Positions 1 through 64,000 of a stretch of DNA of 64,000 nucleotides are shown one piece after another. A model generated the notes under the pieces. That model ran no database searches, was not told the DNA's origin, and was given only the letters and a program-made list of their open reading frames with translations. Where the stretch lies: NCBI GenBank assembly GCA_027886905.1, contig JAPCJO010000004.1, forward strand, positions 2,923-66,922. The letters run 5' to 3'. Source of the stretch: Nitrososphaerota archaeon. GTDB taxonomy: Archaea > Thermoproteota > Nitrososphaeria > Nitrososphaerales > Gagatemarchaeaceae. How positions within the stretch are numbered: the stretch's first letter is position 1; each line of letters opens with the position of its first letter. Both the position numbers and the translations under genes were made by a program.

Positions 1-444
1 GCTCGTGCTTGAGCTGGAGCTCGTGCTGGAAGACGAGGTCGAGTTCGCATTCGGGGAGTACGCGAACGTCACGACGCTCGAAGCGATTGCACCGTTGCCC
101 CCCCAAGTGGCGTTGACGGTGAAGGTACCGCTGTTCCAGGCCGCGTTCCCTCCGGGGTGGGAAGTGTAGCTGAAGCTGCCGTTGACCGTGCTGGGGATCA
201 CTTCGGTGATGTCAGCCACCGTCCCGGCTTGGTTCTTAACCGTGATTATGACGGCGGTGTTCGCACCGGGGACCGGCGATATCGCGCCGGTTATCAAGAT
301 CGGCTGGAGGCCGGAATAGGAGGATGCGTCGGTCTGGAGCGTCATCGTGTAGGTCGTCGCATACGCGGGGGCGATGGCCAGCGACAAGGCAAGGGCGAGC
401 GCGAGTAGGCTCAAAATTCTCACGGCCTCGCTGCGACGAGTCAA
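1..444 (-). CDS. Secreted/surface protein, truncated by window edge (signal peptide, Ig-like beta domain, Ser/Thr-rich stalk)
   Basis: Manual reverse translation from TTG at 444: LTRRSEAVRILSLLALALALSLAIAPAYATTYTMTLQTDASSYSGLQPILITGAISPVPGANTAVIITVKNQ...TVNATWGGNGAIASSVVTFAYSPNANSTSSSSTSSSSSTS. Open to the window edge and not in the ORF track. Confidence 0.75.
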   Translation of the reverse strand, partial: MTRRSEAVRILSLLALALALSLAIAPAYATTYTMTLQTDASSYSGLQPILITGAISPVPGANTAVIITVKNQAGTVADITEVIPSTVNGSFSYTSHPGGNAAWNSGTFTVNATWGGNGAIASSVVTFAYSPNANSTSSSSTSSSSSTS

Positions 445-496
445 ATCCTTCTTTTCCGGGGTCGGGTCCCGGGGATTTAAGACATACCGACGAACT

Positions 497-2128
497 CTAG
501 TGCTTGAACGCCCTCGTGTGCGTCATGGCCATCGCGATCCCGTACTCGTCGGCGGCCCTGACCACCTCGTCGTCGCTGATGGAGCCACCAGGTTGGATGA
601 CGGCGACAACGCCCGCCTTGCCCAAGAGGTCGACGTTGTCGCGGAACGGGAAGAAGCCGTCAGAGGCGCAGACCGTCCCTTTCGCCCTGGCTCCCGCGTT
701 GTCGAGCGCGATCTTCACCGCCCCGCTCCTTTTCCTGAAGCTGGCCACGCCGAGCGTCCAGAACTCCTGGAGAGCCCCTCCTTTGGAGGCGCGACCGTCC
801 GCAACGACTATGCCGTTCGACTGCACTCGCCTCACCACCTCCCACGCCGCCAGCAACTTTAGGACCGTCCCCTCGTCCGGCTTGGCCTTGGTGGGGAAGG
901 TGAGCTTGCCCCTGTCCAGCTTCTTCCGGTAGTCAGCCGCTTCCTGAAGGAGCAGCGCCCCCTCGAGCTCCTTGATGTCGTACCCGTATTCCGGCCTCCC
1001 GACCGCCTCTATCATCCGGATCTTCTTCTTCTGTTTCGCCGCGAGTATCTGCCGCGCCGCCGGCTCGTAGCCGGGGGCGATCAGGATCTCCGTGTAGACC
1101 GAGTCGTCCTTCACGCCCTCGTTCTTGCCTATGAGCAGCGCCGCGGCTTCGTCCACCTCGCGGTTCACGACGACCGTCCCCCCAAAGTCCGCCTCGGGGT
1201 CGCACGCGTGCGCAAGGGCGTATGCCCCCGCGATAGTCGGCGCGAACGCGAACCCGCTGATCTGCCCGTGCTTCACGGTCGCCGCCGCGAGGACGCCTTC
1301 GAAACCCTCCAGGATGTCGTAGGCGCTCCCGATGTCAAGGTAGTTGTTGAAAGAGAGGGGCTCGCCCGAGAGCTGCTTCCAGGCAGTCATGCTCTTGGCC
1401 CCATCGATGGAGTATATCGCGGCCTTCTGGTCGGGGTTCTCCCCGTACCTCGCGTCCTGGTGCTTTGAGGCGGACAGCACGAACCTGCCGGGGAAGACCT
1501 CCCCCGGCGCGAACCTCCTCCTCAGCTCGTTGTAGATCGCCGCATCGTAGGAAGAGGTTATCGCGAAGGCCTCCACGGCCAACGACCTCCTGAGCTCGAG
1601 ACCGACCATCCCGCCCCTCCCGCCGAGCTCGTCAAGCACCTGCGCATAGAACCTGGGCGCCGGGACCACGGTGACGTACGCGTGGTTCTTGGTCGACGCC
1701 CTGACCATCGAAGGCCCGCCTATGTCGATGTTCTCTACGACCGTCTCGTCGGTCGCGGCGGGGTCCCTCGCCACCTTCTCGAAGGGGTAGAAGTTGCACA
1801 CCACCATGTCGATGGGGGAGACGCCCATGGACTTGAGCTCGCGCATGTGCCCCGCGTCCCCCCTCTTGGCGAGTATGGCGGCGAAGAGGTTCGAGTGGAG
1901 CGTCTTCACCCGCCCGTCGAGCGCCTCCGAGAGGCCCATCGCCTCGCCGAGGCTCTTGACCTCGACCCCCGCGTCCTTGAGCGCGGTGTAGGTCCCACCC
2001 GTGGCCAGGAGCGAGACCTTGAACGAGCGAAGCCCTTTCGCAAAATCTACCAGCCCCGACTTGTCCGCCACGCTGAGTATCGCGGCCTTGACCTGGACGT
2101 CGTCGACCGTCTTCGGCACTCGCTTCAC
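497..2128 (-). CDS. purH: Bifunctional AICAR transformylase / IMP cyclohydrolase
   Basis: 543 aa; AILSVADKSGLVDFAKGL..LLATGGT, DGRVKTLHSN, KHQDARYGENPDQKAA, FFPFRDNVDLLGKAGV..IQPGGSISDDEV. Confidence 0.96.
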   Translation of the reverse strand: MKRVPKTVDDVQVKAAILSVADKSGLVDFAKGLRSFKVSLLATGGTYTALKDAGVEVKSLGEAMGLSEALDGRVKTLHSNLFAAILAKRGDAGHMRELKSMGVSPIDMVVCNFYPFEKVARDPAATDETVVENIDIGGPSMVRASTKNHAYVTVVPAPRFYAQVLDELGGRGGMVGLELRRSLAVEAFAITSSYDAAIYNELRRRFAPGEVFPGRFVLSASKHQDARYGENPDQKAAIYSIDGAKSMTAWKQLSGEPLSFNNYLDIGSAYDILEGFEGVLAAATVKHGQISGFAFAPTIAGAYALAHACDPEADFGGTVVVNREVDEAAALLIGKNEGVKDDSVYTEILIAPGYEPAARQILAAKQKKKIRMIEAVGRPEYGYDIKELEGALLLQEAADYRKKLDRGKLTFPTKAKPDEGTVLKLLAAWEVVRRVQSNGIVVADGRASKGGALQEFWTLGVASFRKRSGAVKIALDNAGARAKGTVCASDGFFPFRDNVDLLGKAGVVAVIQPGGSISDDEVVRAADEYGIAMAMTHTRAFKH

Positions 2129-2217
2129 CCGCTCTCCTCTGACCCCGCCTTCCCGCCGGCTTGGCTATTTCGCCGTATCGGTGCGAGAGCGGATTAGCAC
2201 GAACGGCTCAAATCCGA

Positions 2218-2225
2218 TTTAAATA
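2218..2225 (+). promoter_or_regulatory. Putative TATA box (TTTAAATA) in the purH/purS divergent intergenic region
   Basis: AT-rich octamer in GC-rich surroundings upstream of purS; spacing to the TTG start at 2237 is short. Confidence 0.4.
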
Positions 2226-2236
2226 GACGCGAAAAA

Positions 2237-2527
2237 TTGGCGTTATTTACGACTAAAGGTCGCACGTTCGAGGTGAGCGTGGTCATCTCCAACAAGCCGG
2301 GTGTGAGGGAGCCAGAGGGTGAGACCATACTCCACGACCTCGTCGCCAAGTCTGGCTTCAAGCAGGTTGAGTCTATCCGCGCCGGCAAGTACCTCCGCGT
2401 CAAGGTCGTCGCGCCCGACCCCGCTTCAGCGAGGAAGCTCGTCGAGAAGATGTGCAACGAGCTGCGTATATTTAACCCGGCGGCGCATTCGTGCGAAGTG
2501 TCCATCGGGAGGGTCCCGGGCCAGTGA
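2237..2527 (+). CDS. purS: Phosphoribosylformylglycinamidine synthase subunit PurS
   Basis: FEVSVVISNKPGVREPEGETI; adjacent to purQ/purL; TTG start. Confidence 0.93.
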   Translation: MALFTTKGRTFEVSVVISNKPGVREPEGETILHDLVAKSGFKQVESIRAGKYLRVKVVAPDPASARKLVEKMCNELRIFNPAAHSCEVSIGRVPGQ

Positions 2528-3240
2528 GGGTCGCCGTCATCAGGTTCCCGGGCAGCAACTGCGACCTCGACATGATGGCCGCTCTCAGGATGATCAAGGG
2601 GGTCGAACCCGACCTCGTCTGGCACGAGGACGTCAGCCTGGGGAGGGAGGACTACGGCGCCGTGATCCTCCCGGGCGGGTTCGCCTTCGCGGACCGCCTC
2701 AGGGCGGGGGCGATAGCCGCGAACTCGCCAGCCATGGCGACGGTCAAGCGGCTCGCGGACCGCGGCCTTCCCGTGCTCGGGGTCTGCAACGGCTTTCAGA
2801 TCCTGGTCGAGAGCGGTCTCCTCCCGGGGGCGCTACTCCGCAACTCCACGCTGAAGTTTGTGTGCAAGTGGACGCACGTCCGCGTCGAGAACACGCGCAC
2901 GCCGTTCACCTCAGGGCTCCGCGAAGGCCAGGTCCTCAGCATGCCCATCGCGCACGGCGAAGGCAGGTTCTTTCTCCCCCACGCCGAGCTCGCGCAGCTC
3001 GAGAGGGACGGGCTCGTCGCCTTCAGGTACTGTGACGCCTCCGGAAGGCCCACGCTCTCCAGCAACCCCACCGGGACGCTGCACAACATCGCGGGGGTCT
3101 GCAACAAGGCGGGGAACGTCGTGGGCCTTATGCCCCACCCGGAGAGGGCCGTCGAGGCGCTCCTCAGCCCGCTAGGCCACCCCGACGGCGCGGTGGTCCT
3201 TTCGTCCATCTTGGTAAAGTCCGGAGGAAGGCGGGCTTGA
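2524..3240 (+). CDS. purQ: FGAM synthase subunit PurQ (glutaminase)
   Basis: VRVAVIRFPGSNCDLDM, LGVCNGFQIL, GLMPHPERA; GTG start in a GTGA overlap with the purS stop. Confidence 0.96.
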   Translation: MRVAVIRFPGSNCDLDMMAALRMIKGVEPDLVWHEDVSLGREDYGAVILPGGFAFADRLRAGAIAANSPAMATVKRLADRGLPVLGVCNGFQILVESGLLPGALLRNSTLKFVCKWTHVRVENTRTPFTSGLREGQVLSMPIAHGEGRFFLPHAELAQLERDGLVAFRYCDASGRPTLSSNPTGTLHNIAGVCNKAGNVVGLMPHPERAVEALLSPLGHPDGAVVLSSILVKSGGRRA

Positions 3241-5453
3241 ATGCGGAGCAGTTGGGCCTGGGCCTGACGGCCCAGGAGATCGCCTTCGTCAGGAAGTCGC
3301 TCGGGCGCGAGCCCAACGAGACCGAGTGGTCGATAATCGACGCCGAGTGGTCAGAGCACAGCAGCTACAAGTCCTCTCGGGGCCTCCTCAAGCTCTTCCC
3401 GACCACGGGCAAGCGTGTCGTCCTCGGTCCGGGATACGACGCGGGGGTAGTTGACGTCGGGGATGGGTACGTGGTGACGCTGCACATCGAGAGCCACAAC
3501 CACCCCTCCGCGGTCGACCCCTACGGGGGCGCCTCCACGGGCATTGGCGGGGTCCTTAGGGACATCCTGTCCGTGGCGAGCAGGCCCATCGCGCTCGTGG
3601 ACATCCTGCGCTTCGGGCTCATCGAGAAGAGCGGCCACTCGAGGTGGCTCCTCAAGAACGTGGTGAGGGGGATCGCCGACTATGGGAACTGCGTTGGCGT
3701 CCCGACCGTCGCGGGGGAGATAGAGTTCGACGACTCCTTCGAGAGGAACTGCCTCGTGGACGTCGCGTGCGTGGGCCTCGGAAGGAAGGAAGACCTCATC
3801 CTCGGCGAGGCGAAGGCTCCCGGGGACGTCCTTGTCCTCATTGGGGGGAGCACGGGGAGGGACGGGATCAAGGGCGCGACCTTCGCCTCGAAGAATCTCA
3901 AGGAGGACGCCGCGAGCGAGCGCTCATCGGTCCAGGTCCCCGACCCCTTCATGAAGAAGCTTCTCCTCGACTCCATCCTCGAGATAATCGCGAACCGCGG
4001 AGACGTCCGCGGGATGAAGGACCTCGGAGGAGGGGGCCTCTCGACGGCGCTCTCCGAGGTCGCCTCCAAGGGAGGGACGGGCGTCGACGTGGAGCTGAAG
4101 CGGGTAAGGCTCCGCGAAGACGACATGTCGCCCACCGAGATAATGATATCAGAGTCCCAGGAGAGGATGCTCCTCGTCCTCCCGCCGGGCACGGACGGCG
4201 GGAAGGGAGTGATCTCCGTCCTCGAGAAGTACGGGGTGCCCCACTCCGTCATAGGAAAGGTCACGTCCACCCCCAAGCTCGTGCTCAGGTGGGACGGACG
4301 GGTGGTCGCGGACCTACCAGCCTCCCTGGTAACGGACGCGCCTCTCATCGACTGGCCTTACAGTAAGCCGGCGTCGCCTCGCGTCGCCCCTCGGCCCGCG
4401 GCCCGCCGAGACGAGCCCAGCCTCGACGACGCGCTGCTCGCCCTCCTCTCTTCCCCGAACATCGCGAGCAAGAGGTGGGTCTACCAGCAGTATGACCACG
4501 AGGTGGGCGTTAGGACCGTGGTCAAGCCAGGCCAGGCCGATGCCGCGGTGCTGAGGCTCCCCAACGGGCGCTTCCTCGCGATAAAGGGCGACGGGAACAG
4601 CAGACACGCCGCGCTCGACCCGTACGCGGGGGCCGCGGGCTGCGTCGCCGAGGCCTGCAGGAACGTCGTCGCCGTAGGAGCGGAGCCCATCGCCCTTGTG
4701 GACCACCTCCAATCCGGCGACCCCTCCGACCCGGGGGTCTACTGGGCCTTTCGGGAGAACCTGAGGGGGATGGCCGACTATTGCAAGGCCTTCGGCCTCC
4801 CCGTCGTGGGAGGGAAGGTCAGCTTCTACAACGAAGACTCCGCCACGGGCCGCGCGATAAAGCCGAGCCCCATCGCCCTCGTGGTGGGCCTCGTGTCCGC
4901 AGAGGCGAATATTAGGACGATGGGGTTCAAGCGCGAGGGAGACTCGGTCGTGGTGGTCGGCGAAACGATGCTGGAGATGGCGGGCTCCGAGCTCTCCTCA
5001 AGGTTCCCCAAGAGCGTCAGCCTCCCTTCGCAATCCCCACGAGTCGACGCCGGGCAAGACCTGAAGACCTGCCAGGCCGTCCTGCATCTCATCCAGAAGG
5101 GCCTAGTTGACGCGGTCCACGACTGCTCTAGCGGTGGCCTCGGGGTCGCTTTGGCCGAGATGGCAATCTCCGGCGCCCTCGGCGCGAAGGTCGACCTCTC
5201 GCTCGCCCCCAGCACCTGCCGCCGGACCCTGGAGACCGCCTTCTCCGAGTCCCACGGGCGGTTCGTCGTCTCGGGCCGCGACGCCGCTGCCATCACCTCA
5301 TCCCTCAGGGACGCTCGCGTGCCTCACGCCGTCGTGGGGAAGGTGGGAGGCTCGTCCCTCTCCCTCTCTGCAGGACGCTCACCAGTCGCAACCGTCGGCG
5401 TCTCCTCGATGAGGTCAAAGTGGGAAGGCGCGATCCCGGAGCTGATGGACTAG
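3237..5453 (+). CDS. purL: FGAM synthase subunit PurL
   Basis: 738 aa; EWSEHSSYKSSR, HIESHNHPSAVDPYGGASTGIGG; TTGA overlap with the purQ stop. Confidence 0.97.
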   Translation: MNAEQLGLGLTAQEIAFVRKSLGREPNETEWSIIDAEWSEHSSYKSSRGLLKLFPTTGKRVVLGPGYDAGVVDVGDGYVVTLHIESHNHPSAVDPYGGASTGIGGVLRDILSVASRPIALVDILRFGLIEKSGHSRWLLKNVVRGIADYGNCVGVPTVAGEIEFDDSFERNCLVDVACVGLGRKEDLILGEAKAPGDVLVLIGGSTGRDGIKGATFASKNLKEDAASERSSVQVPDPFMKKLLLDSILEIIANRGDVRGMKDLGGGGLSTALSEVASKGGTGVDVELKRVRLREDDMSPTEIMISESQERMLLVLPPGTDGGKGVISVLEKYGVPHSVIGKVTSTPKLVLRWDGRVVADLPASLVTDAPLIDWPYSKPASPRVAPRPAARRDEPSLDDALLALLSSPNIASKRWVYQQYDHEVGVRTVVKPGQADAAVLRLPNGRFLAIKGDGNSRHAALDPYAGAAGCVAEACRNVVAVGAEPIALVDHLQSGDPSDPGVYWAFRENLRGMADYCKAFGLPVVGGKVSFYNEDSATGRAIKPSPIALVVGLVSAEANIRTMGFKREGDSVVVVGETMLEMAGSELSSRFPKSVSLPSQSPRVDAGQDLKTCQAVLHLIQKGLVDAVHDCSSGGLGVALAEMAISGALGAKVDLSLAPSTCRRTLETAFSESHGRFVVSGRDAAAITSSLRDARVPHAVVGKVGGSSLSLSAGRSPVATVGVSSMRSKWEGAIPELMD

Positions 5454-6884
5454 ATGGGCGCCAGGGAAAAGTGCGGAGTCTTCGGGGCGTACTCGAGCAA
5501 GGGCACCGACGTCGTCCCCAAGGTGCTTAAGGGGCTGGAAGCCCTACAGCACAGGGGCCAAGAGTCTTGGGGGATAGCCATCCACGGGAAGCCCGTCTTC
5601 AAGCGGATGGGGCTGGCCTTCAACTGGATCAACTTCGCCCGGGAGCTCGCCGGGTACAAGGGCGGCTCAGGCATCGGGCACATCAGGTACTCGACCAAGG
5701 GCCGCTCCAACCTCGGGAACGCGCAGCCTATCCAGTTCGGGACCGAGTTCAGCATCGCCCACAACGGGACCATCGTCAACACCGGGGACCTTCAGAAGAC
5801 CGTCCTCGCGTCCCGCGGAAGCGCCGACTGCTCCACCGACACCAAGGTGGTCGGGCACAGGCTTCTCCAGATCCTCAAGGACGAGAACGACTGGTTCTGG
5901 GCGTTCGAGCGCCTCGCCAAGGAGGTGAAGGGAGCCTACTCGTTCACGATACTCAACAAGCAGGGCGAGGTCTTCGCGGCTCGGGACCCGAGGGGCTACA
6001 GGCCTCTCTGCCTGGGTCTCATCGAAAGGTCGGGGACCTATGTCGCCGCCTCCGAGAGCTGCGCCCTGACCGCCGTGGGGGCCCAGTTCATCCGCGACGT
6101 CGCGCCGGGCGAGATGATCCGGCTGGGCAGCCCAAAGAAGGGCTTCGAGGCGTTCCGGTTCGCTCCCAAAGTCGCACCGGCCCACTGCTCCTTCGAGTAC
6201 ACCTACTTCGCCCATCCCGCGTCCGTCATCGACGGCATCAACGTCTACGAGGCGAGGAAGAACGTCGGGAAGATCCTAGCCCGCCGGAGGAAGATGAAGG
6301 GGAAGGTCGTCATCCCCGTGCCGGACTCGGCCCGCCCCGCCGCGCTCGGCTACTCCACGGAGAGCGGGATCCCGATGGACGAGGGCCTCATGAAGGACAG
6401 GTACCGGCGCAAGGGGAGCATGAGGAGTTTCATCGAGCCCAAGCAGGGCGGGCGCGAGGAAGTCGTGAGGCGGATAATCCCGATAAAGGAGACGATTCAG
6501 CATAGGGACGTCATCGTGGTCGACGACAGCGTCGTGCGGGGCACGAGCTCCGAGATAATCGTCAACGCGCTCCGCGAGGCCGGGGCCAAGAGCGTCAAGA
6601 TGGCGATCACCTTCCCGCCTATCATGCACCCGTGCTACATGGGGGTCGACTTCCCAAGCAGGCAGGAGCTCCTCGCATACAGGGTCGCGCGCGACGAGAC
6701 CGACATCGAGGTGATAAGCGCCAAGGTCGCAAAGTCCCTGGGGGTCGACGAGCTCCACTACAACGACATCGACGGGCTGGCCGAGGCGATAGGCCTCCCG
6801 AAGGACAGCCTCTGCTTCGCGTGCATCAACGGGGACTACTCCAAGCTGGGCATACCCGAGCAGAAAAAAGAGACGAAGGGCTGA
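5454..6884 (+). CDS. purF: Amidophosphoribosyltransferase
   Basis: Short propeptide then CGVFGAYSS; ALQHRGQESWGIA; VVDDSVVRGTSSEIIV. Confidence 0.97.
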   Translation: MGAREKCGVFGAYSSKGTDVVPKVLKGLEALQHRGQESWGIAIHGKPVFKRMGLAFNWINFARELAGYKGGSGIGHIRYSTKGRSNLGNAQPIQFGTEFSIAHNGTIVNTGDLQKTVLASRGSADCSTDTKVVGHRLLQILKDENDWFWAFERLAKEVKGAYSFTILNKQGEVFAARDPRGYRPLCLGLIERSGTYVAASESCALTAVGAQFIRDVAPGEMIRLGSPKKGFEAFRFAPKVAPAHCSFEYTYFAHPASVIDGINVYEARKNVGKILARRRKMKGKVVIPVPDSARPAALGYSTESGIPMDEGLMKDRYRRKGSMRSFIEPKQGGREEVVRRIIPIKETIQHRDVIVVDDSVVRGTSSEIIVNALREAGAKSVKMAITFPPIMHPCYMGVDFPSRQELLAYRVARDETDIEVISAKVAKSLGVDELHYNDIDGLAEAIGLPKDSLCFACINGDYSKLGIPEQKKETKG

Positions 6885-6891
6885 AGCTCCC

Positions 6892-7521
6892 TTGCCCACC
6901 TGCAACATCGGCATCCTCGTCTCGGGCAGGGGGAGCAACATGCTCGCGATAATCCGAGCGATCGAGCGGAAGCGGATCAAGGGCGCGAGGGTGGCCGTCG
7001 TCATCAGCGACAAGCGCGAGGCGAAGGCGCTCGACTCGGCCATGAGGCACGGGGTCGACGCGGTGTGGCTCGACCCAGCCGAGGCCGCCAGCAGGCTAGA
7101 CTACGACATGAGGCTCCTCGACGTCCTCAAGGACAAGGGGGTGACGCCGAAGGATGGCCTCGTGCTGCTGGCCGGGTTCATGAGGCTCCTCTCGCCCGAG
7201 TTCGTCGAGGCCTTCGGGGGCAGGATCCTGAACATCCACCCCTCGCTCCTCCCGTCGTTCCCGGGGCTCAGGGCCCAGGAACAGGCGCTGGAGCGCGAAG
7301 TCAAGGTCTCCGGGTGCACGGTGCACTTCGTCGTCCCCGAGGTGGACTCCGGTCCCATCGTCCTCCAGAGGGCGGTGAAGGTCGAGGAGGGGGACACGCC
7401 CGAGACCCTCTCGGCGCGCATCCTAAGGCAGGAGCACCTCATCTACCCCATCGCGGTGAGGCTCTTCGTCGAGGGAAGGCTAAAGATTGAGGGCCGCAAG
7501 GTGTTGATACGAGGGAAATGA
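6892..7521 (+). CDS. purN: Phosphoribosylglycinamide formyltransferase
   Basis: IGILVSGRGSNMLAII, LAGFMRLLSPEFV, NIHPSLLPSFPG; TTG start. Confidence 0.96.
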   Translation: MPTCNIGILVSGRGSNMLAIIRAIERKRIKGARVAVVISDKREAKALDSAMRHGVDAVWLDPAEAASRLDYDMRLLDVLKDKGVTPKDGLVLLAGFMRLLSPEFVEAFGGRILNIHPSLLPSFPGLRAQEQALEREVKVSGCTVHFVVPEVDSGPIVLQRAVKVEEGDTPETLSARILRQEHLIYPIAVRLFVEGRLKIEGRKVLIRGK

Positions 7522-8396
7522 CCGCGGTCATAATGGACGGGAAGGCCCTGGCGGCCGAGATCAAGGCACGCCTATCGCAGGAGACCCGGATGATGGAGGG
7601 CGCTGGAGTAGAGCCGAAGCTCGCGACCATCCTGGTGGGCGACGACGCCCCCTCCAAGGTCTACGTGGCGGGCAAGCACCGGGCCGCAAAGGAGCTGGGC
7701 ATCAGGGTGGAGGGGTTCCACCTTCCTGGGACATCCCCCGCCAGAGACCTCGAGCTCCTCATACGCCGGCTCAACGCCGACAGGTCAGTGAACGGGATAA
7801 TCCTCGAGCTCCCCCTCCCCTCTCACCTCGACGCCAGGCAGATGATCGATCTGATCGCGCCAGAGAAGGACGTCGACGGGCTCACGGCGGTGAACATGGG
7901 GCACCTCTTCTACAACAGGGGAGTCCTGGTCCCTTGCACGCCCAAGGGGATCATGGAGCTCCTGAGCCACTACAAAGTCTTGCTCGCGGGGTCGAGGTGC
8001 GTGGTCATCAACCGGAGCGCGCTCGTGGGGAGGCCGCTGATGCACCTTCTCCTGGCCGAGGACGCGACCGTCACCGTCTGCCACTCAAAGTCCGTCGACT
8101 TCCTCTCGTTGACCCGACAGGCGGACGTCCTGGTCACGGCCGTGGGACGTCGTCCCGGATTCACGCTGACCAGAGACATGGTCAAGGACGGCGCCGTGGT
8201 GATAGACGTCGCGATGAACAGGGTTCACGGGAAGCTCGTCGGCGACGCGGAGTTCGACGAGGTCGCGGCGAAGGCCTCGATGATCACCCCCGTGCCCGGA
8301 GGCGTCGGGCCCATGACCATCGCCATGCTCATGGAGAACACGCTAATCGCCGCCGCGCTCCAGGGCGGGCTGAAGGACGCTGGGGTGCTGAAGTGA
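7518..8396 (+). CDS. folD: Methylenetetrahydrofolate dehydrogenase/cyclohydrolase FolD
   Basis: PKLATILVGDDAPSKVYVAGKHRAAKELGI, INRSALVGRPL, TPVPGGVGPMTIAML; ATGA overlap with purN. Confidence 0.96.
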   Translation: MTAVIMDGKALAAEIKARLSQETRMMEGAGVEPKLATILVGDDAPSKVYVAGKHRAAKELGIRVEGFHLPGTSPARDLELLIRRLNADRSVNGIILELPLPSHLDARQMIDLIAPEKDVDGLTAVNMGHLFYNRGVLVPCTPKGIMELLSHYKVLLAGSRCVVINRSALVGRPLMHLLLAEDATVTVCHSKSVDFLSLTRQADVLVTAVGRRPGFTLTRDMVKDGAVVIDVAMNRVHGKLVGDAEFDEVAAKASMITPVPGGVGPMTIAMLMENTLIAAALQGGLKDAGVLK

Positions 8397-9014
8397 TTGC
8401 GGGGGGGCTCCGAAGGCGGGGTCACCGCTAGGGGGAGGAAGCAGGCGCTAAGGGCCGGGGCGCTCCGGAAGAGGAGGTCAGTCGACCGCGAGGAGCTCGC
8501 GGCGCTCAGCTCCCGCGTGGAGGCGAACCTTCTGTCCACGAAAGAGTACAAGGGCGCGACCCTGCTGATCTCATACTGCGCAAAGGAGGACGAGGTCCAG
8601 ACCCGCCCGATCATAGAGAGGGCGCTCGCTGAAGGGAAGCGCGTCGCCGTGATAGTGACCGACGTGGCGTCGAAGACGCTCAGCTTCTCAGAGATCAAGT
8701 CCTTCAAGGACGACCTCGCCCCGGGGGCCTTCCGGATACTCGAGCCCAAGCCAGGGCGGATCCGCCCCGTCTCCATCGCGCAGGCCGACGTCGTCCTCGT
8801 CCCGCTCGTCGCATGGGACTCGAAGGGGCACCGCCTCGGCTACGGAGCGGGCTACTTCGACCGCGCCCTCGCGGGGGCGAAGGCGATAACAAAGGTTGGG
8901 CTCGCGCTCGAGTCGCAGCGCCTGGCTCACATCCCCGCGTCGAGGCACGACGTCCCGCTCGACGTCATAGTGACCGAGAGGAGGGTCGTCAGGCCTTCCA
9001 AGAGGCGAAGCTGA
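8397..9014 (+). CDS. 5-formyltetrahydrofolate cyclo-ligase family protein
   Basis: RKQALRAGALRKRRS...LVPLVAWDSKGHRLGYGAGYFDRAL; abuts folD. Confidence 0.88.
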   Translation: MRGGSEGGVTARGRKQALRAGALRKRRSVDREELAALSSRVEANLLSTKEYKGATLLISYCAKEDEVQTRPIIERALAEGKRVAVIVTDVASKTLSFSEIKSFKDDLAPGAFRILEPKPGRIRPVSIAQADVVLVPLVAWDSKGHRLGYGAGYFDRALAGAKAITKVGLALESQRLAHIPASRHDVPLDVIVTERRVVRPSKRRS

Positions 9015-9062
9015 AGAAGAAAGCATTCAAAAACAGAGAAAGGCGGGGAGTGGGCAGAGAGA

Positions 9063-9506
9063 ATGGCAGACAACGTCAGGGTTGCAATAATCGCGGGAAG
9101 CAAGAGCGACCAGCCGGTCGTCGACGATGCAGTGAAGGCCCTCACGGAGCTCGGGGTCTCGCACGAGGTCCAGTTCCTGTCGGCGCACAGGAACCCCGAG
9201 GGCCTGCACAGATACCTTTCGGGCTCAAAGGCCGACGTCTACATAGCGATCGCGGGGCTCGCCGCTCACCTGCCCGGCGTGATCGCCTCGACGACCGTCA
9301 GGCCGGTCATCGGGGTCCCGGTGAACGCGAAGCTGAACGGGCTCGACTCGCTCCTTTCCATAGTCCAGATGCCCCCCGGGGTACCGGTTGGCTGCGTGGG
9401 CATCGACAACGCGAGGAACGCGGGCATCCTCGCCGCTGAGATAGTCGGCCTCCAGGACCCCAAGGTGAAGGAGCGACTGGAGAAGATGCGAGAAGCGTGG
9501 AGATGA
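9063..9506 (+). CDS. purE: N5-carboxyaminoimidazole ribonucleotide mutase (PurE)
   Basis: [55 protein letters not shown]. Confidence 0.96.
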
Positions 9507-9550
9507 CGCCCTCCCGCCCTCGGGTTATGACCGGTCGGCCCGAGTCCGAA

Positions 9551-10180
9551 TCAGAGGGCGCCTAGAGGGTCCCGCCTCTTCGAGCTCCTGCTGTCGAAAA
9601 GGAACCACACCGCCAACAGGGCCGCCAGAGCGGCCGGAAATGCCCTCGGGAAGTAGTACACCGTCGAGCTGATAGGTCCGAGGAGCGGGAATCCTGGAGG
9701 GGCGACAGCAAGGTGGAGGCTGTATTCCAACGAGACGAAAATCGCGAGGTCGCGAGTTCCCTTCCTCCAAAAGTGCATGCGAGAGTCGAGCAGGACGATC
9801 AGGGTCACCATCAAGAGGCTGTGGCCGACCCTCGCCTCGACGGGAAGGCCGGAGAAGAACCCGAGGTGGTCAAGGTCTATCGAAGGCCCCACCCCCGCGC
9901 CGACCAGCGCCACCGCCGGGTCGAGGGAGACCGCCCCCGCCGCGAACCCGGAGACCACGTGCAAGAGCAACTGGTAGGTGGCGTATGATTCGGCCGGCAG
10001 CGGGCTGGCCTGGGCGGGGAGCGCCGAGGAGGAGGCCGCCGACCCGCTGATGGGTGAGGGGAACAACGCGAGAAGCACGAACAAGGCGTTGCAGGCCGCC
10101 ATCACCGCGACGAGCGCCCCACCCTGCCTTGCGGCCTGTTCCAGGACGCGCCGAATCGAGAGAGGGTGCCCGAGAGTCAA
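9551..10180 (-). CDS. Integral membrane protein, possibly DUF457/YdjM-like
   Basis: 209 aa, several hydrophobic segments; PSIDLDHLGFF...GHSLLM reminiscent of membrane hydrolase-like motifs. Confidence 0.5.
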   Translation of the reverse strand: MTLGHPLSIRRVLEQAARQGGALVAVMAACNALFVLLALFPSPISGSAASSSALPAQASPLPAESYATYQLLLHVVSGFAAGAVSLDPAVALVGAGVGPSIDLDHLGFFSGLPVEARVGHSLLMVTLIVLLDSRMHFWRKGTRDLAIFVSLEYSLHLAVAPPGFPLLGPISSTVYYFPRAFPAALAALLAVWFLFDSRSSKRRDPLGAL

Positions 10181-10181
10181 C

Positions 10182-11756
10182 TCAACCAGGTCTTAGGCGC
10201 CTGAGCAAGAGAAGCTCGTACTTCAGCACGGGTCGCAGCGCCTCCGAGAGGACTCCCAGCCCCTCGAACGCCGCTCCGAGCATCTCGACGTCGGCCAACC
10301 CGATGGCCCCGAGCAGCGGCGCGGCGGTGAAGTAGACGAAGAGGAAGGCGACGACGTCGGCCACCAGCGCGACCAGGCTAGGCAGGGCAAGGTAGGACAA
10401 GAGCAGCATCGCGGCGTAGCCCAAGACCGACGCCCCAAATATGGCCCCTATTGACCTCAAGTCGACCGTCGCCTCCAGGTAGCGCCAGGCGAAGTAGAGG
10501 CTGGCGACGGCAGCGAGCGCGTTCGAGGCCAGCTGCGCGTAGATCAGTCCGTCGACGCCGAGGTCGAGCGCGCTGCCGAGGAGCGGGGCTCCCACGAAGA
10601 GGACTCCCGCGCCTATCGCGCTCACCGCCAGTGACAACCTCGTCTTCCCGATCCCGTTGAAGAACGCTGACGCGACCGTGGACCCGACCACCAGCGGGAT
10701 GCCAGCCAGGGCCAAGAGCACTAGGTAGGTATTCGCCGCCAAGAACTGCGACCCGTAGAGTATCTCCAAGATCAGGTGCGACCCTGCTACGAGGAACAGG
10801 ATTACCGGGGCCATCATGTACGCGACGTACTTTGTGGCGTGCCGAAACGCCGCACTCGTGTCTGCGCCTGTCCCGTGCAGGCTCGAGAAGGCGGGGAAGA
10901 GCGCCAGCGTTATCGCCCCCAGGGCCAGCGTGTAGGCGACCGTGATGTTGCTGGCAGCCTGATAGTAGCCCACGACCGCGTCGCTCGCGATCGCCGCAAT
11001 CAGTATCGTGACGTAGTAGGTCGCCAGGCCAATGAGAATGCCCCCCGCATAGATTGGAAGGCCGTAGGAGACCATCTCTCGCACGTCCTCGGAGAAGCCG
11101 CCCACGCCACCTCCTCCCGAGACTCCCCGGAGCTTGAGCGCATAGAACGCGAAGGCCGCGGCCCCTCCTGCAACGAGGTATCCGGCGGTGTACCCAGTCA
11201 GCGCCCCGAAGACGCCAAACCCCGAGAGGACCAGGACGGGAGCGATGCACAGGCGCACCCCGGCCTGCAATATCGAAGCAAAGCTCGCTGTGCCCATGGA
11301 GTTCCACCCGACGAGCCCAGAGATGGAGGCCTGAAGGGCCGTCTGGGCGAGGACCGCGATGGAGGCGTACCTCACGAGAGGGGCAAGCTCCGCCCTGCGT
11401 AGGACGACGGCCGAGAGGAACCCCGAGCCGGCGTAGCAGACCGCCGAAAGCGCCACCCCGAACAGCATAAGGAAGATCATGCTGTTGTTCGAGAACCTCT
11501 TCGCAGCCGCGGGCTCGCCCCTGGCGATGTGGTAGGCCGAAAAGCGAGTTATCGCCGAGCCTACCCCGAGGCCTACAAACAGCTGAATGATCTGGGGTAT
11601 GAGGACGACGAGTGTGTAGGAGCCGTAGGAAGCAGGCCCCAGCAGCCTCGCTATGACGATCGACGAGACGGCGAGAAAGACGGTCGAGACGAAGTTCCCC
11701 GCGAAAAGGACGACGCTCCCTCTGGTCGACCTTTTGGCAATCTCGGTCACGGACAA
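10182..11756 (-). CDS. Flippase / polysaccharide biosynthesis protein (MATE/Wzx-like, multi-TM)
   Basis: ARLLGPASYGSYTLVVLIPQIIQLFVGLGVGSAITRFSAYHIARGE; 524 aa, multi-TM. Confidence 0.9.
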   Translation of the reverse strand: MSVTEIAKRSTRGSVVLFAGNFVSTVFLAVSSIVIARLLGPASYGSYTLVVLIPQIIQLFVGLGVGSAITRFSAYHIARGEPAAAKRFSNNSMIFLMLFGVALSAVCYAGSGFLSAVVLRRAELAPLVRYASIAVLAQTALQASISGLVGWNSMGTASFASILQAGVRLCIAPVLVLSGFGVFGALTGYTAGYLVAGGAAAFAFYALKLRGVSGGGGVGGFSEDVREMVSYGLPIYAGGILIGLATYYVTILIAAIASDAVVGYYQAASNITVAYTLALGAITLALFPAFSSLHGTGADTSAAFRHATKYVAYMMAPVILFLVAGSHLILEILYGSQFLAANTYLVLLALAGIPLVVGSTVASAFFNGIGKTRLSLAVSAIGAGVLFVGAPLLGSALDLGVDGLIYAQLASNALAAVASLYFAWRYLEATVDLRSIGAIFGASVLGYAAMLLLSYLALPSLVALVADVVAFLFVYFTAAPLLGAIGLADVEMLGAAFEGLGVLSEALRPVLKYELLLLRRLRPG

Positions 11757-12091
11757 CTCGTCAATCGCTTGTGCTCGGTTTCGCGGAGCGCTTATTCAGG
11801 CTTATTCAACTACGAACCCACAACCTGTCCGCTGGGGCCGGGGCTGCGTCCTTCGTCCTAGCGCGCATGCCCTTTCCGGCTTACTCGCGTCCTTCACTGC
11901 ATGCCTGGCGGATATTCGGGCTCCAACAGTCGAGACTGCGCTCCCGCCCGCCGACGACCCTTGTCCAGCCGAGAATTAAGGCATCTACCATCATGTAGAG
12001 CCAACCGGCGCCCGAATCCTTCCCAATCTGTCGAATACGGGTGCTCCAGCCTAGCCGCGCCGGTTGCCAAGAAAACGCCCCATAGGCAATA

Positions 12092-12113
12092 TACATCTAG
12101 TGATATAGATGTA
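12092..12113. repeat. Inverted repeat TACATCTA-GTGATA-TAGATGTA in a divergent intergenic region
   Basis: Perfect 8-bp arms with 6-nt spacer between divergent flippase and GT2 genes. Confidence 0.7.
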
Positions 12114-12432
12114 ACTTCGCTAAATCATATATAGGTGGAACGCCTCTGCACGAAATATCGTGAATTGTCTCGTGTATTTGCTAAACTGCAAGCCGCATCG
12201 GAAATTCACTGCTCCCAATAAGCGATCGAGTCGGGATTCCAGCCACCCTTACCGCCGCAACTGCAGCGTGGGGTCCGCGCCTGGCCGTCCGTTCTAACGG
12301 GGGACCCCAAAACTGACCGCAACGACCGCCGCGGAAGAACGCTCCGAGGAATATGAGAGCCGGCAGGAGGACTCGACCAAGGACGCGTTCCTCCGGCTGC
12401 AACAGAGGAATGGCTTCGTCACCCCCGAGCAG

Positions 12433-13302
12433 GTGACGGTGGTCGTCCCTGTTCTCAACGAGCGCGAGGCGATAGGCAAGGTACTCGACGACCTGAAGAG
12501 CGAGGGGTTCGAGCACATCCTCGTAGTGGACGGGTACTCCAAGGACGGCACTGCTGAGATAGCGCAGACCAAGGGGGCACTGGTGCTGCGCCAGCGGGGC
12601 GCAGGGAAGGCGGGAGCGCTCGCCACCGCCATCGACGCGGTCGCCACCCCCTACATGCTAGTGATGGACGGTGACGACACCTACAAGGCCGCGGACATAG
12701 TTCGTTTGCTTCCCCACGCCGCCGAATATGACGAAGTGATAGGCGCCAGGACGGGCGGACGGCAGAACATCCCGTTCGTCAACAGGCTCGGCAACTGGCT
12801 CATCAGCAAGTCGTTCAAGCTCCTCTTCGGAGAGCCGATTACCGACGTCCTCTCAGGGATGTACCTGCTCAGGACAGACACCATGCGACAGGTGCACATC
12901 ACCTCAACCTCATTCGACATCGAGGTCGAGATAGCTAGCGCGATCGCGTCCGTAGGCCGGATAACCGAGGTTCCCATAAGCTACGGGGAGAGGCTGGGGA
13001 TGCAGAAGCTCCGGTCTCGAGACGGGGGAAGGATAGTGACCACCCTATTTTGGATGGCCTACTACTACAACCCCCTCCTCCTCTTCGGAGGACTGATCTC
13101 GCTCAACGCGATCCCGGCGGTCGCCATCCTGTCCTGGGCTCTCTATCAGAAGCTGGCTTTCGACGTCTGGCACACCGGCTGGGCGCTCTTAGGCGTCACG
13201 CTCTTCCTCGTGGCGACGGAGGGCGCCGCGGTCGGCCTCGGGTCGCTGCTGACCAAGAGGTCGGAGCAGAGGATAATGCTAGAACTGAGGCGAAACCCAT
13301 GA
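12433..13302 (+). CDS. Glycosyltransferase family 2, dolichol-phosphate sugar synthase-like, with C-terminal TM segments
   Basis: VTVVVPVLNEREAIGKVL..ILVVDGYSKDGT..LVMDGDDTYKA; GTG start, possible N-terminal extension to CTG 12313. Confidence 0.9.
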   Translation: MTVVVPVLNEREAIGKVLDDLKSEGFEHILVVDGYSKDGTAEIAQTKGALVLRQRGAGKAGALATAIDAVATPYMLVMDGDDTYKAADIVRLLPHAAEYDEVIGARTGGRQNIPFVNRLGNWLISKSFKLLFGEPITDVLSGMYLLRTDTMRQVHITSTSFDIEVEIASAIASVGRITEVPISYGERLGMQKLRSRDGGRIVTTLFWMAYYYNPLLLFGGLISLNAIPAVAILSWALYQKLAFDVWHTGWALLGVTLFLVATEGAAVGLGSLLTKRSEQRIMLELRRNP

Positions 13303-13397
13303 CAGTCCGCCCGGTTCGACTCTCCCCCGAGCGCGGGATTTCCGTCTCGTAGCCGGGGCCGACCATGAGGCGTTCAAGTTCCGGAGAGTAGCCATTC

Positions 13398-14621
13398 ATG
13401 ACAAGAAACGAAAGGAAGCCGGTCGTCATGCTCCTCGCGAAGCCCTACAGCGTCGATACCAGGGTCAAGAACGAAGCTGAAACTCTGACGGGCGCAGGGC
13501 ACAAGGTCACGGTGCTTTCCTGGGACCGGTGGGGGCGAGAGCAGAAGGAGGCCTCGGTCAACGGGGTGGACGTCGTGAGCCCGAGGCTGATGGGCGGTTC
13601 CGACTTGTTCGCCTCGAACAAGGGCTCGGGCTCCTCAAAGCTGAACTACGCCCTCTCGGCTGTGCTGCTCCAATTCTACTGCGTCGCGTGGTGCATCAGG
13701 AACATGAAGGAGGAGTACATCGTCCATGCGAACGACTTCAACACGCTGATCGCCGGCGTCGCCCTGAGGCTCATCAAGCCGGGCCAGGTACGGCTCGTGT
13801 ATGACTGTCACGAACTGACGCCCACCGTCTACGCGGAGTGGTATGGCGCGATCGTGGGGGCTGCCGCCGGCCTGTTCGAGAGGACGCTGGTCCGCTATGC
13901 GGACGCAGTAGTCACGGTGTCTCCGTCATTCGCGAGATACTTCGCGACGCTGACGAGGCGCGCTTCCTCGAAGAGCTTCCCCGTCACCGTTCTCTACAAC
14001 ACCGTGAAGTCATCGGACCTCCCGTCCGGCGACAAGGCCTACTGGCGCGGCCGATTTGGGCTGACGGGGTTCGTCTTCACCTTCGTCGGGGCTATGCGCG
14101 GCGTCTACGCCCTGGACGAGCTCGTCGAAGCGGCCAAGATGTTCAAGGAATCGGCGATCCCCGCGAACTTCGTGATCGTGGGCGGCGGGGACGAGTTCGC
14201 AGCGCTGGAACGGAAGATCGCCAGCTACAACCTGAACGGGCGCGTCAGGCTCATCCCGCAGCTCCCGAACAAGGAGGCGCTGGAGTACCTGAAAGCCGGC
14301 GACGTCTCCTTCGGCGTCTACAGGTCGCCCGACACCAATGCGAGGATCGCGCTGCCCTGGAAGGTCTTCGAGGCGATGGCCTGCGGCACGCCAGTGATGG
14401 TGCTCGAGAACACCACCGCCTGGAATCTCGTGAAGGAAAACGGAATCGGGTTCGCGGTCGCCTCCTCGAACACCTCGGAGATCTACGAAAAGCTACTGTG
14501 GGCCGTCAACCACCCCGACGCCCTCGCCGACATGTCATCAAGGGCGAGGGAAGCGTATGGCCGCTACTACAACTGGGAATCGGCGTCGCAACAATTTAGG
14601 GCTGCTTATTCTTGTTTGTGA
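13398..14621 (+). CDS. Glycosyltransferase family 4
   Basis: YSVDTRVKNEAETLTGAGHKVTVLSWDR...FEAMACGTPVMVLENTTAWNLVKENGIGFAV. Confidence 0.9.
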   Translation: MTRNERKPVVMLLAKPYSVDTRVKNEAETLTGAGHKVTVLSWDRWGREQKEASVNGVDVVSPRLMGGSDLFASNKGSGSSKLNYALSAVLLQFYCVAWCIRNMKEEYIVHANDFNTLIAGVALRLIKPGQVRLVYDCHELTPTVYAEWYGAIVGAAAGLFERTLVRYADAVVTVSPSFARYFATLTRRASSKSFPVTVLYNTVKSSDLPSGDKAYWRGRFGLTGFVFTFVGAMRGVYALDELVEAAKMFKESAIPANFVIVGGGDEFAALERKIASYNLNGRVRLIPQLPNKEALEYLKAGDVSFGVYRSPDTNARIALPWKVFEAMACGTPVMVLENTTAWNLVKENGIGFAVASSNTSEIYEKLLWAVNHPDALADMSSRAREAYGRYYNWESASQQFRAAYSCL

Positions 14622-14704
14622 CCTCCCGCCGCGCGCTCCCGTCGGCCGTCGAATCCCTGACGACGCGCAGAGTCGAAGGACTCCCGTCACCGGGGTGATG
14701 GGGC

Positions 14705-16540
14705 TTGTGCGGGATCAACGGATTCACGTGGGCCGACGCCCCCCTGGTCGAGGAGATGAACCGCCTGATAGAGCACAGGGGTCCAGACGACCACGGCACC
14801 CATGTGGAAGACGGGGTGAGCCTCGGGAGTCGGCGGCTCGCGATAATCGACCTCTCACCGTCGGGTCACATGCCAATGAGATACGAGCGGGGCGGCAAGG
14901 AAGCGTGGATCACCTATAACGGCGAGATCTACAACTACGACGAGCTTCGGACCGACCTCGCCGAACTCGGATACCGCTTCACGTCCCAGTCCGACACCGA
15001 GGTCATCCTAGCTGCCTATCTTGAATGGGGGACGGGCTGCGTGGACAGATTCAACGGGATGTGGGCGTTCGCAATCTTCGATGTAGCCGAGAGGACCCTA
15101 TTCTTGAGCCGAGACAGATTCGGAATCAAGCCTCTCTATCTGCACTACGACGGCAGTGACCTCATCTTCAGCTCTGAGATCAAGGCTCTATTCGCGCACG
15201 ACATCGCGCGAAAGCCCAACGACCAGGCGGTCTTCGACTACCTCTACCACGGCCTTCACGACCACGGCGCAGAGACGTTCTTTGACGGAATAAGCCGACT
15301 CATGCGCGGTCAGAACGCCACCTTCTCCTTGCAGTCGAGGAAGCTGAGCCTCTGGACATACTACGACCTCGAGAAGAAGGTCAGGTCGGACGGCAAGATG
15401 ACGCCCGACGAGTTCGGGCGTCTCTTCCTCGGCGCGGTGAAAGCGCACATGGTGGCCGACGTCCCGGTCGGCTCATGCCTGAGCGGGGGACTCGACAGCA
15501 CTTCCGTGGTGTGCGCGATGCGCGAGAACGATCCCAAGGCGGACATCAAGGTCTTTTCCTTGGCGTTCCCGGGTGAAGAGATCGACGAAAGCGACTACCA
15601 AGAAATGGCGTCGAGCAAGTACGCGGCCGAGCGCTACTCGACCACGGTGACTCCCGCCGACCTAGCGAAGCACATTCGCGACCTGCTCTACGTGCAGGAG
15701 GAGCCGTTCGGCGACCTGTCAGTGTACGGGCAATACCAGGTGATGCACTTGGCGCACGACAACGGGATGAAAGTCCTCCTCGACGGGCAGGGCTCTGACG
15801 AGATCCTGGCCGGCTATTATTATCTCGCCGCATACTACTACTACGATCTCCTGCGCAAGGGAAGCATAGTGAAGCTGGCGAGGGAAATAATGAGACGCAA
15901 CGGGCCCAACCCGCAGACGACCAGGTACTTCCTCGGGTTGCTGCTGCCCACGAGGGCCAAGGAATACCTAGTCTCCAGGGACAGGCGATTTCTCGACGAG
16001 GAATTCGTCCGCCGACACATGAGCTCGGACCGGAGGTTTCGCAGGAAGTCTCTCCCCGAAGCGCTGGTCGAGGCGCTGACGTACTTCCCCCTCCCCTCCC
16101 TTCTCAGATACGAGGACAAGAACTCCATGGCTTGGTCGATCGAGTCCCGCGTCCCGTTCCTAGACTACCGCCTGGTCGAGTCCGCGCTGGGGCAGCCCAA
16201 CAAATCCAAGATCGACCACGGGCTCTCGAAAGTGATTTTGCGAGAGAGCTTGCATGGCAAGCTGCCCGCGGCCATCGAGAACAGGAGGGACAAGCTCGGG
16301 TTCGCCACGCCCGAGAAACGCCTGCTCTCCTCGTCGGCCATCCAAGAGATGGTATCGGAGATTGTGACTTCCGAGGCGTTCAAGCGCAGGCCATATTGGG
16401 ACTGGACGAAGGTGGAGCTCCTCGCTCCGCGAGTCGCGGAGAAGAGCCGGTTCCAATTCCTGAAGAGCGAGAGCCTTTGGAGGGTCGTCCTCGTAGAGCT
16501 CTGGCTGGAGACCTGGATCGACCGGGGAGGGGCAAGTTGA
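14705..16540 (+). CDS. asnB: Asparagine synthase (glutamine-hydrolysing)
   Basis: MCGINGFTW (Cys2 nucleophile), RGPDDHGTH, YNGEIYNY, SCLSGGLDSTSVVCAM; TTG start. Confidence 0.95.
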   Translation: MCGINGFTWADAPLVEEMNRLIEHRGPDDHGTHVEDGVSLGSRRLAIIDLSPSGHMPMRYERGGKEAWITYNGEIYNYDELRTDLAELGYRFTSQSDTEVILAAYLEWGTGCVDRFNGMWAFAIFDVAERTLFLSRDRFGIKPLYLHYDGSDLIFSSEIKALFAHDIARKPNDQAVFDYLYHGLHDHGAETFFDGISRLMRGQNATFSLQSRKLSLWTYYDLEKKVRSDGKMTPDEFGRLFLGAVKAHMVADVPVGSCLSGGLDSTSVVCAMRENDPKADIKVFSLAFPGEEIDESDYQEMASSKYAAERYSTTVTPADLAKHIRDLLYVQEEPFGDLSVYGQYQVMHLAHDNGMKVLLDGQGSDEILAGYYYLAAYYYYDLLRKGSIVKLAREIMRRNGPNPQTTRYFLGLLLPTRAKEYLVSRDRRFLDEEFVRRHMSSDRRFRRKSLPEALVEALTYFPLPSLLRYEDKNSMAWSIESRVPFLDYRLVESALGQPNKSKIDHGLSKVILRESLHGKLPAAIENRRDKLGFATPEKRLLSSSAIQEMVSEIVTSEAFKRRPYWDWTKVELLAPRVAEKSRFQFLKSESLWRVVLVELWLETWIDRGGAS

Positions 16541-17781
16541 TTCGATTGCGCGAGGCTGGACGGCGAATGCCGCGGTTCTCCAGGCGCTCACAGGCTGTCG
16601 TCCACTTGGGCAGCGAGTCGGAGACGAGAGCGAGCGAGGGAAAGGCGACGAGAGTCCTGCTGATATGCGACTTTGGGCCCGGTTTGCTGCGCCACGTCCT
16701 CGAGACCTACGCCTTCATGAGCGACACCAGGGTGACGCTGGTGAGGCGGCGCATGAGGCGGGTCGCGTTGCCCGCCGGCGTTCGACTTGTGACAGTGCCC
16801 GTTCCAGTGATCGGAGCCTCGGACTGGGGAGAGGTTTCGAAATCCCTCCCGCTTCTCCTGAACACGGCTTCATACCTCCTCCTTGGTTCGCTGTTGTCGA
16901 CCCTGGCCGCGTTCAGGTTTCGGTGCGGCGTCGTTCACGCACGATTCCTGTTTCCTGAGGGGATAGTCGGCCTCGTCGTCTCCGCGCTTTCGGGGGCGAA
17001 ATTGGTTGCAACCGCCGAAGGCTTCGATGTCAACCTGCATCTCAGAAATCGCCTCGCACGCGCGGCCTTGGCGATGATCGCGAGGAGAGGAGAGATAATA
17101 TCCGTCAGCAAGCCGATATTCGAGCAACTGTCGAGCTTCGGCGTGACCTCTCGTTACTTGCCAAACGGGCTTGACACTTCGAGATTCAAGTTCGTGCGTT
17201 TGGACAAGAAGGAGAGCCTTGTGATCTTCGTCGGGATGCTGGAGGAGAACAAGAGGCCTCAGCTCCTCGTAGAGGCCGTCAGCAGGATTCGCCCCTTCAT
17301 CGCGCAGGAGGGGATCAAGGTGCGAATCATAGGTGAAGGCCCGCTGAGGGACACGATCAAGCGCAGAATCGACGAGCTGGGTCTCGAGGACTGTATCTCT
17401 CTCGAGGGCTTTCTCGGCACAGAGAGCATCGTCGATTTCATGGCAAAGGCGTATGCGTACGTGAGTTGCTCCGCTACAGAAGGTCTCTCGCTCGCGATGC
17501 TCGAAGCGATGGCCAGTGGTCCCGTGGTGGTCGCCACTGACATCCCCGCAACCCGAGCGCTGATAACGAACACTGAGACGGGGTTCACGTTTCCCCCGGA
17601 CGACGCAGACGGGCTCGCTCAAGCCATCAAGTTCGTCTTCGAGCACTCGTCCGAGACGTCTGGAGTGACGGCCAGAGCCAGAAAGTTGGTCGAGTCAACC
17701 TATGAGGTTCGAAATGGCGCCTCGGAACTGTCACGAATCTACGCGGGCAGCGGACCAGCCAACGGTGTGGGTCTCCTCTGA
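16537..17781 (+). CDS. Glycosyltransferase family 4
   Basis: LLICDFGPGLLRHVLETYAF, FVGMLEENKRPQLLVEAV, SCSATEGLSLAMLEAMASG; TTG 16537 in TTGA overlap with asnB stop (ATG 16567 alternative). Confidence 0.88.
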   Translation: MIRLREAGRRMPRFSRRSQAVVHLGSESETRASEGKATRVLLICDFGPGLLRHVLETYAFMSDTRVTLVRRRMRRVALPAGVRLVTVPVPVIGASDWGEVSKSLPLLLNTASYLLLGSLLSTLAAFRFRCGVVHARFLFPEGIVGLVVSALSGAKLVATAEGFDVNLHLRNRLARAALAMIARRGEIISVSKPIFEQLSSFGVTSRYLPNGLDTSRFKFVRLDKKESLVIFVGMLEENKRPQLLVEAVSRIRPFIAQEGIKVRIIGEGPLRDTIKRRIDELGLEDCISLEGFLGTESIVDFMAKAYAYVSCSATEGLSLAMLEAMASGPVVVATDIPATRALITNTETGFTFPPDDADGLAQAIKFVFEHSSETSGVTARARKLVESTYEVRNGASELSRIYAGSGPANGVGLL

Positions 17782-18878
17782 AGGTCCTACAGCTCGTCGT
17801 CACGGACAAGTTCTACGGCGCAGAAAGGGTGGCCTACAATCTTTCAAGAGGGTTGCAAGATCTGGGAGTGAGCGTTGTGGTCGTCACAAGCCAAGCCCTC
17901 CTGGAGAGGTTCAGAGAGCTAAGGCCGTCCGCGGTCTATGCCTTGCCCGACCACGAGGGCAACGTCCTGAGGAGGGGGCGCGCGATACTGGAAGAAGTCT
18001 CATGCCTTAGGCAGATCATAGCCATGGAGCGCCCGGACATCATCCACGTGCACGGAGGCCTCCCGAGGCTGCTGATGCTGGCGACGGACACGGACCAGGT
18101 AGTCGTGGAGACGCTCCACGGGGTGGGTCTGAAAAAAAGCGAGGCGTTCGCGCGTCTGGTTCACAGGGTCACCGACCTGCTTGCCGCGTTGTCATTTGAC
18201 GGCAGCGTCTTCTACATGCGCAGGATAATCGGCGACTACTCAAGGCTGAGGCTGCTTCGACCGAACGCAGTCATCTACAACTCCGTCGACGAGGACTTCT
18301 CCAGGTCGGTCTCTCAAGCTCCTAGACCGCCGATCGATGGTGAGTACGTCCTTTGGTGCGGGCGGCTGGACGCGATCAAGGGGGCGGACATACTCTTACG
18401 CGCTTTTGCGAGCATTGGGGACAAAGGCGTCAGCCTCGTCTTTCTGGGTGACGGACCGCAGAGGAATTACTTGGAGGAGCTGGCAAAGTCCTTGCACATC
18501 GACGGTCAGACCACCTTTCGGGGCTACGTCGACGGACTCGAAAAGGCCCGCTTTTTTCGGCATGCTTCCGCGATCTGTGTGAACTTGGCCAATCCCGAAC
18601 TATCGCAAAGCCTGCTGGAGGGGGTGTTCTCAGGCAATCCGACAATCGCCTTCTACGACTCCGAGGTCGAACAGATATTTGGGGAGAGCGTGTCGCTCAT
18701 CGACGAGCCGTCTCCCGACAAGCTAGCGACAATTCTTGGAGAGATATTGAAGAGAAGGCAGGGAGCCAAAAGGGAAATCGCCGGGGCGGTGAGCTTGGAG
18801 AGGAGATTCTTGCTGAGGTACTTTGCCGAGCAATATCTGGCCTTCTACTCGAGAGTAAAATCAGGCTCATCGCATTGA
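17778..18878 (+). CDS. Glycosyltransferase family 4 (probable CTG start in CTGA overlap)
   Basis: Manual translation from CTG 17778: LKVLQLVVTDKFYGAERVAYNLSRGLQDLGVSVVVVTS; the canonical GTG at 17829 would remove the N-terminal strand and YGAER motif. Confidence 0.85.
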   Translation: MKVLQLVVTDKFYGAERVAYNLSRGLQDLGVSVVVVTSQALLERFRELRPSAVYALPDHEGNVLRRGRAILEEVSCLRQIIAMERPDIIHVHGGLPRLLMLATDTDQVVVETLHGVGLKKSEAFARLVHRVTDLLAALSFDGSVFYMRRIIGDYSRLRLLRPNAVIYNSVDEDFSRSVSQAPRPPIDGEYVLWCGRLDAIKGADILLRAFASIGDKGVSLVFLGDGPQRNYLEELAKSLHIDGQTTFRGYVDGLEKARFFRHASAICVNLANPELSQSLLEGVFSGNPTIAFYDSEVEQIFGESVSLIDEPSPDKLATILGEILKRRQGAKREIAGAVSLERRFLLRYFAEQYLAFYSRVKSGSSH

Positions 18879-20557
18879 AAGCCACAATCCTCAACTCAAG
18901 GCTGGTTCTTCTGATCTACTTCCTTCTCCCCATAGTCACCTACTTTGACGTCACATCGAGACAGGTGCCTCCTGCGGTTTTCTACGGGTATTGGTTTCTG
19001 GCCAGCGGGGTCCTAGGCCTGCTCGTGACGGTCAGGGTCGTGGGCGCCTCCGAGACCTCCGCGTACGCGCTGACCGCGTTGTTTTGCATGATCCTGTCTG
19101 CAAGCATCATAACGCCTCTCGGCGTCCCTTCGAACGTCCTCGATAACTACCCATCAACGCCCACCACCGTTCAGCTAACCCAATCCACATTGACTCACGG
19201 GAGGCTACCGAACGGCGGGGACGTCCTTTCCTACATCAACTACCCATCTGCGATATTCACGCTTGCGTCAATAAGCGCCCTGACCGGCCTGACCCTCACG
19301 ACGCTGGCGAAGGCGCTGGGCGTGTTGTTGTCCGTAGTCCCGATGTTCGCATTCTACTCTCTGATAAGGAACAGGATTGTCGCCTTGCTCGCATCGGCCA
19401 TAGCTGCGCTGTCACCGTGGATCTTCACCACGCTCACCCACTATACCCCGGCTGCCTTGGCTTCCGTGTTGCTCTGCTTCAACGTCGCCATGCTCTTCAG
19501 ATTCCTGGACGACAGGGCGATCGGGAATCTCGCGGTGATGACGATCCTCAGCGTCGCACTCATGTTCTCCGACCCACTGATGAGCTTCCTCTGGATCGTC
19601 TTCCTCATCGGCTTCTTGGCGGTCAAGTTGCTCCTGGGCTCGAAGGGCGACAATCGTCAGGTGTCGGCCGTCGCGATGTTGGTAGCAATCTCCATCGGAC
19701 TGTGGTCTGCCTGGTACGCGCTCCTGTCAGGCTCGAACGCCATGCTCCAGGACCTAACGCAGGTCGCCAACCAGGTGCTGTCGGGTTCCCGAAAACTGAC
19801 TACGACCGCAATACAATCGACGGGAACCAAACCCTCCTTGCTCACCGGGGTCGAATATCTGGCGTTCCTCGCCTTGATCATATTCTCGCTTTCCGTGCCC
19901 CTTTACTACAGACGAAGGAATACCTCGTATTCCGCCATGGTCGCCGGGTCATTGCTGGCCGCGGCCGCCACAGTGTTGCCATGGATCGAGGGCTTTACTC
20001 AGGCGACGGACTTGGTCTCACGGTCGAGTTTCATATACCAAATCGGAGTCGCCTGCGTCATCGCCGTTTTGCTCTTCGAGCAGTTAAAGACGCCCAGGCT
20101 CTGGAAAGTCTTGGCCTGCGTGGTGCTCGTCTCGCTCGCCGCTTCGAACGCTCTCCTCTATGGACTTGACCCGGGCAGGTACAATCCCAGTTCCCCCATG
20201 CTCACGGACGACTCTCGAATGAATCTCGAGGCGTGGCATTACTTCGGGGCGACCTTCTGCCAACTCGCCATGGTCAACGCGGTTTGGGGGGTGCGCATCG
20301 GCTTCCCGTTCACCACGTGCCTCAGTGGATACTACTATCTTGTCACGGGAACCTCCACCAATGGAGTGGTAGTGCCGGCCTCCGACCTGTCAGACCTCCA
20401 ACGTTCCAAAGTCGGGCCGGGGCAGCTCGTCATCATGCGCGAGTCGATTGCCTTGGTGCCGGAGTGGCCTCAAGGTCTGCCCGCGCCGCCCGACGTCATT
20501 TTCCAAAACTACGACGTCGTCTTCAGGAGCGGTGACGCCGTCCTCATCTACACCTAG
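18875..20557 (+). CDS. Large polytopic membrane protein in glycan cluster (possible GT-C fold or polymerase)
   Basis: 560 aa, many hydrophobic segments; TTGA overlap with the preceding GT4. Confidence 0.75.
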   Translation: MKATILNSRLVLLIYFLLPIVTYFDVTSRQVPPAVFYGYWFLASGVLGLLVTVRVVGASETSAYALTALFCMILSASIITPLGVPSNVLDNYPSTPTTVQLTQSTLTHGRLPNGGDVLSYINYPSAIFTLASISALTGLTLTTLAKALGVLLSVVPMFAFYSLIRNRIVALLASAIAALSPWIFTTLTHYTPAALASVLLCFNVAMLFRFLDDRAIGNLAVMTILSVALMFSDPLMSFLWIVFLIGFLAVKLLLGSKGDNRQVSAVAMLVAISIGLWSAWYALLSGSNAMLQDLTQVANQVLSGSRKLTTTAIQSTGTKPSLLTGVEYLAFLALIIFSLSVPLYYRRRNTSYSAMVAGSLLAAAATVLPWIEGFTQATDLVSRSSFIYQIGVACVIAVLLFEQLKTPRLWKVLACVVLVSLAASNALLYGLDPGRYNPSSPMLTDDSRMNLEAWHYFGATFCQLAMVNAVWGVRIGFPFTTCLSGYYYLVTGTSTNGVVVPASDLSDLQRSKVGPGQLVIMRESIALVPEWPQGLPAPPDVIFQNYDVVFRSGDAVLIYT

Positions 20558-20619
20558 AGCCAGGAGGATTTTGCTGAGGCGCGACGATGGTTCGGTGTCG
20601 TTCGGCTCCCGCCCTGTCC

Positions 20620-21558
20620 TCAAGCTCGCAAGGTTCGGAACTCCGCGTCCAAGTAGACCGCCAGCCCTTTTTCAAGAGTGACGCCGGGTCGGAATCCTAG
20701 CACGTTCTCAATGTGGGATATGTCCGCGCAGCTGCCTTGGATGTCTCCCGCTCTCGCGGGCATGTGCTCGAGTCGAGCTCGCTCTCCCGAGCCCAGCATC
20801 AACTGCGTCTCGAGCTCGGCCAGCTCGTTGATCGTCGTGCACCTTCCGGATCCGACGTTGAAGACTCCGCCAACGCCCCCTCTTGTCGTCGCCGCGAAAA
20901 CGTTTGCTGAAACGACATCGACCACGTTGACGAAATCGCGGACTTGCGTGCCATCCCCATAGACCACAAGCGGCCTCCTAGCGCACAGCCTCTCAGCAAA
21001 CTTTCGAATGACTCCAGAGTATTCTCCTGAGGACGAGCGGGGCCCATAGACGTTGAAATATCTGAGAATCGCCATCGCAGGACCGCTGTCGCGGCTGGAC
21101 TCAAGGCACAGCCGTTCAGCTTGGCGTTTGCCCTCCCCGTAGGGAGATATCGGCTTCAGAGGCGCATCTTCAGAAACGGGCAGGGTGACCGTCTTGCCAT
21201 AGACCGCCGCTGAAGACGAAAATACAAATCTTCTGACGCCTGCCTCGGCAGCCCGACGGAGCAGGGTGGACGTGCCTTGGACGTTTACCCTATTGACGAA
21301 GCCTGGGTCGCTCATGCTGCGCTGCACGCTGACTATCGCGGCCGCGTGGAACACCACGTCGATGTCGCGCAGCGCCTCGCTCACGATCTCTTCGTCGCAT
21401 ATGTCGCCCTTGACGAATTCAAGCGTCGAACCCTCGCTTCCATGCAAGTTATCGATGCTCCCGCTCGAAAGGTCGTCCACCACCACGACTTCGCACCCTT
21501 CCCGAATCAGGCGGTCAACGATGTGACTCCCTATGAAGCCGGCGCCTCCTGTCACCAA
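20620..21558 (-). CDS. NAD-dependent nucleotide-sugar epimerase/dehydratase (GalE-like SDR)
   Basis: VTGGAGFIGSHIVDRLIREG, FHAAAIVSVQRSM, SSSAAVYG...PYGEGKRQAE; TTG start. Confidence 0.93.
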   Translation of the reverse strand: MVTGGAGFIGSHIVDRLIREGCEVVVVDDLSSGSIDNLHGSEGSTLEFVKGDICDEEIVSEALRDIDVVFHAAAIVSVQRSMSDPGFVNRVNVQGTSTLLRRAAEAGVRRFVFSSSAAVYGKTVTLPVSEDAPLKPISPYGEGKRQAERLCLESSRDSGPAMAILRYFNVYGPRSSSGEYSGVIRKFAERLCARRPLVVYGDGTQVRDFVNVVDVVSANVFAATTRGGVGGVFNVGSGRCTTINELAELETQLMLGSGERARLEHMPARAGDIQGSCADISHIENVLGFRPGVTLEKGLAVYLDAEFRTLRA

Positions 21559-21587
21559 CGCGCGTTTGAACCCGAGCGTCTGCTATC

Positions 21588-22196
21588 TCACCCGGCCTTG
21601 ACCGTCTTGTAGTATTCGTGCTTCCTCTTGAGAGCAAGGACCAGCAGCAGCAAGGTGAGACCCGATAGCGTGAAAGCGACGGGCAACAGACGGATCCCGA
21701 AAGGCGTGTCATTGAGGACGAGCCCGACCAGCGGGACCAACGCGAGGCTCAGGCCTATCGACAGGGCGTATCTCGTAAGCTCGTCCAGCTCCTTCCTGTA
21801 ATACAGCAGCTCGATGAGCGAATATCCGGGGAGAAAAAGTATGATGAGAGCGCCGAAGGCGTACCGCAAGTAGAGCGCGAGGCCAGAGGTCGCGAATACG
21901 AAGACAACCGACAAAAGAGTCGCGCACGCGGCCCCCCAGAACCAGAGCGATATCGGTGAGAACACGTAACTCGCAAAAGAGCCGTATGGGTCTCTCTCAG
22001 CGATGACCACGAGCCTTCGCGATTGAAGTCTCATCAGACCTTCCGTCACCTTGTCCGCTGAATAGCCCGTGTCCTTGGAGAGGTCGCTCACCAGGGATGG
22101 GAGTGGGACAAGCTCTTTCCCGGCGAGCTTCTTCATCGCCCGCTCCTCCACATCGGACAGTTCTTGGTCCGTCTTCCCTGCGCGACTCTGCTTCAT
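21588..22196 (-). CDS. DUF1616-like membrane protein (N-terminal winged-helix-like region plus TM domain)
   Basis: FLPGYSLIELLYYRKELDELTRYALSIGLSLALVPLVGLVLN; preceded by DVEERAMKKLAGKELVPLPSLVSDLSKDTG. Confidence 0.7.
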   Translation of the reverse strand: MKQSRAGKTDQELSDVEERAMKKLAGKELVPLPSLVSDLSKDTGYSADKVTEGLMRLQSRRLVVIAERDPYGSFASYVFSPISLWFWGAACATLLSVVFVFATSGLALYLRYAFGALIILFLPGYSLIELLYYRKELDELTRYALSIGLSLALVPLVGLVLNDTPFGIRLLPVAFTLSGLTLLLLVLALKRKHEYYKTVKAG

Positions 22197-22212
22197 TCTC
22201 GCTTCGACTCGC

Positions 22213-22689
22213 CTAGTGGCTCGTGACGTTCAGCAACAGCTGGTTCCACAATCCGGTGTATGCGAAGCTCGAGCTGGTCACATTGTAGGACCACAGCTCG
22301 AAGATGAGCCTCGTGTTGTTCCCCTGGTCGCTGAGCATGAGATTCAATGGAAAGGTCGCCGATTGATTGTTCTCCAAGACCCGGGAGTAGGTCAAGATCA
22401 CGGGAGCCTGGGCGTAGGTCGAGTTGCTTACAAGGGTGGTCTGGTTCCCTACCTTGACAAGAAGCTGGTAATAGCCGGAGGCCCCTTCGTGATCGCCGAT
22501 GTAACCATAGAGCAGGAACGGAGTGCCTGCGACGACGCTCGTCGGATACCCGCCGAGCGTCTGGCTTGGTCCCAGCACGCCCAGTTCTGAGAATGGCTGG
22601 TTGTTGGCGGGGAGGATGGGCTGGATCGCGGCGAAGACGGCGAGGACCGTGACCAGCGCGAGCGCTATGCTCGCAGCCTCCTTATCCAT
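22213..22689 (-). CDS. Membrane-anchored extracytoplasmic protein resembling the DUF1616 C-terminal domain
   Basis: One N-terminal TM, then FSELGVLGPSQTLGGYPTSVVAGTPFLLYGYIGDHEGASGYYQLLVKVGNQTT...ATFPLNLML. Confidence 0.65.
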   Translation of the reverse strand: MDKEAASIALALVTVLAVFAAIQPILPANNQPFSELGVLGPSQTLGGYPTSVVAGTPFLLYGYIGDHEGASGYYQLLVKVGNQTTLVSNSTYAQAPVILTYSRVLENNQSATFPLNLMLSDQGNNTRLIFELWSYNVTSSSFAYTGLWNQLLLNVTSH

Positions 22690-23197
22690 GGGCTGGCCTC
22701 ACCACGGAGTCCCTGTAGACGCGCAGCCATGCTTTCCTGTATACCCTCCCTCCGAAGACGTAGATCAGCGCCGCGACAACGACAATCGCGGACGCGGCGC
22801 CCAGCGAGGTGCCTTCGGTGGCCTGTCGGGCCGCGCTGCCCGCGTGCTCGACAGATGTGGACGCGGTCACCACGCCCTGCGCAGCCGCCGTGGCGTTCTG
22901 AAGGTCTGCTGCTGCCTGAGCGGGGTCGGTCGCGTTCACGTCCTCCGCTTCCTGCACCAGAAGTATCGCGCCGTTCAGCTTCGCGTCAAGCGCCGAGACG
23001 TTTCCGCCAGACCTCTCGGCGACCGAGACCGCTGCGAATGCGGAAAGTATCTCCTCGTTGGCGCTCGAGACCTGGGCCTGCGTGACGGCCGCGGCCCCGC
23101 CGACCCTCGCGCAGAGACCCAGCGCGATGATGGTCAGCAGGAGAAAGGACAGGCCCCTGGAGGCTCTGGAGCGGGTCAAATCTTTTCGGTGTTCCAC
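22682..23197 (-). CDS. Small exported helical protein with C-terminal TM anchor
   Basis: Signal-like LSFLLLTIIALGLCARVGGAAA, helical middle, C-terminal TM AASAIVVVAALIYVFGG; 8-nt overlap with next gene. Confidence 0.7.
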   Translation of the reverse strand: MEHRKDLTRSRASRGLSFLLLTIIALGLCARVGGAAAVTQAQVSSANEEILSAFAAVSVAERSGGNVSALDAKLNGAILLVQEAEDVNATDPAQAAADLQNATAAAQGVVTASTSVEHAGSAARQATEGTSLGAASAIVVVAALIYVFGGRVYRKAWLRVYRDSVVRPAHG

Positions 23198-23272
23198 TCG
23201 GCTCCGCCGCCGGTTAAATCAGTTATGAAACCTACAGAGGTTTGGCGGGCGGAGCTCGTACGCGGGACCCTG

Positions 23273-23938
23273 TCAAACTGGCAGCAGTGCGCCATCGCTT
23301 ATGCTCAGCTCTCGAGTCGACTGGAACTTGTCCGAAATGCTGGTGGTCGTCAGCACCACCGCGACCTCGTTCTCCTCGCTGACCTTCTTGAACAGGCCCA
23401 GGACCGCGTCGGAATTGGCGTCGTCCAGGCTGGCGGTCGGCTCGTCGGCGAGGACGAGCTGAGGCTTGTTTGCTAGCGCCCTCGCCACTGTGACCCTCTG
23501 CTGCTCTCCACCGCTTATCTCTCCCGGGAACCTCTTCGCGAGGGCCTCCACGCCAAAGGACTGCAGCAGTGCCAAGGCCCTACTCCGCCTCTCGTCCGCT
23601 CCCAAACCGGCCAACTGCATCGGCAGCTCCACGTTCTCCACATTGGTGAGGCTCGGGATGAGGTTGAACTGCTGGAAGACGAAGCCGAAAGTCATGAGCC
23701 TGATCCTCGATAGCTCGGGGTCCTTCATCTTGCCGGTTTCCCGACCGTCCACCAGCACCTCTCCTGAAGTAGGGGCGTCGAGCAGACCCATGATCCTCAG
23801 GAGGGTGGACTTTCCAATCCCCGACCTGCCGCGGATCACCACAAAGTCTTTGGCTCCCACGTCAAGGTTTACCCCTTTCAGGACTATCCTTGAACCCGTG
23901 TACTCCTTGCAGACGTCGTGGAGGGTCAGGAGGGGCAT
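23273..23938 (-). CDS. ABC transporter ATP-binding protein, LolD/MacB type
   Basis: RGRSGIGKSTLLRIMGLLD (Walker A), FVFQQFNLIPSLTNVENVELPM, SGGEQQRVTVARALANKPQLVLADEPTASLD. Confidence 0.95.
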   Translation of the reverse strand: MPLLTLHDVCKEYTGSRIVLKGVNLDVGAKDFVVIRGRSGIGKSTLLRIMGLLDAPTSGEVLVDGRETGKMKDPELSRIRLMTFGFVFQQFNLIPSLTNVENVELPMQLAGLGADERRSRALALLQSFGVEALAKRFPGEISGGEQQRVTVARALANKPQLVLADEPTASLDDANSDAVLGLFKKVSEENEVAVVLTTTSISDKFQSTRELSISDGALLPV

Positions 23939-23942
23939 GAGG

Positions 23943-25568
23943 TCACCAGATCACTATGTTCCCGTTGCTGTAAAGGACCGGCGAGGTCTCAGCCAGCGTC
24001 CCCGTCCAATTGCGCGGAATAGGCACCCCATAGAGGGATGTGACGTATCCGTTCCTCGCCATCAAACCATACGTGACCAGATAGGAGGGTCTCGCGGCTT
24101 GACCGGGGTTCTCGAGATAGCTCTGACCGATGGAGGTGTTGACCTTGACCCCGAGGTAGTCGGTCAGGAGGTATTGCATCCGGACGTCCCCGGCGACGGT
24201 CAGGTTCCCCCGAGGCAGGTTCGTGCTCAGCCACTGGGCCCCGGTCAAGTCCGATTGCTGGTATGCCCACTGCCCGCCCAACAGGCTCTCCTTCTGGATG
24301 GACGCCGCGTAGGTCTGATACGCGGAGGGGACCGTTATCGCCAGGATCACGACCACGACGACGACCTTTGTAAGTCCTCTTCCACTGGAGACGTTGAGCA
24401 CCCTCTGGAGGGCCAACGAAGCAAGGATTGTCGCCGGTGCGCCGATGAACGCGAGCAGCCTGTAGAGTATGGGCAACCCGTCCGGCACGCCTGAGAAGAC
24501 GGCCAGGAACCCGAGACCGAGGAGCGCCGCGAGCCAGGACGCGACGAAAGCAAAGTTCATCCTATCCTTGGCAGCCTGTATCATGCGATAGCCAAAGACG
24601 GCCAGGACCCCGACCAACACGTAGGGGATGGCGGAGAACAGAAGAGTGAATGACACGGTGGGGGCGGTGGGGATCAGGGTCAGGTGCGTGCCGACCGCCA
24701 AGATGCCTACCGCCAGCGCCAGGACCAGCCCCCCCTCTGCGAGGAGCAACTTGGAAGGTCGAGAGACAGCGTGGTATGCGACGGGGGCGAGGAAGATGGT
24801 AAGGAACGCCAGCACCAAGAGGGCGCTCTGGACCGTGACGAGGTCGGCGAGCTGGCCGAGGCCGGCGTCCGCGTATGCGAGGAAGTAGACGAGGGTTATC
24901 CCTCCGCTTATCACTAGCAGGAGCGGCTTTCGGCCCAGTGGCTCGCCCCTCCGCTCGAGGATGACCGAGTCGACGACTATGATCGAACCGGCGACCAACA
25001 ATAGCAGGAGCGCTGTCGCGTGGTGCGACAGCGCCAGGGTCACCGAGGTTATGGCGAAGAGCGCGCCGCTTCTCTTGTCTGTCTTCCACAGGAGGAGAAG
25101 GATCGAGACCATGAAGAGGGGTTCGGCGTAGGTCTCCTTGGTCACCGCGGCAGTGAAGATCGCATCTACGCCCGCGGTCGCCATGAAGAGGGCGGCGATC
25201 GAGGCGACGACCGCGCTCCCGCTTATCTTCTCCGCCACGAGGAAGAATATGAGGACGGTGACGGCCCCCACCACCGGAAACAGGAGCGGCATGACCTTGA
25301 CCGGGGCCGCATTGAACACCAAGGACGCGACCGCTCCGAACAGAGAGTTCGCAGGCCAATAGATGTTGTAGCCGTCGAAGACCGAGTTGCCCCCCAGGGT
25401 AGTGGGCGTATACGCGAGGAGCTCCTGGGTGTTCTTGATTGGCGACCACGAATCCGTGGAGTACGGCACCCCGTAGATGAGGTAGGGGTAGATCCTCAGG
25501 ACCACGGCGACCACGAAGGGGAACAAGAAGAGGAGGGCGCGGTGCCTCCCGTGGTTACTCGCTGACAA
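23943..25568 (-). CDS. Polytopic membrane protein, GT-C glycosyltransferase-like
   Basis: 541 aa, about 10+ hydrophobic segments; N-terminal loop YLIYGVPYSTDSWSPIKNTQELL with acidic residue after TM1; KETYAEPLFM. Confidence 0.7.
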   Translation of the reverse strand: MSASNHGRHRALLFLFPFVVAVVLRIYPYLIYGVPYSTDSWSPIKNTQELLAYTPTTLGGNSVFDGYNIYWPANSLFGAVASLVFNAAPVKVMPLLFPVVGAVTVLIFFLVAEKISGSAVVASIAALFMATAGVDAIFTAAVTKETYAEPLFMVSILLLLWKTDKRSGALFAITSVTLALSHHATALLLLLVAGSIIVVDSVILERRGEPLGRKPLLLVISGGITLVYFLAYADAGLGQLADLVTVQSALLVLAFLTIFLAPVAYHAVSRPSKLLLAEGGLVLALAVGILAVGTHLTLIPTAPTVSFTLLFSAIPYVLVGVLAVFGYRMIQAAKDRMNFAFVASWLAALLGLGFLAVFSGVPDGLPILYRLLAFIGAPATILASLALQRVLNVSSGRGLTKVVVVVVILAITVPSAYQTYAASIQKESLLGGQWAYQQSDLTGAQWLSTNLPRGNLTVAGDVRMQYLLTDYLGVKVNTSIGQSYLENPGQAARPSYLVTYGLMARNGYVTSLYGVPIPRNWTGTLAETSPVLYSNGNIVIW

Positions 25569-26814
25569 CTCCGGGGTCGGACTCCAGGTACGGCAGGGTC
25601 ATCTCGTAGACTACCAGGGGCTGTCTGAATCGCAGAGAGGAGAGCGCGGCGGCGACGAAGCCTGCCACTGTGACGACCAGGACAGAGTAGAGGGCTGCCG
25701 TCGGGAACGCGCTCCGCGGGTCCACGGCGTAGAAGGCGATCTCGATCGGGCTGAACCGGTCGACGAGGGTGAGGAAGCCCCACCCGAGCGCAAGGCCCGT
25801 GCCTGCCGCGACGAAGCTGAGGCACGTCGCGACGAGGACGAGGTTCCACGAAAGCCTCCTCGAGCTGATCCCGATCGTCCTCAGCGTGCCAAGCTCGTTC
25901 CTAGACCTGAACACGGCCTCTTGGAGGGCGCAGACGATCGCGACGGACATGCTGACGAAGACAAGGGCGGAGATCAGCAAGATGTTCTCCTGGCTGAGCC
26001 CCACGGTCTTGCTGAAGAAGGCGGACGAGACGTCCGGAGACGCCTCGACGTCGTACCCATAGATGCTTGTCGGTTGCGGGGTGACGGGTAGGCCGGGTTC
26101 GACTTGGGTCTGGCTCCCTCCCACGGGGGCCTTTGAGGCGTTGTTCACCACCTGCTGGACCGAATTGGCGACCTGCGATGGAGCATCCTGCGGAACTACC
26201 TGTATCCTGATGATGGAGATGACGTTGTAGCTTATCCCCCTCAGCCAATCTCCGACCCAGAGCGGCGCAATGATCTCGTTGTCCAGAGGCGTCCCGGTCG
26301 AGAACACCGCCTTCACCGTGAGCTGGGCTACAGTCGCCCGGACGCCTGCGACCAGGGTGAGCTGCGACCCTGGATGGAGGCTCATCTCCTTCGCCAAAGT
26401 CTCTCCCACCATCGCTTGCGAAGTGTCGTTGGCCGTCAGGGGGCTCCCTGCGAGTATGACGGGGTTCTGGAGCTCCATGAACTGCTCGGGGTTGACGCCT
26501 CTCACCATCACCGGTTGGTTCTCCAGCGTGGCCGGAGCGAAGACCTCGGCGCTGATCACTCGGATTCCCTGGACCGACCCCAGGTCGCCCGCGAAAGCGA
26601 GGGGGAGCGTCCCCAAGAAGGGCGCCCTCGAGTTGCCTTGCGCGATCACGATGGTGTCTCCGGATTCCCCCAGCATCCCCGACGCGGTGTTCTCAACCGA
26701 CAGCAGGATGGACGAAGTCACGGCGAAGGCCGCCGACGTCAAGAGAAGAATCAAGGCCAAGGTGAAGATCGCTCTCTTCGAGCTCAGAATCTTCGCGACC
26801 TTGGTGAAAATCAT
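25555..26814 (-). CDS. ABC transporter permease, FtsX/MacB family
   Basis: N-terminal TM, large extracytoplasmic domain, C-terminal TMs with RSRNELGTLRTIGISSRRLSWNLVL. Confidence 0.88.
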   Translation of the reverse strand: MIFTKVAKILSSKRAIFTLALILLLTSAAFAVTSSILLSVENTASGMLGESGDTIVIAQGNSRAPFLGTLPLAFAGDLGSVQGIRVISAEVFAPATLENQPVMVRGVNPEQFMELQNPVILAGSPLTANDTSQAMVGETLAKEMSLHPGSQLTLVAGVRATVAQLTVKAVFSTGTPLDNEIIAPLWVGDWLRGISYNVISIIRIQVVPQDAPSQVANSVQQVVNNASKAPVGGSQTQVEPGLPVTPQPTSIYGYDVEASPDVSSAFFSKTVGLSQENILLISALVFVSMSVAIVCALQEAVFRSRNELGTLRTIGISSRRLSWNLVLVATCLSFVAAGTGLALGWGFLTLVDRFSPIEIAFYAVDPRSAFPTAALYSVLVVTVAGFVAAALSSLRFRQPLVVYEMTLPYLESDPGVVSE

Positions 26815-27920
26815 GGCGCTCCTCCGGTTTCAATGATCTTCTTCGGGAGCCAGGCGAGCGAGATCAACCCCGCCGCGAGGATGAGGAGGAACGCCGCCGC
26901 CCCCACGGTGACCAGCTGGACGGGGCTTATGCTCGGAGCGAGCGGCAAGCCGTCAATGGCCTTGAACAGGGTTCCGAGCGTCGAGGTCGAGACGATCCCC
27001 ACCGCGATCCCCAGGAGCACCGAGATGCCCGAGACGATGAGCAGCTCGTAAAACACGAGCGCGCGTGCGATTGAGAGCTTGGCGCCGATAGCCCTCACAG
27101 TCCTGTACTCCTGCGAAACCTCGGTGACAACCCTCGAGGCCGCTGCTATGGCGGCAGCTCCGGAGAGTGCGAAGAGGACGTACGTCCAGTTCGTCAGAAG
27201 GTCAGCGGTCTGACTATCGAACGAGCGCGCTATTTGGTCGATTCCCTCCTCGCGCATCACGGTCATGTTCCCCGAGAAACTCGAAATCGCTTTTTGATTG
27301 GAGGCGTAGAACTCGACGTAGGTTATCTTGTTGGCGGTCTGCGGCCAGAGCGCCCAGGAGGAAGAGAGAGGGACTATGAGGCCGGTATCGGACTGGTCCG
27401 TGGAGTTGAGCACGCCGACCACGGTCAGCGTCTGAACGTGGGAGAACGCGTCGACCGTCACCACGTCTCCCGCCCTTATGCCCAAGACCTTCGCCAAGAT
27501 CGCACCCGCGTCAGCTTGATCTCCGCCGTAGGCGATGCCGCCGTAGATGGTCGAGTTTCTCGCCGCGACGAACTCGGTCATGTTGGTGGCCAGGACGGAC
27601 GAGTTGGCGCTGTTCGCGCCGTCGGTCACGATGGATGGAAAGCTCAGGACTGGCGTCGCGAAGCTCGCTCCGCTCCTCAGGATGCGGACGAACGAGTTGT
27701 AGCTGATCGAGCTCGACGAGGGGCTCGCAACCCCGGGTTCATAGGCGATGTATGCGTTGGAGGGCTGCACGAGGCTCACCGAGGCGGTGGCCTGCTGCAG
27801 ATATCCCGTCGTCACCATGCTGGAGCTTATCAGCAGCGCCACGACCGGCACGAGCATCAGGATGGTGATCGCGGTCCGTTCGGTGTGCCTTAGGAGGAGC
27901 TTGACTGCTACGGAGAGCAA
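26811..27920 (-). CDS. ABC transporter permease, FtsX/MacB family
   Basis: VTEVSQEYRTVRAIGAKLSIARALVFYELLIVSGISVLLGIAVG; 4-nt overlap with next permease gene. Confidence 0.88.
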   Translation of the reverse strand: MLSVAVKLLLRHTERTAITILMLVPVVALLISSSMVTTGYLQQATASVSLVQPSNAYIAYEPGVASPSSSSISYNSFVRILRSGASFATPVLSFPSIVTDGANSANSSVLATNMTEFVAARNSTIYGGIAYGGDQADAGAILAKVLGIRAGDVVTVDAFSHVQTLTVVGVLNSTDQSDTGLIVPLSSSWALWPQTANKITYVEFYASNQKAISSFSGNMTVMREEGIDQIARSFDSQTADLLTNWTYVLFALSGAAAIAAASRVVTEVSQEYRTVRAIGAKLSIARALVFYELLIVSGISVLLGIAVGIVSTSTLGTLFKAIDGLPLAPSISPVQLVTVGAAAFLLILAAGLISLAWLPKKIIETGGAP

Positions 27921-27926
27921 CGCGGC

Positions 27927-28688
27927 TCAGTCCAGGAATCCCATGTGCATGCCCAGCGTGACGTCGTCCAGCCTCTCGAACGCCTCGGTCGAGCCCACGT
28001 CGTACCAGAAGCTGTCGAGGTAGAACGGGGCCACTCTCTTGCGCCGCTCTATCACCTTCGGCACGAGGTGGCCCATTATGTCCCTCTTCTCGCCTCTAGA
28101 AGTGACCCGCCTGAGCACCGTCACGCAGGACTTTGACATCGCGAGGCATCCCATCGTAACGTCGAGCCCGAGGTTCGGCTTCTCGCGAAAGCCGACTATG
28201 CGCTCGCCGCGGACCTCTGCCACCCCGACCGGGACCGCGTAGTTCTTCGAGAGGACGAGGGTCATGTCCGCCCGCGCCGAACGGTGCTTGCCGAGGACGG
28301 CTCCCACGTCGAGGGCGGAGAGCACGTCGCCGTAGTAGACTATGAGCTCGTCGAAATCTCCGATCTTGCCTTCGGAGATGGCGTGCATCAGGGCTTGGGC
28401 GCTGCCGCCCGTCTCCTCGGTGTCTCGCGAGTACCTGATCCTGGCGCCGAACCTCGCCCCGTCCCCGAAGTATCTCTCAATCTCCTCGCCCCGGTATCCC
28501 GAGAGGAGGACGATGTCGGGCACCCCGTGGTAGACCATCAGCTTCACCACGTACTCCAGGAGGGGCCTCATCTTCGGACCGATGGGTATCATCGTCTTCT
28601 GGAAATACTGGGTGAGCGGCCTGAGCCTCTTCCCTTCGCCTCCGCAGAGGATCGCAGCCTTGGTGATGGCCTCGTGCTCAGTAGGCAA
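27927..28688 (-). CDS. Sugar-phosphate nucleotidyltransferase (NTP_transferase family)
   Basis: AAILCGGEGKRLRPLTQYFQKTMIPIGPKMRPLLEYVVKLM; TTG 28688 start supported by TATA-like GATATAAG about 30 nt upstream. Confidence 0.9.
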   Translation of the reverse strand: MPTEHEAITKAAILCGGEGKRLRPLTQYFQKTMIPIGPKMRPLLEYVVKLMVYHGVPDIVLLSGYRGEEIERYFGDGARFGARIRYSRDTEETGGSAQALMHAISEGKIGDFDELIVYYGDVLSALDVGAVLGKHRSARADMTLVLSKNYAVPVGVAEVRGERIVGFREKPNLGLDVTMGCLAMSKSCVTVLRRVTSRGEKRDIMGHLVPKVIERRKRVAPFYLDSFWYDVGSTEAFERLDDVTLGMHMGFLD

Positions 28689-28714
28689 CTTCAAAGGAAA
28701 AGCGCGCGGGTTTT

Positions 28715-28725
28715 GCTTATATCGC
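28715..28725 (-). promoter_or_regulatory. Putative TATA box for nucleotidyltransferase-led gene run
   Basis: CGATATAAGCAA on minus strand about 30 nt upstream of TTG 28688. Confidence 0.5.
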
Positions 28726-28820
28726 TTATTCAACAGTGTATCATGTTTCCCTTCCCTTGAGGGGCTCTCGCCGAGTTCGAGGAGTGCGGGAGCGGGGTCC
28801 GCCGAACGCCGCTGAAATCC

Positions 28821-28828
28821 ATAAATAT
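28821..28828 (+). promoter_or_regulatory. Putative TATA box (ATAAATAT)
   Basis: Predicted TSS about 28850, so the start should lie downstream of ATG 28831. Confidence 0.5.
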
Positions 28829-28863
28829 TCATGTTCGGTAATTTCGTAATATGCCAGTCTTCA

Positions 28864-29892
28864 TTGCGGCTTTTTCGAGAATCGAGGTCCACGGAGTTGC
28901 CAGCTAAGTCCACAATCGGGGGAACTGTCGGAGGGAGTACGCCCGTAAGCGACAACCCGTTTGCTGCCCAGGACACCGAAATCGAAGACGCGACCGTCTC
29001 TGGGATATCGCCATACCTCTCGTCATCCCCACTGGGGACAGGCACAGATACGGTCGGGGTAGGAGGGATGAGCAATGCTCTACCAGGGGTGCTCGGAAGT
29101 AGCGGGAGTGGGTATGGGGTCGAGGGTGTCAGCGAGCACGGGGACGGGCTCTACGGTTCGAGCGTCTACGGCAACGGGGTCCACGGCGCCGGCAAGAATG
29201 CTGGACTCTTCGACGGCGAAGTCACGGTCAACGGCAACGAAGCGATCAGCGGTTCGCTGACGGCGGGGTCCGCCAAGTTCTCTGGCGTGACCACGACATC
29301 TCTGGCCGCGTCCGGCGCTCTCACTGCTGGGAGCCTCGAGACGTCCGGCTCTCTTAGCGCCGGAAGCCTCAAGGCATCCGGTGCCCTCACTGCTGGGAGC
29401 CTCGAGACGTCCGGCGCTCTCACCGCTGGAAGCGTCACGACCTCGGGCAAGGTGACCGCGTACGATGTTGTGCTCACGGGCGGGGGCGACATTGCGGAAG
29501 AGTTCGCCCAGCTCGGGGAGGAAAGTGAGCCAGGCACGGTCATGGTGATCGGCGACGAAGGGGGTCTCTCCAAGTGTACCTTGGAGTACGACAGGAGGGT
29601 AGCTGGAGTGGTCTCCAGTGCGGCGAATCTCAAGCCTGCGATAGTCCTCAAAGGGGCGGAGCGGGCTCTACGAAAGGGCGTGTCTTTGGCGATGGTTGGG
29701 AGGGTCTACTGCAAGGCAGATGCGAGTTACGGTCCGATAAGAGTCGGAGACCTCTTGACCACCTCCCCGACCGGAGGTCACGCGATGGCGGCGATGGACC
29801 CAGCGCGGGCCTTCGGCTCTGTGCTGGGAAAGGCCCTAGCCAACCTTGAACGGGGGACCGGCCTCATCCCCATCCTGATAGCTCTCCAGTGA
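28864..29892 (+). CDS. Repeat-containing protein with C-terminal conserved domain (beta-structured, S74/tail-fibre-like flavour)
   Basis: YGVEGVSEHGDGLYGSSVYGNGVHGAGKNAGLFDGEVTVNGN, then 11-aa repeats, then GGGDIAEEF...EPGTVMVIGDEGGL...YDRRVAGVVS...VGRVYCKADASYGPIRVGDLLTTSPTGGHAMAA...GLIPILIALQ. Start uncertain (ATG 28831, TTG 28864 or TTG 28897). Confidence 0.8.
   Translation: MRLFRESRSTELPAKSTIGGTVGGSTPVSDNPFAAQDTEIEDATVSGISPYLSSSPLGTGTDTVGVGGMSNALPGVLGSSGSGYGVEGVSEHGDGLYGSSVYGNGVHGAGKNAGLFDGEVTVNGNEAISGSLTAGSAKFSGVTTTSLAASGALTAGSLETSGSLSAGSLKASGALTAGSLETSGALTAGSVTTSGKVTAYDVVLTGGGDIAEEFAQLGEESEPGTVMVIGDEGGLSKCTLEYDRRVAGVVSSAANLKPAIVLKGAERALRKGVSLAMVGRVYCKADASYGPIRVGDLLTTSPTGGHAMAAMDPARAFGSVLGKALANLERGTGLIPILIALQ
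29308..29472 (+). repeat. 33-nt in-frame tandem repeats (about 5 units) encoding ASGALTAGSLE-like 11-mers
   Basis: Units ASGALTAGSLE / TSGSLSAGSLK / ASGALTAGSLE / TSGALTAGSVT / TSGKVTAYDVV. Confidence 0.9.
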
Positions 29893-29897
29893 GTTGA

Positions 29898-29920
29898 CCA
29901 GATAACTTGAGGTCATCTGG
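29898..29920 (+). repeat. Imperfect hairpin CCAGATAAC-TTGAG-GTCATCTGG between island genes
   Basis: 8 of 9 bp stem, 5-nt loop, 5 nt after the stop codon at 29892. Confidence 0.6.
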
Positions 29921-29932
29921 GAGGGCCTGGAC

Positions 29933-30829
29933 ATGAGCGCAGTTCCCCTTCGAGTCCACATCCGCCTCAACGACATCACAACCCAGCTGTTTTCAACAGG
30001 AACGGCTTATGTCACTCAAGCAAAGACCATCTATCTCTGGTCGGTCTTCTTCAAGGTCGACGGCGCTACCGTGCAGGTGAACAGTTCCTTGAAACTGCAA
30101 GGGACCGGCACCGTGGTCGGCACGCCGGGCAATCAAGGGGACCTTCCTGGAGGAGTCTCCGCCTCCTACTACGTAGCGGAGACGACGCCCATCCCTTCCG
30201 CGTTGGGCGACTACGCGACTACGCTCGTCCCCATTCCCGTCTCAAACTCAGGCTTTACCGTGGGTGGAATCATCGGGTACGTGCTCATCCTCATCTACCA
30301 GAACGACACGCCGGCAAATGCTGTAGCGGCGGCCCACCAAGCGCTCAACAGCGGGATCCAGCAAGGACTCGATAGCACAATTCCGACCCTCGGCGCGACC
30401 AACCAAACAATCACCCCGGCGGACATCTCGAGCGTCGAGAATCAGGTCATCGCGGCCGTCACGACCGCGATAAAGAACAACCTGAGCATATGGGAAAAGC
30501 TCGGCACGGTCTTGAACGACGAGTTCCAGGACTCGCTCATTGGTAATGCCCTCCAGTACTTCACCTACGGCCAGCTTACGGCGTCGCCCCCCCAACTCGT
30601 TGAGATACCCCTGAACACAGTAATCTCAGTCAATCCCTCCGGCGCCGGGTACGATGGTTCGCCTCTCTACGTGTTCACCTTCAATGGGACGGTGGTCGCT
30701 GACCAGTCCCCTTTCAGCTTGAGACAGGTCATGACTTTCCTCGGACACACCCCGCCGGCAGGGGTGCGGGCTGTGATGGGCTCCTCGTTCACGTCGTCTC
30801 TGCTTGCCTGGATCGACAAGGTCCTGTGA
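29933..30829 (+). CDS. Conserved hypothetical protein, no recognised domain
   Basis: 298 aa; GGGAGGG about 8 nt upstream of ATG; VHIRLNDITTQLFSTGTAYVTQAKTIYLWSVFFKVDGATVQVNSS...AVAAAHQALNSGIQQGLDSTIPTLG. Confidence 0.75.
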   Translation: MSAVPLRVHIRLNDITTQLFSTGTAYVTQAKTIYLWSVFFKVDGATVQVNSSLKLQGTGTVVGTPGNQGDLPGGVSASYYVAETTPIPSALGDYATTLVPIPVSNSGFTVGGIIGYVLILIYQNDTPANAVAAAHQALNSGIQQGLDSTIPTLGATNQTITPADISSVENQVIAAVTTAIKNNLSIWEKLGTVLNDEFQDSLIGNALQYFTYGQLTASPPQLVEIPLNTVISVNPSGAGYDGSPLYVFTFNGTVVADQSPFSLRQVMTFLGHTPPAGVRAVMGSSFTSSLLAWIDKVL

Positions 30830-30956
30830 AGATTTGCGGTCGGTACTTTCTCATTAGCTGCAGCGGGGCCCTGGAGAACACCTGTTCTCGCAGGTTGGTT
30901 GGAGCCCCAAGCCCAATGCTAAAATACGAACTCCTCTCGCCGAGCGAGGACGAAGA

Positions 30957-31808
30957 GTGAAGACAAGCGCGAAAGGGAAGTTCATCCGCTCGGGGAAGGT
31001 AAAGGACATCTATGATTTCGACTCCGGCCACCTCCTCTTCCACTTCACCGACAGGGTCTCAGCGTTCGACGTAGTGCTTCCGACCCCGATCCCCCGGAAG
31101 GGGGAGGCTCTCTGCAAGATGGGCGCGTACTGGTTCGAGACCCTCGGGGTCCCAAACCACATGGTCAGGCTGGAAGGCCCCGACACCATGGTGGTGGAGA
31201 AGCTCAAGATGATCATGGTCGAGTGCGTCGTGAGGGGGTACCTCTACGGGAGCCTCTTCGAGAGGCTGAGCAAGGGCGAGGTCTCGCTCCCCGTCCCAAA
31301 GGTCCTCGCGTCGAAGCTGCCTTCCCCCTACTTCGACCCAACGACCAAGTCCGAGGTGCACGACGAGCCGATCACCGAGGCGCAGATAGTCCAGCAGCGC
31401 CTCATGACTAGTCCCGAACTGAAGCGCGTCAAGGCCTCGACCATCGACGTCTACGAGAAGATGTCAACGAGGGCGCGAGGGGCGGGTTTCATCCTCGCGG
31501 ACCTGAAGCTGGAATTCGGGAAGGATGCAAAGGGGAAGATACTGATGGCCGACTCTATCGGGCCGGACGAGTTCAGGATGTGGCCGGCGGACTCCTACGC
31601 GCCAGGGAAGACCCAGGAGAGCTACGACAAGCAGCCGGTCAGGGACTGGCTCCAGTCCTCGGGTTACAAAGCCAAACTCGACGCCGCACGAAAGGCCGGC
31701 AAGCCCGTCCCCCCTCCGCCGGAGCTCCCGAGCGAGCTGGTCGCAGAGGTCAGCCGGAGGTACGTGCACGTCTACGAGAGCATCACGGGAAGAAAACTCT
31801 CTAAATAG
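30957..31808 (+). CDS. purC: SAICAR synthetase
   Basis: FIRSGKVKDIYDFDSGHLLFHFTDRVSAFDVVLPTPIPRKGEALCKMG; GTG start. Confidence 0.96.
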   Translation: MKTSAKGKFIRSGKVKDIYDFDSGHLLFHFTDRVSAFDVVLPTPIPRKGEALCKMGAYWFETLGVPNHMVRLEGPDTMVVEKLKMIMVECVVRGYLYGSLFERLSKGEVSLPVPKVLASKLPSPYFDPTTKSEVHDEPITEAQIVQQRLMTSPELKRVKASTIDVYEKMSTRARGAGFILADLKLEFGKDAKGKILMADSIGPDEFRMWPADSYAPGKTQESYDKQPVRDWLQSSGYKAKLDAARKAGKPVPPPPELPSELVAEVSRRYVHVYESITGRKLSK

Positions 31809-31832
31809 CTAGCCGGGACACGAGGGCAGGCC

Positions 31833-32906
31833 TTGCCCAAGGAGAAACCAAAGAAGCGCGCCGGCGCCTACGCCCGGGCGGGCGTCGACCTCGACAAGGT
31901 GCGCGCGATCCAGGGCTCTCTGGCGGGCATGCTCTCGCCCACGTTCGAGTCCAGGAAGGGCAGGTTCGGCGAGCCGGCCATAGGCATCGGGCATTACGCA
32001 GGCCTGATTGACATAGGCGGCAGTAGGCTGCTTGCGATGCACACGGACGGTGTGGGCACAAAGGTGCTGGTGGCGCAGGATATGCGCAAGTTCGACACGA
32101 TAGGCATAGACTGCGTGGCCATGACCGTGAACGACTTGATCTGTCTGGGAGCGGAGCCAGTGGCCCTTCTCGACTACATGGCGCTCGAGAAGGAGGACCA
32201 CGAGCTCGTGGCGCAGCTGTCGCGAGGGCTAGTGGTCGGAGCGACCGACGCACGGGTGGCGATCGTCGGGGGCGAGACGGCCATCTTGGGCGACCTCCTA
32301 AAGGGAATCGACGGCTACGGGTTCGACCTGGTCTCGATGGGAGTGGGTGTCGTCAAGAAGAGCGCGCTCGTAGACGGGAGCGAGATCCGCGAGGGCGACG
32401 CCATCATCGGCATAGCCAGCTCGGGCCTGCACTCCAACGGCTACACCCTCGCAAGGCGGATAGTGAGCGGGCGGAACATGGACGAAGAGGTCGAGGAGCT
32501 GGGCGAGACCATAGGCGATGCTCTACTGAAGCCTACCAGGATCTACGTTCGGCCAACGCTCCAGGCGCTCCGGAAGCGCGAGGTCCACGGCGTCGCGCAC
32601 ATCACGGGAGGCGCATTCTCAAAGCTCACACGGCTGGTGGGCGCTAGGAGGCTCGAGTTCGATCTGAGCCGCTTCGAAGGCGAGCCGTTGCCCCCGATCT
32701 TCGGATTCCTCCGGCGCGAGGGTCGCCTGAGCGACGCGGAGATGTACCGGACCTTCAACATGGGGGTGGGTCTGTGTCTCGTGATCCCGCGAAGCGAGGT
32801 CGAGGCCGTCCTCCGAGACTATAGGAAGTTGGGCTTCGATGGCAGGACGATAGGCACGGTCAAGAGGGGCGAGGGCGTGGTGGTCGGCACCACGCGCGTC
32901 TCGTGA
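31833..32906 (+). CDS. purM: AIR synthetase
   Basis: YARAGVDLDKVRAIQGSL, HTDGVGTKVLVAQ, DCVAMTVNDLICLGAEPVALLDYMA; TTG start. Confidence 0.96.
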   Translation: MPKEKPKKRAGAYARAGVDLDKVRAIQGSLAGMLSPTFESRKGRFGEPAIGIGHYAGLIDIGGSRLLAMHTDGVGTKVLVAQDMRKFDTIGIDCVAMTVNDLICLGAEPVALLDYMALEKEDHELVAQLSRGLVVGATDARVAIVGGETAILGDLLKGIDGYGFDLVSMGVGVVKKSALVDGSEIREGDAIIGIASSGLHSNGYTLARRIVSGRNMDEEVEELGETIGDALLKPTRIYVRPTLQALRKREVHGVAHITGGAFSKLTRLVGARRLEFDLSRFEGEPLPPIFGFLRREGRLSDAEMYRTFNMGVGLCLVIPRSEVEAVLRDYRKLGFDGRTIGTVKRGEGVVVGTTRVS

Positions 32907-32917
32907 CGCGCCAGGAC

Positions 32918-34369
32918 CTAGAACTCCACCTTTGTCTGGCGGGCCTTCTTGTGACCCTTAAGGATGGGCGCGACCACCTTCTTCAGGAACTCGTCGCAGC
33001 TCTCCTCGGCGCCTCCAGTGTGGGTGGACGGGTCGAGGAGTTGCCTCAGACGCCTCTCCGTGAGCTTCGAGGCGACGACAGGGTCCTGCGACAGGAGCTT
33101 CTCCAGCGGGTTCGGCTCCCCCCTCATCACGGACTCCCACGCCTCGAACGACTTCACCCTGATCAGCTCGTGGACCTTCTGCCTGTCCTCCCCCTTCTCC
33201 GCTAGCTCCATCATGACGGCCTCGGTGCCCGCGAAGGCGCCGAACCTCTCGAGGTTCCTGCTGATCATGGCCGGGTAGAGCCGCAGCCCGCGCATCAGCC
33301 TCTCGAGTATCGCCAGGCACTCGTCCACGGCGAGGAACGCCTCCGGCATGGCTATCCTCCTGGCGGCCGAGTCGTCCAGGGTCCTCTCGAGTACGGTGTT
33401 GGAGGCGTTCATGAACGCGACGAGCGGCATCACGGAGACCACCCTGGCCAGCGAGCACATCCTCTCCGCCATGACCGGGTTCCTCTTGAACGGCATGGCG
33501 CTCGAGCCAACCTGCGAATCCTCGATGGGCTCAGAGAGCTCCCCGAACGTGGGAGATTGCAGGACACGGACGTCCAGTCCGAACTTCGCGCAAGACGCTG
33601 CGATTGACGCGAGCGCGCTCAGGATGAGGTAGTCGAGCTTCCTGGGGTACGTCTGCGTGGCGACGTCGAAGTACCCGAGCCCGAGGTCTGACATCACCTC
33701 CTCCTCGAGTCGCTTGACCTTGGCGGTGCTCCCGAGGAGCTTCTTGTAGCTCGCCGAAGTCCCGACAGCTCCTTTCACCCCTTTCCCCTTCAGGAACTCC
33801 CTGCGAAGCGTCTCCACCAGTCTTATGTCGAGCACGATGTCCTGCGCGTAGTTCGCGAACCTGTAGCCCACCGTCGTGGGCTCCGCGGGCTGCAGGTGGG
33901 TCCAGCCCATGCACACGACCCCCTTGTGCCGCTTGACCTTGTCGGCGGCCGCATCGAGGCAGCTCACGAGCCTCCCCATCAAAAGGTCTAGCCCCTTCCC
34001 GAAGATCATCACATCGGCGTTGTCCTCGATGTCCATCGACGTCGCGCCCAGGTGAAGCTTCCCTCCCCCCTCCTTGGCCTGGTCCGCGAAGACCCGGAGC
34101 TCCGCCATCAGGTCGTGCCTGATCCTCTTCTCGACCTCGTGCGCCCTCGCAATGTCGACGTTCGCCTCTCCCGAACTACTCCTGATCGCCCCGAGCTCCT
34201 CGCTCGAGATGAGCCCGAGCCCGGCCTCCGCCTCGGCGAGGCTCAACCAGACCCTCCTCCAGGTCGCCCTCCTTCGGGTCTCCGAGAATAGTTTCCTCAT
34301 CTCCTCGCTGCCGTAGCGCCACGTGAAGGGGGAGAGGTACGAATCGTATCCGTAGGCGCCGTCTTTCAA
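32918..34369 (-). CDS. purB: Adenylosuccinate lyase
   Basis: GWTHLQPAEPTTVGYRFANYAQD, VGSSAMPFKRNPVMAERMCSLAR (signature loop). Confidence 0.95.
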   Translation of the reverse strand: MKDGAYGYDSYLSPFTWRYGSEEMRKLFSETRRRATWRRVWLSLAEAEAGLGLISSEELGAIRSSSGEANVDIARAHEVEKRIRHDLMAELRVFADQAKEGGGKLHLGATSMDIEDNADVMIFGKGLDLLMGRLVSCLDAAADKVKRHKGVVCMGWTHLQPAEPTTVGYRFANYAQDIVLDIRLVETLRREFLKGKGVKGAVGTSASYKKLLGSTAKVKRLEEEVMSDLGLGYFDVATQTYPRKLDYLILSALASIAASCAKFGLDVRVLQSPTFGELSEPIEDSQVGSSAMPFKRNPVMAERMCSLARVVSVMPLVAFMNASNTVLERTLDDSAARRIAMPEAFLAVDECLAILERLMRGLRLYPAMISRNLERFGAFAGTEAVMMELAEKGEDRQKVHELIRVKSFEAWESVMRGEPNPLEKLLSQDPVVASKLTERRLRQLLDPSTHTGGAEESCDEFLKKVVAPILKGHKKARQTKVEF

Positions 34370-34414
34370 GTGCTGACCTGCCGTCGGCGGCTTGGGGATT
34401 AAACCTTACCGAGC

Positions 34415-36031
34415 TTACCACTTGAACTCGACGAAGAGCTTCTTCGTCTCGCGGCTGGCCCAGCTGTACGACAGGCCTATGACGGCGGCCGCGAAGGCCA
34501 GAGAGACCAAGAACAGGGGCCGGACCTCGGACTGGACTCCCGGGAGCGAGCTCAGGGCCTCTCCCACGATGGCGGGCAGCGCCGTGACCACGACCACCGT
34601 CATCCCGACTATCACCATCAAGATGACGCCGTAGGGATCGACGAACCTCGGCCTCGGCCTCTCCTGAAAGTCCGGATACTTCGCGCCGAACGCGGTCCCG
34701 ATGAGCACCTCCTGGGCGGCTATCGCCAACGCGATCGCCAGGTTCTCGAGGGCCACGAGAGGCGGAGGCTTGCTGAGAACCGTGACCAGGACGAATATGC
34801 CGACCGTGGCGAGCATCGCGAGGAGCATCGAAGTGAACAACTTGGCGCGGAGCACCTGCTTCGCGGTCAGAGGGAAAGAATACAGGAGGGACGCCGACCT
34901 CTGCTCCTGCCCGAAGCTTATGGACGAGATTATCAGCCCGAAGAGCCCTCCCACGAACCAGGTCGGGAGCTGGTCGCCCACCGAGGTCTGGGACGCGCCG
35001 CCGGAGCCTAATCCCGAGGACGGGTTGAAGAATACCTCGAAGAGGAAGACTATGGCGAGGACGAACGGGATCGCGAAGTACTGAAGCAGCTCACGGCGCC
35101 GCGTCAGCCCCTTGAGGTCCTTCCGCACGAGCGCCACCTCGACCGGGCTCAGACCGAAGAGGGAGAAGAAGGGCGAGCCAGTCCCGGGGGCATACTCTCC
35201 GCCCATGACCGTCACCTGCGACGGGGTCGGCGACCAGTACCGCGCGCGGACCTTGACGGCGGCCCAGAGCATCGCTCCCGAAAACAGGATCGTCGCGACG
35301 GAATAGAGCGCGTTTTGGGCGGTGTCCCCGACTATGCTCGCCCTCACCGCGAGCGACGCCCACAGGACAGGGAGGAACGCGACTGCGTTCAGGGCGGACG
35401 TGAAGGTGCCCACGAGGTCGATGAGGAAGACGAAGTTGAAGATCACCTCGACGGCGAGAATCATCCCTATCGTCGCGGCCAGCCTGAGGACCAGCGCCCC
35501 CCGCCGGGCGCGACCCATGACCACGTTGCTCACTCTGTTGATCGCGGCACGAAGTATCTCGACTATCGCCCCTCCGTAGAACAGGGAGACGCAGCTCAGG
35601 AGGAACATCTCGACCCAAGTCCCGCCGTACCCGAGCCTGACCGCGGGCCCGAGCGTCACTCCCATTATCACGGAAGGCACCACCGAGTATGCGTACGCCA
35701 CGGACACTGTGGAGGCGGCCACGTACTCAGCCTGCGTGACCGGGAGCCAGTTTATCGAGTCGCTCGAGGCAAACTTCGAGGACGCGCCGAGCTCGAAGAG
35801 GACCCCCGCCACGAGCACGACGCTTGGCACGAGCGCGGGGACGAAGACGAGGCTCTCCTTGACCGCGGATATCAGCGGAGCGGCCTGTGTCGCCGGGAGC
35901 GCCAAGACGACGCCGATCAAAGCGAAGCCTATCAACGCGCACGCGGCGAAGCACACGCCGTCTATCACCGCGATGATGGCGGGGTTCCTGAAGAGGCTCT
36001 CACCGCCCCTCCCGCTCCGCCCCGACCGCAA
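34415..36031 (-). CDS. ABC-2 type transporter permease-like membrane protein
   Basis: 538 aa, multi-TM, adjacent to ABC ATPase; N-terminus probably extends upstream (AITRLGRVYSIALILTKSQ precedes TTG 36031 in frame). Confidence 0.8.
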   Translation of the reverse strand: MRSGRSGRGGESLFRNPAIIAVIDGVCFAACALIGFALIGVVLALPATQAAPLISAVKESLVFVPALVPSVVLVAGVLFELGASSKFASSDSINWLPVTQAEYVAASTVSVAYAYSVVPSVIMGVTLGPAVRLGYGGTWVEMFLLSCVSLFYGGAIVEILRAAINRVSNVVMGRARRGALVLRLAATIGMILAVEVIFNFVFLIDLVGTFTSALNAVAFLPVLWASLAVRASIVGDTAQNALYSVATILFSGAMLWAAVKVRARYWSPTPSQVTVMGGEYAPGTGSPFFSLFGLSPVEVALVRKDLKGLTRRRELLQYFAIPFVLAIVFLFEVFFNPSSGLGSGGASQTSVGDQLPTWFVGGLFGLIISSISFGQEQRSASLLYSFPLTAKQVLRAKLFTSMLLAMLATVGIFVLVTVLSKPPPLVALENLAIALAIAAQEVLIGTAFGAKYPDFQERPRPRFVDPYGVILMVIVGMTVVVVTALPAIVGEALSSLPGVQSEVRPLFLVSLAFAAAVIGLSYSWASRETKKLFVEFKW

Positions 36032-36101
36032 CTGCGACTTTGTGAGGATCAGCGCGATCGAGTAGACCCTGCCAAGCCTGGTGATGGCCCCTCCCCTTCC
36101 C

Positions 36102-36887
36102 CTATCGCGAGAGCGCCTTCACTACCTCGCCTATGTCGTCGGTCCCGGTCATCTTCAGGAAGACCTCCTCCAGGCTCGAGCCCGGGAGGCCGGCGGTCTG
36201 CCTTAGCTCGGCCACCGTCCCCTCCGCCATTATGGTGCCCTGGTACATTATCGCAACCCTGTCGCAGAGGGCCTGAGCGATTTCGAGGACGTGGGTGCTG
36301 AAGAGGATCGAGACGCCCTCGCTGGCGAGCTCTCGCAGCAGGTCCTTGACCAGCCGAGCCGAGCGAGGGTCCAGCCCGTTGAGGGCCTCGTCCAAGACCA
36401 GAATCTCGGGCTTGTGGACGAGCGCCGATATCAGCGCGATCTTCTGCTTCATCCCTTGCGAGTACCCGCTTATCATCTCGTTCTCGTGCCCGGCGAGCTG
36501 CATCCCTTCCAGGAAGTGGGAGACTCTCTCCTTTCTCTCCGCCGGAGCGACCCCGTACATCTCTGCCACGAAGTCGATGTATTCGATCCCCGTCAGGAAC
36601 TCGTAGAGCTGAGGTGTCTCGGGGACGTACCCCAGCCTCTTCTTCAGCTCGACCGGGGCTGCCGTCTCGTTCTGCCCATACACGAAGACCTCTCCAGCGT
36701 CCGGCTTCAGGATTCCAAGGACCATCTTCATGGTCGTGGACTTGCCGCTGCCGTTCGGGCCTAGCAGCCCGAGGATCTCTCCTCTCTTCAACGTGAGGTT
36801 GATGCCCTTCACCGCCTTTATGTCGCCGTACGACTTGTAGAGCGATACAAGCCTCAGAGCAGCCTGCTGGTCGGGGATGGCTTCCAA
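36102..36887 (-). CDS. ABC transporter ATP-binding protein (ABC-2 exporter type)
   Basis: LGLLGPNGSGKSTTMKMVLGILKPDAGEVFVYG, YSQGMKQKIALISALVHKPEILVLDEALNGLDP. Confidence 0.95.
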   Translation of the reverse strand: MEAIPDQQAALRLVSLYKSYGDIKAVKGINLTLKRGEILGLLGPNGSGKSTTMKMVLGILKPDAGEVFVYGQNETAAPVELKKRLGYVPETPQLYEFLTGIEYIDFVAEMYGVAPAERKERVSHFLEGMQLAGHENEMISGYSQGMKQKIALISALVHKPEILVLDEALNGLDPRSARLVKDLLRELASEGVSILFSTHVLEIAQALCDRVAIMYQGTIMAEGTVAELRQTAGLPGSSLEEVFLKMTGTDDIGEVVKALSR

Positions 36888-37023
36888 GTCCTATCACGAG
36901 ATCCTGGTAGAGCTGCGAGGCGCGGGCATGTCTGCGACCTTCGCGCAAAAGCCCTGCGAGATATAGGTTGTGACGAATTCGAACCCTTAATATGTCAATC
37001 AAGGGCGGAAAGGACGAGCCCCG

Positions 37024-39042
37024 ATGCCAGGAGAGGCGGAGATTCTCGGCGAGTCACTACCGTTCGAGGAGCGGATCGAGCTTCCGAACTGGGCCTACCG
37101 CAGGGTGGACATCGAGGACTATCGCGCCTCTCACGCCTCTTCCGTCAGGGACGCGGCAGGCCAGTGGGAGCGCTTGGCGAAGGAGCTCTTCTGGCAGAGG
37201 CCTTGGGACAAGGTGGTGAGCGAGGGAGACCACCCGCACGTCTCGAAGTGGTTCGAGGGAGGCGCCCTCAACCTATCTCAGCTGGCGCTCGACAGGCACG
37301 TCGACGGCGACAGAAGGAACAAGCTCGCGCTCATATGGGAGGGGGAAGCGATCGGGAAGGACGGAGCCCCGTCCGAAGTCAGGAAGTTCACCTACTACGA
37401 CCTCTGGAGGGAGGTCAACAGGTTCGCCTTCCTCCTGAAGAACAACTTCGGGATGAAGAAAGGCGACAAGATGGCCGTGTATCTTCCGATGGTCCCAGAG
37501 GCCTTCGTCGTGCTCCTGGCCGCGGCGAGGCTCGGCGTGACCTTCACGGTGGTCTTCAGCGGCTTCAGCGCCGAAGCGCTCTCCTCGAGGATAAACGACC
37601 TCGGCGCGAAGCTTCTCGTTACAGCGGACGGCCTGAACAGGCGAGGGAAGCAGGTGAGCCTCAAGGACATAGCCGACAAGGCGCTCGAGCAGACGAGGAC
37701 TGTGAGCCAGGTGATAGTCGTGAGGAGGATAGACTCCAAGGACACCAGCATGAAGGCGGGGAGGGACTACTGGTTCGACGACCTGATGCGCGGCGTGCCC
37801 GCATCCGCGCGCGTCGAGCCAGAGCCGATTGAGAGCGAGCACCCTCTCTATGTCCTCTACACCTCCGGGACCACCGGGAAGCCCAAGGGCATGATCCACG
37901 ACAGCGGGGGGTATGCGGTCCTCCTGCACGCCACGATGAAGTGGGTCTTCGACATAAAGGACAGCGACGTCTACTGGTGCCCCGCGGACATCGGATGGGT
38001 GACCGGGCACAGCTACGTCGTGTTCGGCCCCCTGATCGAGGGCGCTACGGCCGTGATCTACGAGGGGACGCTGGACTTTCCGCAACCCGACAGGTGGTGG
38101 CAGGTCATAGAGAGGTACGGGGTCTCGGTCTTCTACACCACCCCCACGGCCACGAGGATGCAGATGAGGTTCGGAGAGGACTTCGTGCGCAAGCACGACA
38201 GGAGCTCCCTGAGAATCATACACAGCGTCGGCGAGCCGATCAACCCCTCGGCTTGGAGGTGGCTCTTCGAGGTCGTGGGCGAGAAGAGGTGCCCGGTGGG
38301 CTCGACCTGGTGGATGACGGAAACCGGAGGGATAATGGTCAGCCACCTACCCGGACTGATGCTATTGCCGATGAAGCCCGGTACCAACGGACTCCCGATC
38401 CCCGGAATAGACGCCGACGTCGTCGACGATAAGGGCGAGCCGGTGAAGCACGGCGAGAAGGGGCTCCTCGTAATCAAGAACAAGTGGCCGGGCATGCCTG
38501 GCGCCCCGACCGGGATGTGGGGGGACCCTGAGAGGTACGCGAAGCAGTACTTCGAGAGGTTCGCGTCCAGAGGATACTTCTACTGCGGGGACTACGCGGT
38601 GAAGGACAACGACGGCTACATCTGGGTGGCAGGGAGGGCGGACGAGGTGCTCAAGGTCGCCGGCCACAGGATAGGGACGTTCGAGCTGGAATCCTCGATT
38701 GTCTCGCACAAGGCGGCCTCCGAGGCCGCGGTCGTGGCCATCCCCGACCCCATCAAGGGCGAGGTCCCAATCGCGTTCGTCGTCCTCAGGCAGGGCTTCG
38801 CCCCCAGCGAGGAGCTGAGGAAGGAGATCCGCCTTTGGGTCAGGAGCAACTTCAGCCCCATAGCCGAGCCGTCCCAGGTCTATTTCGTGAACAAGCTCCC
38901 CAAGACGAGGAGCGGGAAGATAATGCGGCGGCTGGTGAAGGCGGTGGCCGAGGGCAAGCCGCTGGGGGACATCGCCACCCTCGAGGACGAGGCGTCGGTC
39001 GACGAGGTCAAGCAAGCCTACGAAAGCCTTACCGTCAGTTGA
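37024..39042 (+). CDS. acs: Acetyl-CoA synthetase (AMP-forming)
   Basis: 672 aa; YTSGTTGKPKGMIHDSGGYAV, WWMTETGGIM, AGHRIGTFELES, PKTRSGKIMRRL. Confidence 0.95.
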   Translation: MPGEAEILGESLPFEERIELPNWAYRRVDIEDYRASHASSVRDAAGQWERLAKELFWQRPWDKVVSEGDHPHVSKWFEGGALNLSQLALDRHVDGDRRNKLALIWEGEAIGKDGAPSEVRKFTYYDLWREVNRFAFLLKNNFGMKKGDKMAVYLPMVPEAFVVLLAAARLGVTFTVVFSGFSAEALSSRINDLGAKLLVTADGLNRRGKQVSLKDIADKALEQTRTVSQVIVVRRIDSKDTSMKAGRDYWFDDLMRGVPASARVEPEPIESEHPLYVLYTSGTTGKPKGMIHDSGGYAVLLHATMKWVFDIKDSDVYWCPADIGWVTGHSYVVFGPLIEGATAVIYEGTLDFPQPDRWWQVIERYGVSVFYTTPTATRMQMRFGEDFVRKHDRSSLRIIHSVGEPINPSAWRWLFEVVGEKRCPVGSTWWMTETGGIMVSHLPGLMLLPMKPGTNGLPIPGIDADVVDDKGEPVKHGEKGLLVIKNKWPGMPGAPTGMWGDPERYAKQYFERFASRGYFYCGDYAVKDNDGYIWVAGRADEVLKVAGHRIGTFELESSIVSHKAASEAAVVAIPDPIKGEVPIAFVVLRQGFAPSEELRKEIRLWVRSNFSPIAEPSQVYFVNKLPKTRSGKIMRRLVKAVAEGKPLGDIATLEDEASVDEVKQAYESLTVS

Positions 39043-39106
39043 CGATTCCCCGGCCAGCCTTAAATAATCTCCGCGGGCGGGACGGGAGAACAGCGGGAGT
39101 GTTGTC

Positions 39107-40219
39107 TTGGTCAAGCTGATGATCCCGGGGCCTACGCAGCCCGACCCTGAGGTCCTAAGGGCGCTCGCGGAGCCCGTACTCCCACACTACGGCGCGTCGT
39201 GGAAGTCGGTCTACGACGACACCACCTCCAAGCTCAGCAAGGTCTTCGGGACGAAGAGCGACGTACTCCTGATGCCCGTCCCCGGCCAGGTCGCTGTGGA
39301 GACCTCGGTCGTCAACCTCGTGGGCCGCGGAGGCACGGGTTTCGTCTGCGTCAACGGGGTCTTCTCCGGGATGATCCCTCAGATGATAAGGGCCGTCGGG
39401 GGCAAGGCGGTAGAGATAAGCTCGAAGCTCGGCTCGGGACCGACGGCTGAAGAAGTGGCGGCGATACTCGACGAGTCGGGCGGTAACGCCGCGGGGAAGG
39501 CGCTCTTCCTCGTGCACACCGAGACCTCGACCGGAGCGGCCACCCCTCCGGCCGAGATATTCAAGGTCTGCAGAAAGCGAGGCGTGCTTACCGTCCTCGA
39601 CGCGATCTCGACCTTCGGGGGGATGGAGGTGAAGATGGACGAATGGGGGGCTGACTATGTGATCGGCTACGCGAGCAAGGCCATAGGCGGGATCTTCGGG
39701 GCCCAGCCCGTCTCCATAGGGAAGGCCGCCTGGGAGGCAGCGAAGCTCAACAAGCCCCGAATCCACAGCCTGTTCCTAGACCTCAACACGTGGCGCGAAT
39801 CGATCGAGAAGGACAGCTCGTGGGGGCACCCGTATCCCTCCTCAATGCCGACATCGGTGATAGTCGCGCTCCGCAAGGCGGTGGACCTGGCCCTCGCCGA
39901 GGGGCTCCAGAACCGCTACGAGAGGCATGCCAAGGCCGCCTCCCAGACCAGGGAAGGCCTCACTTCGATGGGCCTTGACCTCTTCACGGACAAGAAGTTC
40001 CTCTCCAACACCGTGAGCGTGGCAAAGGTGCAGCCCGCGTGGTCGGCTTCGTTCAGAAGGAGGCTCCTGGAAAAGCACGACATCATGATAGCCGACGGGC
40101 TCGAGGGGCTGAGCGGCAAGATAATCAGGATAGGCCACATGGGAACGTCGGCCACGCCCAAGAGCATCTCCATGACCCTGGACGCCGTCAAGGAATCCCT
40201 GGCGAACGTAAGGGGCTAG
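39107..40219 (+). CDS. Class V PLP aminotransferase (alanine-glyoxylate / serine-pyruvate aminotransferase-like)
   Basis: MIPGPTQPDPEVLRAL, HTETSTGAATP, DAISTFGGMEVKMDEWGADYVIGYASKAIGG; TTG start. Confidence 0.9.
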   Translation: MVKLMIPGPTQPDPEVLRALAEPVLPHYGASWKSVYDDTTSKLSKVFGTKSDVLLMPVPGQVAVETSVVNLVGRGGTGFVCVNGVFSGMIPQMIRAVGGKAVEISSKLGSGPTAEEVAAILDESGGNAAGKALFLVHTETSTGAATPPAEIFKVCRKRGVLTVLDAISTFGGMEVKMDEWGADYVIGYASKAIGGIFGAQPVSIGKAAWEAAKLNKPRIHSLFLDLNTWRESIEKDSSWGHPYPSSMPTSVIVALRKAVDLALAEGLQNRYERHAKAASQTREGLTSMGLDLFTDKKFLSNTVSVAKVQPAWSASFRRRLLEKHDIMIADGLEGLSGKIIRIGHMGTSATPKSISMTLDAVKESLANVRG

Positions 40220-40226
40220 CTGCGTC

Positions 40227-41234
40227 TCACAGAGGCAGGTTCACGGCCTTGCCTTCTTGCATCGACTTGCGCGCGGCAGTCGCGACCTCGACCGCCGCCT
40301 TGCCGTCCTGCGCCGTCACCTTCGGCTCGGCGTCCTTGACGATGCAGTCGACGAAGGACTCCATCTCGAGCCTGTACGCCTCCTTGAACCTGTCAGCGTA
40401 CCAGGAGTAGCTCGCAATCGACTCATGCGACCCTTTCACGACCCGCATTCCGGTGGGAGCGTCGGGCCGCGTGAAGAGCACCCCCTTCGTGCCGAGGACC
40501 TCGACCCTCACGTCGTAACCGTAGCTGGACATCCTGCTCGCTTCGACCTGCGCCAAGACCCCGTTCGCCATGGAGAGGTTGGTCACCACGGTGTGCTGGT
40601 CAGGCTGCGAGCGAGGCGAGCCCTCGGCCTGGACCCTGCTGACCTCGCTCCCGCAGAGCCACCTCACGAGGTCGTAGTCGTGGCTCGACGTGTCGACGAA
40701 TATCCCGCCGCTGTTCTTGAGGTCGGGCCACTGCGCCTGGTTCGGCAAGGGGTCGCGGGTGTTGGACCTCACCAGGACGATGCTCCCAACCTCGCCTGAC
40801 TCGAGCGCCTCCTTGACCTTGACGTGGAGGGGGTCGAACCGCCTCTGATAGCCGACCTGGAACTTGCCGGGGGACTTTTGGCTGGACTTTAGCACCTGCT
40901 CCGCCTCGTGGAACGTCGTCGCGATCGGCTTCTCGCAGAAGATGTGCTTCCCCGCCTCGCACGCGAACTTCACGACCTGCGGCTTCAGGAGCGTCGGGGT
41001 CGCTATGACTATCGCCTGAACCTCGCGGTTCTCTACGAGCCTGAGGTAGTCGGTGAAGACGTTTGAGACGCCAAACTCGGCCGCAAGCTTCTTCGCGGAG
41101 TCTTCCACCACGTCTGCCACGGCCACGAGCCTCGCGTTCGGGATTCCTCGGGAGAGATTCGCCGCATGGATCCTGCCCATCTTGCCCGCGCCGATGACCC
41201 CGATGCCGACCGGATTCCCTCCCTGCGCCGCCAC
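40227..41234 (-). CDS. Gfo/Idh/MocA oxidoreductase (inositol 2-dehydrogenase-like)
   Basis: GVIGAGKMGRIHAANL, GKHIFCEKPIATTFHEAEQVL, VGYQRRFDPLH, GGIFVDTSSHDYDLVRWL. Confidence 0.92.
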   Translation of the reverse strand: MAAQGGNPVGIGVIGAGKMGRIHAANLSRGIPNARLVAVADVVEDSAKKLAAEFGVSNVFTDYLRLVENREVQAIVIATPTLLKPQVVKFACEAGKHIFCEKPIATTFHEAEQVLKSSQKSPGKFQVGYQRRFDPLHVKVKEALESGEVGSIVLVRSNTRDPLPNQAQWPDLKNSGGIFVDTSSHDYDLVRWLCGSEVSRVQAEGSPRSQPDQHTVVTNLSMANGVLAQVEASRMSSYGYDVRVEVLGTKGVLFTRPDAPTGMRVVKGSHESIASYSWYADRFKEAYRLEMESFVDCIVKDAEPKVTAQDGKAAVEVATAARKSMQEGKAVNLPL

Positions 41235-41345
41235 GACCGTGTCACCTCACGTTTCAGGGGTAAAAACGATTCCTCCTTACTCTCCATTCGTGATGGAGGG
41301 CTCCGAGGTCTGCCGCCGAACCCGAACCGCTTCGGCGCACGAGAA

Positions 41346-42191
41346 CTATGTGCGCGCGCGACGGGGGCTTTTCGCGGCGGGTCGGCTCGCGAGCTCCGAC
41401 GCCTTCCCCTTCGTCTCGCTGAAGAGGTCGAGCGCTTCCTTCTCGGTCGCCCCCTCGTGCACTATGGCGTTTATCGCCTTTATCACCGCCACCGGGTTGT
41501 CGTTCTGCCAGATGTTCCTCCCCATGTCGACGCCGACCGCTCCCTCCTGGATGGCCTTGTGGACGAGCTGGAAGACGTCGGCCTCGGTGTTCAGCTTCGG
41601 GCCTCCCGCGACGACAAGGGGGACCGGGCACCCGCCCACGACCCTCGAGAATCCCTCGCAGTAGTATGTCTTGACCATGTGGGCGCCCAGCTCCGCGGCG
41701 ATCCTGCACGCGAGCGAGAGGTATCTGTCGTCCCTCTTTTCGAGCTCCTTCCCAACCGCCGTGATGGCCATCACGGGCATGCCGTACTCCTCGCCCTCGT
41801 CGACCAACTTGCCGAGGTTGAGGAGGGTCTGCTTCTCGTTGGGAGCGCCGACGAATATCGAGATCGAGACGGCCGTGGCGTTGAGCCTCACCGCGTCTTT
41901 CATCGACGTTGTGATGCCCTCGTTGCTCAGGTCCTCCTGAAGGATGCTCGTCCCTCCGGAGACTCGAAGGAGTATCGGGACGTCCCACTCTGGGTCGACG
42001 GAGCTGCGGAGTATCCCACGGGTGACCGAGACGACGTCCGCATAGGGGACGAGGGGCGAGATGGTGTTCCTCGGGTTCTCGAGCCTTCGGGTCGGCCCCA
42101 TGAAGTAGCCGTGGTCGCACGCCAGCATCACCGAACGGCCCGTGGAGGGCCTTATCATTCGCGATATCCTGTTCTTCAGCCCATAGTCCAT
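41346..42191 (-). CDS. lsrF: DhnA/LsrF-type class I aldolase (3-hydroxy-5-phosphonooxypentane-2,4-dione thiolase-like)
   Basis: MLACDHGYFMGPTRRLENPRNTISPL, TRGILRSSVDP, LRVSGGTSIL, AVGKELEKRD, VKTYYCEGFSRVVGGCPVPLVVAGGPKL, GVDMGRNIWQNDNPVA. Confidence 0.82.
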   Translation of the reverse strand: MDYGLKNRISRMIRPSTGRSVMLACDHGYFMGPTRRLENPRNTISPLVPYADVVSVTRGILRSSVDPEWDVPILLRVSGGTSILQEDLSNEGITTSMKDAVRLNATAVSISIFVGAPNEKQTLLNLGKLVDEGEEYGMPVMAITAVGKELEKRDDRYLSLACRIAAELGAHMVKTYYCEGFSRVVGGCPVPLVVAGGPKLNTEADVFQLVHKAIQEGAVGVDMGRNIWQNDNPVAVIKAINAIVHEGATEKEALDLFSETKGKASELASRPAAKSPRRART

Positions 42192-42243
42192 GTGGATGTC
42201 TGCCTCCGTGGCCCGGTCAACGGATATTATCTTTTCCGTCTTG

Positions 42244-42648
42244 CTACCTGTCCCTTAGCCTTGCGAAGGCGAGGTTGGTGAGCTCATCCGCCTCCGAGTT
42301 CTTCTCGCGCGGGATCCACTCGAACCTGAGCTTCGGGAACTTCCTCGCGAGCTCCGTCGCATCGAGGTATTTCTCCCCGTAGTTCCCGCCCTTGAACCTC
42401 CACCTCCCCGCCATCTGGTTGACCAGCAGGGTGGAGTCAGAGAAGACCGTTATCTCTTCTTCACGGTGGGGTTCGAGGTGTTCCAGCGCCCTTACCAGAC
42501 AGAAATACTCCGCGTAGTTGTTGGTGACCTCTCGCCCAGCGAAGCCTGAGTCTGAATGGACGCGCTTGCGGTCCCTGTAGACCACGTAGCCGTATGTCCC
42601 GAGGCCGGGGTTCGGCTCGGCCCTGCCGTCCGTGAAGACCTCGATCAT
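42244..42648 (-). CDS. rnhA: Ribonuclease HI family protein
   Basis: VFTDGRAEPNPGLGTYGYV, NNYAEYFCLVRALEHL, VFSDSTLLVNQM, WIPREKNSEADELTNLAF (D-E-D-D pattern). Confidence 0.88.
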   Translation of the reverse strand: MIEVFTDGRAEPNPGLGTYGYVVYRDRKRVHSDSGFAGREVTNNYAEYFCLVRALEHLEPHREEEITVFSDSTLLVNQMAGRWRFKGGNYGEKYLDATELARKFPKLRFEWIPREKNSEADELTNLAFARLRDR

Positions 42649-42768
42649 CGATGTGACGGCCAGGGGCGACTAGATATGTGATTCCAGAGAAATGGGAAAT
42701 TTAGAATTGGGGGGAGGTTGCCTCACGTCGAGGTCCAACCTCGTCTTGGTGCGGAACGCTAGCTCCGC

Positions 42769-43119
42769 CTACTCGTCGGCCTCTTCCAGTTCTTCAGCGA
42801 TCTCAGCGACCTCAGCTGCGTTAGAGATTTCTGAGGTTCCTGAAGCGGGGGTCATCGCTGTGCTGGCCACGACCGTGCCCATCGCATACCGGTTCGAGAC
42901 CTGGGTGACCTTGATCTTTGCCGACTGGCCTTGCTTGCCTCCCGCCACGAAAATGACGAAGCCGTCAATCTTCGCGATGCCGTCGCCGCGCCTGCTGATG
43001 TCGGAGATAGTTACGTCGTATTCCTTCCCGACCTCGACTGGCTTGGGCTTGATGCTGCTGTCTCCGCTGCCGAATCCGCCGCGGCTAGCGAAGCCGCCTC
43101 CACGTTGTCCGAAACTCAT
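42769..43119 (-). CDS. TRAM domain RNA-binding protein
   Basis: VEVGKEYDVTISDISRRGDGIAKIDGFVIFVAGGKQGQSAKIKVTQV. Confidence 0.9.
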   Translation of the reverse strand: MSFGQRGGGFASRGGFGSGDSSIKPKPVEVGKEYDVTISDISRRGDGIAKIDGFVIFVAGGKQGQSAKIKVTQVSNRYAMGTVVASTAMTPASGTSEISNAAEVAEIAEELEEADE

Positions 43120-43301
43120 CCGTTATCACTTCCTACCGCAGTTCCCTTCGGTAGGGCAAGGCTTTCAAACCAAGTAAATAAATCTTGGCGCGTCGATTCT
43201 TCTCCGTCTCAAGACCGAGGCATCGTGGTCGTGCGAGTCCAGACGACGCCGGCCCAGATCGACGTGAGTCCTGGAGACCAGGCGTTCACGAAGGCCCTAA
43301 C

Positions 43302-45137
43302 TCAGATTCCCCAGACCGTGACGGCGCCGGCGGTCCCGGTGAATGGACCCCAGTTGATTTTGTAGCCGGCAGGCACGTATAGCGCCGTCAACGTCGAAAG
43401 TCCAGGTTGGACGGTGTTGCCAGCCCCGTCCTTGATGGTTATCGAATTGTCGTTGTTCGAGGAGTTCGCGGCGGAGATGAATATGTCAGAGTATATCACG
43501 ACGTAGTCCTTGCTGGCCACAGGGACGGCGGCCGCGCCGCCAAACCCGAGCACACCGGATGAGGCGGTCCCGAACGGGTTCGCGACTTGGTTGAGCGGAT
43601 TGAAGCCGGGACAGTCACGGATGACTATGTCGGAGTTCGTCCCACTCACCGTCAGGAACGGGGCCCCAAGACTCACCAGCTGGGCTGCGTCTACTCCCCT
43701 GACTCTCCAATGCGAGCCGCCCGTAATATTGAGGATAGCGAAGTAGTTGAGGGGCGACTGCCCGTAGATCGGGCTGTTGAGCCCCGTCATGAAGCCTCTC
43801 ATCGCGTCTATGTCGACATAGCTTGGCGCGAGCGTGACCCCTCCCCTGAGGCTGATGGCTCGACCCTCGTGGCCGCTCCCACCCAGATCCATGCAGATCA
43901 GGTTCTTGATTTGGAGGTTTTGAACGCCGTAGTCTTTGCCGCCCGCGTTGCCGATGCTGAAGTACCTGTCGTACCAGCTCACATGATTCACTATCGAGAC
44001 GCCGGTTGCACTCTGCAAGTAGATCCCGTAGTCGTTCTCTATCGTGCCGCACGAGTCGAAGCAGATACCCGTCCCGACACCCTGGACAAGGAAGCCCACG
44101 CCGATATTCGAGCCGACGCTGTTGCCCAGAAAGCCCTCGGACACGCAGTCAGTGAAGCGTGTCCCAATCTCCCCGCACGTCAGGAAGCCCGCGGGATTAT
44201 AGTTCTGTGTCGTAATCTTGGATGAGCAGGTGGCCGTGCACCCTATCCACCTGTTGCCCCTGTTTGGGTTTGAGTTGTGGTACGCAGTAGCTCCGACGGG
44301 GTACCCAGAGTCAGTGTAGAACCCGACAACCCCTGTCACCGTGGCCCTACAGTCGTACATGACGTTGTCATTTGCGCCCGCGCTCGCGCTCCCGGACGCG
44401 TTCCCTGCGTGGACGTGTAGACCGTAGGTCGCCATCCCGTAAAGGTTCAACCGTGAAAAAAGCCCACCCTGCGTCGCCACCGCCTTGACGCAAGTCCCAG
44501 ACGTCTCGTTGCTGTTGAACGACGCCAGGGTGGAGTTGAGATTGACTGAAAAGTCTGCAAGAACCAAGTCGGTCATCGGCACAGACACGGTCGCGTTGGT
44601 GTCCGTGGGGCTGGTGGCGCCGGGTGACGCAAATATTCCGTGATAGCTGCTCACGTTGCCTGTGAAGTTAAGGACGGTTGCGTCTCTGCCGGCTCCGAGC
44701 AGGTGGATGCCGTTGACGGCGATATAGATTCCCGTCGAGAAGTTGTACGTCCCCGCTTGAACGAATATCAGGCCGCCCTCCGGAAGGCAATTTATCGCCT
44801 CCTGTATCCCTGCTGTTGTGGTGCTGGCTCCAGAAGTCCCCGCGCCCAGAGAGGCGCCGTAGTCCGTTATCGCGGACGTGTCAACTATCAGACCGCCGAG
44901 TTCAGACCCTATTCCGGTGTCCTTGACGTAGTAGGAGCCGTTCGAGTCCGCGAAGACGATGCACGACGGTGTCATGATCTGATCCCACTGGTTCGTGACA
45001 GATGTGGCGGTTGGAGGCGGCGAACCGAGCACGCTCGGGCCGAGCCCTCCAGTCAACGCGGCTCCGGCGACGCCAGCCCCTCCGAGCAGCGCGGCTTTCT
45101 TCAGGAACTCGCGGCGCCTGTTGTCTGCCTCGCTCAT
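43302..45137 (-). CDS. Tat-exported right-handed beta-helix (pectate-lyase-like) protein
   Basis: RRREFLKKAALLGGAGVAGAALTGG Tat signal; IQEAINCLPEGGLIFVQAGTYNFSTGIYI; 611 aa. Confidence 0.82.
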   Translation of the reverse strand: MSEADNRRREFLKKAALLGGAGVAGAALTGGLGPSVLGSPPPTATSVTNQWDQIMTPSCIVFADSNGSYYVKDTGIGSELGGLIVDTSAITDYGASLGAGTSGASTTTAGIQEAINCLPEGGLIFVQAGTYNFSTGIYIAVNGIHLLGAGRDATVLNFTGNVSSYHGIFASPGATSPTDTNATVSVPMTDLVLADFSVNLNSTLASFNSNETSGTCVKAVATQGGLFSRLNLYGMATYGLHVHAGNASGSASAGANDNVMYDCRATVTGVVGFYTDSGYPVGATAYHNSNPNRGNRWIGCTATCSSKITTQNYNPAGFLTCGEIGTRFTDCVSEGFLGNSVGSNIGVGFLVQGVGTGICFDSCGTIENDYGIYLQSATGVSIVNHVSWYDRYFSIGNAGGKDYGVQNLQIKNLICMDLGGSGHEGRAISLRGGVTLAPSYVDIDAMRGFMTGLNSPIYGQSPLNYFAILNITGGSHWRVRGVDAAQLVSLGAPFLTVSGTNSDIVIRDCPGFNPLNQVANPFGTASSGVLGFGGAAAVPVASKDYVVIYSDIFISAANSSNNDNSITIKDGAGNTVQPGLSTLTALYVPAGYKINWGPFTGTAGAVTVWGI

Positions 45138-45379
45138 GCCTCAGCCGCCTTCCTCTCGGTCCTGTCCTTTGTCGCGCCTTTTCCAATCATGGCTGCGCCC
45201 GTAGTTGAGACGTGCTGCCTCATCAAGGTTATCGAACCAGCTTCTGGTTTTGACGATCGACGCGCAGCGAAGGGGTCTACGGTTTCTTGTGCAATCTTCG
45301 TTAGATAGACGCACGACATCCTCAGCACGGGTCTATCCGAACTCGAGGACTCCTTTTGGCTGCCATGGCAATGAATACC

Positions 45380-45388
45380 GATAAATAG
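45380..45388 (+). promoter_or_regulatory. Putative TATA box for XdhC gene
   Basis: GATAAATAG about 30 nt upstream of TTG 45414, consistent with near-leaderless start. Confidence 0.5.
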
Positions 45389-45413
45389 GGAAAAGGTCCA
45401 AAACCGGACGACC

Positions 45414-46292
45414 TTGAAACAGCACGACTTCACGCACTTCGTGGACCAGCTCGCGGAGAGGGGCGAGCCGTTCGCGGTGGCGACCGTCGTGCGCATACGC
45501 GGCTCATCGCTGGGGAAGCCGGGCTTCAAGGCCGTCGTCTCGAGGGAGGGCAGGATAATCTTCGGGACAATCGGAGGGGTGTGCCCAGAATCCGCGGTCG
45601 CCGCCATGTCCCAGGAGGCGATCAGGACGGGCAGGGCAAGGGTCGTCACGGTCCACCTCGAAGATGCGAGGTCGGCGGTCGACGGGACGCTCAGGAACGC
45701 CAGCCCAGACGAGGTTTATGTGGAGACGAACTGCGGGGGGACGATGGAGATCTACGTGGAGCCATACCTGCCCGCTGACCGTCTCATCCTGGTCGGGCAG
45801 GGAGGGAAGGACGACGTCGAGGACGGTCTCGTGAAGATGGGCAAGACCCTCGGCTTCGAGACCGTGGTCATAGACCACCTGCCGGTGTTGACCGAGGACC
45901 CGGACATGCTGATAACCGACCTTGACTACGACATCAGCGGCTTCAGGTTCTCCGAGTCTGACACCGTCATCGTCCTGACAAAGGGAGAACGGGACGTCCC
46001 GACCCTGGAAGCTCTCTCCAGGAAGAAGGTGAGGTTCGTCGGCTTGCTTGCTAGCCTCCAGAGGGTCACCGAGGACGTCGAGCAGCTCCGGAGCCGAGGA
46101 GTGCCCCCCTCGTTCCTCGAGTCTCTCCACTCTCCGGTCGGGGTAGACATAGGCGCAATCACTCCGGAGGAGGTGGTGGTGAGCATCATGGCCGACGTAA
46201 TCGCAACGAAGAGGGGCCGTCACGCCGCGCACGCCGTCTTCCTAGGCAAGGTGCTGGGGGGCCAGCGCGGCGGCACGACGCGGACCGAGTGA
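45414..46292 (+). CDS. XdhC/CoxI family molybdoenzyme maturation protein
   Basis: ATVVRIRGSSLGKPGFKAVVSREGRIIFGTIGGVCPESAV; DRLILVGQGG; GVDIGAITPEEVVVSIMADVIATKRGR. Confidence 0.9.
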   Translation: MKQHDFTHFVDQLAERGEPFAVATVVRIRGSSLGKPGFKAVVSREGRIIFGTIGGVCPESAVAAMSQEAIRTGRARVVTVHLEDARSAVDGTLRNASPDEVYVETNCGGTMEIYVEPYLPADRLILVGQGGKDDVEDGLVKMGKTLGFETVVIDHLPVLTEDPDMLITDLDYDISGFRFSESDTVIVLTKGERDVPTLEALSRKKVRFVGLLASLQRVTEDVEQLRSRGVPPSFLESLHSPVGVDIGAITPEEVVVSIMADVIATKRGRHAAHAVFLGKVLGGQRGGTTRTE

Positions 46293-46345
46293 CTCGCGGC
46301 GAAGAGTTTATTCGGGGACGCGCGTTTTGCCGAGGCGTTCGGCCC

Positions 46346-47257
46346 ATGCTTCCTCGAAGCTTCCAGTACTTCGCGCCGACGACCCTCGAGGAAGCTGTGT
46401 CCCTCCTCAAGGAGCACCGGGGGGACGTCAAGGTGCTCGCCGGTGGTATGAGCCTCATCCCGCTCATGAAGCTGCGACTCGCCTCTCCGGGATGCGTCGT
46501 CGACATCAACAGGGTCGAGGGGCTGGATCACGTCGAAGAGAGCGACGACGGCAAGGCGCTGCTCATCGGCTCGCTCACGACGCACCACGCGCTCGAGTCG
46601 TCCCCCCTCGTCAAGAGGAGGGTGCCGCTTCTCTCGGAGGCCGCGGGATTGATAGGCGACTCGCAGGTCCGGAATCTCGGCACCATAGGCGGGGCTCTGG
46701 CCCACTCGGACCCGAGCGGCGACTGGGGCGCGACGATCCTCGCGCTAAGGGGCGAGCTCACAGTCCTCGGGTCGGGGGGCGAGAGGAGCATCCCTATCGA
46801 CGATTTCCTGCTCGACACGTTCACGACTGCGCTCGACGAGGGCGAGCTCATCACCCGGGTCTCCGTCCCGATCCCACCTGACAGGGGGAGCGGCGGGGCG
46901 TACCTGAAGCTAGAAAGGAAGGCCGGGGACTTTGCGACCGCAGGCGTGGCCGTCCAGCTCGCACTGGCCGAGACGGACGAGGGGGACCGCTGCGAGTACG
47001 CGGGGATAGGCCTCACCGCCCTGGGACCGAAGAACCTCCGCGCGAGCAAGGCGGAAGCGCTCCTGGTCGGCAAGAGGATGACGAAGGATGCGATATCAGA
47101 GGCCGCCTCCGCCGCAGCGGAGGAGTGCGCACCGACAGACGACCCGCTCCGGGGTTCGGCGAAGTACAAGCGCGAGATGGCCGGGCTCTTCACGCGGAGG
47201 GCCCTAGAGCTCGCAGTCACCCGGGCCCGCAAGCAAGGGGGGCGCGTTCAAAGATGA
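46346..47257 (+). CDS. coxM: FAD-binding medium subunit of CO/xanthine dehydrogenase family
   Basis: [73 protein letters not shown]. Confidence 0.93.
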
Positions 47258-47742
47258 CCGGCATCAGGGTCAGGGTCAACGGCAAGGAGAGCGAGAAGGA
47301 GGTCGAGCCGCGGCTGCTCCTCGTCCACTTCATCCGCGAAGTCTTGGGCTTGACGGGAACCCACGTGGGATGCGACACCACGAACTGCGGAGCCTGCACG
47401 ATTCTCCTTGAAGGCAAGTCCGTGAAGTCTTGCACGATGTTCGCGGTGCAGGCCGACGGGCGGGAGATCACCACCATCGAGGGGATGCAAAGGCCCGGCG
47501 GGGAGCTACACCCGATACAGAGGGCCTTCTGGGAGAACCACGGCCTCCAATGCGGCTACTGCACGCCCGGAATGGTGATGCAGGCCGCCTGGCTCCTCAG
47601 CGAGAACCCGGACCCTACCGAGCAGGAGATCAGGCTAGGGATATCGGGCAACCTGTGTAGGTGCACCGGCTACCAGAACATAGTAAAATCCATCCAAGAA
47701 GCGGCCAAGACTATGCGCACGGATGGGAAAGCCCGGCGTTGA
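47254..47742 (+). CDS. coxS: 2Fe-2S small subunit of CO/xanthine dehydrogenase family
   Basis: [61 protein letters not shown] overlap with coxM. Confidence 0.94.
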
Positions 47743-47750
47743 GGCGATGC

Positions 47751-47942
47751 CTACTTTGTCAAGAGAGGAGGACGGGGAGTCTGTAGCCTGTGGGCCTTGC
47801 CGTGCCGATACATGTGGATGTAGCAGTATTTTGCACCGCAAACGTGGCAAGTGAAGAAGTACTCCTTCCCCAGAGCCTTTCCACAAAAACTGCAGCTTGC
47901 AGTCTTGGTCTGCCTGGACTCGGGGCGCATTTCGTTCGCCAA
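47751..47942 (-). CDS. 63-aa zinc-finger protein (AN1-like)
   Basis: TTG start; CSFCGKALGKEYFFTCHVCGAKYCYIHMYRHGKAH: C-x2-C-x11-C-x2-C-x4-C-x2-H-x3-H-x3-H. Confidence 0.78.
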   Translation of the reverse strand: MANEMRPESRQTKTASCSFCGKALGKEYFFTCHVCGAKYCYIHMYRHGKAHRLQTPRPPLLTK

Positions 47943-48016
47943 GCCTAATTCAGCAGATTTCAGTAAGGGCCACTAATTCTTAAGCATAGATATCGGAATA
48001 TTAAAATACCGAGGAT

Positions 48017-48030
48017 ATTATTGCAATAAT
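48017..48030. repeat. Perfect 14-bp palindrome ATTATTGCAATAAT in AT-rich intergenic DNA
   Basis: Direct reading; lies about 75 nt upstream of the AN1-like gene start. Confidence 0.8.
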
Positions 48031-48086
48031 TGCATATCTGCGTATTTTGGAGGATTTTTGGTTTGCAGGTTTGCACATATGAAAAT

Positions 48087-49043
48087 TCAGTTGTCTTGGC
48101 TGCCGACCAACTCTTTGACGACGGAGGTCCACGCCCTCGCGCAGTTGTCCGGCGAGTATCCTCCTCCGCCGAGGGCCACCAGCCGCCCATTGCAGGCCTT
48201 GTCCGCCACGTTGTGGAGCGCTCGCGCGACGCTCGAATGGAATTTCTCCGAGAATTTCAGCCCCCCTATCGGATCGCCGGCTAGGCTGTCGGCTCCGCAC
48301 TGCAAGATCACGAACTCGGGCCGGGCACGAGCCGCAAATTCTTCAAGCCTGGGCAGGATTTCCTTGATCGTCTCGTCTCCCTCCCCCGGCAGGAGTGGGA
48401 TGTTCACCTTGGTGCCCTCCGCCGGCCCGCCGCCAGTCTCTCCCTCGCTGCCCGTCCCTGGATAGAGAAAACGGCCGCTTTCATGCACGTCGAAAATGAA
48501 AACTCCGCTGTCGAATTCGTACGGGTAGAAGACCCCGTCGCCGTGGTGGACGTCGATGTCCACATAGAGCACCCTCTTGATCCCCCTGCTCCTCAGCAAC
48601 TCTATGGCCACGCCTATGTCGTTGAAGACGCAAAATCCCGCAGACGCGTCTCTGCGCGCGTGATGGAGCCCTCCCACCGGGTTGAACCCGTGGTCGACCT
48701 CTCCGCCCAATGTCTTCTCGACGCACGCGAGGGTGGACCCCACGGCAAATTCGGCGGCCTCGAAGACGCCCTTGAAGGCCGGAGTGTCTCCCTCATCGAG
48801 ATATCCGCGCCCCAGACTCGAGGCCTCCCTGACCGAGTCGACGTGGCTCTTCTTGTGGAAGAGCTCAAGCGCTTCCTCGTCTGCGAGCTCCGGTTCGACC
48901 ATCACTTCGCCGAGGTCCTGCCTGACCAGCTCCTCCCAGAAGCGGACCGCCCGGGCGGAATTGAACGGGTGCGGCGGCGGGAAGGAGTACTTGAGGAGCC
49001 CGTCGCCCTTGACCACGCAAACGCGGCACACTCCTTGGACCAC
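48087..49043 (-). CDS. Histone deacetylase / acetoin utilisation family (AcuC-like) deacetylase
   Basis: GGLHHARRDASAGFCVFNDIGVAIELL, VLYVDIDVHHGDGV, FLYPGTG, LQCGADSLAGDPIGGLKFS, LGGGGY. Confidence 0.93.
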   Translation of the reverse strand: MVQGVCRVCVVKGDGLLKYSFPPPHPFNSARAVRFWEELVRQDLGEVMVEPELADEEALELFHKKSHVDSVREASSLGRGYLDEGDTPAFKGVFEAAEFAVGSTLACVEKTLGGEVDHGFNPVGGLHHARRDASAGFCVFNDIGVAIELLRSRGIKRVLYVDIDVHHGDGVFYPYEFDSGVFIFDVHESGRFLYPGTGSEGETGGGPAEGTKVNIPLLPGEGDETIKEILPRLEEFAARARPEFVILQCGADSLAGDPIGGLKFSEKFHSSVARALHNVADKACNGRLVALGGGGYSPDNCARAWTSVVKELVGSQDN

Positions 49044-49044
49044 C

Positions 49045-50106
49045 CTAGATTCTTGAGGCCAGCGCAGAGACCGCGGTCCGGAGCGAGTCGGCGCCGGCCT
49101 TCACGAGCTCAGCCTGCCTGACGATGCCTATCGACTTCAACAGCTCCTCCGATATGAGCCGGTCAGGCCCCGACGTGAGCTCGCCGGTCACGTCCGAGTA
49201 GTCGAGCTCCTTCTTCAGCGCGTAGCTGTGCATCGCGTGGAGGTCGAGGACCGTCTTGACCGTCTCGTAGCCAAGGAAGGAGTAACACTCCACCGTCTCC
49301 CTCGAGTCCAGGAGCTCGAGGGCCTTCCCGCGGACTATGGCGACCGCGTCCTCGGACCGGTACCTTCCGAACTTCAGCGACATTGGGCTGTCCATCGCCG
49401 TGGTGCGCAGCACGTCGTAAAGGACCGCGAGAGCCTCGAGCCGATTCTCGCAGGACGACCTTGAGGCTAGCTTCAAGCCGGACGCTTCGGTCCACTCCTT
49501 GAAGATGGCCGACTTCCTTCTCGAGAGGCCCTTCATCTGGGCGAACAGATGGCTTGGGGACGGCACCTGGAGGCTGGAGAATATCTCTGAGACGCAGAGG
49601 TCAGTCGCCGCGGAGGTGAGCCAAAAGTCCGCCTCCGCAAGGTTCTGCCAAACCTTCTCGTCGACACGCCCCAAAGCCTTGAGCGCGGCCGCGAGGTGCG
49701 ACTCCGCCGCCTTCCCGCAGCTTTCCTTGAACTTCCTCCTGCAGCTTGCGATGGTGCTCGCAAGGAGGAGCGCACCGTCCCTGAGGACGGTCGCCCTCGC
49801 GAGCGACACGCTCAGCTCCGGGTCGGGGTCCCGGAGCTCTCTCTCCGACCTGAACATGATCTCGGCGTAGAACTCCCCCACGCGCACGTACTTCGGCGGG
49901 GTTGGGTCCTTGCTGACCACGAGCAGGTCGTACTCGCAGCTCTTCCTGCTCATCCGCGCAGTGTGGCATCCGACTATGGCCACCTCGTTCGAGGGGTATG
50001 TCTTCAGGACGCTGAGGATCGTCTGCGTGTTGGGGTCCGTCTCGGTCCGCGAGACGGGCGCGGTCGTCTTCGTCCTCCCCGCGCTCGCTCTCCTGCTCAT
50101 CTCCAT
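49045..50106 (-). CDS. Archaeal conserved hypothetical protein, degenerate nucleotidyltransferase-like N-terminus
   Basis: VLKTYPSNEVAIVGCHTARMSRKSCEYDLLVVSKD then helical C-terminus; start ATG 50106 gives a TGATG overlap with the ADH gene. Confidence 0.65.
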   Translation of the reverse strand: MEMSRRASAGRTKTTAPVSRTETDPNTQTILSVLKTYPSNEVAIVGCHTARMSRKSCEYDLLVVSKDPTPPKYVRVGEFYAEIMFRSERELRDPDPELSVSLARATVLRDGALLLASTIASCRRKFKESCGKAAESHLAAALKALGRVDEKVWQNLAEADFWLTSAATDLCVSEIFSSLQVPSPSHLFAQMKGLSRRKSAIFKEWTEASGLKLASRSSCENRLEALAVLYDVLRTTAMDSPMSLKFGRYRSEDAVAIVRGKALELLDSRETVECYSFLGYETVKTVLDLHAMHSYALKKELDYSDVTGELTSGPDRLISEELLKSIGIVRQAELVKAGADSLRTAVSALASRI

Positions 50107-51128
50107 CAATCCGTTATCAGGGCTTTCATGCACTGCTGCTGTCCTGCGGCGGCGAAAGCCTGTTCCGAGTCCGAGAGCGGAAAGCGGTGGGTGATCAGGT
50201 CTTTGACCGCGAGCGCCCCGTCCGCCAGGAGCTTCATCGCCGCCTGCGTCTCCCTCTCGCTCGAGGCGTAGCTGGTCACGACGGAGGTGCCGTTCAGGAA
50301 GAGTCGCGCCAGGTCTAGGGTCCCCGTGGCCCCCCTCTTGGGCGCCCCGAAGAGAAGGACCGTGCCTCCCCTGGCGGCGAGCCTCGTCGCGTCTTCGAAC
50401 GCCACCACGCTAGCCGTCGCGACCACGACGAGCTCCGGCCCATCGGGCATCGGCCCGCGGATCACCCTCTCCTTCTCCTCCGGGTTCGCCGGGTTGAAGA
50501 CGATCTCGCAGCCGACCTTCCTAGAGAATGAGTTCCTGTACTCGCTCACGTCCCCCACCGCGACCTTCTCGACGCCCGCGTGCCTCAGGAGCTTGTAGAT
50601 CATCAGCCCCACCGGGCCTGCCCCGTAGATCACCGCGCTTCCAACCCCCGTCCCCCGGGCGTTCTCGACGCCGAGGATGCAGCACGACAACGGCTCGATG
50701 AAGCTCGCCTCCTCGTACCCGAGCCCCTCGGGAAGCTCGATCACCGCGCCCCTGTCGACGTTGAACTTCGGGACGACGAACCTCTCCGCGAGGCCGCAGG
50801 GCACCAGGTTGTGCTTTGCGAACTCGGCGCAGTAAGTCGTCTTGCCGCGCTTGCAGACCTCGCACGAGAGGCACGGCACGTGGTGGTGGGCGAAGACGCG
50901 CATCCCTCTCGAGACCTGTGTGACGCCCTTGCCCACATCCTCGACCTCGCCGACGGCCTCGTGGCCTAGTATCTTCGTGGTGATCCCGACCCCCTGCACC
51001 TTCTCGAGGTCCGTCCCGCAGACGCCGCAGCACCTGAGCTTGACGAGGACCTCTCCCTCGCCGGGTGAGGGCTCGGGGACGTCCTCCATCGTGACCCCGC
51101 CCATCGGCCCTACCAGCGCGGCTTTCAT
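50106..51128 (-). CDS. Zinc-dependent alcohol dehydrogenase (MDR family)
   Basis: CGVCGTDLEKVQG..LGHEAVGEVEDVGKGV, CLSCEVCKRGKTTYC, VIYGAGPVGLMIYKLLRHAG. Confidence 0.93.
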   Translation of the reverse strand: MKAALVGPMGGVTMEDVPEPSPGEGEVLVKLRCCGVCGTDLEKVQGVGITTKILGHEAVGEVEDVGKGVTQVSRGMRVFAHHHVPCLSCEVCKRGKTTYCAEFAKHNLVPCGLAERFVVPKFNVDRGAVIELPEGLGYEEASFIEPLSCCILGVENARGTGVGSAVIYGAGPVGLMIYKLLRHAGVEKVAVGDVSEYRNSFSRKVGCEIVFNPANPEEKERVIRGPMPDGPELVVVATASVVAFEDATRLAARGGTVLLFGAPKRGATGTLDLARLFLNGTSVVTSYASSERETQAAMKLLADGALAVKDLITHRFPLSDSEQAFAAAGQQQCMKALITD

Positions 51129-51210
51129 TCTTCGCTGCGAGAGGCTCTTCCGGACGCCCGCTATAAGCGCACGCCCCGAGACGGGCTCGCATCCTCCAAA
51201 GAAAGGTCAG

Positions 51211-51408
51211 TCACTTTGGGAGCCCTGTGACGTCCTCGCAGTCGAGGAGCGCTCCGCAGTTCGGGCAGCGATACTTGCAAGAGTTGATCTCGACCATCAT
51301 GGTGCCGCAGTAGCACCGCTCCCCGCCCTGGGACGACAAGTGGAATCTCCCAAGCCGAATTCGGGCGCGCTCCGCTAAAAGGCCTTCCTCAGATTTCCTG
51401 AACGTCAT
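51211..51408 (-). CDS. Small zinc-ribbon protein (65 aa)
   Basis: CYCGTMMVEINSCKYRCPNCGALLDCEDVTGL. Confidence 0.6.
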   Translation of the reverse strand: MTFRKSEEGLLAERARIRLGRFHLSSQGGERCYCGTMMVEINSCKYRCPNCGALLDCEDVTGLPK

Positions 51409-51452
51409 GATTTATCTGCCGTGCGCAGCGCGGATGGAGAGGCGCAGGTTCG

Positions 51453-52247
51453 ATGAAAGGAAGCGACAAGTGGGGCCAGGGCGGCGGGCCTAAGGTTCGC
51501 GTCGAGTTCGTCCTAGCCGTCCTCGTGGCTGCGACCCTGGTCGGAGCCTACTTCTACATCGAGGGCAACAGGCTGAGCTCCGGTGTCCGTGTCGGGACGG
51601 TCACGACCATATCGACGACGGGGGTCCAGTGCGACGACAGCTCGATGCCACAGGCCGCGCAGGCCGTCGAGCAGGACCCGACCTTCACTGGCCTGAGCGA
51701 AGGGCTCTGTTACAACTACCTCGGCGAATCCCAGGCTACAATGACGTTCGCCTCCTACAACGGCACGATCGCCTACCCATGCGGAGACGCCCCCCTGCAG
51801 TCCCCCGCGTCGGAGATCCTGGTCAACGTGACGGGGTCGCAGAGCTTGCTTTCGGCGCGCCTCCTAAACTCGTCGCAGGTGGGATACGAGCAGCAGGCCT
51901 GCGGCGCCTCCGTCCCCGTGGACGTGGCCTCGGTCACGGACGTCGAGTCGACCATCCCCGCCGTCCCGCAGTTGAACGTGACGCTGAGCCTCCCAACTGG
52001 AGGGACATCCGTCGCGAGCCTCAAGGCGGTCCTCACCTTGGATGGAGGCTCGCAGACCTTCCGGTTCGGCGGCGTGACCTCGGACTCTCCGCTGAGGCCG
52101 TCCGCGTCTGCGTCCAGCACCGAGATCGTCCTACCGAACCTCTCGTTCAACGCCGACGAGGTGTACCCGATGGCGGTCTCCGGGAATTACGTGGACGGGC
52201 AGGCGTTCAGCTATCTGGTCCACGTGGAGATTGCCCAAATCCCCTGA
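51453..52247 (+). CDS. Membrane-anchored extracytoplasmic hypothetical protein
   Basis: N-terminal TM VEFVLAVLVAATLVGAYFYIEG, then Thr/Ser-rich beta-type sequence. Confidence 0.65.
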   Translation: MKGSDKWGQGGGPKVRVEFVLAVLVAATLVGAYFYIEGNRLSSGVRVGTVTTISTTGVQCDDSSMPQAAQAVEQDPTFTGLSEGLCYNYLGESQATMTFASYNGTIAYPCGDAPLQSPASEILVNVTGSQSLLSARLLNSSQVGYEQQACGASVPVDVASVTDVESTIPAVPQLNVTLSLPTGGTSVASLKAVLTLDGGSQTFRFGGVTSDSPLRPSASASSTEIVLPNLSFNADEVYPMAVSGNYVDGQAFSYLVHVEIAQIP

Positions 52248-52349
52248 AGCCCGGACCGCCGATGACGCTCGCAAAGGGTTTTAGGGGCGCGTTTGCGCGA
52301 GACCCCAAGCTTGCCCAGCCTTCCGTTCTCCCGTGACGCGGACGAGGGG

Positions 52350-52580
52350 ATGCCGCGAATCGTCAGGAGGAACCCCAGCAAGCCCGTGACCAAGTTCTGC
52401 ATCAACTGCCTCTCTCCCCTCGAGAAGGGAAGTGAGCTTGGGGGGTGGCTGGTTCCGCAGGACTACTACTGCAAGAACTGCGGGTACAAAGGGTACGTCT
52501 ATCTGGAAGACAGGCGCAGCGAGGACGAAGGCCTCGGCGAAGGAAACGAAGCACAGCAGACCGGCGACCGAGACCCATAA
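52350..52580 (+). CDS. Small zinc-ribbon protein
   Basis: MPRIVRRNPSKPVTKFCINCLSPLEKGSELGGWLVPQDYYCKNCGYKGYVYLE (two CxxC knuckles). Confidence 0.65.
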   Translation: MPRIVRRNPSKPVTKFCINCLSPLEKGSELGGWLVPQDYYCKNCGYKGYVYLEDRRSEDEGLGEGNEAQQTGDRDP

Positions 52581-52585
52581 CCGAC

Positions 52586-53722
52586 TTGTCCTCCTCAGGC
52601 GCACGGGCGCTGCAGCCACCCCCGGTAGCAACCGACACGACGTCCTCGGCGAGGACGAACTGGATGTTCTTCTTCATAGGCATAATCGTCTTCACCATAG
52701 CGATGATGCTCGTCTCGTTCCCCGTGGGCTTCTACACGGTCTTCGGGACACACCTCTCCGACAACTACTCAGCCTCAACGCCCGTCTACTCGGTGGGATA
52801 CGACTTCTTCTTCGCAACGGTCCAGGTCCCCCTCGTCGGCAACTTCGGAAGTATCTTCGTCGTCCTGTCGGCGATCTACCTGGCGTTCCTCGTGCTCGCG
52901 GCGAGGCAGGGCACAGGCCTTCTCAAGGCGCTCCGGGCCTCGGTCTCCGACGGCTACGACGCGCTATTCAAGAACCCGCTGACAGCGACCTTGGTCATCC
53001 TCGGCGCAGTCAGCTTCGTGACAGTCCTGGTCGACAGCTTTCAAACGAGCGCAGGCGTCTCCACGGGGTCTCTCAGCGGAGACCCGTTCCTGCTTCTCGT
53101 GAATTTCTTCCTCGCTCCCCTCACCGAGGAGGCAACCTTCAGAATGATCATGATAGGCTTGCCCGTGCTCGTCCTCTCCCTAATCATGTTCCGAGAATTC
53201 TCGCCGTTCAAGGTCGCCAAGGCGCTCTGGCGCCCCTCCTCGGCATGGGACGTCGACGAGGACGTCGAGACGGAGGCGGTCACCGTGCGCTCCTTCAACG
53301 AGACGGGACCCTCGCTCTTCCCAGACGGCTCGTCGGACTCGCTGAAGGTGAGGGCCATCAAGCCGGTAGTCTACGTCTTCCTGTTCCTCTCCTCCTTCAT
53401 ATTCGGGTACGCGCACTACGCCTCCGGGATCGGCTGGGGGCCAGGGAAGGTCAGCGAAGCCGCGCTCGCCGGGGTCGCCCTGGGGTACCTGTACGTCAAG
53501 TACGGGTTCCAGACCAACGTCCTCATGCACTGGTCTATCAACTACGTGGGGACCATCTTCGCCTTCTTCGGCCAGGCCGCATACGGGGTCCCGTGGACCT
53601 CCAACACCGGGAGCTTCCTGGACATCATCCCGACCGTTGACATCGTCTACCTCCTGGGAGTGCCCTCGACTCTCATCGTGGGGAACGAGATTCTGAAGCG
53701 AGCGATGCGCAACAGACGCTGA
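52586..53722 (+). CDS. CPBP family intramembrane metalloprotease
   Basis: APLTEEATFRMIMIGLPVLVLSL (EExxxR) and GYLYVKYGFQTNVLMHWSINY; TTG start. Confidence 0.82.
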   Translation: MSSSGARALQPPPVATDTTSSARTNWMFFFIGIIVFTIAMMLVSFPVGFYTVFGTHLSDNYSASTPVYSVGYDFFFATVQVPLVGNFGSIFVVLSAIYLAFLVLAARQGTGLLKALRASVSDGYDALFKNPLTATLVILGAVSFVTVLVDSFQTSAGVSTGSLSGDPFLLLVNFFLAPLTEEATFRMIMIGLPVLVLSLIMFREFSPFKVAKALWRPSSAWDVDEDVETEAVTVRSFNETGPSLFPDGSSDSLKVRAIKPVVYVFLFLSSFIFGYAHYASGIGWGPGKVSEAALAGVALGYLYVKYGFQTNVLMHWSINYVGTIFAFFGQAAYGVPWTSNTGSFLDIIPTVDIVYLLGVPSTLIVGNEILKRAMRNRR

Positions 53723-53840
53723 AGAAGACGAGTTAGAATCCGCACGGGCCCCGTCTTCAGGTGGCCGTGCTTCCGCTAGCCTCGGTTCGAACGGGGGTTT
53801 GGATTGTGCATGAAGAAGTTGCGGATTTCGTCGTGCAAAG

Positions 53841-53860
53841 CGCAGATTTATAAATCTAGA
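53841..53860 (+). promoter_or_regulatory. Strong palindromic TATA element AGATTTATAAATCT (53844..53857 core)
   Basis: TTTATAAAT centre about 26 nt upstream of ATG 53877; 14-bp perfect palindrome. Confidence 0.65.
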
Positions 53861-53876
53861 TTCCCAATCCATAAGC

Positions 53877-53993
53877 ATGGAACTCGACCAGAAGCTAAGA
53901 TACGGACTCGCAGCTGCCTCTGTCGCCTCAGTTGCACTGTCGGCGTTCGGAATGCACGTGAGCGTGCTAGAGATAGCTGGAAGAGTAGGCTGA
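53877..53993 (+). CDS. 38-aa hydrophobic micro-protein, leaderless
   Basis: Manual translation MELDQKLRYGLAAASVASVALSAFGMHVSVLEIAGRVG*; ATG falls at the predicted TSS. Absent from the ORF track, which has nothing under 60 aa. Confidence 0.6.
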   Translation: MELDQKLRYGLAAASVASVALSAFGMHVSVLEIAGRVG

Positions 53994-54007
53994 GCGGTAG
54001 ACCGGAC

Positions 54008-55171
54008 TTACCTGACTTTCAATACTGACTCTTCGAGGCGAGCCAGTAGTTCCTCAGTGGCGAAGGCCCAGCGCTCGTTAGGCTCGTCCCACTGGTTATA
54101 GCAAATCGTGAAGTACTTCATCTCCCTCTTGTCAAGGAGCAGCAACTCTGCTCTGCTACCGAAGGGCTTCAGGATTTTCTTGAAGTGTTCGAGGGCTTCG
54201 TTCGCCATACTGAGGGGGATGAAGAGTTGCGCGAAGTAGGCGTCCCCCGCGGCCTCTGACCAGAGGAACGGCAGGCGGTTCATCTGGCTCCTAAGCATGA
54301 TGCTCTCCTTTCCTCTCAGGCCGCGGACCAAGAGCGCGACGCCCAGGTAGTCATATCTCGCGAACCCCACGTCTTCCCCACGCTCAAAATCGTAGTTGAG
54401 GCGGTGCCAGCCCACCGTGTGGTGCGACACGAGACGCTGGTCAAGAACGTGGCGCGCGTAGTGCCATCCGAGCGTCTTGTAGTTGATGTCGACCCCGTTT
54501 ATCCGCTTGATCGCCGCCTGGACCTCCATGAGGGAGCGGTCGCTGTCCTTCGAGAGCTCCTTGAGGATCAGAAGGTCCACCTTGTCCACCTTCTTCCGCT
54601 CTGAGATCATGGCGCGCGCGGCCCTCTCGTCGAGCGGGGGCGCGTTGCTCCAGTCAAAGTCCCAAACGCCGTCGTCGAAGTCGAAGCAATCCGCCCTCAT
54701 GGGCGCGACCCTGTGCACGTCGCAGTCGAAGAGCTCGACGGAAGAGAAGACCCCTCTTTCCTTGAGGCTGCCCATGAAACGGTGGAACTCCGCCGCGAAC
54801 TCGGCCGGGACCGCGGCTTGAGCCAAGAAGACGTCGTTGGGCATGGTGCCCGCGTAGGCGACCAGGTAGGAGAGGTCGCCCATGGTCTCGAATATCTTCG
54901 GGGCGCGAGCGCGGAACTCGTCTGAGACACCCAGCTTCATGACGATCCTTCTGAGCCCCAGGGCGCCGTAGTCTGGTTCGGCCTTGACTGCAAAGCCGCG
55001 CCTGACGAGCTTCTCCTTGTAGCGGTACCTGACGCTCTCCTTGAACTGGCCTAGCCGCCTGGATATCTCCGCGATGTCCGGGCCTATCTCGGTCACTTGC
55101 TTGACGAGGGCCACCGTGTTCGCATTAGAATCGGTGTTGACGGGGGTATCGGTCAGCGTAGGGTCGTCCAA
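54008..55171 (-). CDS. Lrp/AsnC-like transcriptional regulator with two HTH-like segments
   Basis: VTEIGPDIAEISRRLGQFKESVRYRYKEKLVRRGFAVKAEPDYGALGL and later KVDKVDLLILKELSKDSDRSLMEVQAAI; TTG 55171 (or 55174) placed downstream of TATA. Confidence 0.7.
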   Translation of the reverse strand: MDDPTLTDTPVNTDSNANTVALVKQVTEIGPDIAEISRRLGQFKESVRYRYKEKLVRRGFAVKAEPDYGALGLRRIVMKLGVSDEFRARAPKIFETMGDLSYLVAYAGTMPNDVFLAQAAVPAEFAAEFHRFMGSLKERGVFSSVELFDCDVHRVAPMRADCFDFDDGVWDFDWSNAPPLDERAARAMISERKKVDKVDLLILKELSKDSDRSLMEVQAAIKRINGVDINYKTLGWHYARHVLDQRLVSHHTVGWHRLNYDFERGEDVGFARYDYLGVALLVRGLRGKESIMLRSQMNRLPFLWSEAAGDAYFAQLFIPLSMANEALEHFKKILKPFGSRAELLLLDKREMKYFTICYNQWDEPNERWAFATEELLARLEESVLKVR

Positions 55172-55192
55172 CAAAATGTTACAAAATTTGAC

Positions 55193-55214
55193 GCATAATC
55201 CAACTATATTATGC
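55193..55214. promoter_or_regulatory. Inverted repeat GCATAAT-N8-ATTATGC overlapping the TATA region of the Lrp-like gene
   Basis: Perfect 7-bp arms, direct reading. Confidence 0.65.
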
Positions 55215-55266
55215 ATATGGATTCCGGTTCTATTTTCCGGCTGCCCTCCTCGGCAGCCGCCCCATG

Positions 55267-56175
55267 CTAGATGCTTAGCGCCGACCGGAGGCCCTTGTAC
55301 CTGTTGCGGATGGTGACCTCTGTCACGCCTGCCGCCTCCGCAACGTCCCTCTGCGTCTTGTCCTCGCCCTCGAGGGTGCACGACACGTAGAGCGCCGCCG
55401 CCGCGAGACCCATGGGGTCCTTGCCCGCCGATATCCTCGCCTCCTCGGCCTTCTTGAGAATCTCCAACGCCCTCCTCTTTGTCCTCTCCGAGAGCTGCGC
55501 CCTAGAGGCTATCCTAGAGACGCACTTGGTCGGGTCGACCACGGGCATCTTGATGTCCATCTCCTTGAGGAGAAGCCTGTAGCACCTGGCGATGTCCTTC
55601 TTCTTGACGTTGGAAACCACGGCGAGGTCCTTGAGAGTCCTCGGGGTCTCTCTATCCCTACACGCGGCGTAGAGCGAGGCCGCGATTATCGCGGATATCG
55701 ACCTTCCCCTGACCAGCCCGCGCTCGAGGGCCTTTCTGTAAATGTAAGCGGCTTTCTCGATGACCGCATCGGACACTGAAAGCTTGTCCGAGAGCCTGTC
55801 CAGCTCGCTGAAAGCCTGCCTCAGGTTCCTGTCCATGGGCTCATGCACCTGGCTCCTGCTGTCCCAGGTCCTCAGCCTCTCCACCGTGGCCTTCATAGAC
55901 GCCGAAAGCGACTTGCCCGAGGCGTCCTTGTTGATCCCGCCGATCACCGTGGCCAGGCCCATGTCGTGCATGGCGATCGAGGTCGGTATCCCTCCCCTTG
56001 ACCTGTCGTCCTTCTCTTCCTTGGAGAACGCCCTCCACTCTGGCCCTGTCTCCTCTATCTTGTCCTTGACCACAAAACCGCAGCTGCTGCAGACGAGCTC
56101 TCCGCCTGCGTTGTCCACCACCATTGGACCTTTCCCGCACCTCGGGCACTTGTCCAGCGCCCGTTGCAACTTCAT
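55267..56175 (-). CDS. tfb: Transcription initiation factor B (TFB)
   Basis: Zn ribbon CPRCGKGPMVVDNAGGELVCSSCG; GPEWRAFSKEEKDDRSRGG; cyclin-like repeats RGLVRGRSISAIIAASLYAACR and GKDPMGLAAAALYVSC. Confidence 0.96.
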   Translation of the reverse strand: MKLQRALDKCPRCGKGPMVVDNAGGELVCSSCGFVVKDKIEETGPEWRAFSKEEKDDRSRGGIPTSIAMHDMGLATVIGGINKDASGKSLSASMKATVERLRTWDSRSQVHEPMDRNLRQAFSELDRLSDKLSVSDAVIEKAAYIYRKALERGLVRGRSISAIIAASLYAACRDRETPRTLKDLAVVSNVKKKDIARCYRLLLKEMDIKMPVVDPTKCVSRIASRAQLSERTKRRALEILKKAEEARISAGKDPMGLAAAALYVSCTLEGEDKTQRDVAEAAGVTEVTIRNRYKGLRSALSI

Positions 56176-56342
56176 CAGTCTTGAGAAATCTCTTTCAGAT
56201 GACAAGCAATACACCGGAGGGGCTTGAGCCGAAGTTGCAAATCTTTTACAGCTATTTAGCTTTTGTGGAGAAACAAGTCCCTCCAAGGTTCACGCCGAGC
56301 GCGTCGACACCGATGAAGGACCCGACCGGAGGTCCATCAAGC

Positions 56343-56350
56343 TTTTATAT
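56343..56350 (+). promoter_or_regulatory. Putative TATA box (TTTTATAT)
   Basis: About 32-39 nt upstream of GTG 56382. Confidence 0.5.
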
Positions 56351-56381
56351 CTAGGACGCGAGTCACGTTCAGGTAAGGCCT

Positions 56382-57029
56382 GTGGGCGCCGACTTGGTCA
56401 TGTTCGAGAATGCCCTGCAGTTCATAGGGGCCTTCGTCGCATTCTCAATAGCCCTCGTCGCGTACAAAGGTGTGCGCGAGACGAGTAGCTCTTCGATGCT
56501 GAGGCTCGCCGCGGCGTTCGTCTTCCTGGGCACGGGTTTCGTCCTCGAGGGGCTAGAGGGGGTCGGCGCCTTTGCGAGCATTCCTGGACTCGAGATCTCA
56601 CTTGCGACGATCCTGTTGGCCGGACTCTTCCTTCAGACTGTAGGGTACTTCTTCCTGGCCTTCTCTCACCTCCTGGACGTGGTGGTCTCGCGCCGCCTAG
56701 GGCCGCTTCTCGTGCTCATCCCCATCTTCGCCGTGAGCCCTACGAGCGTGGACACGGTCCTAAGAAGCCTCTCCTTCTACTTCATCCTCTACGGCGTCCT
56801 TGAGACGGCGCTCTCGTACTCCAAGACCCGGAACCCAAACACCCTGTTCATCGCGACTGGGCTGGGAATGCTGGCCGCTGGGTGGTGGGTCTCTCTCGCC
56901 GCCCCTGACATTGCATTGTTAACATTATTGCAGCTTTTGATGAGGGAAGTTGGACTGATTGCGCTATTCATCCCCGTCTTGAAGTTCTCGTTCAGGAAGC
57001 CAGGAGATCTTTTGAATGCCCCAGTATAG
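56382..57029 (+). CDS. Archaeal multi-TM protein (about 7 TM)
   Basis: GTG start; FENALQFIGAFVAFSIALVAYKGV...FFLAFSHLLDVVV...VGLIALFIPVLKFSF. Confidence 0.75.
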   Translation: MGADLVMFENALQFIGAFVAFSIALVAYKGVRETSSSSMLRLAAAFVFLGTGFVLEGLEGVGAFASIPGLEISLATILLAGLFLQTVGYFFLAFSHLLDVVVSRRLGPLLVLIPIFAVSPTSVDTVLRSLSFYFILYGVLETALSYSKTRNPNTLFIATGLGMLAAGWWVSLAAPDIALLTLLQLLMREVGLIALFIPVLKFSFRKPGDLLNAPV

Positions 57030-57303
57030 AACGCAGGGCAAGATAATCGCGGACATCCTGACGACAGCAAGGGACATGAACCAGGACGGGCAGGGCGTCG
57101 GCATAACTACGTTGCTGAGGCGAGGGAACGTTTCATACACCAGGATGACAAAGCTGATCGTGGACCTCGTCGGAGCCGGGCTCCTCCTTGAAGAGACCCT
57201 GGAGAAGAACTCAAAGTACAAGATCAGCGACAAGGGCATGATGTTCCTCCAGCAATACGTCCAGTTCGAGGACTTTGCCCAGTCCTACGGACTGCGGCTG
57301 TAG
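57016..57303 (+). CDS. Winged-helix DNA-binding protein
   Basis: RTQGKIIADILTTARDMNQDGQGVGITTLLRRGNVSYTRMTKLIVDLVGAGLLLEETLEKNSKYKISDKGMMFL; 14-nt overlap with the membrane gene. Confidence 0.85.
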   Translation: MPQYRTQGKIIADILTTARDMNQDGQGVGITTLLRRGNVSYTRMTKLIVDLVGAGLLLEETLEKNSKYKISDKGMMFLQQYVQFEDFAQSYGLRL

Positions 57304-57379
57304 GCACGCTCCCGACCATCAGGCTACCTTTTTTACTCGCCAGAGAGCTGTCGCGCCCGGAGCGGCTGAGATCACCCAC

Positions 57380-58297
57380 ATGATTGGTTTCCTTGGTGCC
57401 GGAAGGGTGGGCGCCCAGGCCGCCCTCGAGGTCGCCTCAGCGGGGATTGACGACGTCACCCTCGTCGACATCGCGTCTGGGCTCGCGGAGGGGGAGGCGA
57501 TGGACATCTCCCAGAAGATCGCCGAGACGGGCGTGGACGTCGACGTTAGGGGGTCCACCGACTTTTCGTCGCTGCGCGGGTCGAAGATCGTCGTGATCAC
57601 CGCCGGGCTGGCGCGCAAGCCGGGGATGACCAGGATGGACCTTCTCGAGAAGAACGCGGGGATAGTGTCCGCGGTGGCCAAGGAGGTCGCCAAGCACGCC
57701 CCCGGGTGCATCGCCCTAACGGTCACGAACCCGATGGACGTCATGAACTACGTCGTCCTGAGGAAGACGGGGTTCCCCAAGGGGAAGGTCGTCGGCATGG
57801 GCGGGATACTCGACCTGTCCCGGTTCAAGTCCACCCTCTGCGCGATGCTTGACATCTCCCACTCCTCCATCACGTCCCTCGTCATCGGCGAGCACGGCGA
57901 GAGCATGCTCCCGCTCGCGAGGTTCACCTCGGTGGGGGGAGTCCCCCTGACGACGCTGATGGATGAGACGCAGATCGCGCAGGCGATGGACGCCACCAGG
58001 CGGATAGCGATAGATGTCATCTCGAAGAAGGGCGCCACGGTGGACGCCCCGGCCAACGGAGTGGTGAGGATGGTCAAGGCCATCGCGTGGGACCGGAAGG
58101 AGGTCATCCCCGCGTCGGCGTACCTCGAGGGAGAGTACGGGGTCAACGGACTGTGCATCGGCGTTCCCCTTGTCCTCGGGGGGAACGGCGTGGAGAGGAT
58201 ACTTTCGCTCGACCTCAGCGAGAAGGAGAAGGCGCAGTTCTCGAAGGGCGCGCAAACGATCCGCGAGGGCATCGCCGCCATCCAGGGGTCACTGTAG
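57380..58297 (+). CDS. mdh: Malate dehydrogenase (LDH/MDH superfamily)
   Basis: MIGFLGAGRVGAQAALEVASAGIDDVTLVDI, VVITAGLARKPGMTRMDLLEKNAGIV, VTNPMDVMNYVVLRKTG, VIGEHGESMLPL. Confidence 0.94.
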   Translation: MIGFLGAGRVGAQAALEVASAGIDDVTLVDIASGLAEGEAMDISQKIAETGVDVDVRGSTDFSSLRGSKIVVITAGLARKPGMTRMDLLEKNAGIVSAVAKEVAKHAPGCIALTVTNPMDVMNYVVLRKTGFPKGKVVGMGGILDLSRFKSTLCAMLDISHSSITSLVIGEHGESMLPLARFTSVGGVPLTTLMDETQIAQAMDATRRIAIDVISKKGATVDAPANGVVRMVKAIAWDRKEVIPASAYLEGEYGVNGLCIGVPLVLGGNGVERILSLDLSEKEKAQFSKGAQTIREGIAAIQGSL

Positions 58298-58412
58298 CTC
58301 CTCGACGAATGGCTAAAGACACGAATGGATTAAACAAATTGTCGAAAACCGTCTAACGATTTTTCTTTTCCCTCAATACTTTTATGGCCGGCATGTTGGC
58401 CGTGAGACGACA

Positions 58413-59591
58413 TTGCTTATCATAGCACTAGTGAAGGGCGTCCCAGCGAGGACCGCCAAGGTCGTGAGGGTGGACAACATCGTCCAGCGCGACTCGATGG
58501 AGATGGTCGTGAACCCGAACGACGAAACGGCCATCGTGGGCGCAGACTACCTGAAGAGGCGCGTGGGAGGGAAGATAGTGACCCTGAGCATGGGCCCTGA
58601 TGCCAGGCTGAAGCCCATCCTGACGCCGCTCTACAACACCCAGGCGACGGGCGTCGACGAGGAGATAATCCTCAGCGACCCGAGGCTGGCCGGGTCCGAC
58701 ACGGTGGCGACCTCGTACGCGGTGGGTCACGCCGTCTTCAAGATCTACGAGAAGCACGTGACGCCTTTCGACTCCCTGATCACGCTGATCACCGGCGGCG
58801 CGTCGACCCAGGAGATCGAGGCGAAGGCGCGAGAGCTCTACGACCAGAACCTCCTCCCCAACAAGGTCTACAACGAGGAGCCAGGCACCCGCACCTCGAT
58901 AATCGGGCACTTGGTGGAGGGCAACCTGTCGCGTGACGAGGCCGTGGCGAGGCTGCGGACCGAGAGGGCGAACGTGACGAAGTTCGTCGTGGTCGCGGGC
59001 ATCAGAACGACCGACGGAGAGACCGGGAGCGTCGGCCCCCAGGTCGCCGAAGTGGTCTCCCAGAAGATGGGCATCGAGCTGCCCCACGCGACGTACGTCG
59101 AGGAGCTGGACGTCGACCCGGACTCTCTGCGCATCCACGCCGGCAGGAGGATCGGGAGGATGATCCAGAGGCTTGAGATCGAGGCCCCGTGCCTGATGAC
59201 CTTCGCCCCAGAGTACGTGGCGAAGACCATCCAATCCGTCGACTTCAACCGCGTGATAGAGAACTACTACAAGGGCAAGGTGATGGAGCCGATAAAGTGG
59301 ACGGCGGACATACTCGGCGCGGACCCGGCAAGGCTGGGCTTTGGAGGCTCTGCGGTCATAGTGGGCCCGGCCATCATAATGGGGGCGCCCATGGGACAGA
59401 AGACGCTGGACAAGAGCCTCGTCTTCACAAGGAGCGTCGACAAGACCACCTGGGAAGGGAAGGAATTCGGCCCGTTCAAGAGCGGCGACGTCGCGGACGC
59501 GCTGCCCCAGACCCTCAAGGACGACCTCTTCGCCAAGGGGGCGGTGACGCCGTTTACTCTGCAGATGCTGGGATCGGAGCTGCTGGCATGA
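58413..59591 (+). CDS. fixA: Electron transfer flavoprotein beta subunit (EtfB/FixA) with insertion and C-terminal extension
   Basis: VNPNDETAIVGADYLKRRVGGKIVTLSMGP...LSDPRLAGSDTVATSYAV...VVVAGIRTTDGETGSVGPQVAEVV; 392 aa; TTG start. Confidence 0.88.
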   Translation: MLIIALVKGVPARTAKVVRVDNIVQRDSMEMVVNPNDETAIVGADYLKRRVGGKIVTLSMGPDARLKPILTPLYNTQATGVDEEIILSDPRLAGSDTVATSYAVGHAVFKIYEKHVTPFDSLITLITGGASTQEIEAKARELYDQNLLPNKVYNEEPGTRTSIIGHLVEGNLSRDEAVARLRTERANVTKFVVVAGIRTTDGETGSVGPQVAEVVSQKMGIELPHATYVEELDVDPDSLRIHAGRRIGRMIQRLEIEAPCLMTFAPEYVAKTIQSVDFNRVIENYYKGKVMEPIKWTADILGADPARLGFGGSAVIVGPAIIMGAPMGQKTLDKSLVFTRSVDKTTWEGKEFGPFKSGDVADALPQTLKDDLFAKGAVTPFTLQMLGSELLA

Positions 59592-60739
59592 GCACCACAA
59601 CCTCCTCCACGACGGCGCCCGCCACGACCTCTGCGAAGGTCGTGCTCGCCGACTACAAGGACGTCTGGGTCTTCCTGCAGCGGCAGGACGGACACCTGTC
59701 GAACGACTCCCTAGAGCTCCTGGCTTCCGGGAGGAAGGTCGCCGACCAGGTCGGCCAGAGGCTCGTGGGCCTCATCCTCGGAAACCATCTGAGGGGCCTC
59801 TCTGAGGAAGCGATAGACTACGGCGCGGACCTCGTGCTCGTGGTCGACGACCCGGCCCTGCGCACCTACCACACTCTGAGGATGATCGACACCCTCGAGG
59901 CGATGATACTCAAGAGGAAGCCCTACGCGATAATCTTCCTCGCCACCGAGTTCGGAAGGGAGCTCGCGGCGCGGCTCGCCTACAGGGTCAACTCCGGGCT
60001 CGCGACGGACAACGTGGACTTTGAGGTCCAAGACTACTTCAACCCGAAGTTCAACGAGATGTTCCCGAAGACCATGACCCAGGTCAGGCCTGACTTTGGG
60101 AGCAGGGTCGCGAAGATCTGGACGCCGCGCCACAGGCCACAGGTCGCCACCCTCAAGCCGGGAAGCTTTACCCCGCTGGCTAGGGACCCGAGCAGGAGGG
60201 CCAACGCCAAGATAGAGAAGGTGCAGCTCCCGCGCCCGGGCAAAGCGTACGCGCTGACCGTGAAGGAGCTCGTCGAGCTCCCCAAGTCCAACGTGGACCT
60301 GGACCACGCGAGCGTGGTGATAGGGCTGGGGATGGGGATACTCCGGGGGGCGGACGGCTCTCCAAGGAACCCGCTCGTAGCCTACAAGCTCGCGACCGAG
60401 CTGAAGGAGCTCATCGAGAGGAAGTGGGGGCTCAAGACCGAGATCGGCGCCTCTAGGGGCCTCGTGATGGCCCAGGTGAAGGCACTGGAAGGCATAATCA
60501 CGAGGGACCACGAGCTCGGCCAGACGGGGACGCTCATCAGCCCGGACCTCTACATCGCGCTCGGCGTGAGCGGTTCGGCGCCTCACAGGGCCGGGATAAG
60601 GGCGAAGAAGATCCTCGCGGTCAATCCTGACCCGAATGCGCCGATCCTCCTCGCCGCGCAGTACTCCGTGGTCGGCGACCTCTACGACTTCGTGCCGAAG
60701 CTCATCGACACGCTCGAGGCCCTTCCCGATAGGGCTTGA
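59588..60739 (+). CDS. fixB: Electron transfer flavoprotein alpha subunit (EtfA/FixB)
   Basis: GASRGLVMAQVKALEGIITRDHELGQTGTLISPDLYIALGVSGSAPHRAGIRAKKILAVNPDPNAPILLAAQYSVVGDLYDFVPKL; ATGA overlap. Confidence 0.93.
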   Translation: MSTTTSSTTAPATTSAKVVLADYKDVWVFLQRQDGHLSNDSLELLASGRKVADQVGQRLVGLILGNHLRGLSEEAIDYGADLVLVVDDPALRTYHTLRMIDTLEAMILKRKPYAIIFLATEFGRELAARLAYRVNSGLATDNVDFEVQDYFNPKFNEMFPKTMTQVRPDFGSRVAKIWTPRHRPQVATLKPGSFTPLARDPSRRANAKIEKVQLPRPGKAYALTVKELVELPKSNVDLDHASVVIGLGMGILRGADGSPRNPLVAYKLATELKELIERKWGLKTEIGASRGLVMAQVKALEGIITRDHELGQTGTLISPDLYIALGVSGSAPHRAGIRAKKILAVNPDPNAPILLAAQYSVVGDLYDFVPKLIDTLEALPDRA

Positions 60740-62448
60740 ATGCCGCTGGCGCAGAATACGACGTAATCGTGGTGGGGGCGGGGCCTGGGGGCTCCGCCGC
60801 TGCCCTGACGCTCGCCCGGAAGGGCGTGAAGGTTCTCCTCATCGAGAGGGCAAAGGCCCCCGGCGAGAGCAACGTCTCGGGAGGAGTCCTCTACGGGGAT
60901 TTCACCAAGGGCTACGGGCTCATGGACCTCCTCCCGGACTTCGAGTCCGAGGCGCCGCTGGAGAGGAAGGTCCTCTCCCACGAGGTCGACATCCTCTCGA
61001 CTCCGGACCAGAGGACGGGGACGTACCGGCGGTACCGCCTCGACGGGAACTCAATCCTCGCCAGGCTCGGGCTGTTCACGGTCGAGATCGAGACGGGGCA
61101 CAACTACACGGTGACGCGCAGCGAGTTCGACCCCTGGTTCGCGCAAAAGGCCACGGCCGCGGGGGCCGAGCTGATGGTGGAGACCACTGTGAGCGGGCTC
61201 CTCACCGACGCGGAGGAGGCGGAGGAGCAAGGTGGGGGCAGGGACCCCGCCGTGCTCGGAGTGAAGACCTCGCGCGGAGAGATAAAGTCGAAGCTGGTGA
61301 TCGACTCTGCGGGCGTGACCTCCGGCCTGGTGGAGGCCGCCGGGCTCAGGGAGTCGCTCGGGCCAAGGCAGCTGTATCAGGCGGTCAAGCACGTGTTCCG
61401 CCTGCCAAAGGGGGAGGTCGACAAGCGCTTCAAGCTCAGGGAAGGAGAGGGGCGCGCGGTCAACTGCTTCGGCGACTTCATGCAGGGGGTGAGCGGGAGC
61501 GCCTTCGTGTACACCAACCGAGAGACGATATCAATCGGCATAGTCGCTTCAGTGGACTCGATGGTGCGCGCCTTCACGGAGCGCTTCGACAAGGTGGGGA
61601 CGCTCCGCGACGTGCTGGACGCCTTCGAGTCGCACCCCTACGCGGCCGAGCTCCTCGAGGGCGGGGAGCTCCTAGAGTTCTCGTCGCACAACATCCCCAG
61701 AGGGCACACGGCGATGCTGAAGAAGCCCTACGCGGGCGGCTACCTCCCCACGGGAGACGCGCTGGGGGCTTTCATCAAGATCGGCCCGCTCCTCGACGGC
61801 ATGCGAAGGGCGATAGCGAGCGGCATCATGGCGGCGGAGGCGTACATGCTCGCGAGCGAGTCTGGCTCCTTCCGCGCCTCCAACCTCTCGAGATACAAGG
61901 ACATGCTCGCGCCCCTGTATGAGGACGTCAACAGGTCCGGGAGGGAGAGCTTCTTCAGCGAGAGCGGCTTCGCGTACTCCACCCTGCCGCGCATCCTGTT
62001 CTCTTCCTCGCTCTTCTCGAAGCGGGTGAAGTTCGAGGCGTCGCCCGACCCCCGGGCGCCTCGCAGTCCGGCCATCCCCTCGGAGGCCGACGGCCCCTCC
62101 GCCCGCATCACTGTCGACCTCGAGGCGGCCTCGAAGTCCTCCGTCAAGCCATGGGTCCCAAGTTGCCCGGCCGGGTGCTTCTCGCTGGTGACGCCGAAGG
62201 GCGCGTTTACGTCCTACAAGGAGCTCTACGCGGCCAACTTCAAGCTCGCCGCCTCCTCACCAGAGCACAAGGGCGGGCTGGACGTCCTCGCATACAGGGA
62301 GACCGTCAAGGACATCCTAGAGGGCACCGTCGCCTTCGACGCCCGGGGGTGCGTGGGGTGCGGGACGTGCGGAGAGATAGGCCCCAAGGAGATGGTCGCC
62401 TTCGAGCCCGAGGCGGGAGGCCGCGGCGTGCGCTACAGGTACGGCTAG
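60736..62448 (+). CDS. fixC: FixC-FixX fusion: flavin dehydrogenase (ETF-QO like) with C-terminal FixX-type ferredoxin
   Basis: YDVIVVGAGPGGSAAALTLARKGVKVLLIER; C-terminal CPAGCFSL... and GCVGCGTCGEIGPKEMVAFEPEAGGRGVRYRYG; TTGA overlap. Confidence 0.92.
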   Translation: MNAAGAEYDVIVVGAGPGGSAAALTLARKGVKVLLIERAKAPGESNVSGGVLYGDFTKGYGLMDLLPDFESEAPLERKVLSHEVDILSTPDQRTGTYRRYRLDGNSILARLGLFTVEIETGHNYTVTRSEFDPWFAQKATAAGAELMVETTVSGLLTDAEEAEEQGGGRDPAVLGVKTSRGEIKSKLVIDSAGVTSGLVEAAGLRESLGPRQLYQAVKHVFRLPKGEVDKRFKLREGEGRAVNCFGDFMQGVSGSAFVYTNRETISIGIVASVDSMVRAFTERFDKVGTLRDVLDAFESHPYAAELLEGGELLEFSSHNIPRGHTAMLKKPYAGGYLPTGDALGAFIKIGPLLDGMRRAIASGIMAAEAYMLASESGSFRASNLSRYKDMLAPLYEDVNRSGRESFFSESGFAYSTLPRILFSSSLFSKRVKFEASPDPRAPRSPAIPSEADGPSARITVDLEAASKSSVKPWVPSCPAGCFSLVTPKGAFTSYKELYAANFKLAASSPEHKGGLDVLAYRETVKDILEGTVAFDARGCVGCGTCGEIGPKEMVAFEPEAGGRGVRYRYG

Positions 62449-62470
62449 CACCGAAAGATTCTGCCCGGGC

Positions 62471-63883
62471 CTAGCGCGAGTTCAGCTTGTCGAGCTTGAA
62501 CGCGGAGTGGATGGCCCTCACCGTGTCCTTCGCGTCCTTCTCCGCCACTATCAGCGAAAGGTTCTGATTGGACGAACCCGAGGCTATCATCTTGATGTTT
62601 ATCCGCTTGGCGGAGATCGCGCCGAACGCGGTGGACGCCACGCCCATCGTGGTCCTCATCGCTCCGCCCACAATCGCGATAGCGCTCACGTCGTCCTCCG
62701 TGAGTATGTGCCTGTAGCCCCCCTGGCCGAGCAGCGCGAGCTCCAGGGCGTTCGCACCCTTCTCCATCGAGGACCTCGCCACGACCATGCTGATGTTGGA
62801 CTCCGACACACTCTGCGATATCATCAGGACGTTTATCCCGATGCGGCCCATCACTTCGAAGATCCTCGCGGCGCTCCCCGGCTTCCCGACCATGCTCGCC
62901 CCGGCCACGGTTATCACGGCCACCTCCTTGACGAGGGCCACCGCCTTCACCACGTTCTTGGCGTAAAGCCGGGGGTTCTTCTTCACAAGTGAACCCGGGT
63001 CCTCGGGCTTGAAGGTGTTCCTGAACCTCACGGGTATCCCCTTCTCCGCCACGGGCTCCAGCGTGCGCGGGTGAAGGGCCTTCGCCCCGAATACCGCCAT
63101 CTCGCCGGCCTCTTCGTAGGAGATCTCGCGCAGCACGCGCGCGTCGGGGACTATCCTGGGGTCGGCCGTCATCAGCCCGTCGACGTCGCTCCAGATCCAG
63201 ACCTCGTCGGCATCGATCGCCGCCGCGATCGTCGTCCCCGTGAAGTCGGAGCCCCCCCTTCCGAGCGTCGTGATGTCCCCGCGCTGGGTGGCTCCTATGT
63301 AGCCCGTGACCACCGGGGTCTTCCCCTCGGCTAGGAGCGGGGCGAGCTTCTCCTTGACCTGGAACTTGGTGACCTCCATCAGCGGGGTGGCGTCGCCGAA
63401 CCTGTCGTCGGTCATTATTCCCGCCTCCCCCCCTGTCATGTAGACGGCGTCCATCCCCCTCTCGATGAGCGCTCCCATCACGATGGGGTTGGAGAGCCTC
63501 TCCCCGCAGGCTAGTATCGCGTCCTTGGACCTCGGGGTGAGCTCGCCCAGCACGGTGCTCCCTCGGGCGAGCTTCTCAAGCTGGCTGAGCGTAACGTTCA
63601 GCATCCCGAGGACCTGCCGCCTTACCGCCTTGTCGCTGACCGTTGCGGTGAGGGCCGCGAGGTGGGTCTCCCGTATCGAGGCCAGCCGCTCTTCGACGGG
63701 TTTCTCCATCCCCTTCGAGGCGTCCGCGCAGAGAGCGAGAAGCTCGTCGGTGACGTCCCCCATCGCGGAGCAGACGACCACGACCTGGTGCCCCTTGCCG
63801 TTCCCCTTCACCCGGTCCGCGACGTTCTTGATGCGCTCCGCGGACGCCACGGAGCTTCCTCCGAACTTCATGACGACCTTCAC
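62471..63883 (-). CDS. lysC: Aspartate kinase
   Basis: [57 protein letters not shown]-terminal ACT domains; GTG start. Confidence 0.95.
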
Positions 63884-63887
63884 TTTC

Positions 63888-64000
63888 TCAACCTCCGCCC
63901 ACTCCGCTCATCCTGTAGCTTGCGATGGCCTCCGCGGGCCCGTTGATCCTTCCCCTTATCTCCAGCAAGTCCCTTAGCAAAGAAGACGCTGTCTCGGGGC
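63888..64000 (-). CDS. C-terminal fragment, probably homoserine dehydrogenase
   Basis: Manual translation of tail: PETASSLLRDLLEIRGRINGPAEAIASYRMSGVGGG*; TAS-LL-DL motif and adjacency to aspartate kinase. Confidence 0.5.
   Translation of the reverse strand, partial: PETASSLLRDLLEIRGRINGPAEAIASYRMSGVGGG

What the first reader, a model, noticed from the sequence alone, without database searches (positions are those of the whole stretch)
28821..30829. Two-gene island of bacterial-type, possibly fibre or particle-associated proteins inserted between glycan and purine genes
The first protein combines a YG-x-GV repeat region, five 11-residue repeats and a conserved C-terminal module (GDIAEEF..PGTVM..YDRRVAGVVS..VGRVYCKADASYGPIRVGDLLTTSPTGGHAM..IPILIALQ). 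From memory this resembles modules in bacterial tail-fibre or S74-like hypothetical proteins. The second (298 aa) has no domain I can name and no signal peptide; it also resembles bacterial hypothetical proteins. Both lie on one strand behind a single TATA-like element and are unrelated to neighbouring functions, which suggests a laterally acquired two-component module.
Basis: partly seen in the sequence, partly recalled or inferred. Interest (0 to 1): 0.66.

Follow-up and report, generated by a model that had tools for sequence, protein, structure and literature searches.

The report
Phage-spike-like scaffold with tagged partner
Two adjacent genes in this archaeon belong to a scattered, apparently undescribed module found in many bacteria and a few archaea: a probably self-cutting, phage-tailspike-like fibre protein followed by a changeable partner protein, where the unrelated partners share a short repeated tag that probably fastens them to the fibre.

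Summary
Both ORFs are real: A (28831-29892, 353 aa) and B (29933-30829, 298 aa). A's C-terminal 134 residues are not S74-like. They form the phage tailspike/decoration beta-tulip module of the Peptidase_G2 type (phi29 gp12). The gp12 cleavage motif D-x-A-E is kept in 80 of 80 bacterial and archaeal relatives, so A probably trimerises and cuts itself before D220. A's family is scattered over many bacterial phyla and some archaea, unmatched in 50,697 phage records, and usually followed at once by a second gene. That gene differs from genome to genome: zinc metalloproteases, phospholipase C, a Kelch-type oxidase, a calcineurin-like phosphoesterase, many unknowns. B is one such partner; a 39%-identical homologue sits next to A in an acidobacterium. 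The unrelated partners share an undescribed tag of up to three [ST]-(hydrophobic)-[RK]-x-x-(hydrophobic) units at one end. Leave-one-out, 31/66 partners have three units against 8/499 control ORFs, and A-bearing genomes show no other strong hit. B's C-terminus carries one strong and two degenerate units; two B homologues without A lack it. Best reading: A is a trimeric scaffold and the tag docks a variable cargo. Docking, cleavage and cargo role are inferred, not shown.

The parts
28821..28829 (+). TATA-like element ATAAATATT
   Evidence: read from sequence; no sigma-70-type promoter-like site found (bacterial consensus only)
28831..29892 (+). gene A: phage-tailspike-like fibre protein (353 aa from ATG; likely real start TTG 28897 with GAGGT at 28884-28888)
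29098..29205 (+). YG-x-GV repeat stretch of the stalk
   Evidence: translation; same style of stalk in relatives L005, L006, L008, L009
29308..29472 (+). five tandem 33-nt / 11-residue repeats (predicted beta-structured stalk)
29488..29889 (+). C-terminal Peptidase_G2-type beta-tulip module (residues 220-353); predicted self-cleavage between G219 (29485-29487) and D220 (29488-29490); E223 at 29497-29499
29933..30829 (+). gene B: variable partner (298 aa, family of unknown fold; homologue next to A in Acidobacteriota L068)
30713..30826 (+). C-terminal SLR-type tag of B: FSLRQVM / AGVRAVM / SSLLAWI (one strong, two degenerate units)
   Evidence: with B left out of the model, B is the best hit of the six-frame window (E 0.0058)

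Best explanation
A is a cellular relative of phage tailspike/head-fibre proteins. A repeat stalk is followed by a G2-type beta-tulip module that (inferred from phi29 gp12) trimerises, helps the stalk fold and then cuts itself off before D220. B is the cargo of this scaffold. Its C-terminal SLR tag (inferred) docks it onto A, most simply onto the conserved C-terminal module, because that is the only part of A kept across genomes whose stalks and cargoes differ. In other genomes the same kind of scaffold carries different tagged proteins (metalloproteases, phosphoesterases, others), so this is a scaffold-plus-exchangeable-cargo module made without secretion signals. Up to three units per tag suggests one unit per subunit of an A trimer. 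Shown: module identity by sequence and fold, conserved cleavage motif, adjacency, tag enrichment and its exclusivity to A's neighbours. Inferred: trimer, cleavage, docking, cargo role and purpose.
For: G2/tailspike identity: PF11962 found in 25/61 relatives at E<=1, best 1.8e-6; AlphaFold model pLDDT 84, pTM 0.80 matches phage tail proteins (E 2e-13, TM 0.80), phi29 gp8.5 base (4.6e-4) and gp12 (3SUC TMq 0.62, 3GQH 0.53). gp12 reads S691|D692-F-A-E695-Y-F, its deposited C-terminal fragment starts at that D and the premature structure carries Q for that E; D-x-A-E is kept in 80/80 A relatives with Ala before it in 70. Partner rule: a same-strand ORF starts within 200 nt in 62/76 loci. Tag: >=2 strict units in 39/69 partner loci vs 9/499 control ORFs, at the N end in 23 and C end in 14 (Fisher 9e-33); leave-one-out PSSM >=3 units 31/66 vs 8/499; loci outside the training set >=2 units 9/14 vs 64/499, p 2e-5. 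In 27 A-bearing genomes the only strong tag hits are the A partners. B homologues without A (L195, L196) lack the tag. Three archaeal relatives of one genus have three unrelated partners. No signal-peptide-like N-terminus in 80 A and 64/66 partners.
Against: No binding, cleavage or oligomer was measured or modelled as a complex. B's second and third units are degenerate and only one passes the PSSM threshold. About a fifth of partners have no recognisable tag, and so do those in plasmid loci L010 and L012 and the same-genus locus L030. Window A alone gives no Pfam hit. B's own fold could not be predicted (pLDDT 49.5). Strong hits are mostly proteins that seeded the model; what that search shows is the absence of others. 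The control ORFs are mechanical ORFs, some of them spurious in GC-rich loci.
Confidence: 0.6

Rival explanations
1. A and its partners are accessory parts of a contractile injection system (eCIS or tailocin): A is the tail fibre and tagged partners are loaded effectors.
For: Tail-fibre fold; enzyme classes and missing signal peptides resemble eCIS effectors, and eCIS operons can carry S74-chaperoned fibres (PMC8213781).
Against: A contractile sheath (PF17482) was found in only 11 of 27 A-bearing genomes, not in the window's own genome (77% complete), and on contigs other than A's in the cases compared. No tail genes were annotated next to A in plasmid loci.
Confidence: 0.12
2. The SLR tag is not a docking signal for A but an independent element of the partners (for example membrane, wall or nucleic-acid binding, or a folding aid) that merely co-occurs with A.
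For: Binding is not shown; the units mix basic and hydrophobic residues in a regular pattern.
Against: The same tag occurs on unrelated proteins at either end, only beside A, and is missing from B homologues that lack A (only two cases).
Confidence: 0.2
3. The pair is a decaying prophage or tail remnant with no cellular function.
For: A's fold is phage-related and divergent modules of this kind are common in viral contigs.
Against: No tblastn match to A or B in 50,697 phage records; intact ORFs, catalytic motif invariant in 80/80 and the same two-gene layout in many phyla.
Confidence: 0.05

Closest known systems
phi29 gp12 pre-neck appendage and other tailspikes with a Peptidase_G2 (PF11962) C-terminal chaperone, e.g. 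Dpo31
   Same: C-terminal beta-tulip module after a beta-structured stalk; D-x-A-E-x-(F/Y) motif at the cleavage point
   Different: Encoded in cell genomes without tail genes; no receptor-binding or lyase domain recognised; followed by a variable tagged partner gene
beta-tulip capsid decoration and head-fibre proteins (lambda gpD, TW1 gp56, phi29 gp8.5; PMC7602432)
   Same: Fold of the C-terminal module; in capsids these act as trimers at three-fold sites
   Different: Module sits at the C-terminus of a stalk, keeps the cleavage motif, and no capsid is involved
Peptidase_S74 / ICA intramolecular chaperones (T5 fibre, endosialidases, MyRF)
   Same: Idea of a C-terminal self-cleaving trimeric chaperone
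   Different: No S74 hit in 42 members; D-x-A-E motif in place of the Ser-Lys dyad described for MyRF/endoNF (PMC8326128)
Cargo-tag systems: encapsulin cargo peptides, dockerin-cohesin, eCIS or Rhs effectors (own knowledge)
   Same: One scaffold family, many unrelated cargoes recognised through a short common element
   Different: Different scaffold fold, different tag, two-gene units, no shell or tail genes

Membership tests
Peptidase_G2 (PF11962) tailspike chaperone | sequence match to the family model | tested here: inconclusive
   window A none; 25 of 61 relatives at E<=1, best 1.8e-6
Peptidase_G2 (PF11962) tailspike chaperone | D-x-A-E-x-F/Y motif at the cleavage point | tested here: met
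   invariant D220, A222, E223, F225; D-x-A-E 80/80; aligned with phi29 gp12 D692/E695 through Dpo31
Peptidase_G2 (PF11962) tailspike chaperone | beta-tulip fold like gp12 C-terminal domain | tested here: met
   3SUC TMq 0.62, 3GQH TM 0.53; phage tail proteins TM up to 0.80
Peptidase_G2 (PF11962) tailspike chaperone | C-terminal position behind a repetitive stalk | tested here: met
Peptidase_G2 (PF11962) tailspike chaperone | trimerisation and self-cleavage | not testable with these tools
   needs purified protein; only monomers can be modelled here
Peptidase_S74 / ICA chaperone | match to the S74 family model | tested here: not met
   no S74 hit in 42 family members
extracellular contractile injection system | contractile sheath gene in the genome | tested here: not met
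   absent from the window's genome and from 16 of 27 A-bearing genomes in all (some assemblies incomplete)
SLR-tagged A partners (defined here) | same-strand gene right behind an A gene | tested here: met
   B starts 40 nt after A
SLR-tagged A partners (defined here) | terminal SLR-type tag | tested here: met
   model built without B finds B as best hit of the window, E 0.0058; first unit scores 12.5, reached by 2 of 499 controls; units two and three degenerate

The most novel reading that the evidence does not exclude
A general cargo-docking system of bacteria and archaea: a domesticated, self-processing, trimeric phage-spike module whose three-fold end is capped by one cargo protein through a tag of three repeated units, one per subunit, so that any protein gaining the tag becomes cargo.
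Probability: 0.4. Interest if true: 0.9.

Novelty: categorically new. Interest (0 to 1): 0.72.

Why it matters
If right, hundreds of 'hypothetical proteins' across many phyla turn out to be one kind of machine: a phage-related self-cutting scaffold with plug-in cargo. The tag would identify cargo from sequence alone, the cleavage motif gives an immediate biochemical test, and a short two-gene scaffold with a transferable tag would be a useful protein-display tool. It would also open the question of how metalloproteases and phosphoesterases without secretion signals are used on such scaffolds.

Tried and rejected
Pfam and PHROGs on A and B alone: nothing significant. S74 membership: no hit. PDB sequence search with B: only weak, probably chance hits. 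B structure: pLDDT 49.5, and its fold search gave probabilities near 0.1, so it was discarded. B relatives in viral contigs: none. Homologues of the L067 metalloprotease partner without A, as a second natural experiment: none in 297 genomes. Single origin of A within the archaeal genus: neither shown nor rejected (AU p 0.47); a first tree held one misframed row and was redone. Empty-site comparison at the purC junction: purC-purM-purB is conserved, but everything left of purC differs in all five relatives, so no clean insertion edge. Emfourin-like inhibitor idea for the small gene beside metalloproteases: no Pfam support. Literature searches found no description of this module or tag; preprints and subscription papers were mostly not covered.

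Full report
OBSERVATION. The two ORFs exist as described: A 28831-29892 and B 29933-30829, same strand, 40 nt apart. The five 11-residue repeats are confirmed at DNA level. The TATA-like ATAAATATT (28821-28829) abuts the annotated ATG, so A more likely starts at TTG 28897 behind GAGGT (inference). Base composition does not set the pair apart from its surroundings. The window lies in an 85-contig archaeal genome, 77% complete; the same-genus contig carrying L005 is titled Thaumarchaeota archaeon (L030).

DISTRIBUTION. Within 46 genomes of the family, A is found in only 3 of 8 species of the own genus (43-61% identity) and B only here. Outside, A's C-terminal module matches plasmids of Streptomyces, Rhodococcus, Paraburkholderia, Acaryochloris, Runella, Hymenobacter and others at 40-51%, and one scan of 84,980 species genomes gave 392 confirmed stretches (80 kept) across many bacterial phyla plus Methanosarcina, Methanophagales and Nitrososphaerales. 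It is rare: 4 of 297 Actinomycetota genomes, one of them the seed. No match in 50,697 phage records; divergent 35-40% relatives occur in viral contigs. The tree mixes phyla and is poorly resolved. Patchiness fits lateral spread but does not prove it.

WHAT A IS. Pfam PF11962 (Peptidase_G2) is found in 25 of 61 C-terminal modules, best 1.8e-6, although not in window A itself. An AlphaFold model of residues 190-353 from 61 sequences is good (pLDDT 84, pTM 0.80) and matches phage tail proteins (E 2e-13, TM 0.80), the phi29 head-fibre base, capsid decoration proteins and phi29 gp12. These are beta-tulip proteins, which are trimers in capsids (PMC7602432). PDB alignments show phi29 gp12 as S691-D692-F-A-E695-Y-F, with the deposited C-terminal fragment beginning at D692 and the 'pre-mature' structure carrying Q at 695; that this is the autocleavage point is own knowledge of gp12 (the primary paper was not held). 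A reads G219-D220-I-A-E223-E-F225; D-x-A-E is kept in 80 of 80 relatives, with Ala before it in 70. I therefore predict self-cleavage before D220. S74 is not supported.

THE PARTNER RULE. In 62 of 76 assessable loci a same-strand ORF longer than 100 aa starts within 200 nt behind A. These ORFs are mostly unrelated to each other: metalloproteases of the M6/M10/M12 type, phospholipase C/acid phosphatase, calcineurin-like phosphoesterase, a Kelch-type copper oxidase, GDSL lipase, fibronectin type III and many with no family. B is one of them: its homologue in an acidobacterium (L068, 39% identity, pairwise E 6e-55) also lies directly behind an A. The three archaeal A carriers of the genus have three unrelated partners.

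THE TAG. The partners share a short repeated element, [ST]-(LVIMFY)-[RK]-x-x-(hydrophobic), in up to three units spaced about 10-20 residues apart, at the N-terminus or the C-terminus. Counts: at least two units in 45 aa in 27 of 62 first partners against 2/304 and 8/277 other ORFs of the same loci; at least two spaced units in 39/69 against 9/499 controls, three or more in 14/69 against 0/499; leave-one-out PSSM with three units in 31/66 against 8/499 and never four. Fisher tests 9e-33 and 2e-25; in 14 partners not used for PSSM training, at least two units in 9 (p 2e-5) but three in only 2. A tag model run over 27 whole A-bearing genomes gave one strong hit in each of 12 genomes, matching the known A partners, and no other strong hit; the strong hits are mostly seeds, so this shows exclusivity, not sensitivity. 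B: with B left out, the model still ranks it first in the window's six frames, E 0.0058, and its first unit (FSLRQVM) scores 12.5, reached by 2 of 499 controls, while AGVRAVM and SSLLAWI are degenerate. Two B homologues without a neighbouring A end differently and lack the tag, a small natural experiment.

MECHANISM. The only part of A conserved across loci is its C-terminal module; the only thing shared by the partners is the tag; the tag was seen only beside A. The simplest reading is that the tag binds the module. Because gp12-type modules are trimeric and the tag has up to three units, one unit per subunit is attractive but speculative. Neither A (0/80) nor the partners (2/66) have signal-peptide-like N-termini, so assembly is probably in the cytoplasm; where it acts is unknown. 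A contractile tail is not needed: 16 of 27 A-bearing genomes, including this one, show no sheath.

LIMITS. No experiment; docking and cleavage are inferred; B's fold is unknown; control ORFs are mechanical; some partners have no visible tag; lateral entry into this archaeon is likely from distribution but no insertion edge was found. Novelty rests on curated family libraries and an open-access literature search that found nothing.

Noticed in passing
L008:6503-6997, L026:4464-5072, L074:3230-3703, L087:8332-8949, L224: A small protein family (about 155-205 aa, pairwise E down to 4e-50, no Pfam) recurs between A and a tagged second gene, mostly metalloprotease-like (L008, L026, L074, L087), and beside A in L224; a candidate inhibitor or chaperone.
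   Followed up: partly
L101-L176: Viral contigs carry divergent (35-40%) A-type modules in which the cleavage motif A|D-L-A-E-x-(Y/F) is common.
   Followed up: partly
window 30830-30956: The region left of purC is a synteny break: purC is conserved in five relatives (with purM and purB) but none shares the genes to its left.
   Followed up: partly
L002:1252-2505 (G000 contig C80): A 417-aa repeat protein that looks bactofilin-like, next to an ABC-2-type permease, weakly matches A's repeats.
   Followed up: no
L197:1844-3739, L019:8463-9731, L073:8442-9695: Partners with an N-terminal hydrophobic-helix region and a C-terminal tag-like end in an archaeon, Verrucomicrobiota and Nitrospira; possibly membrane-active.
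   Followed up: no
L059:8474-9529: Two A-family genes in tandem in Methylomonas, followed by a tagged third gene.
   Followed up: no
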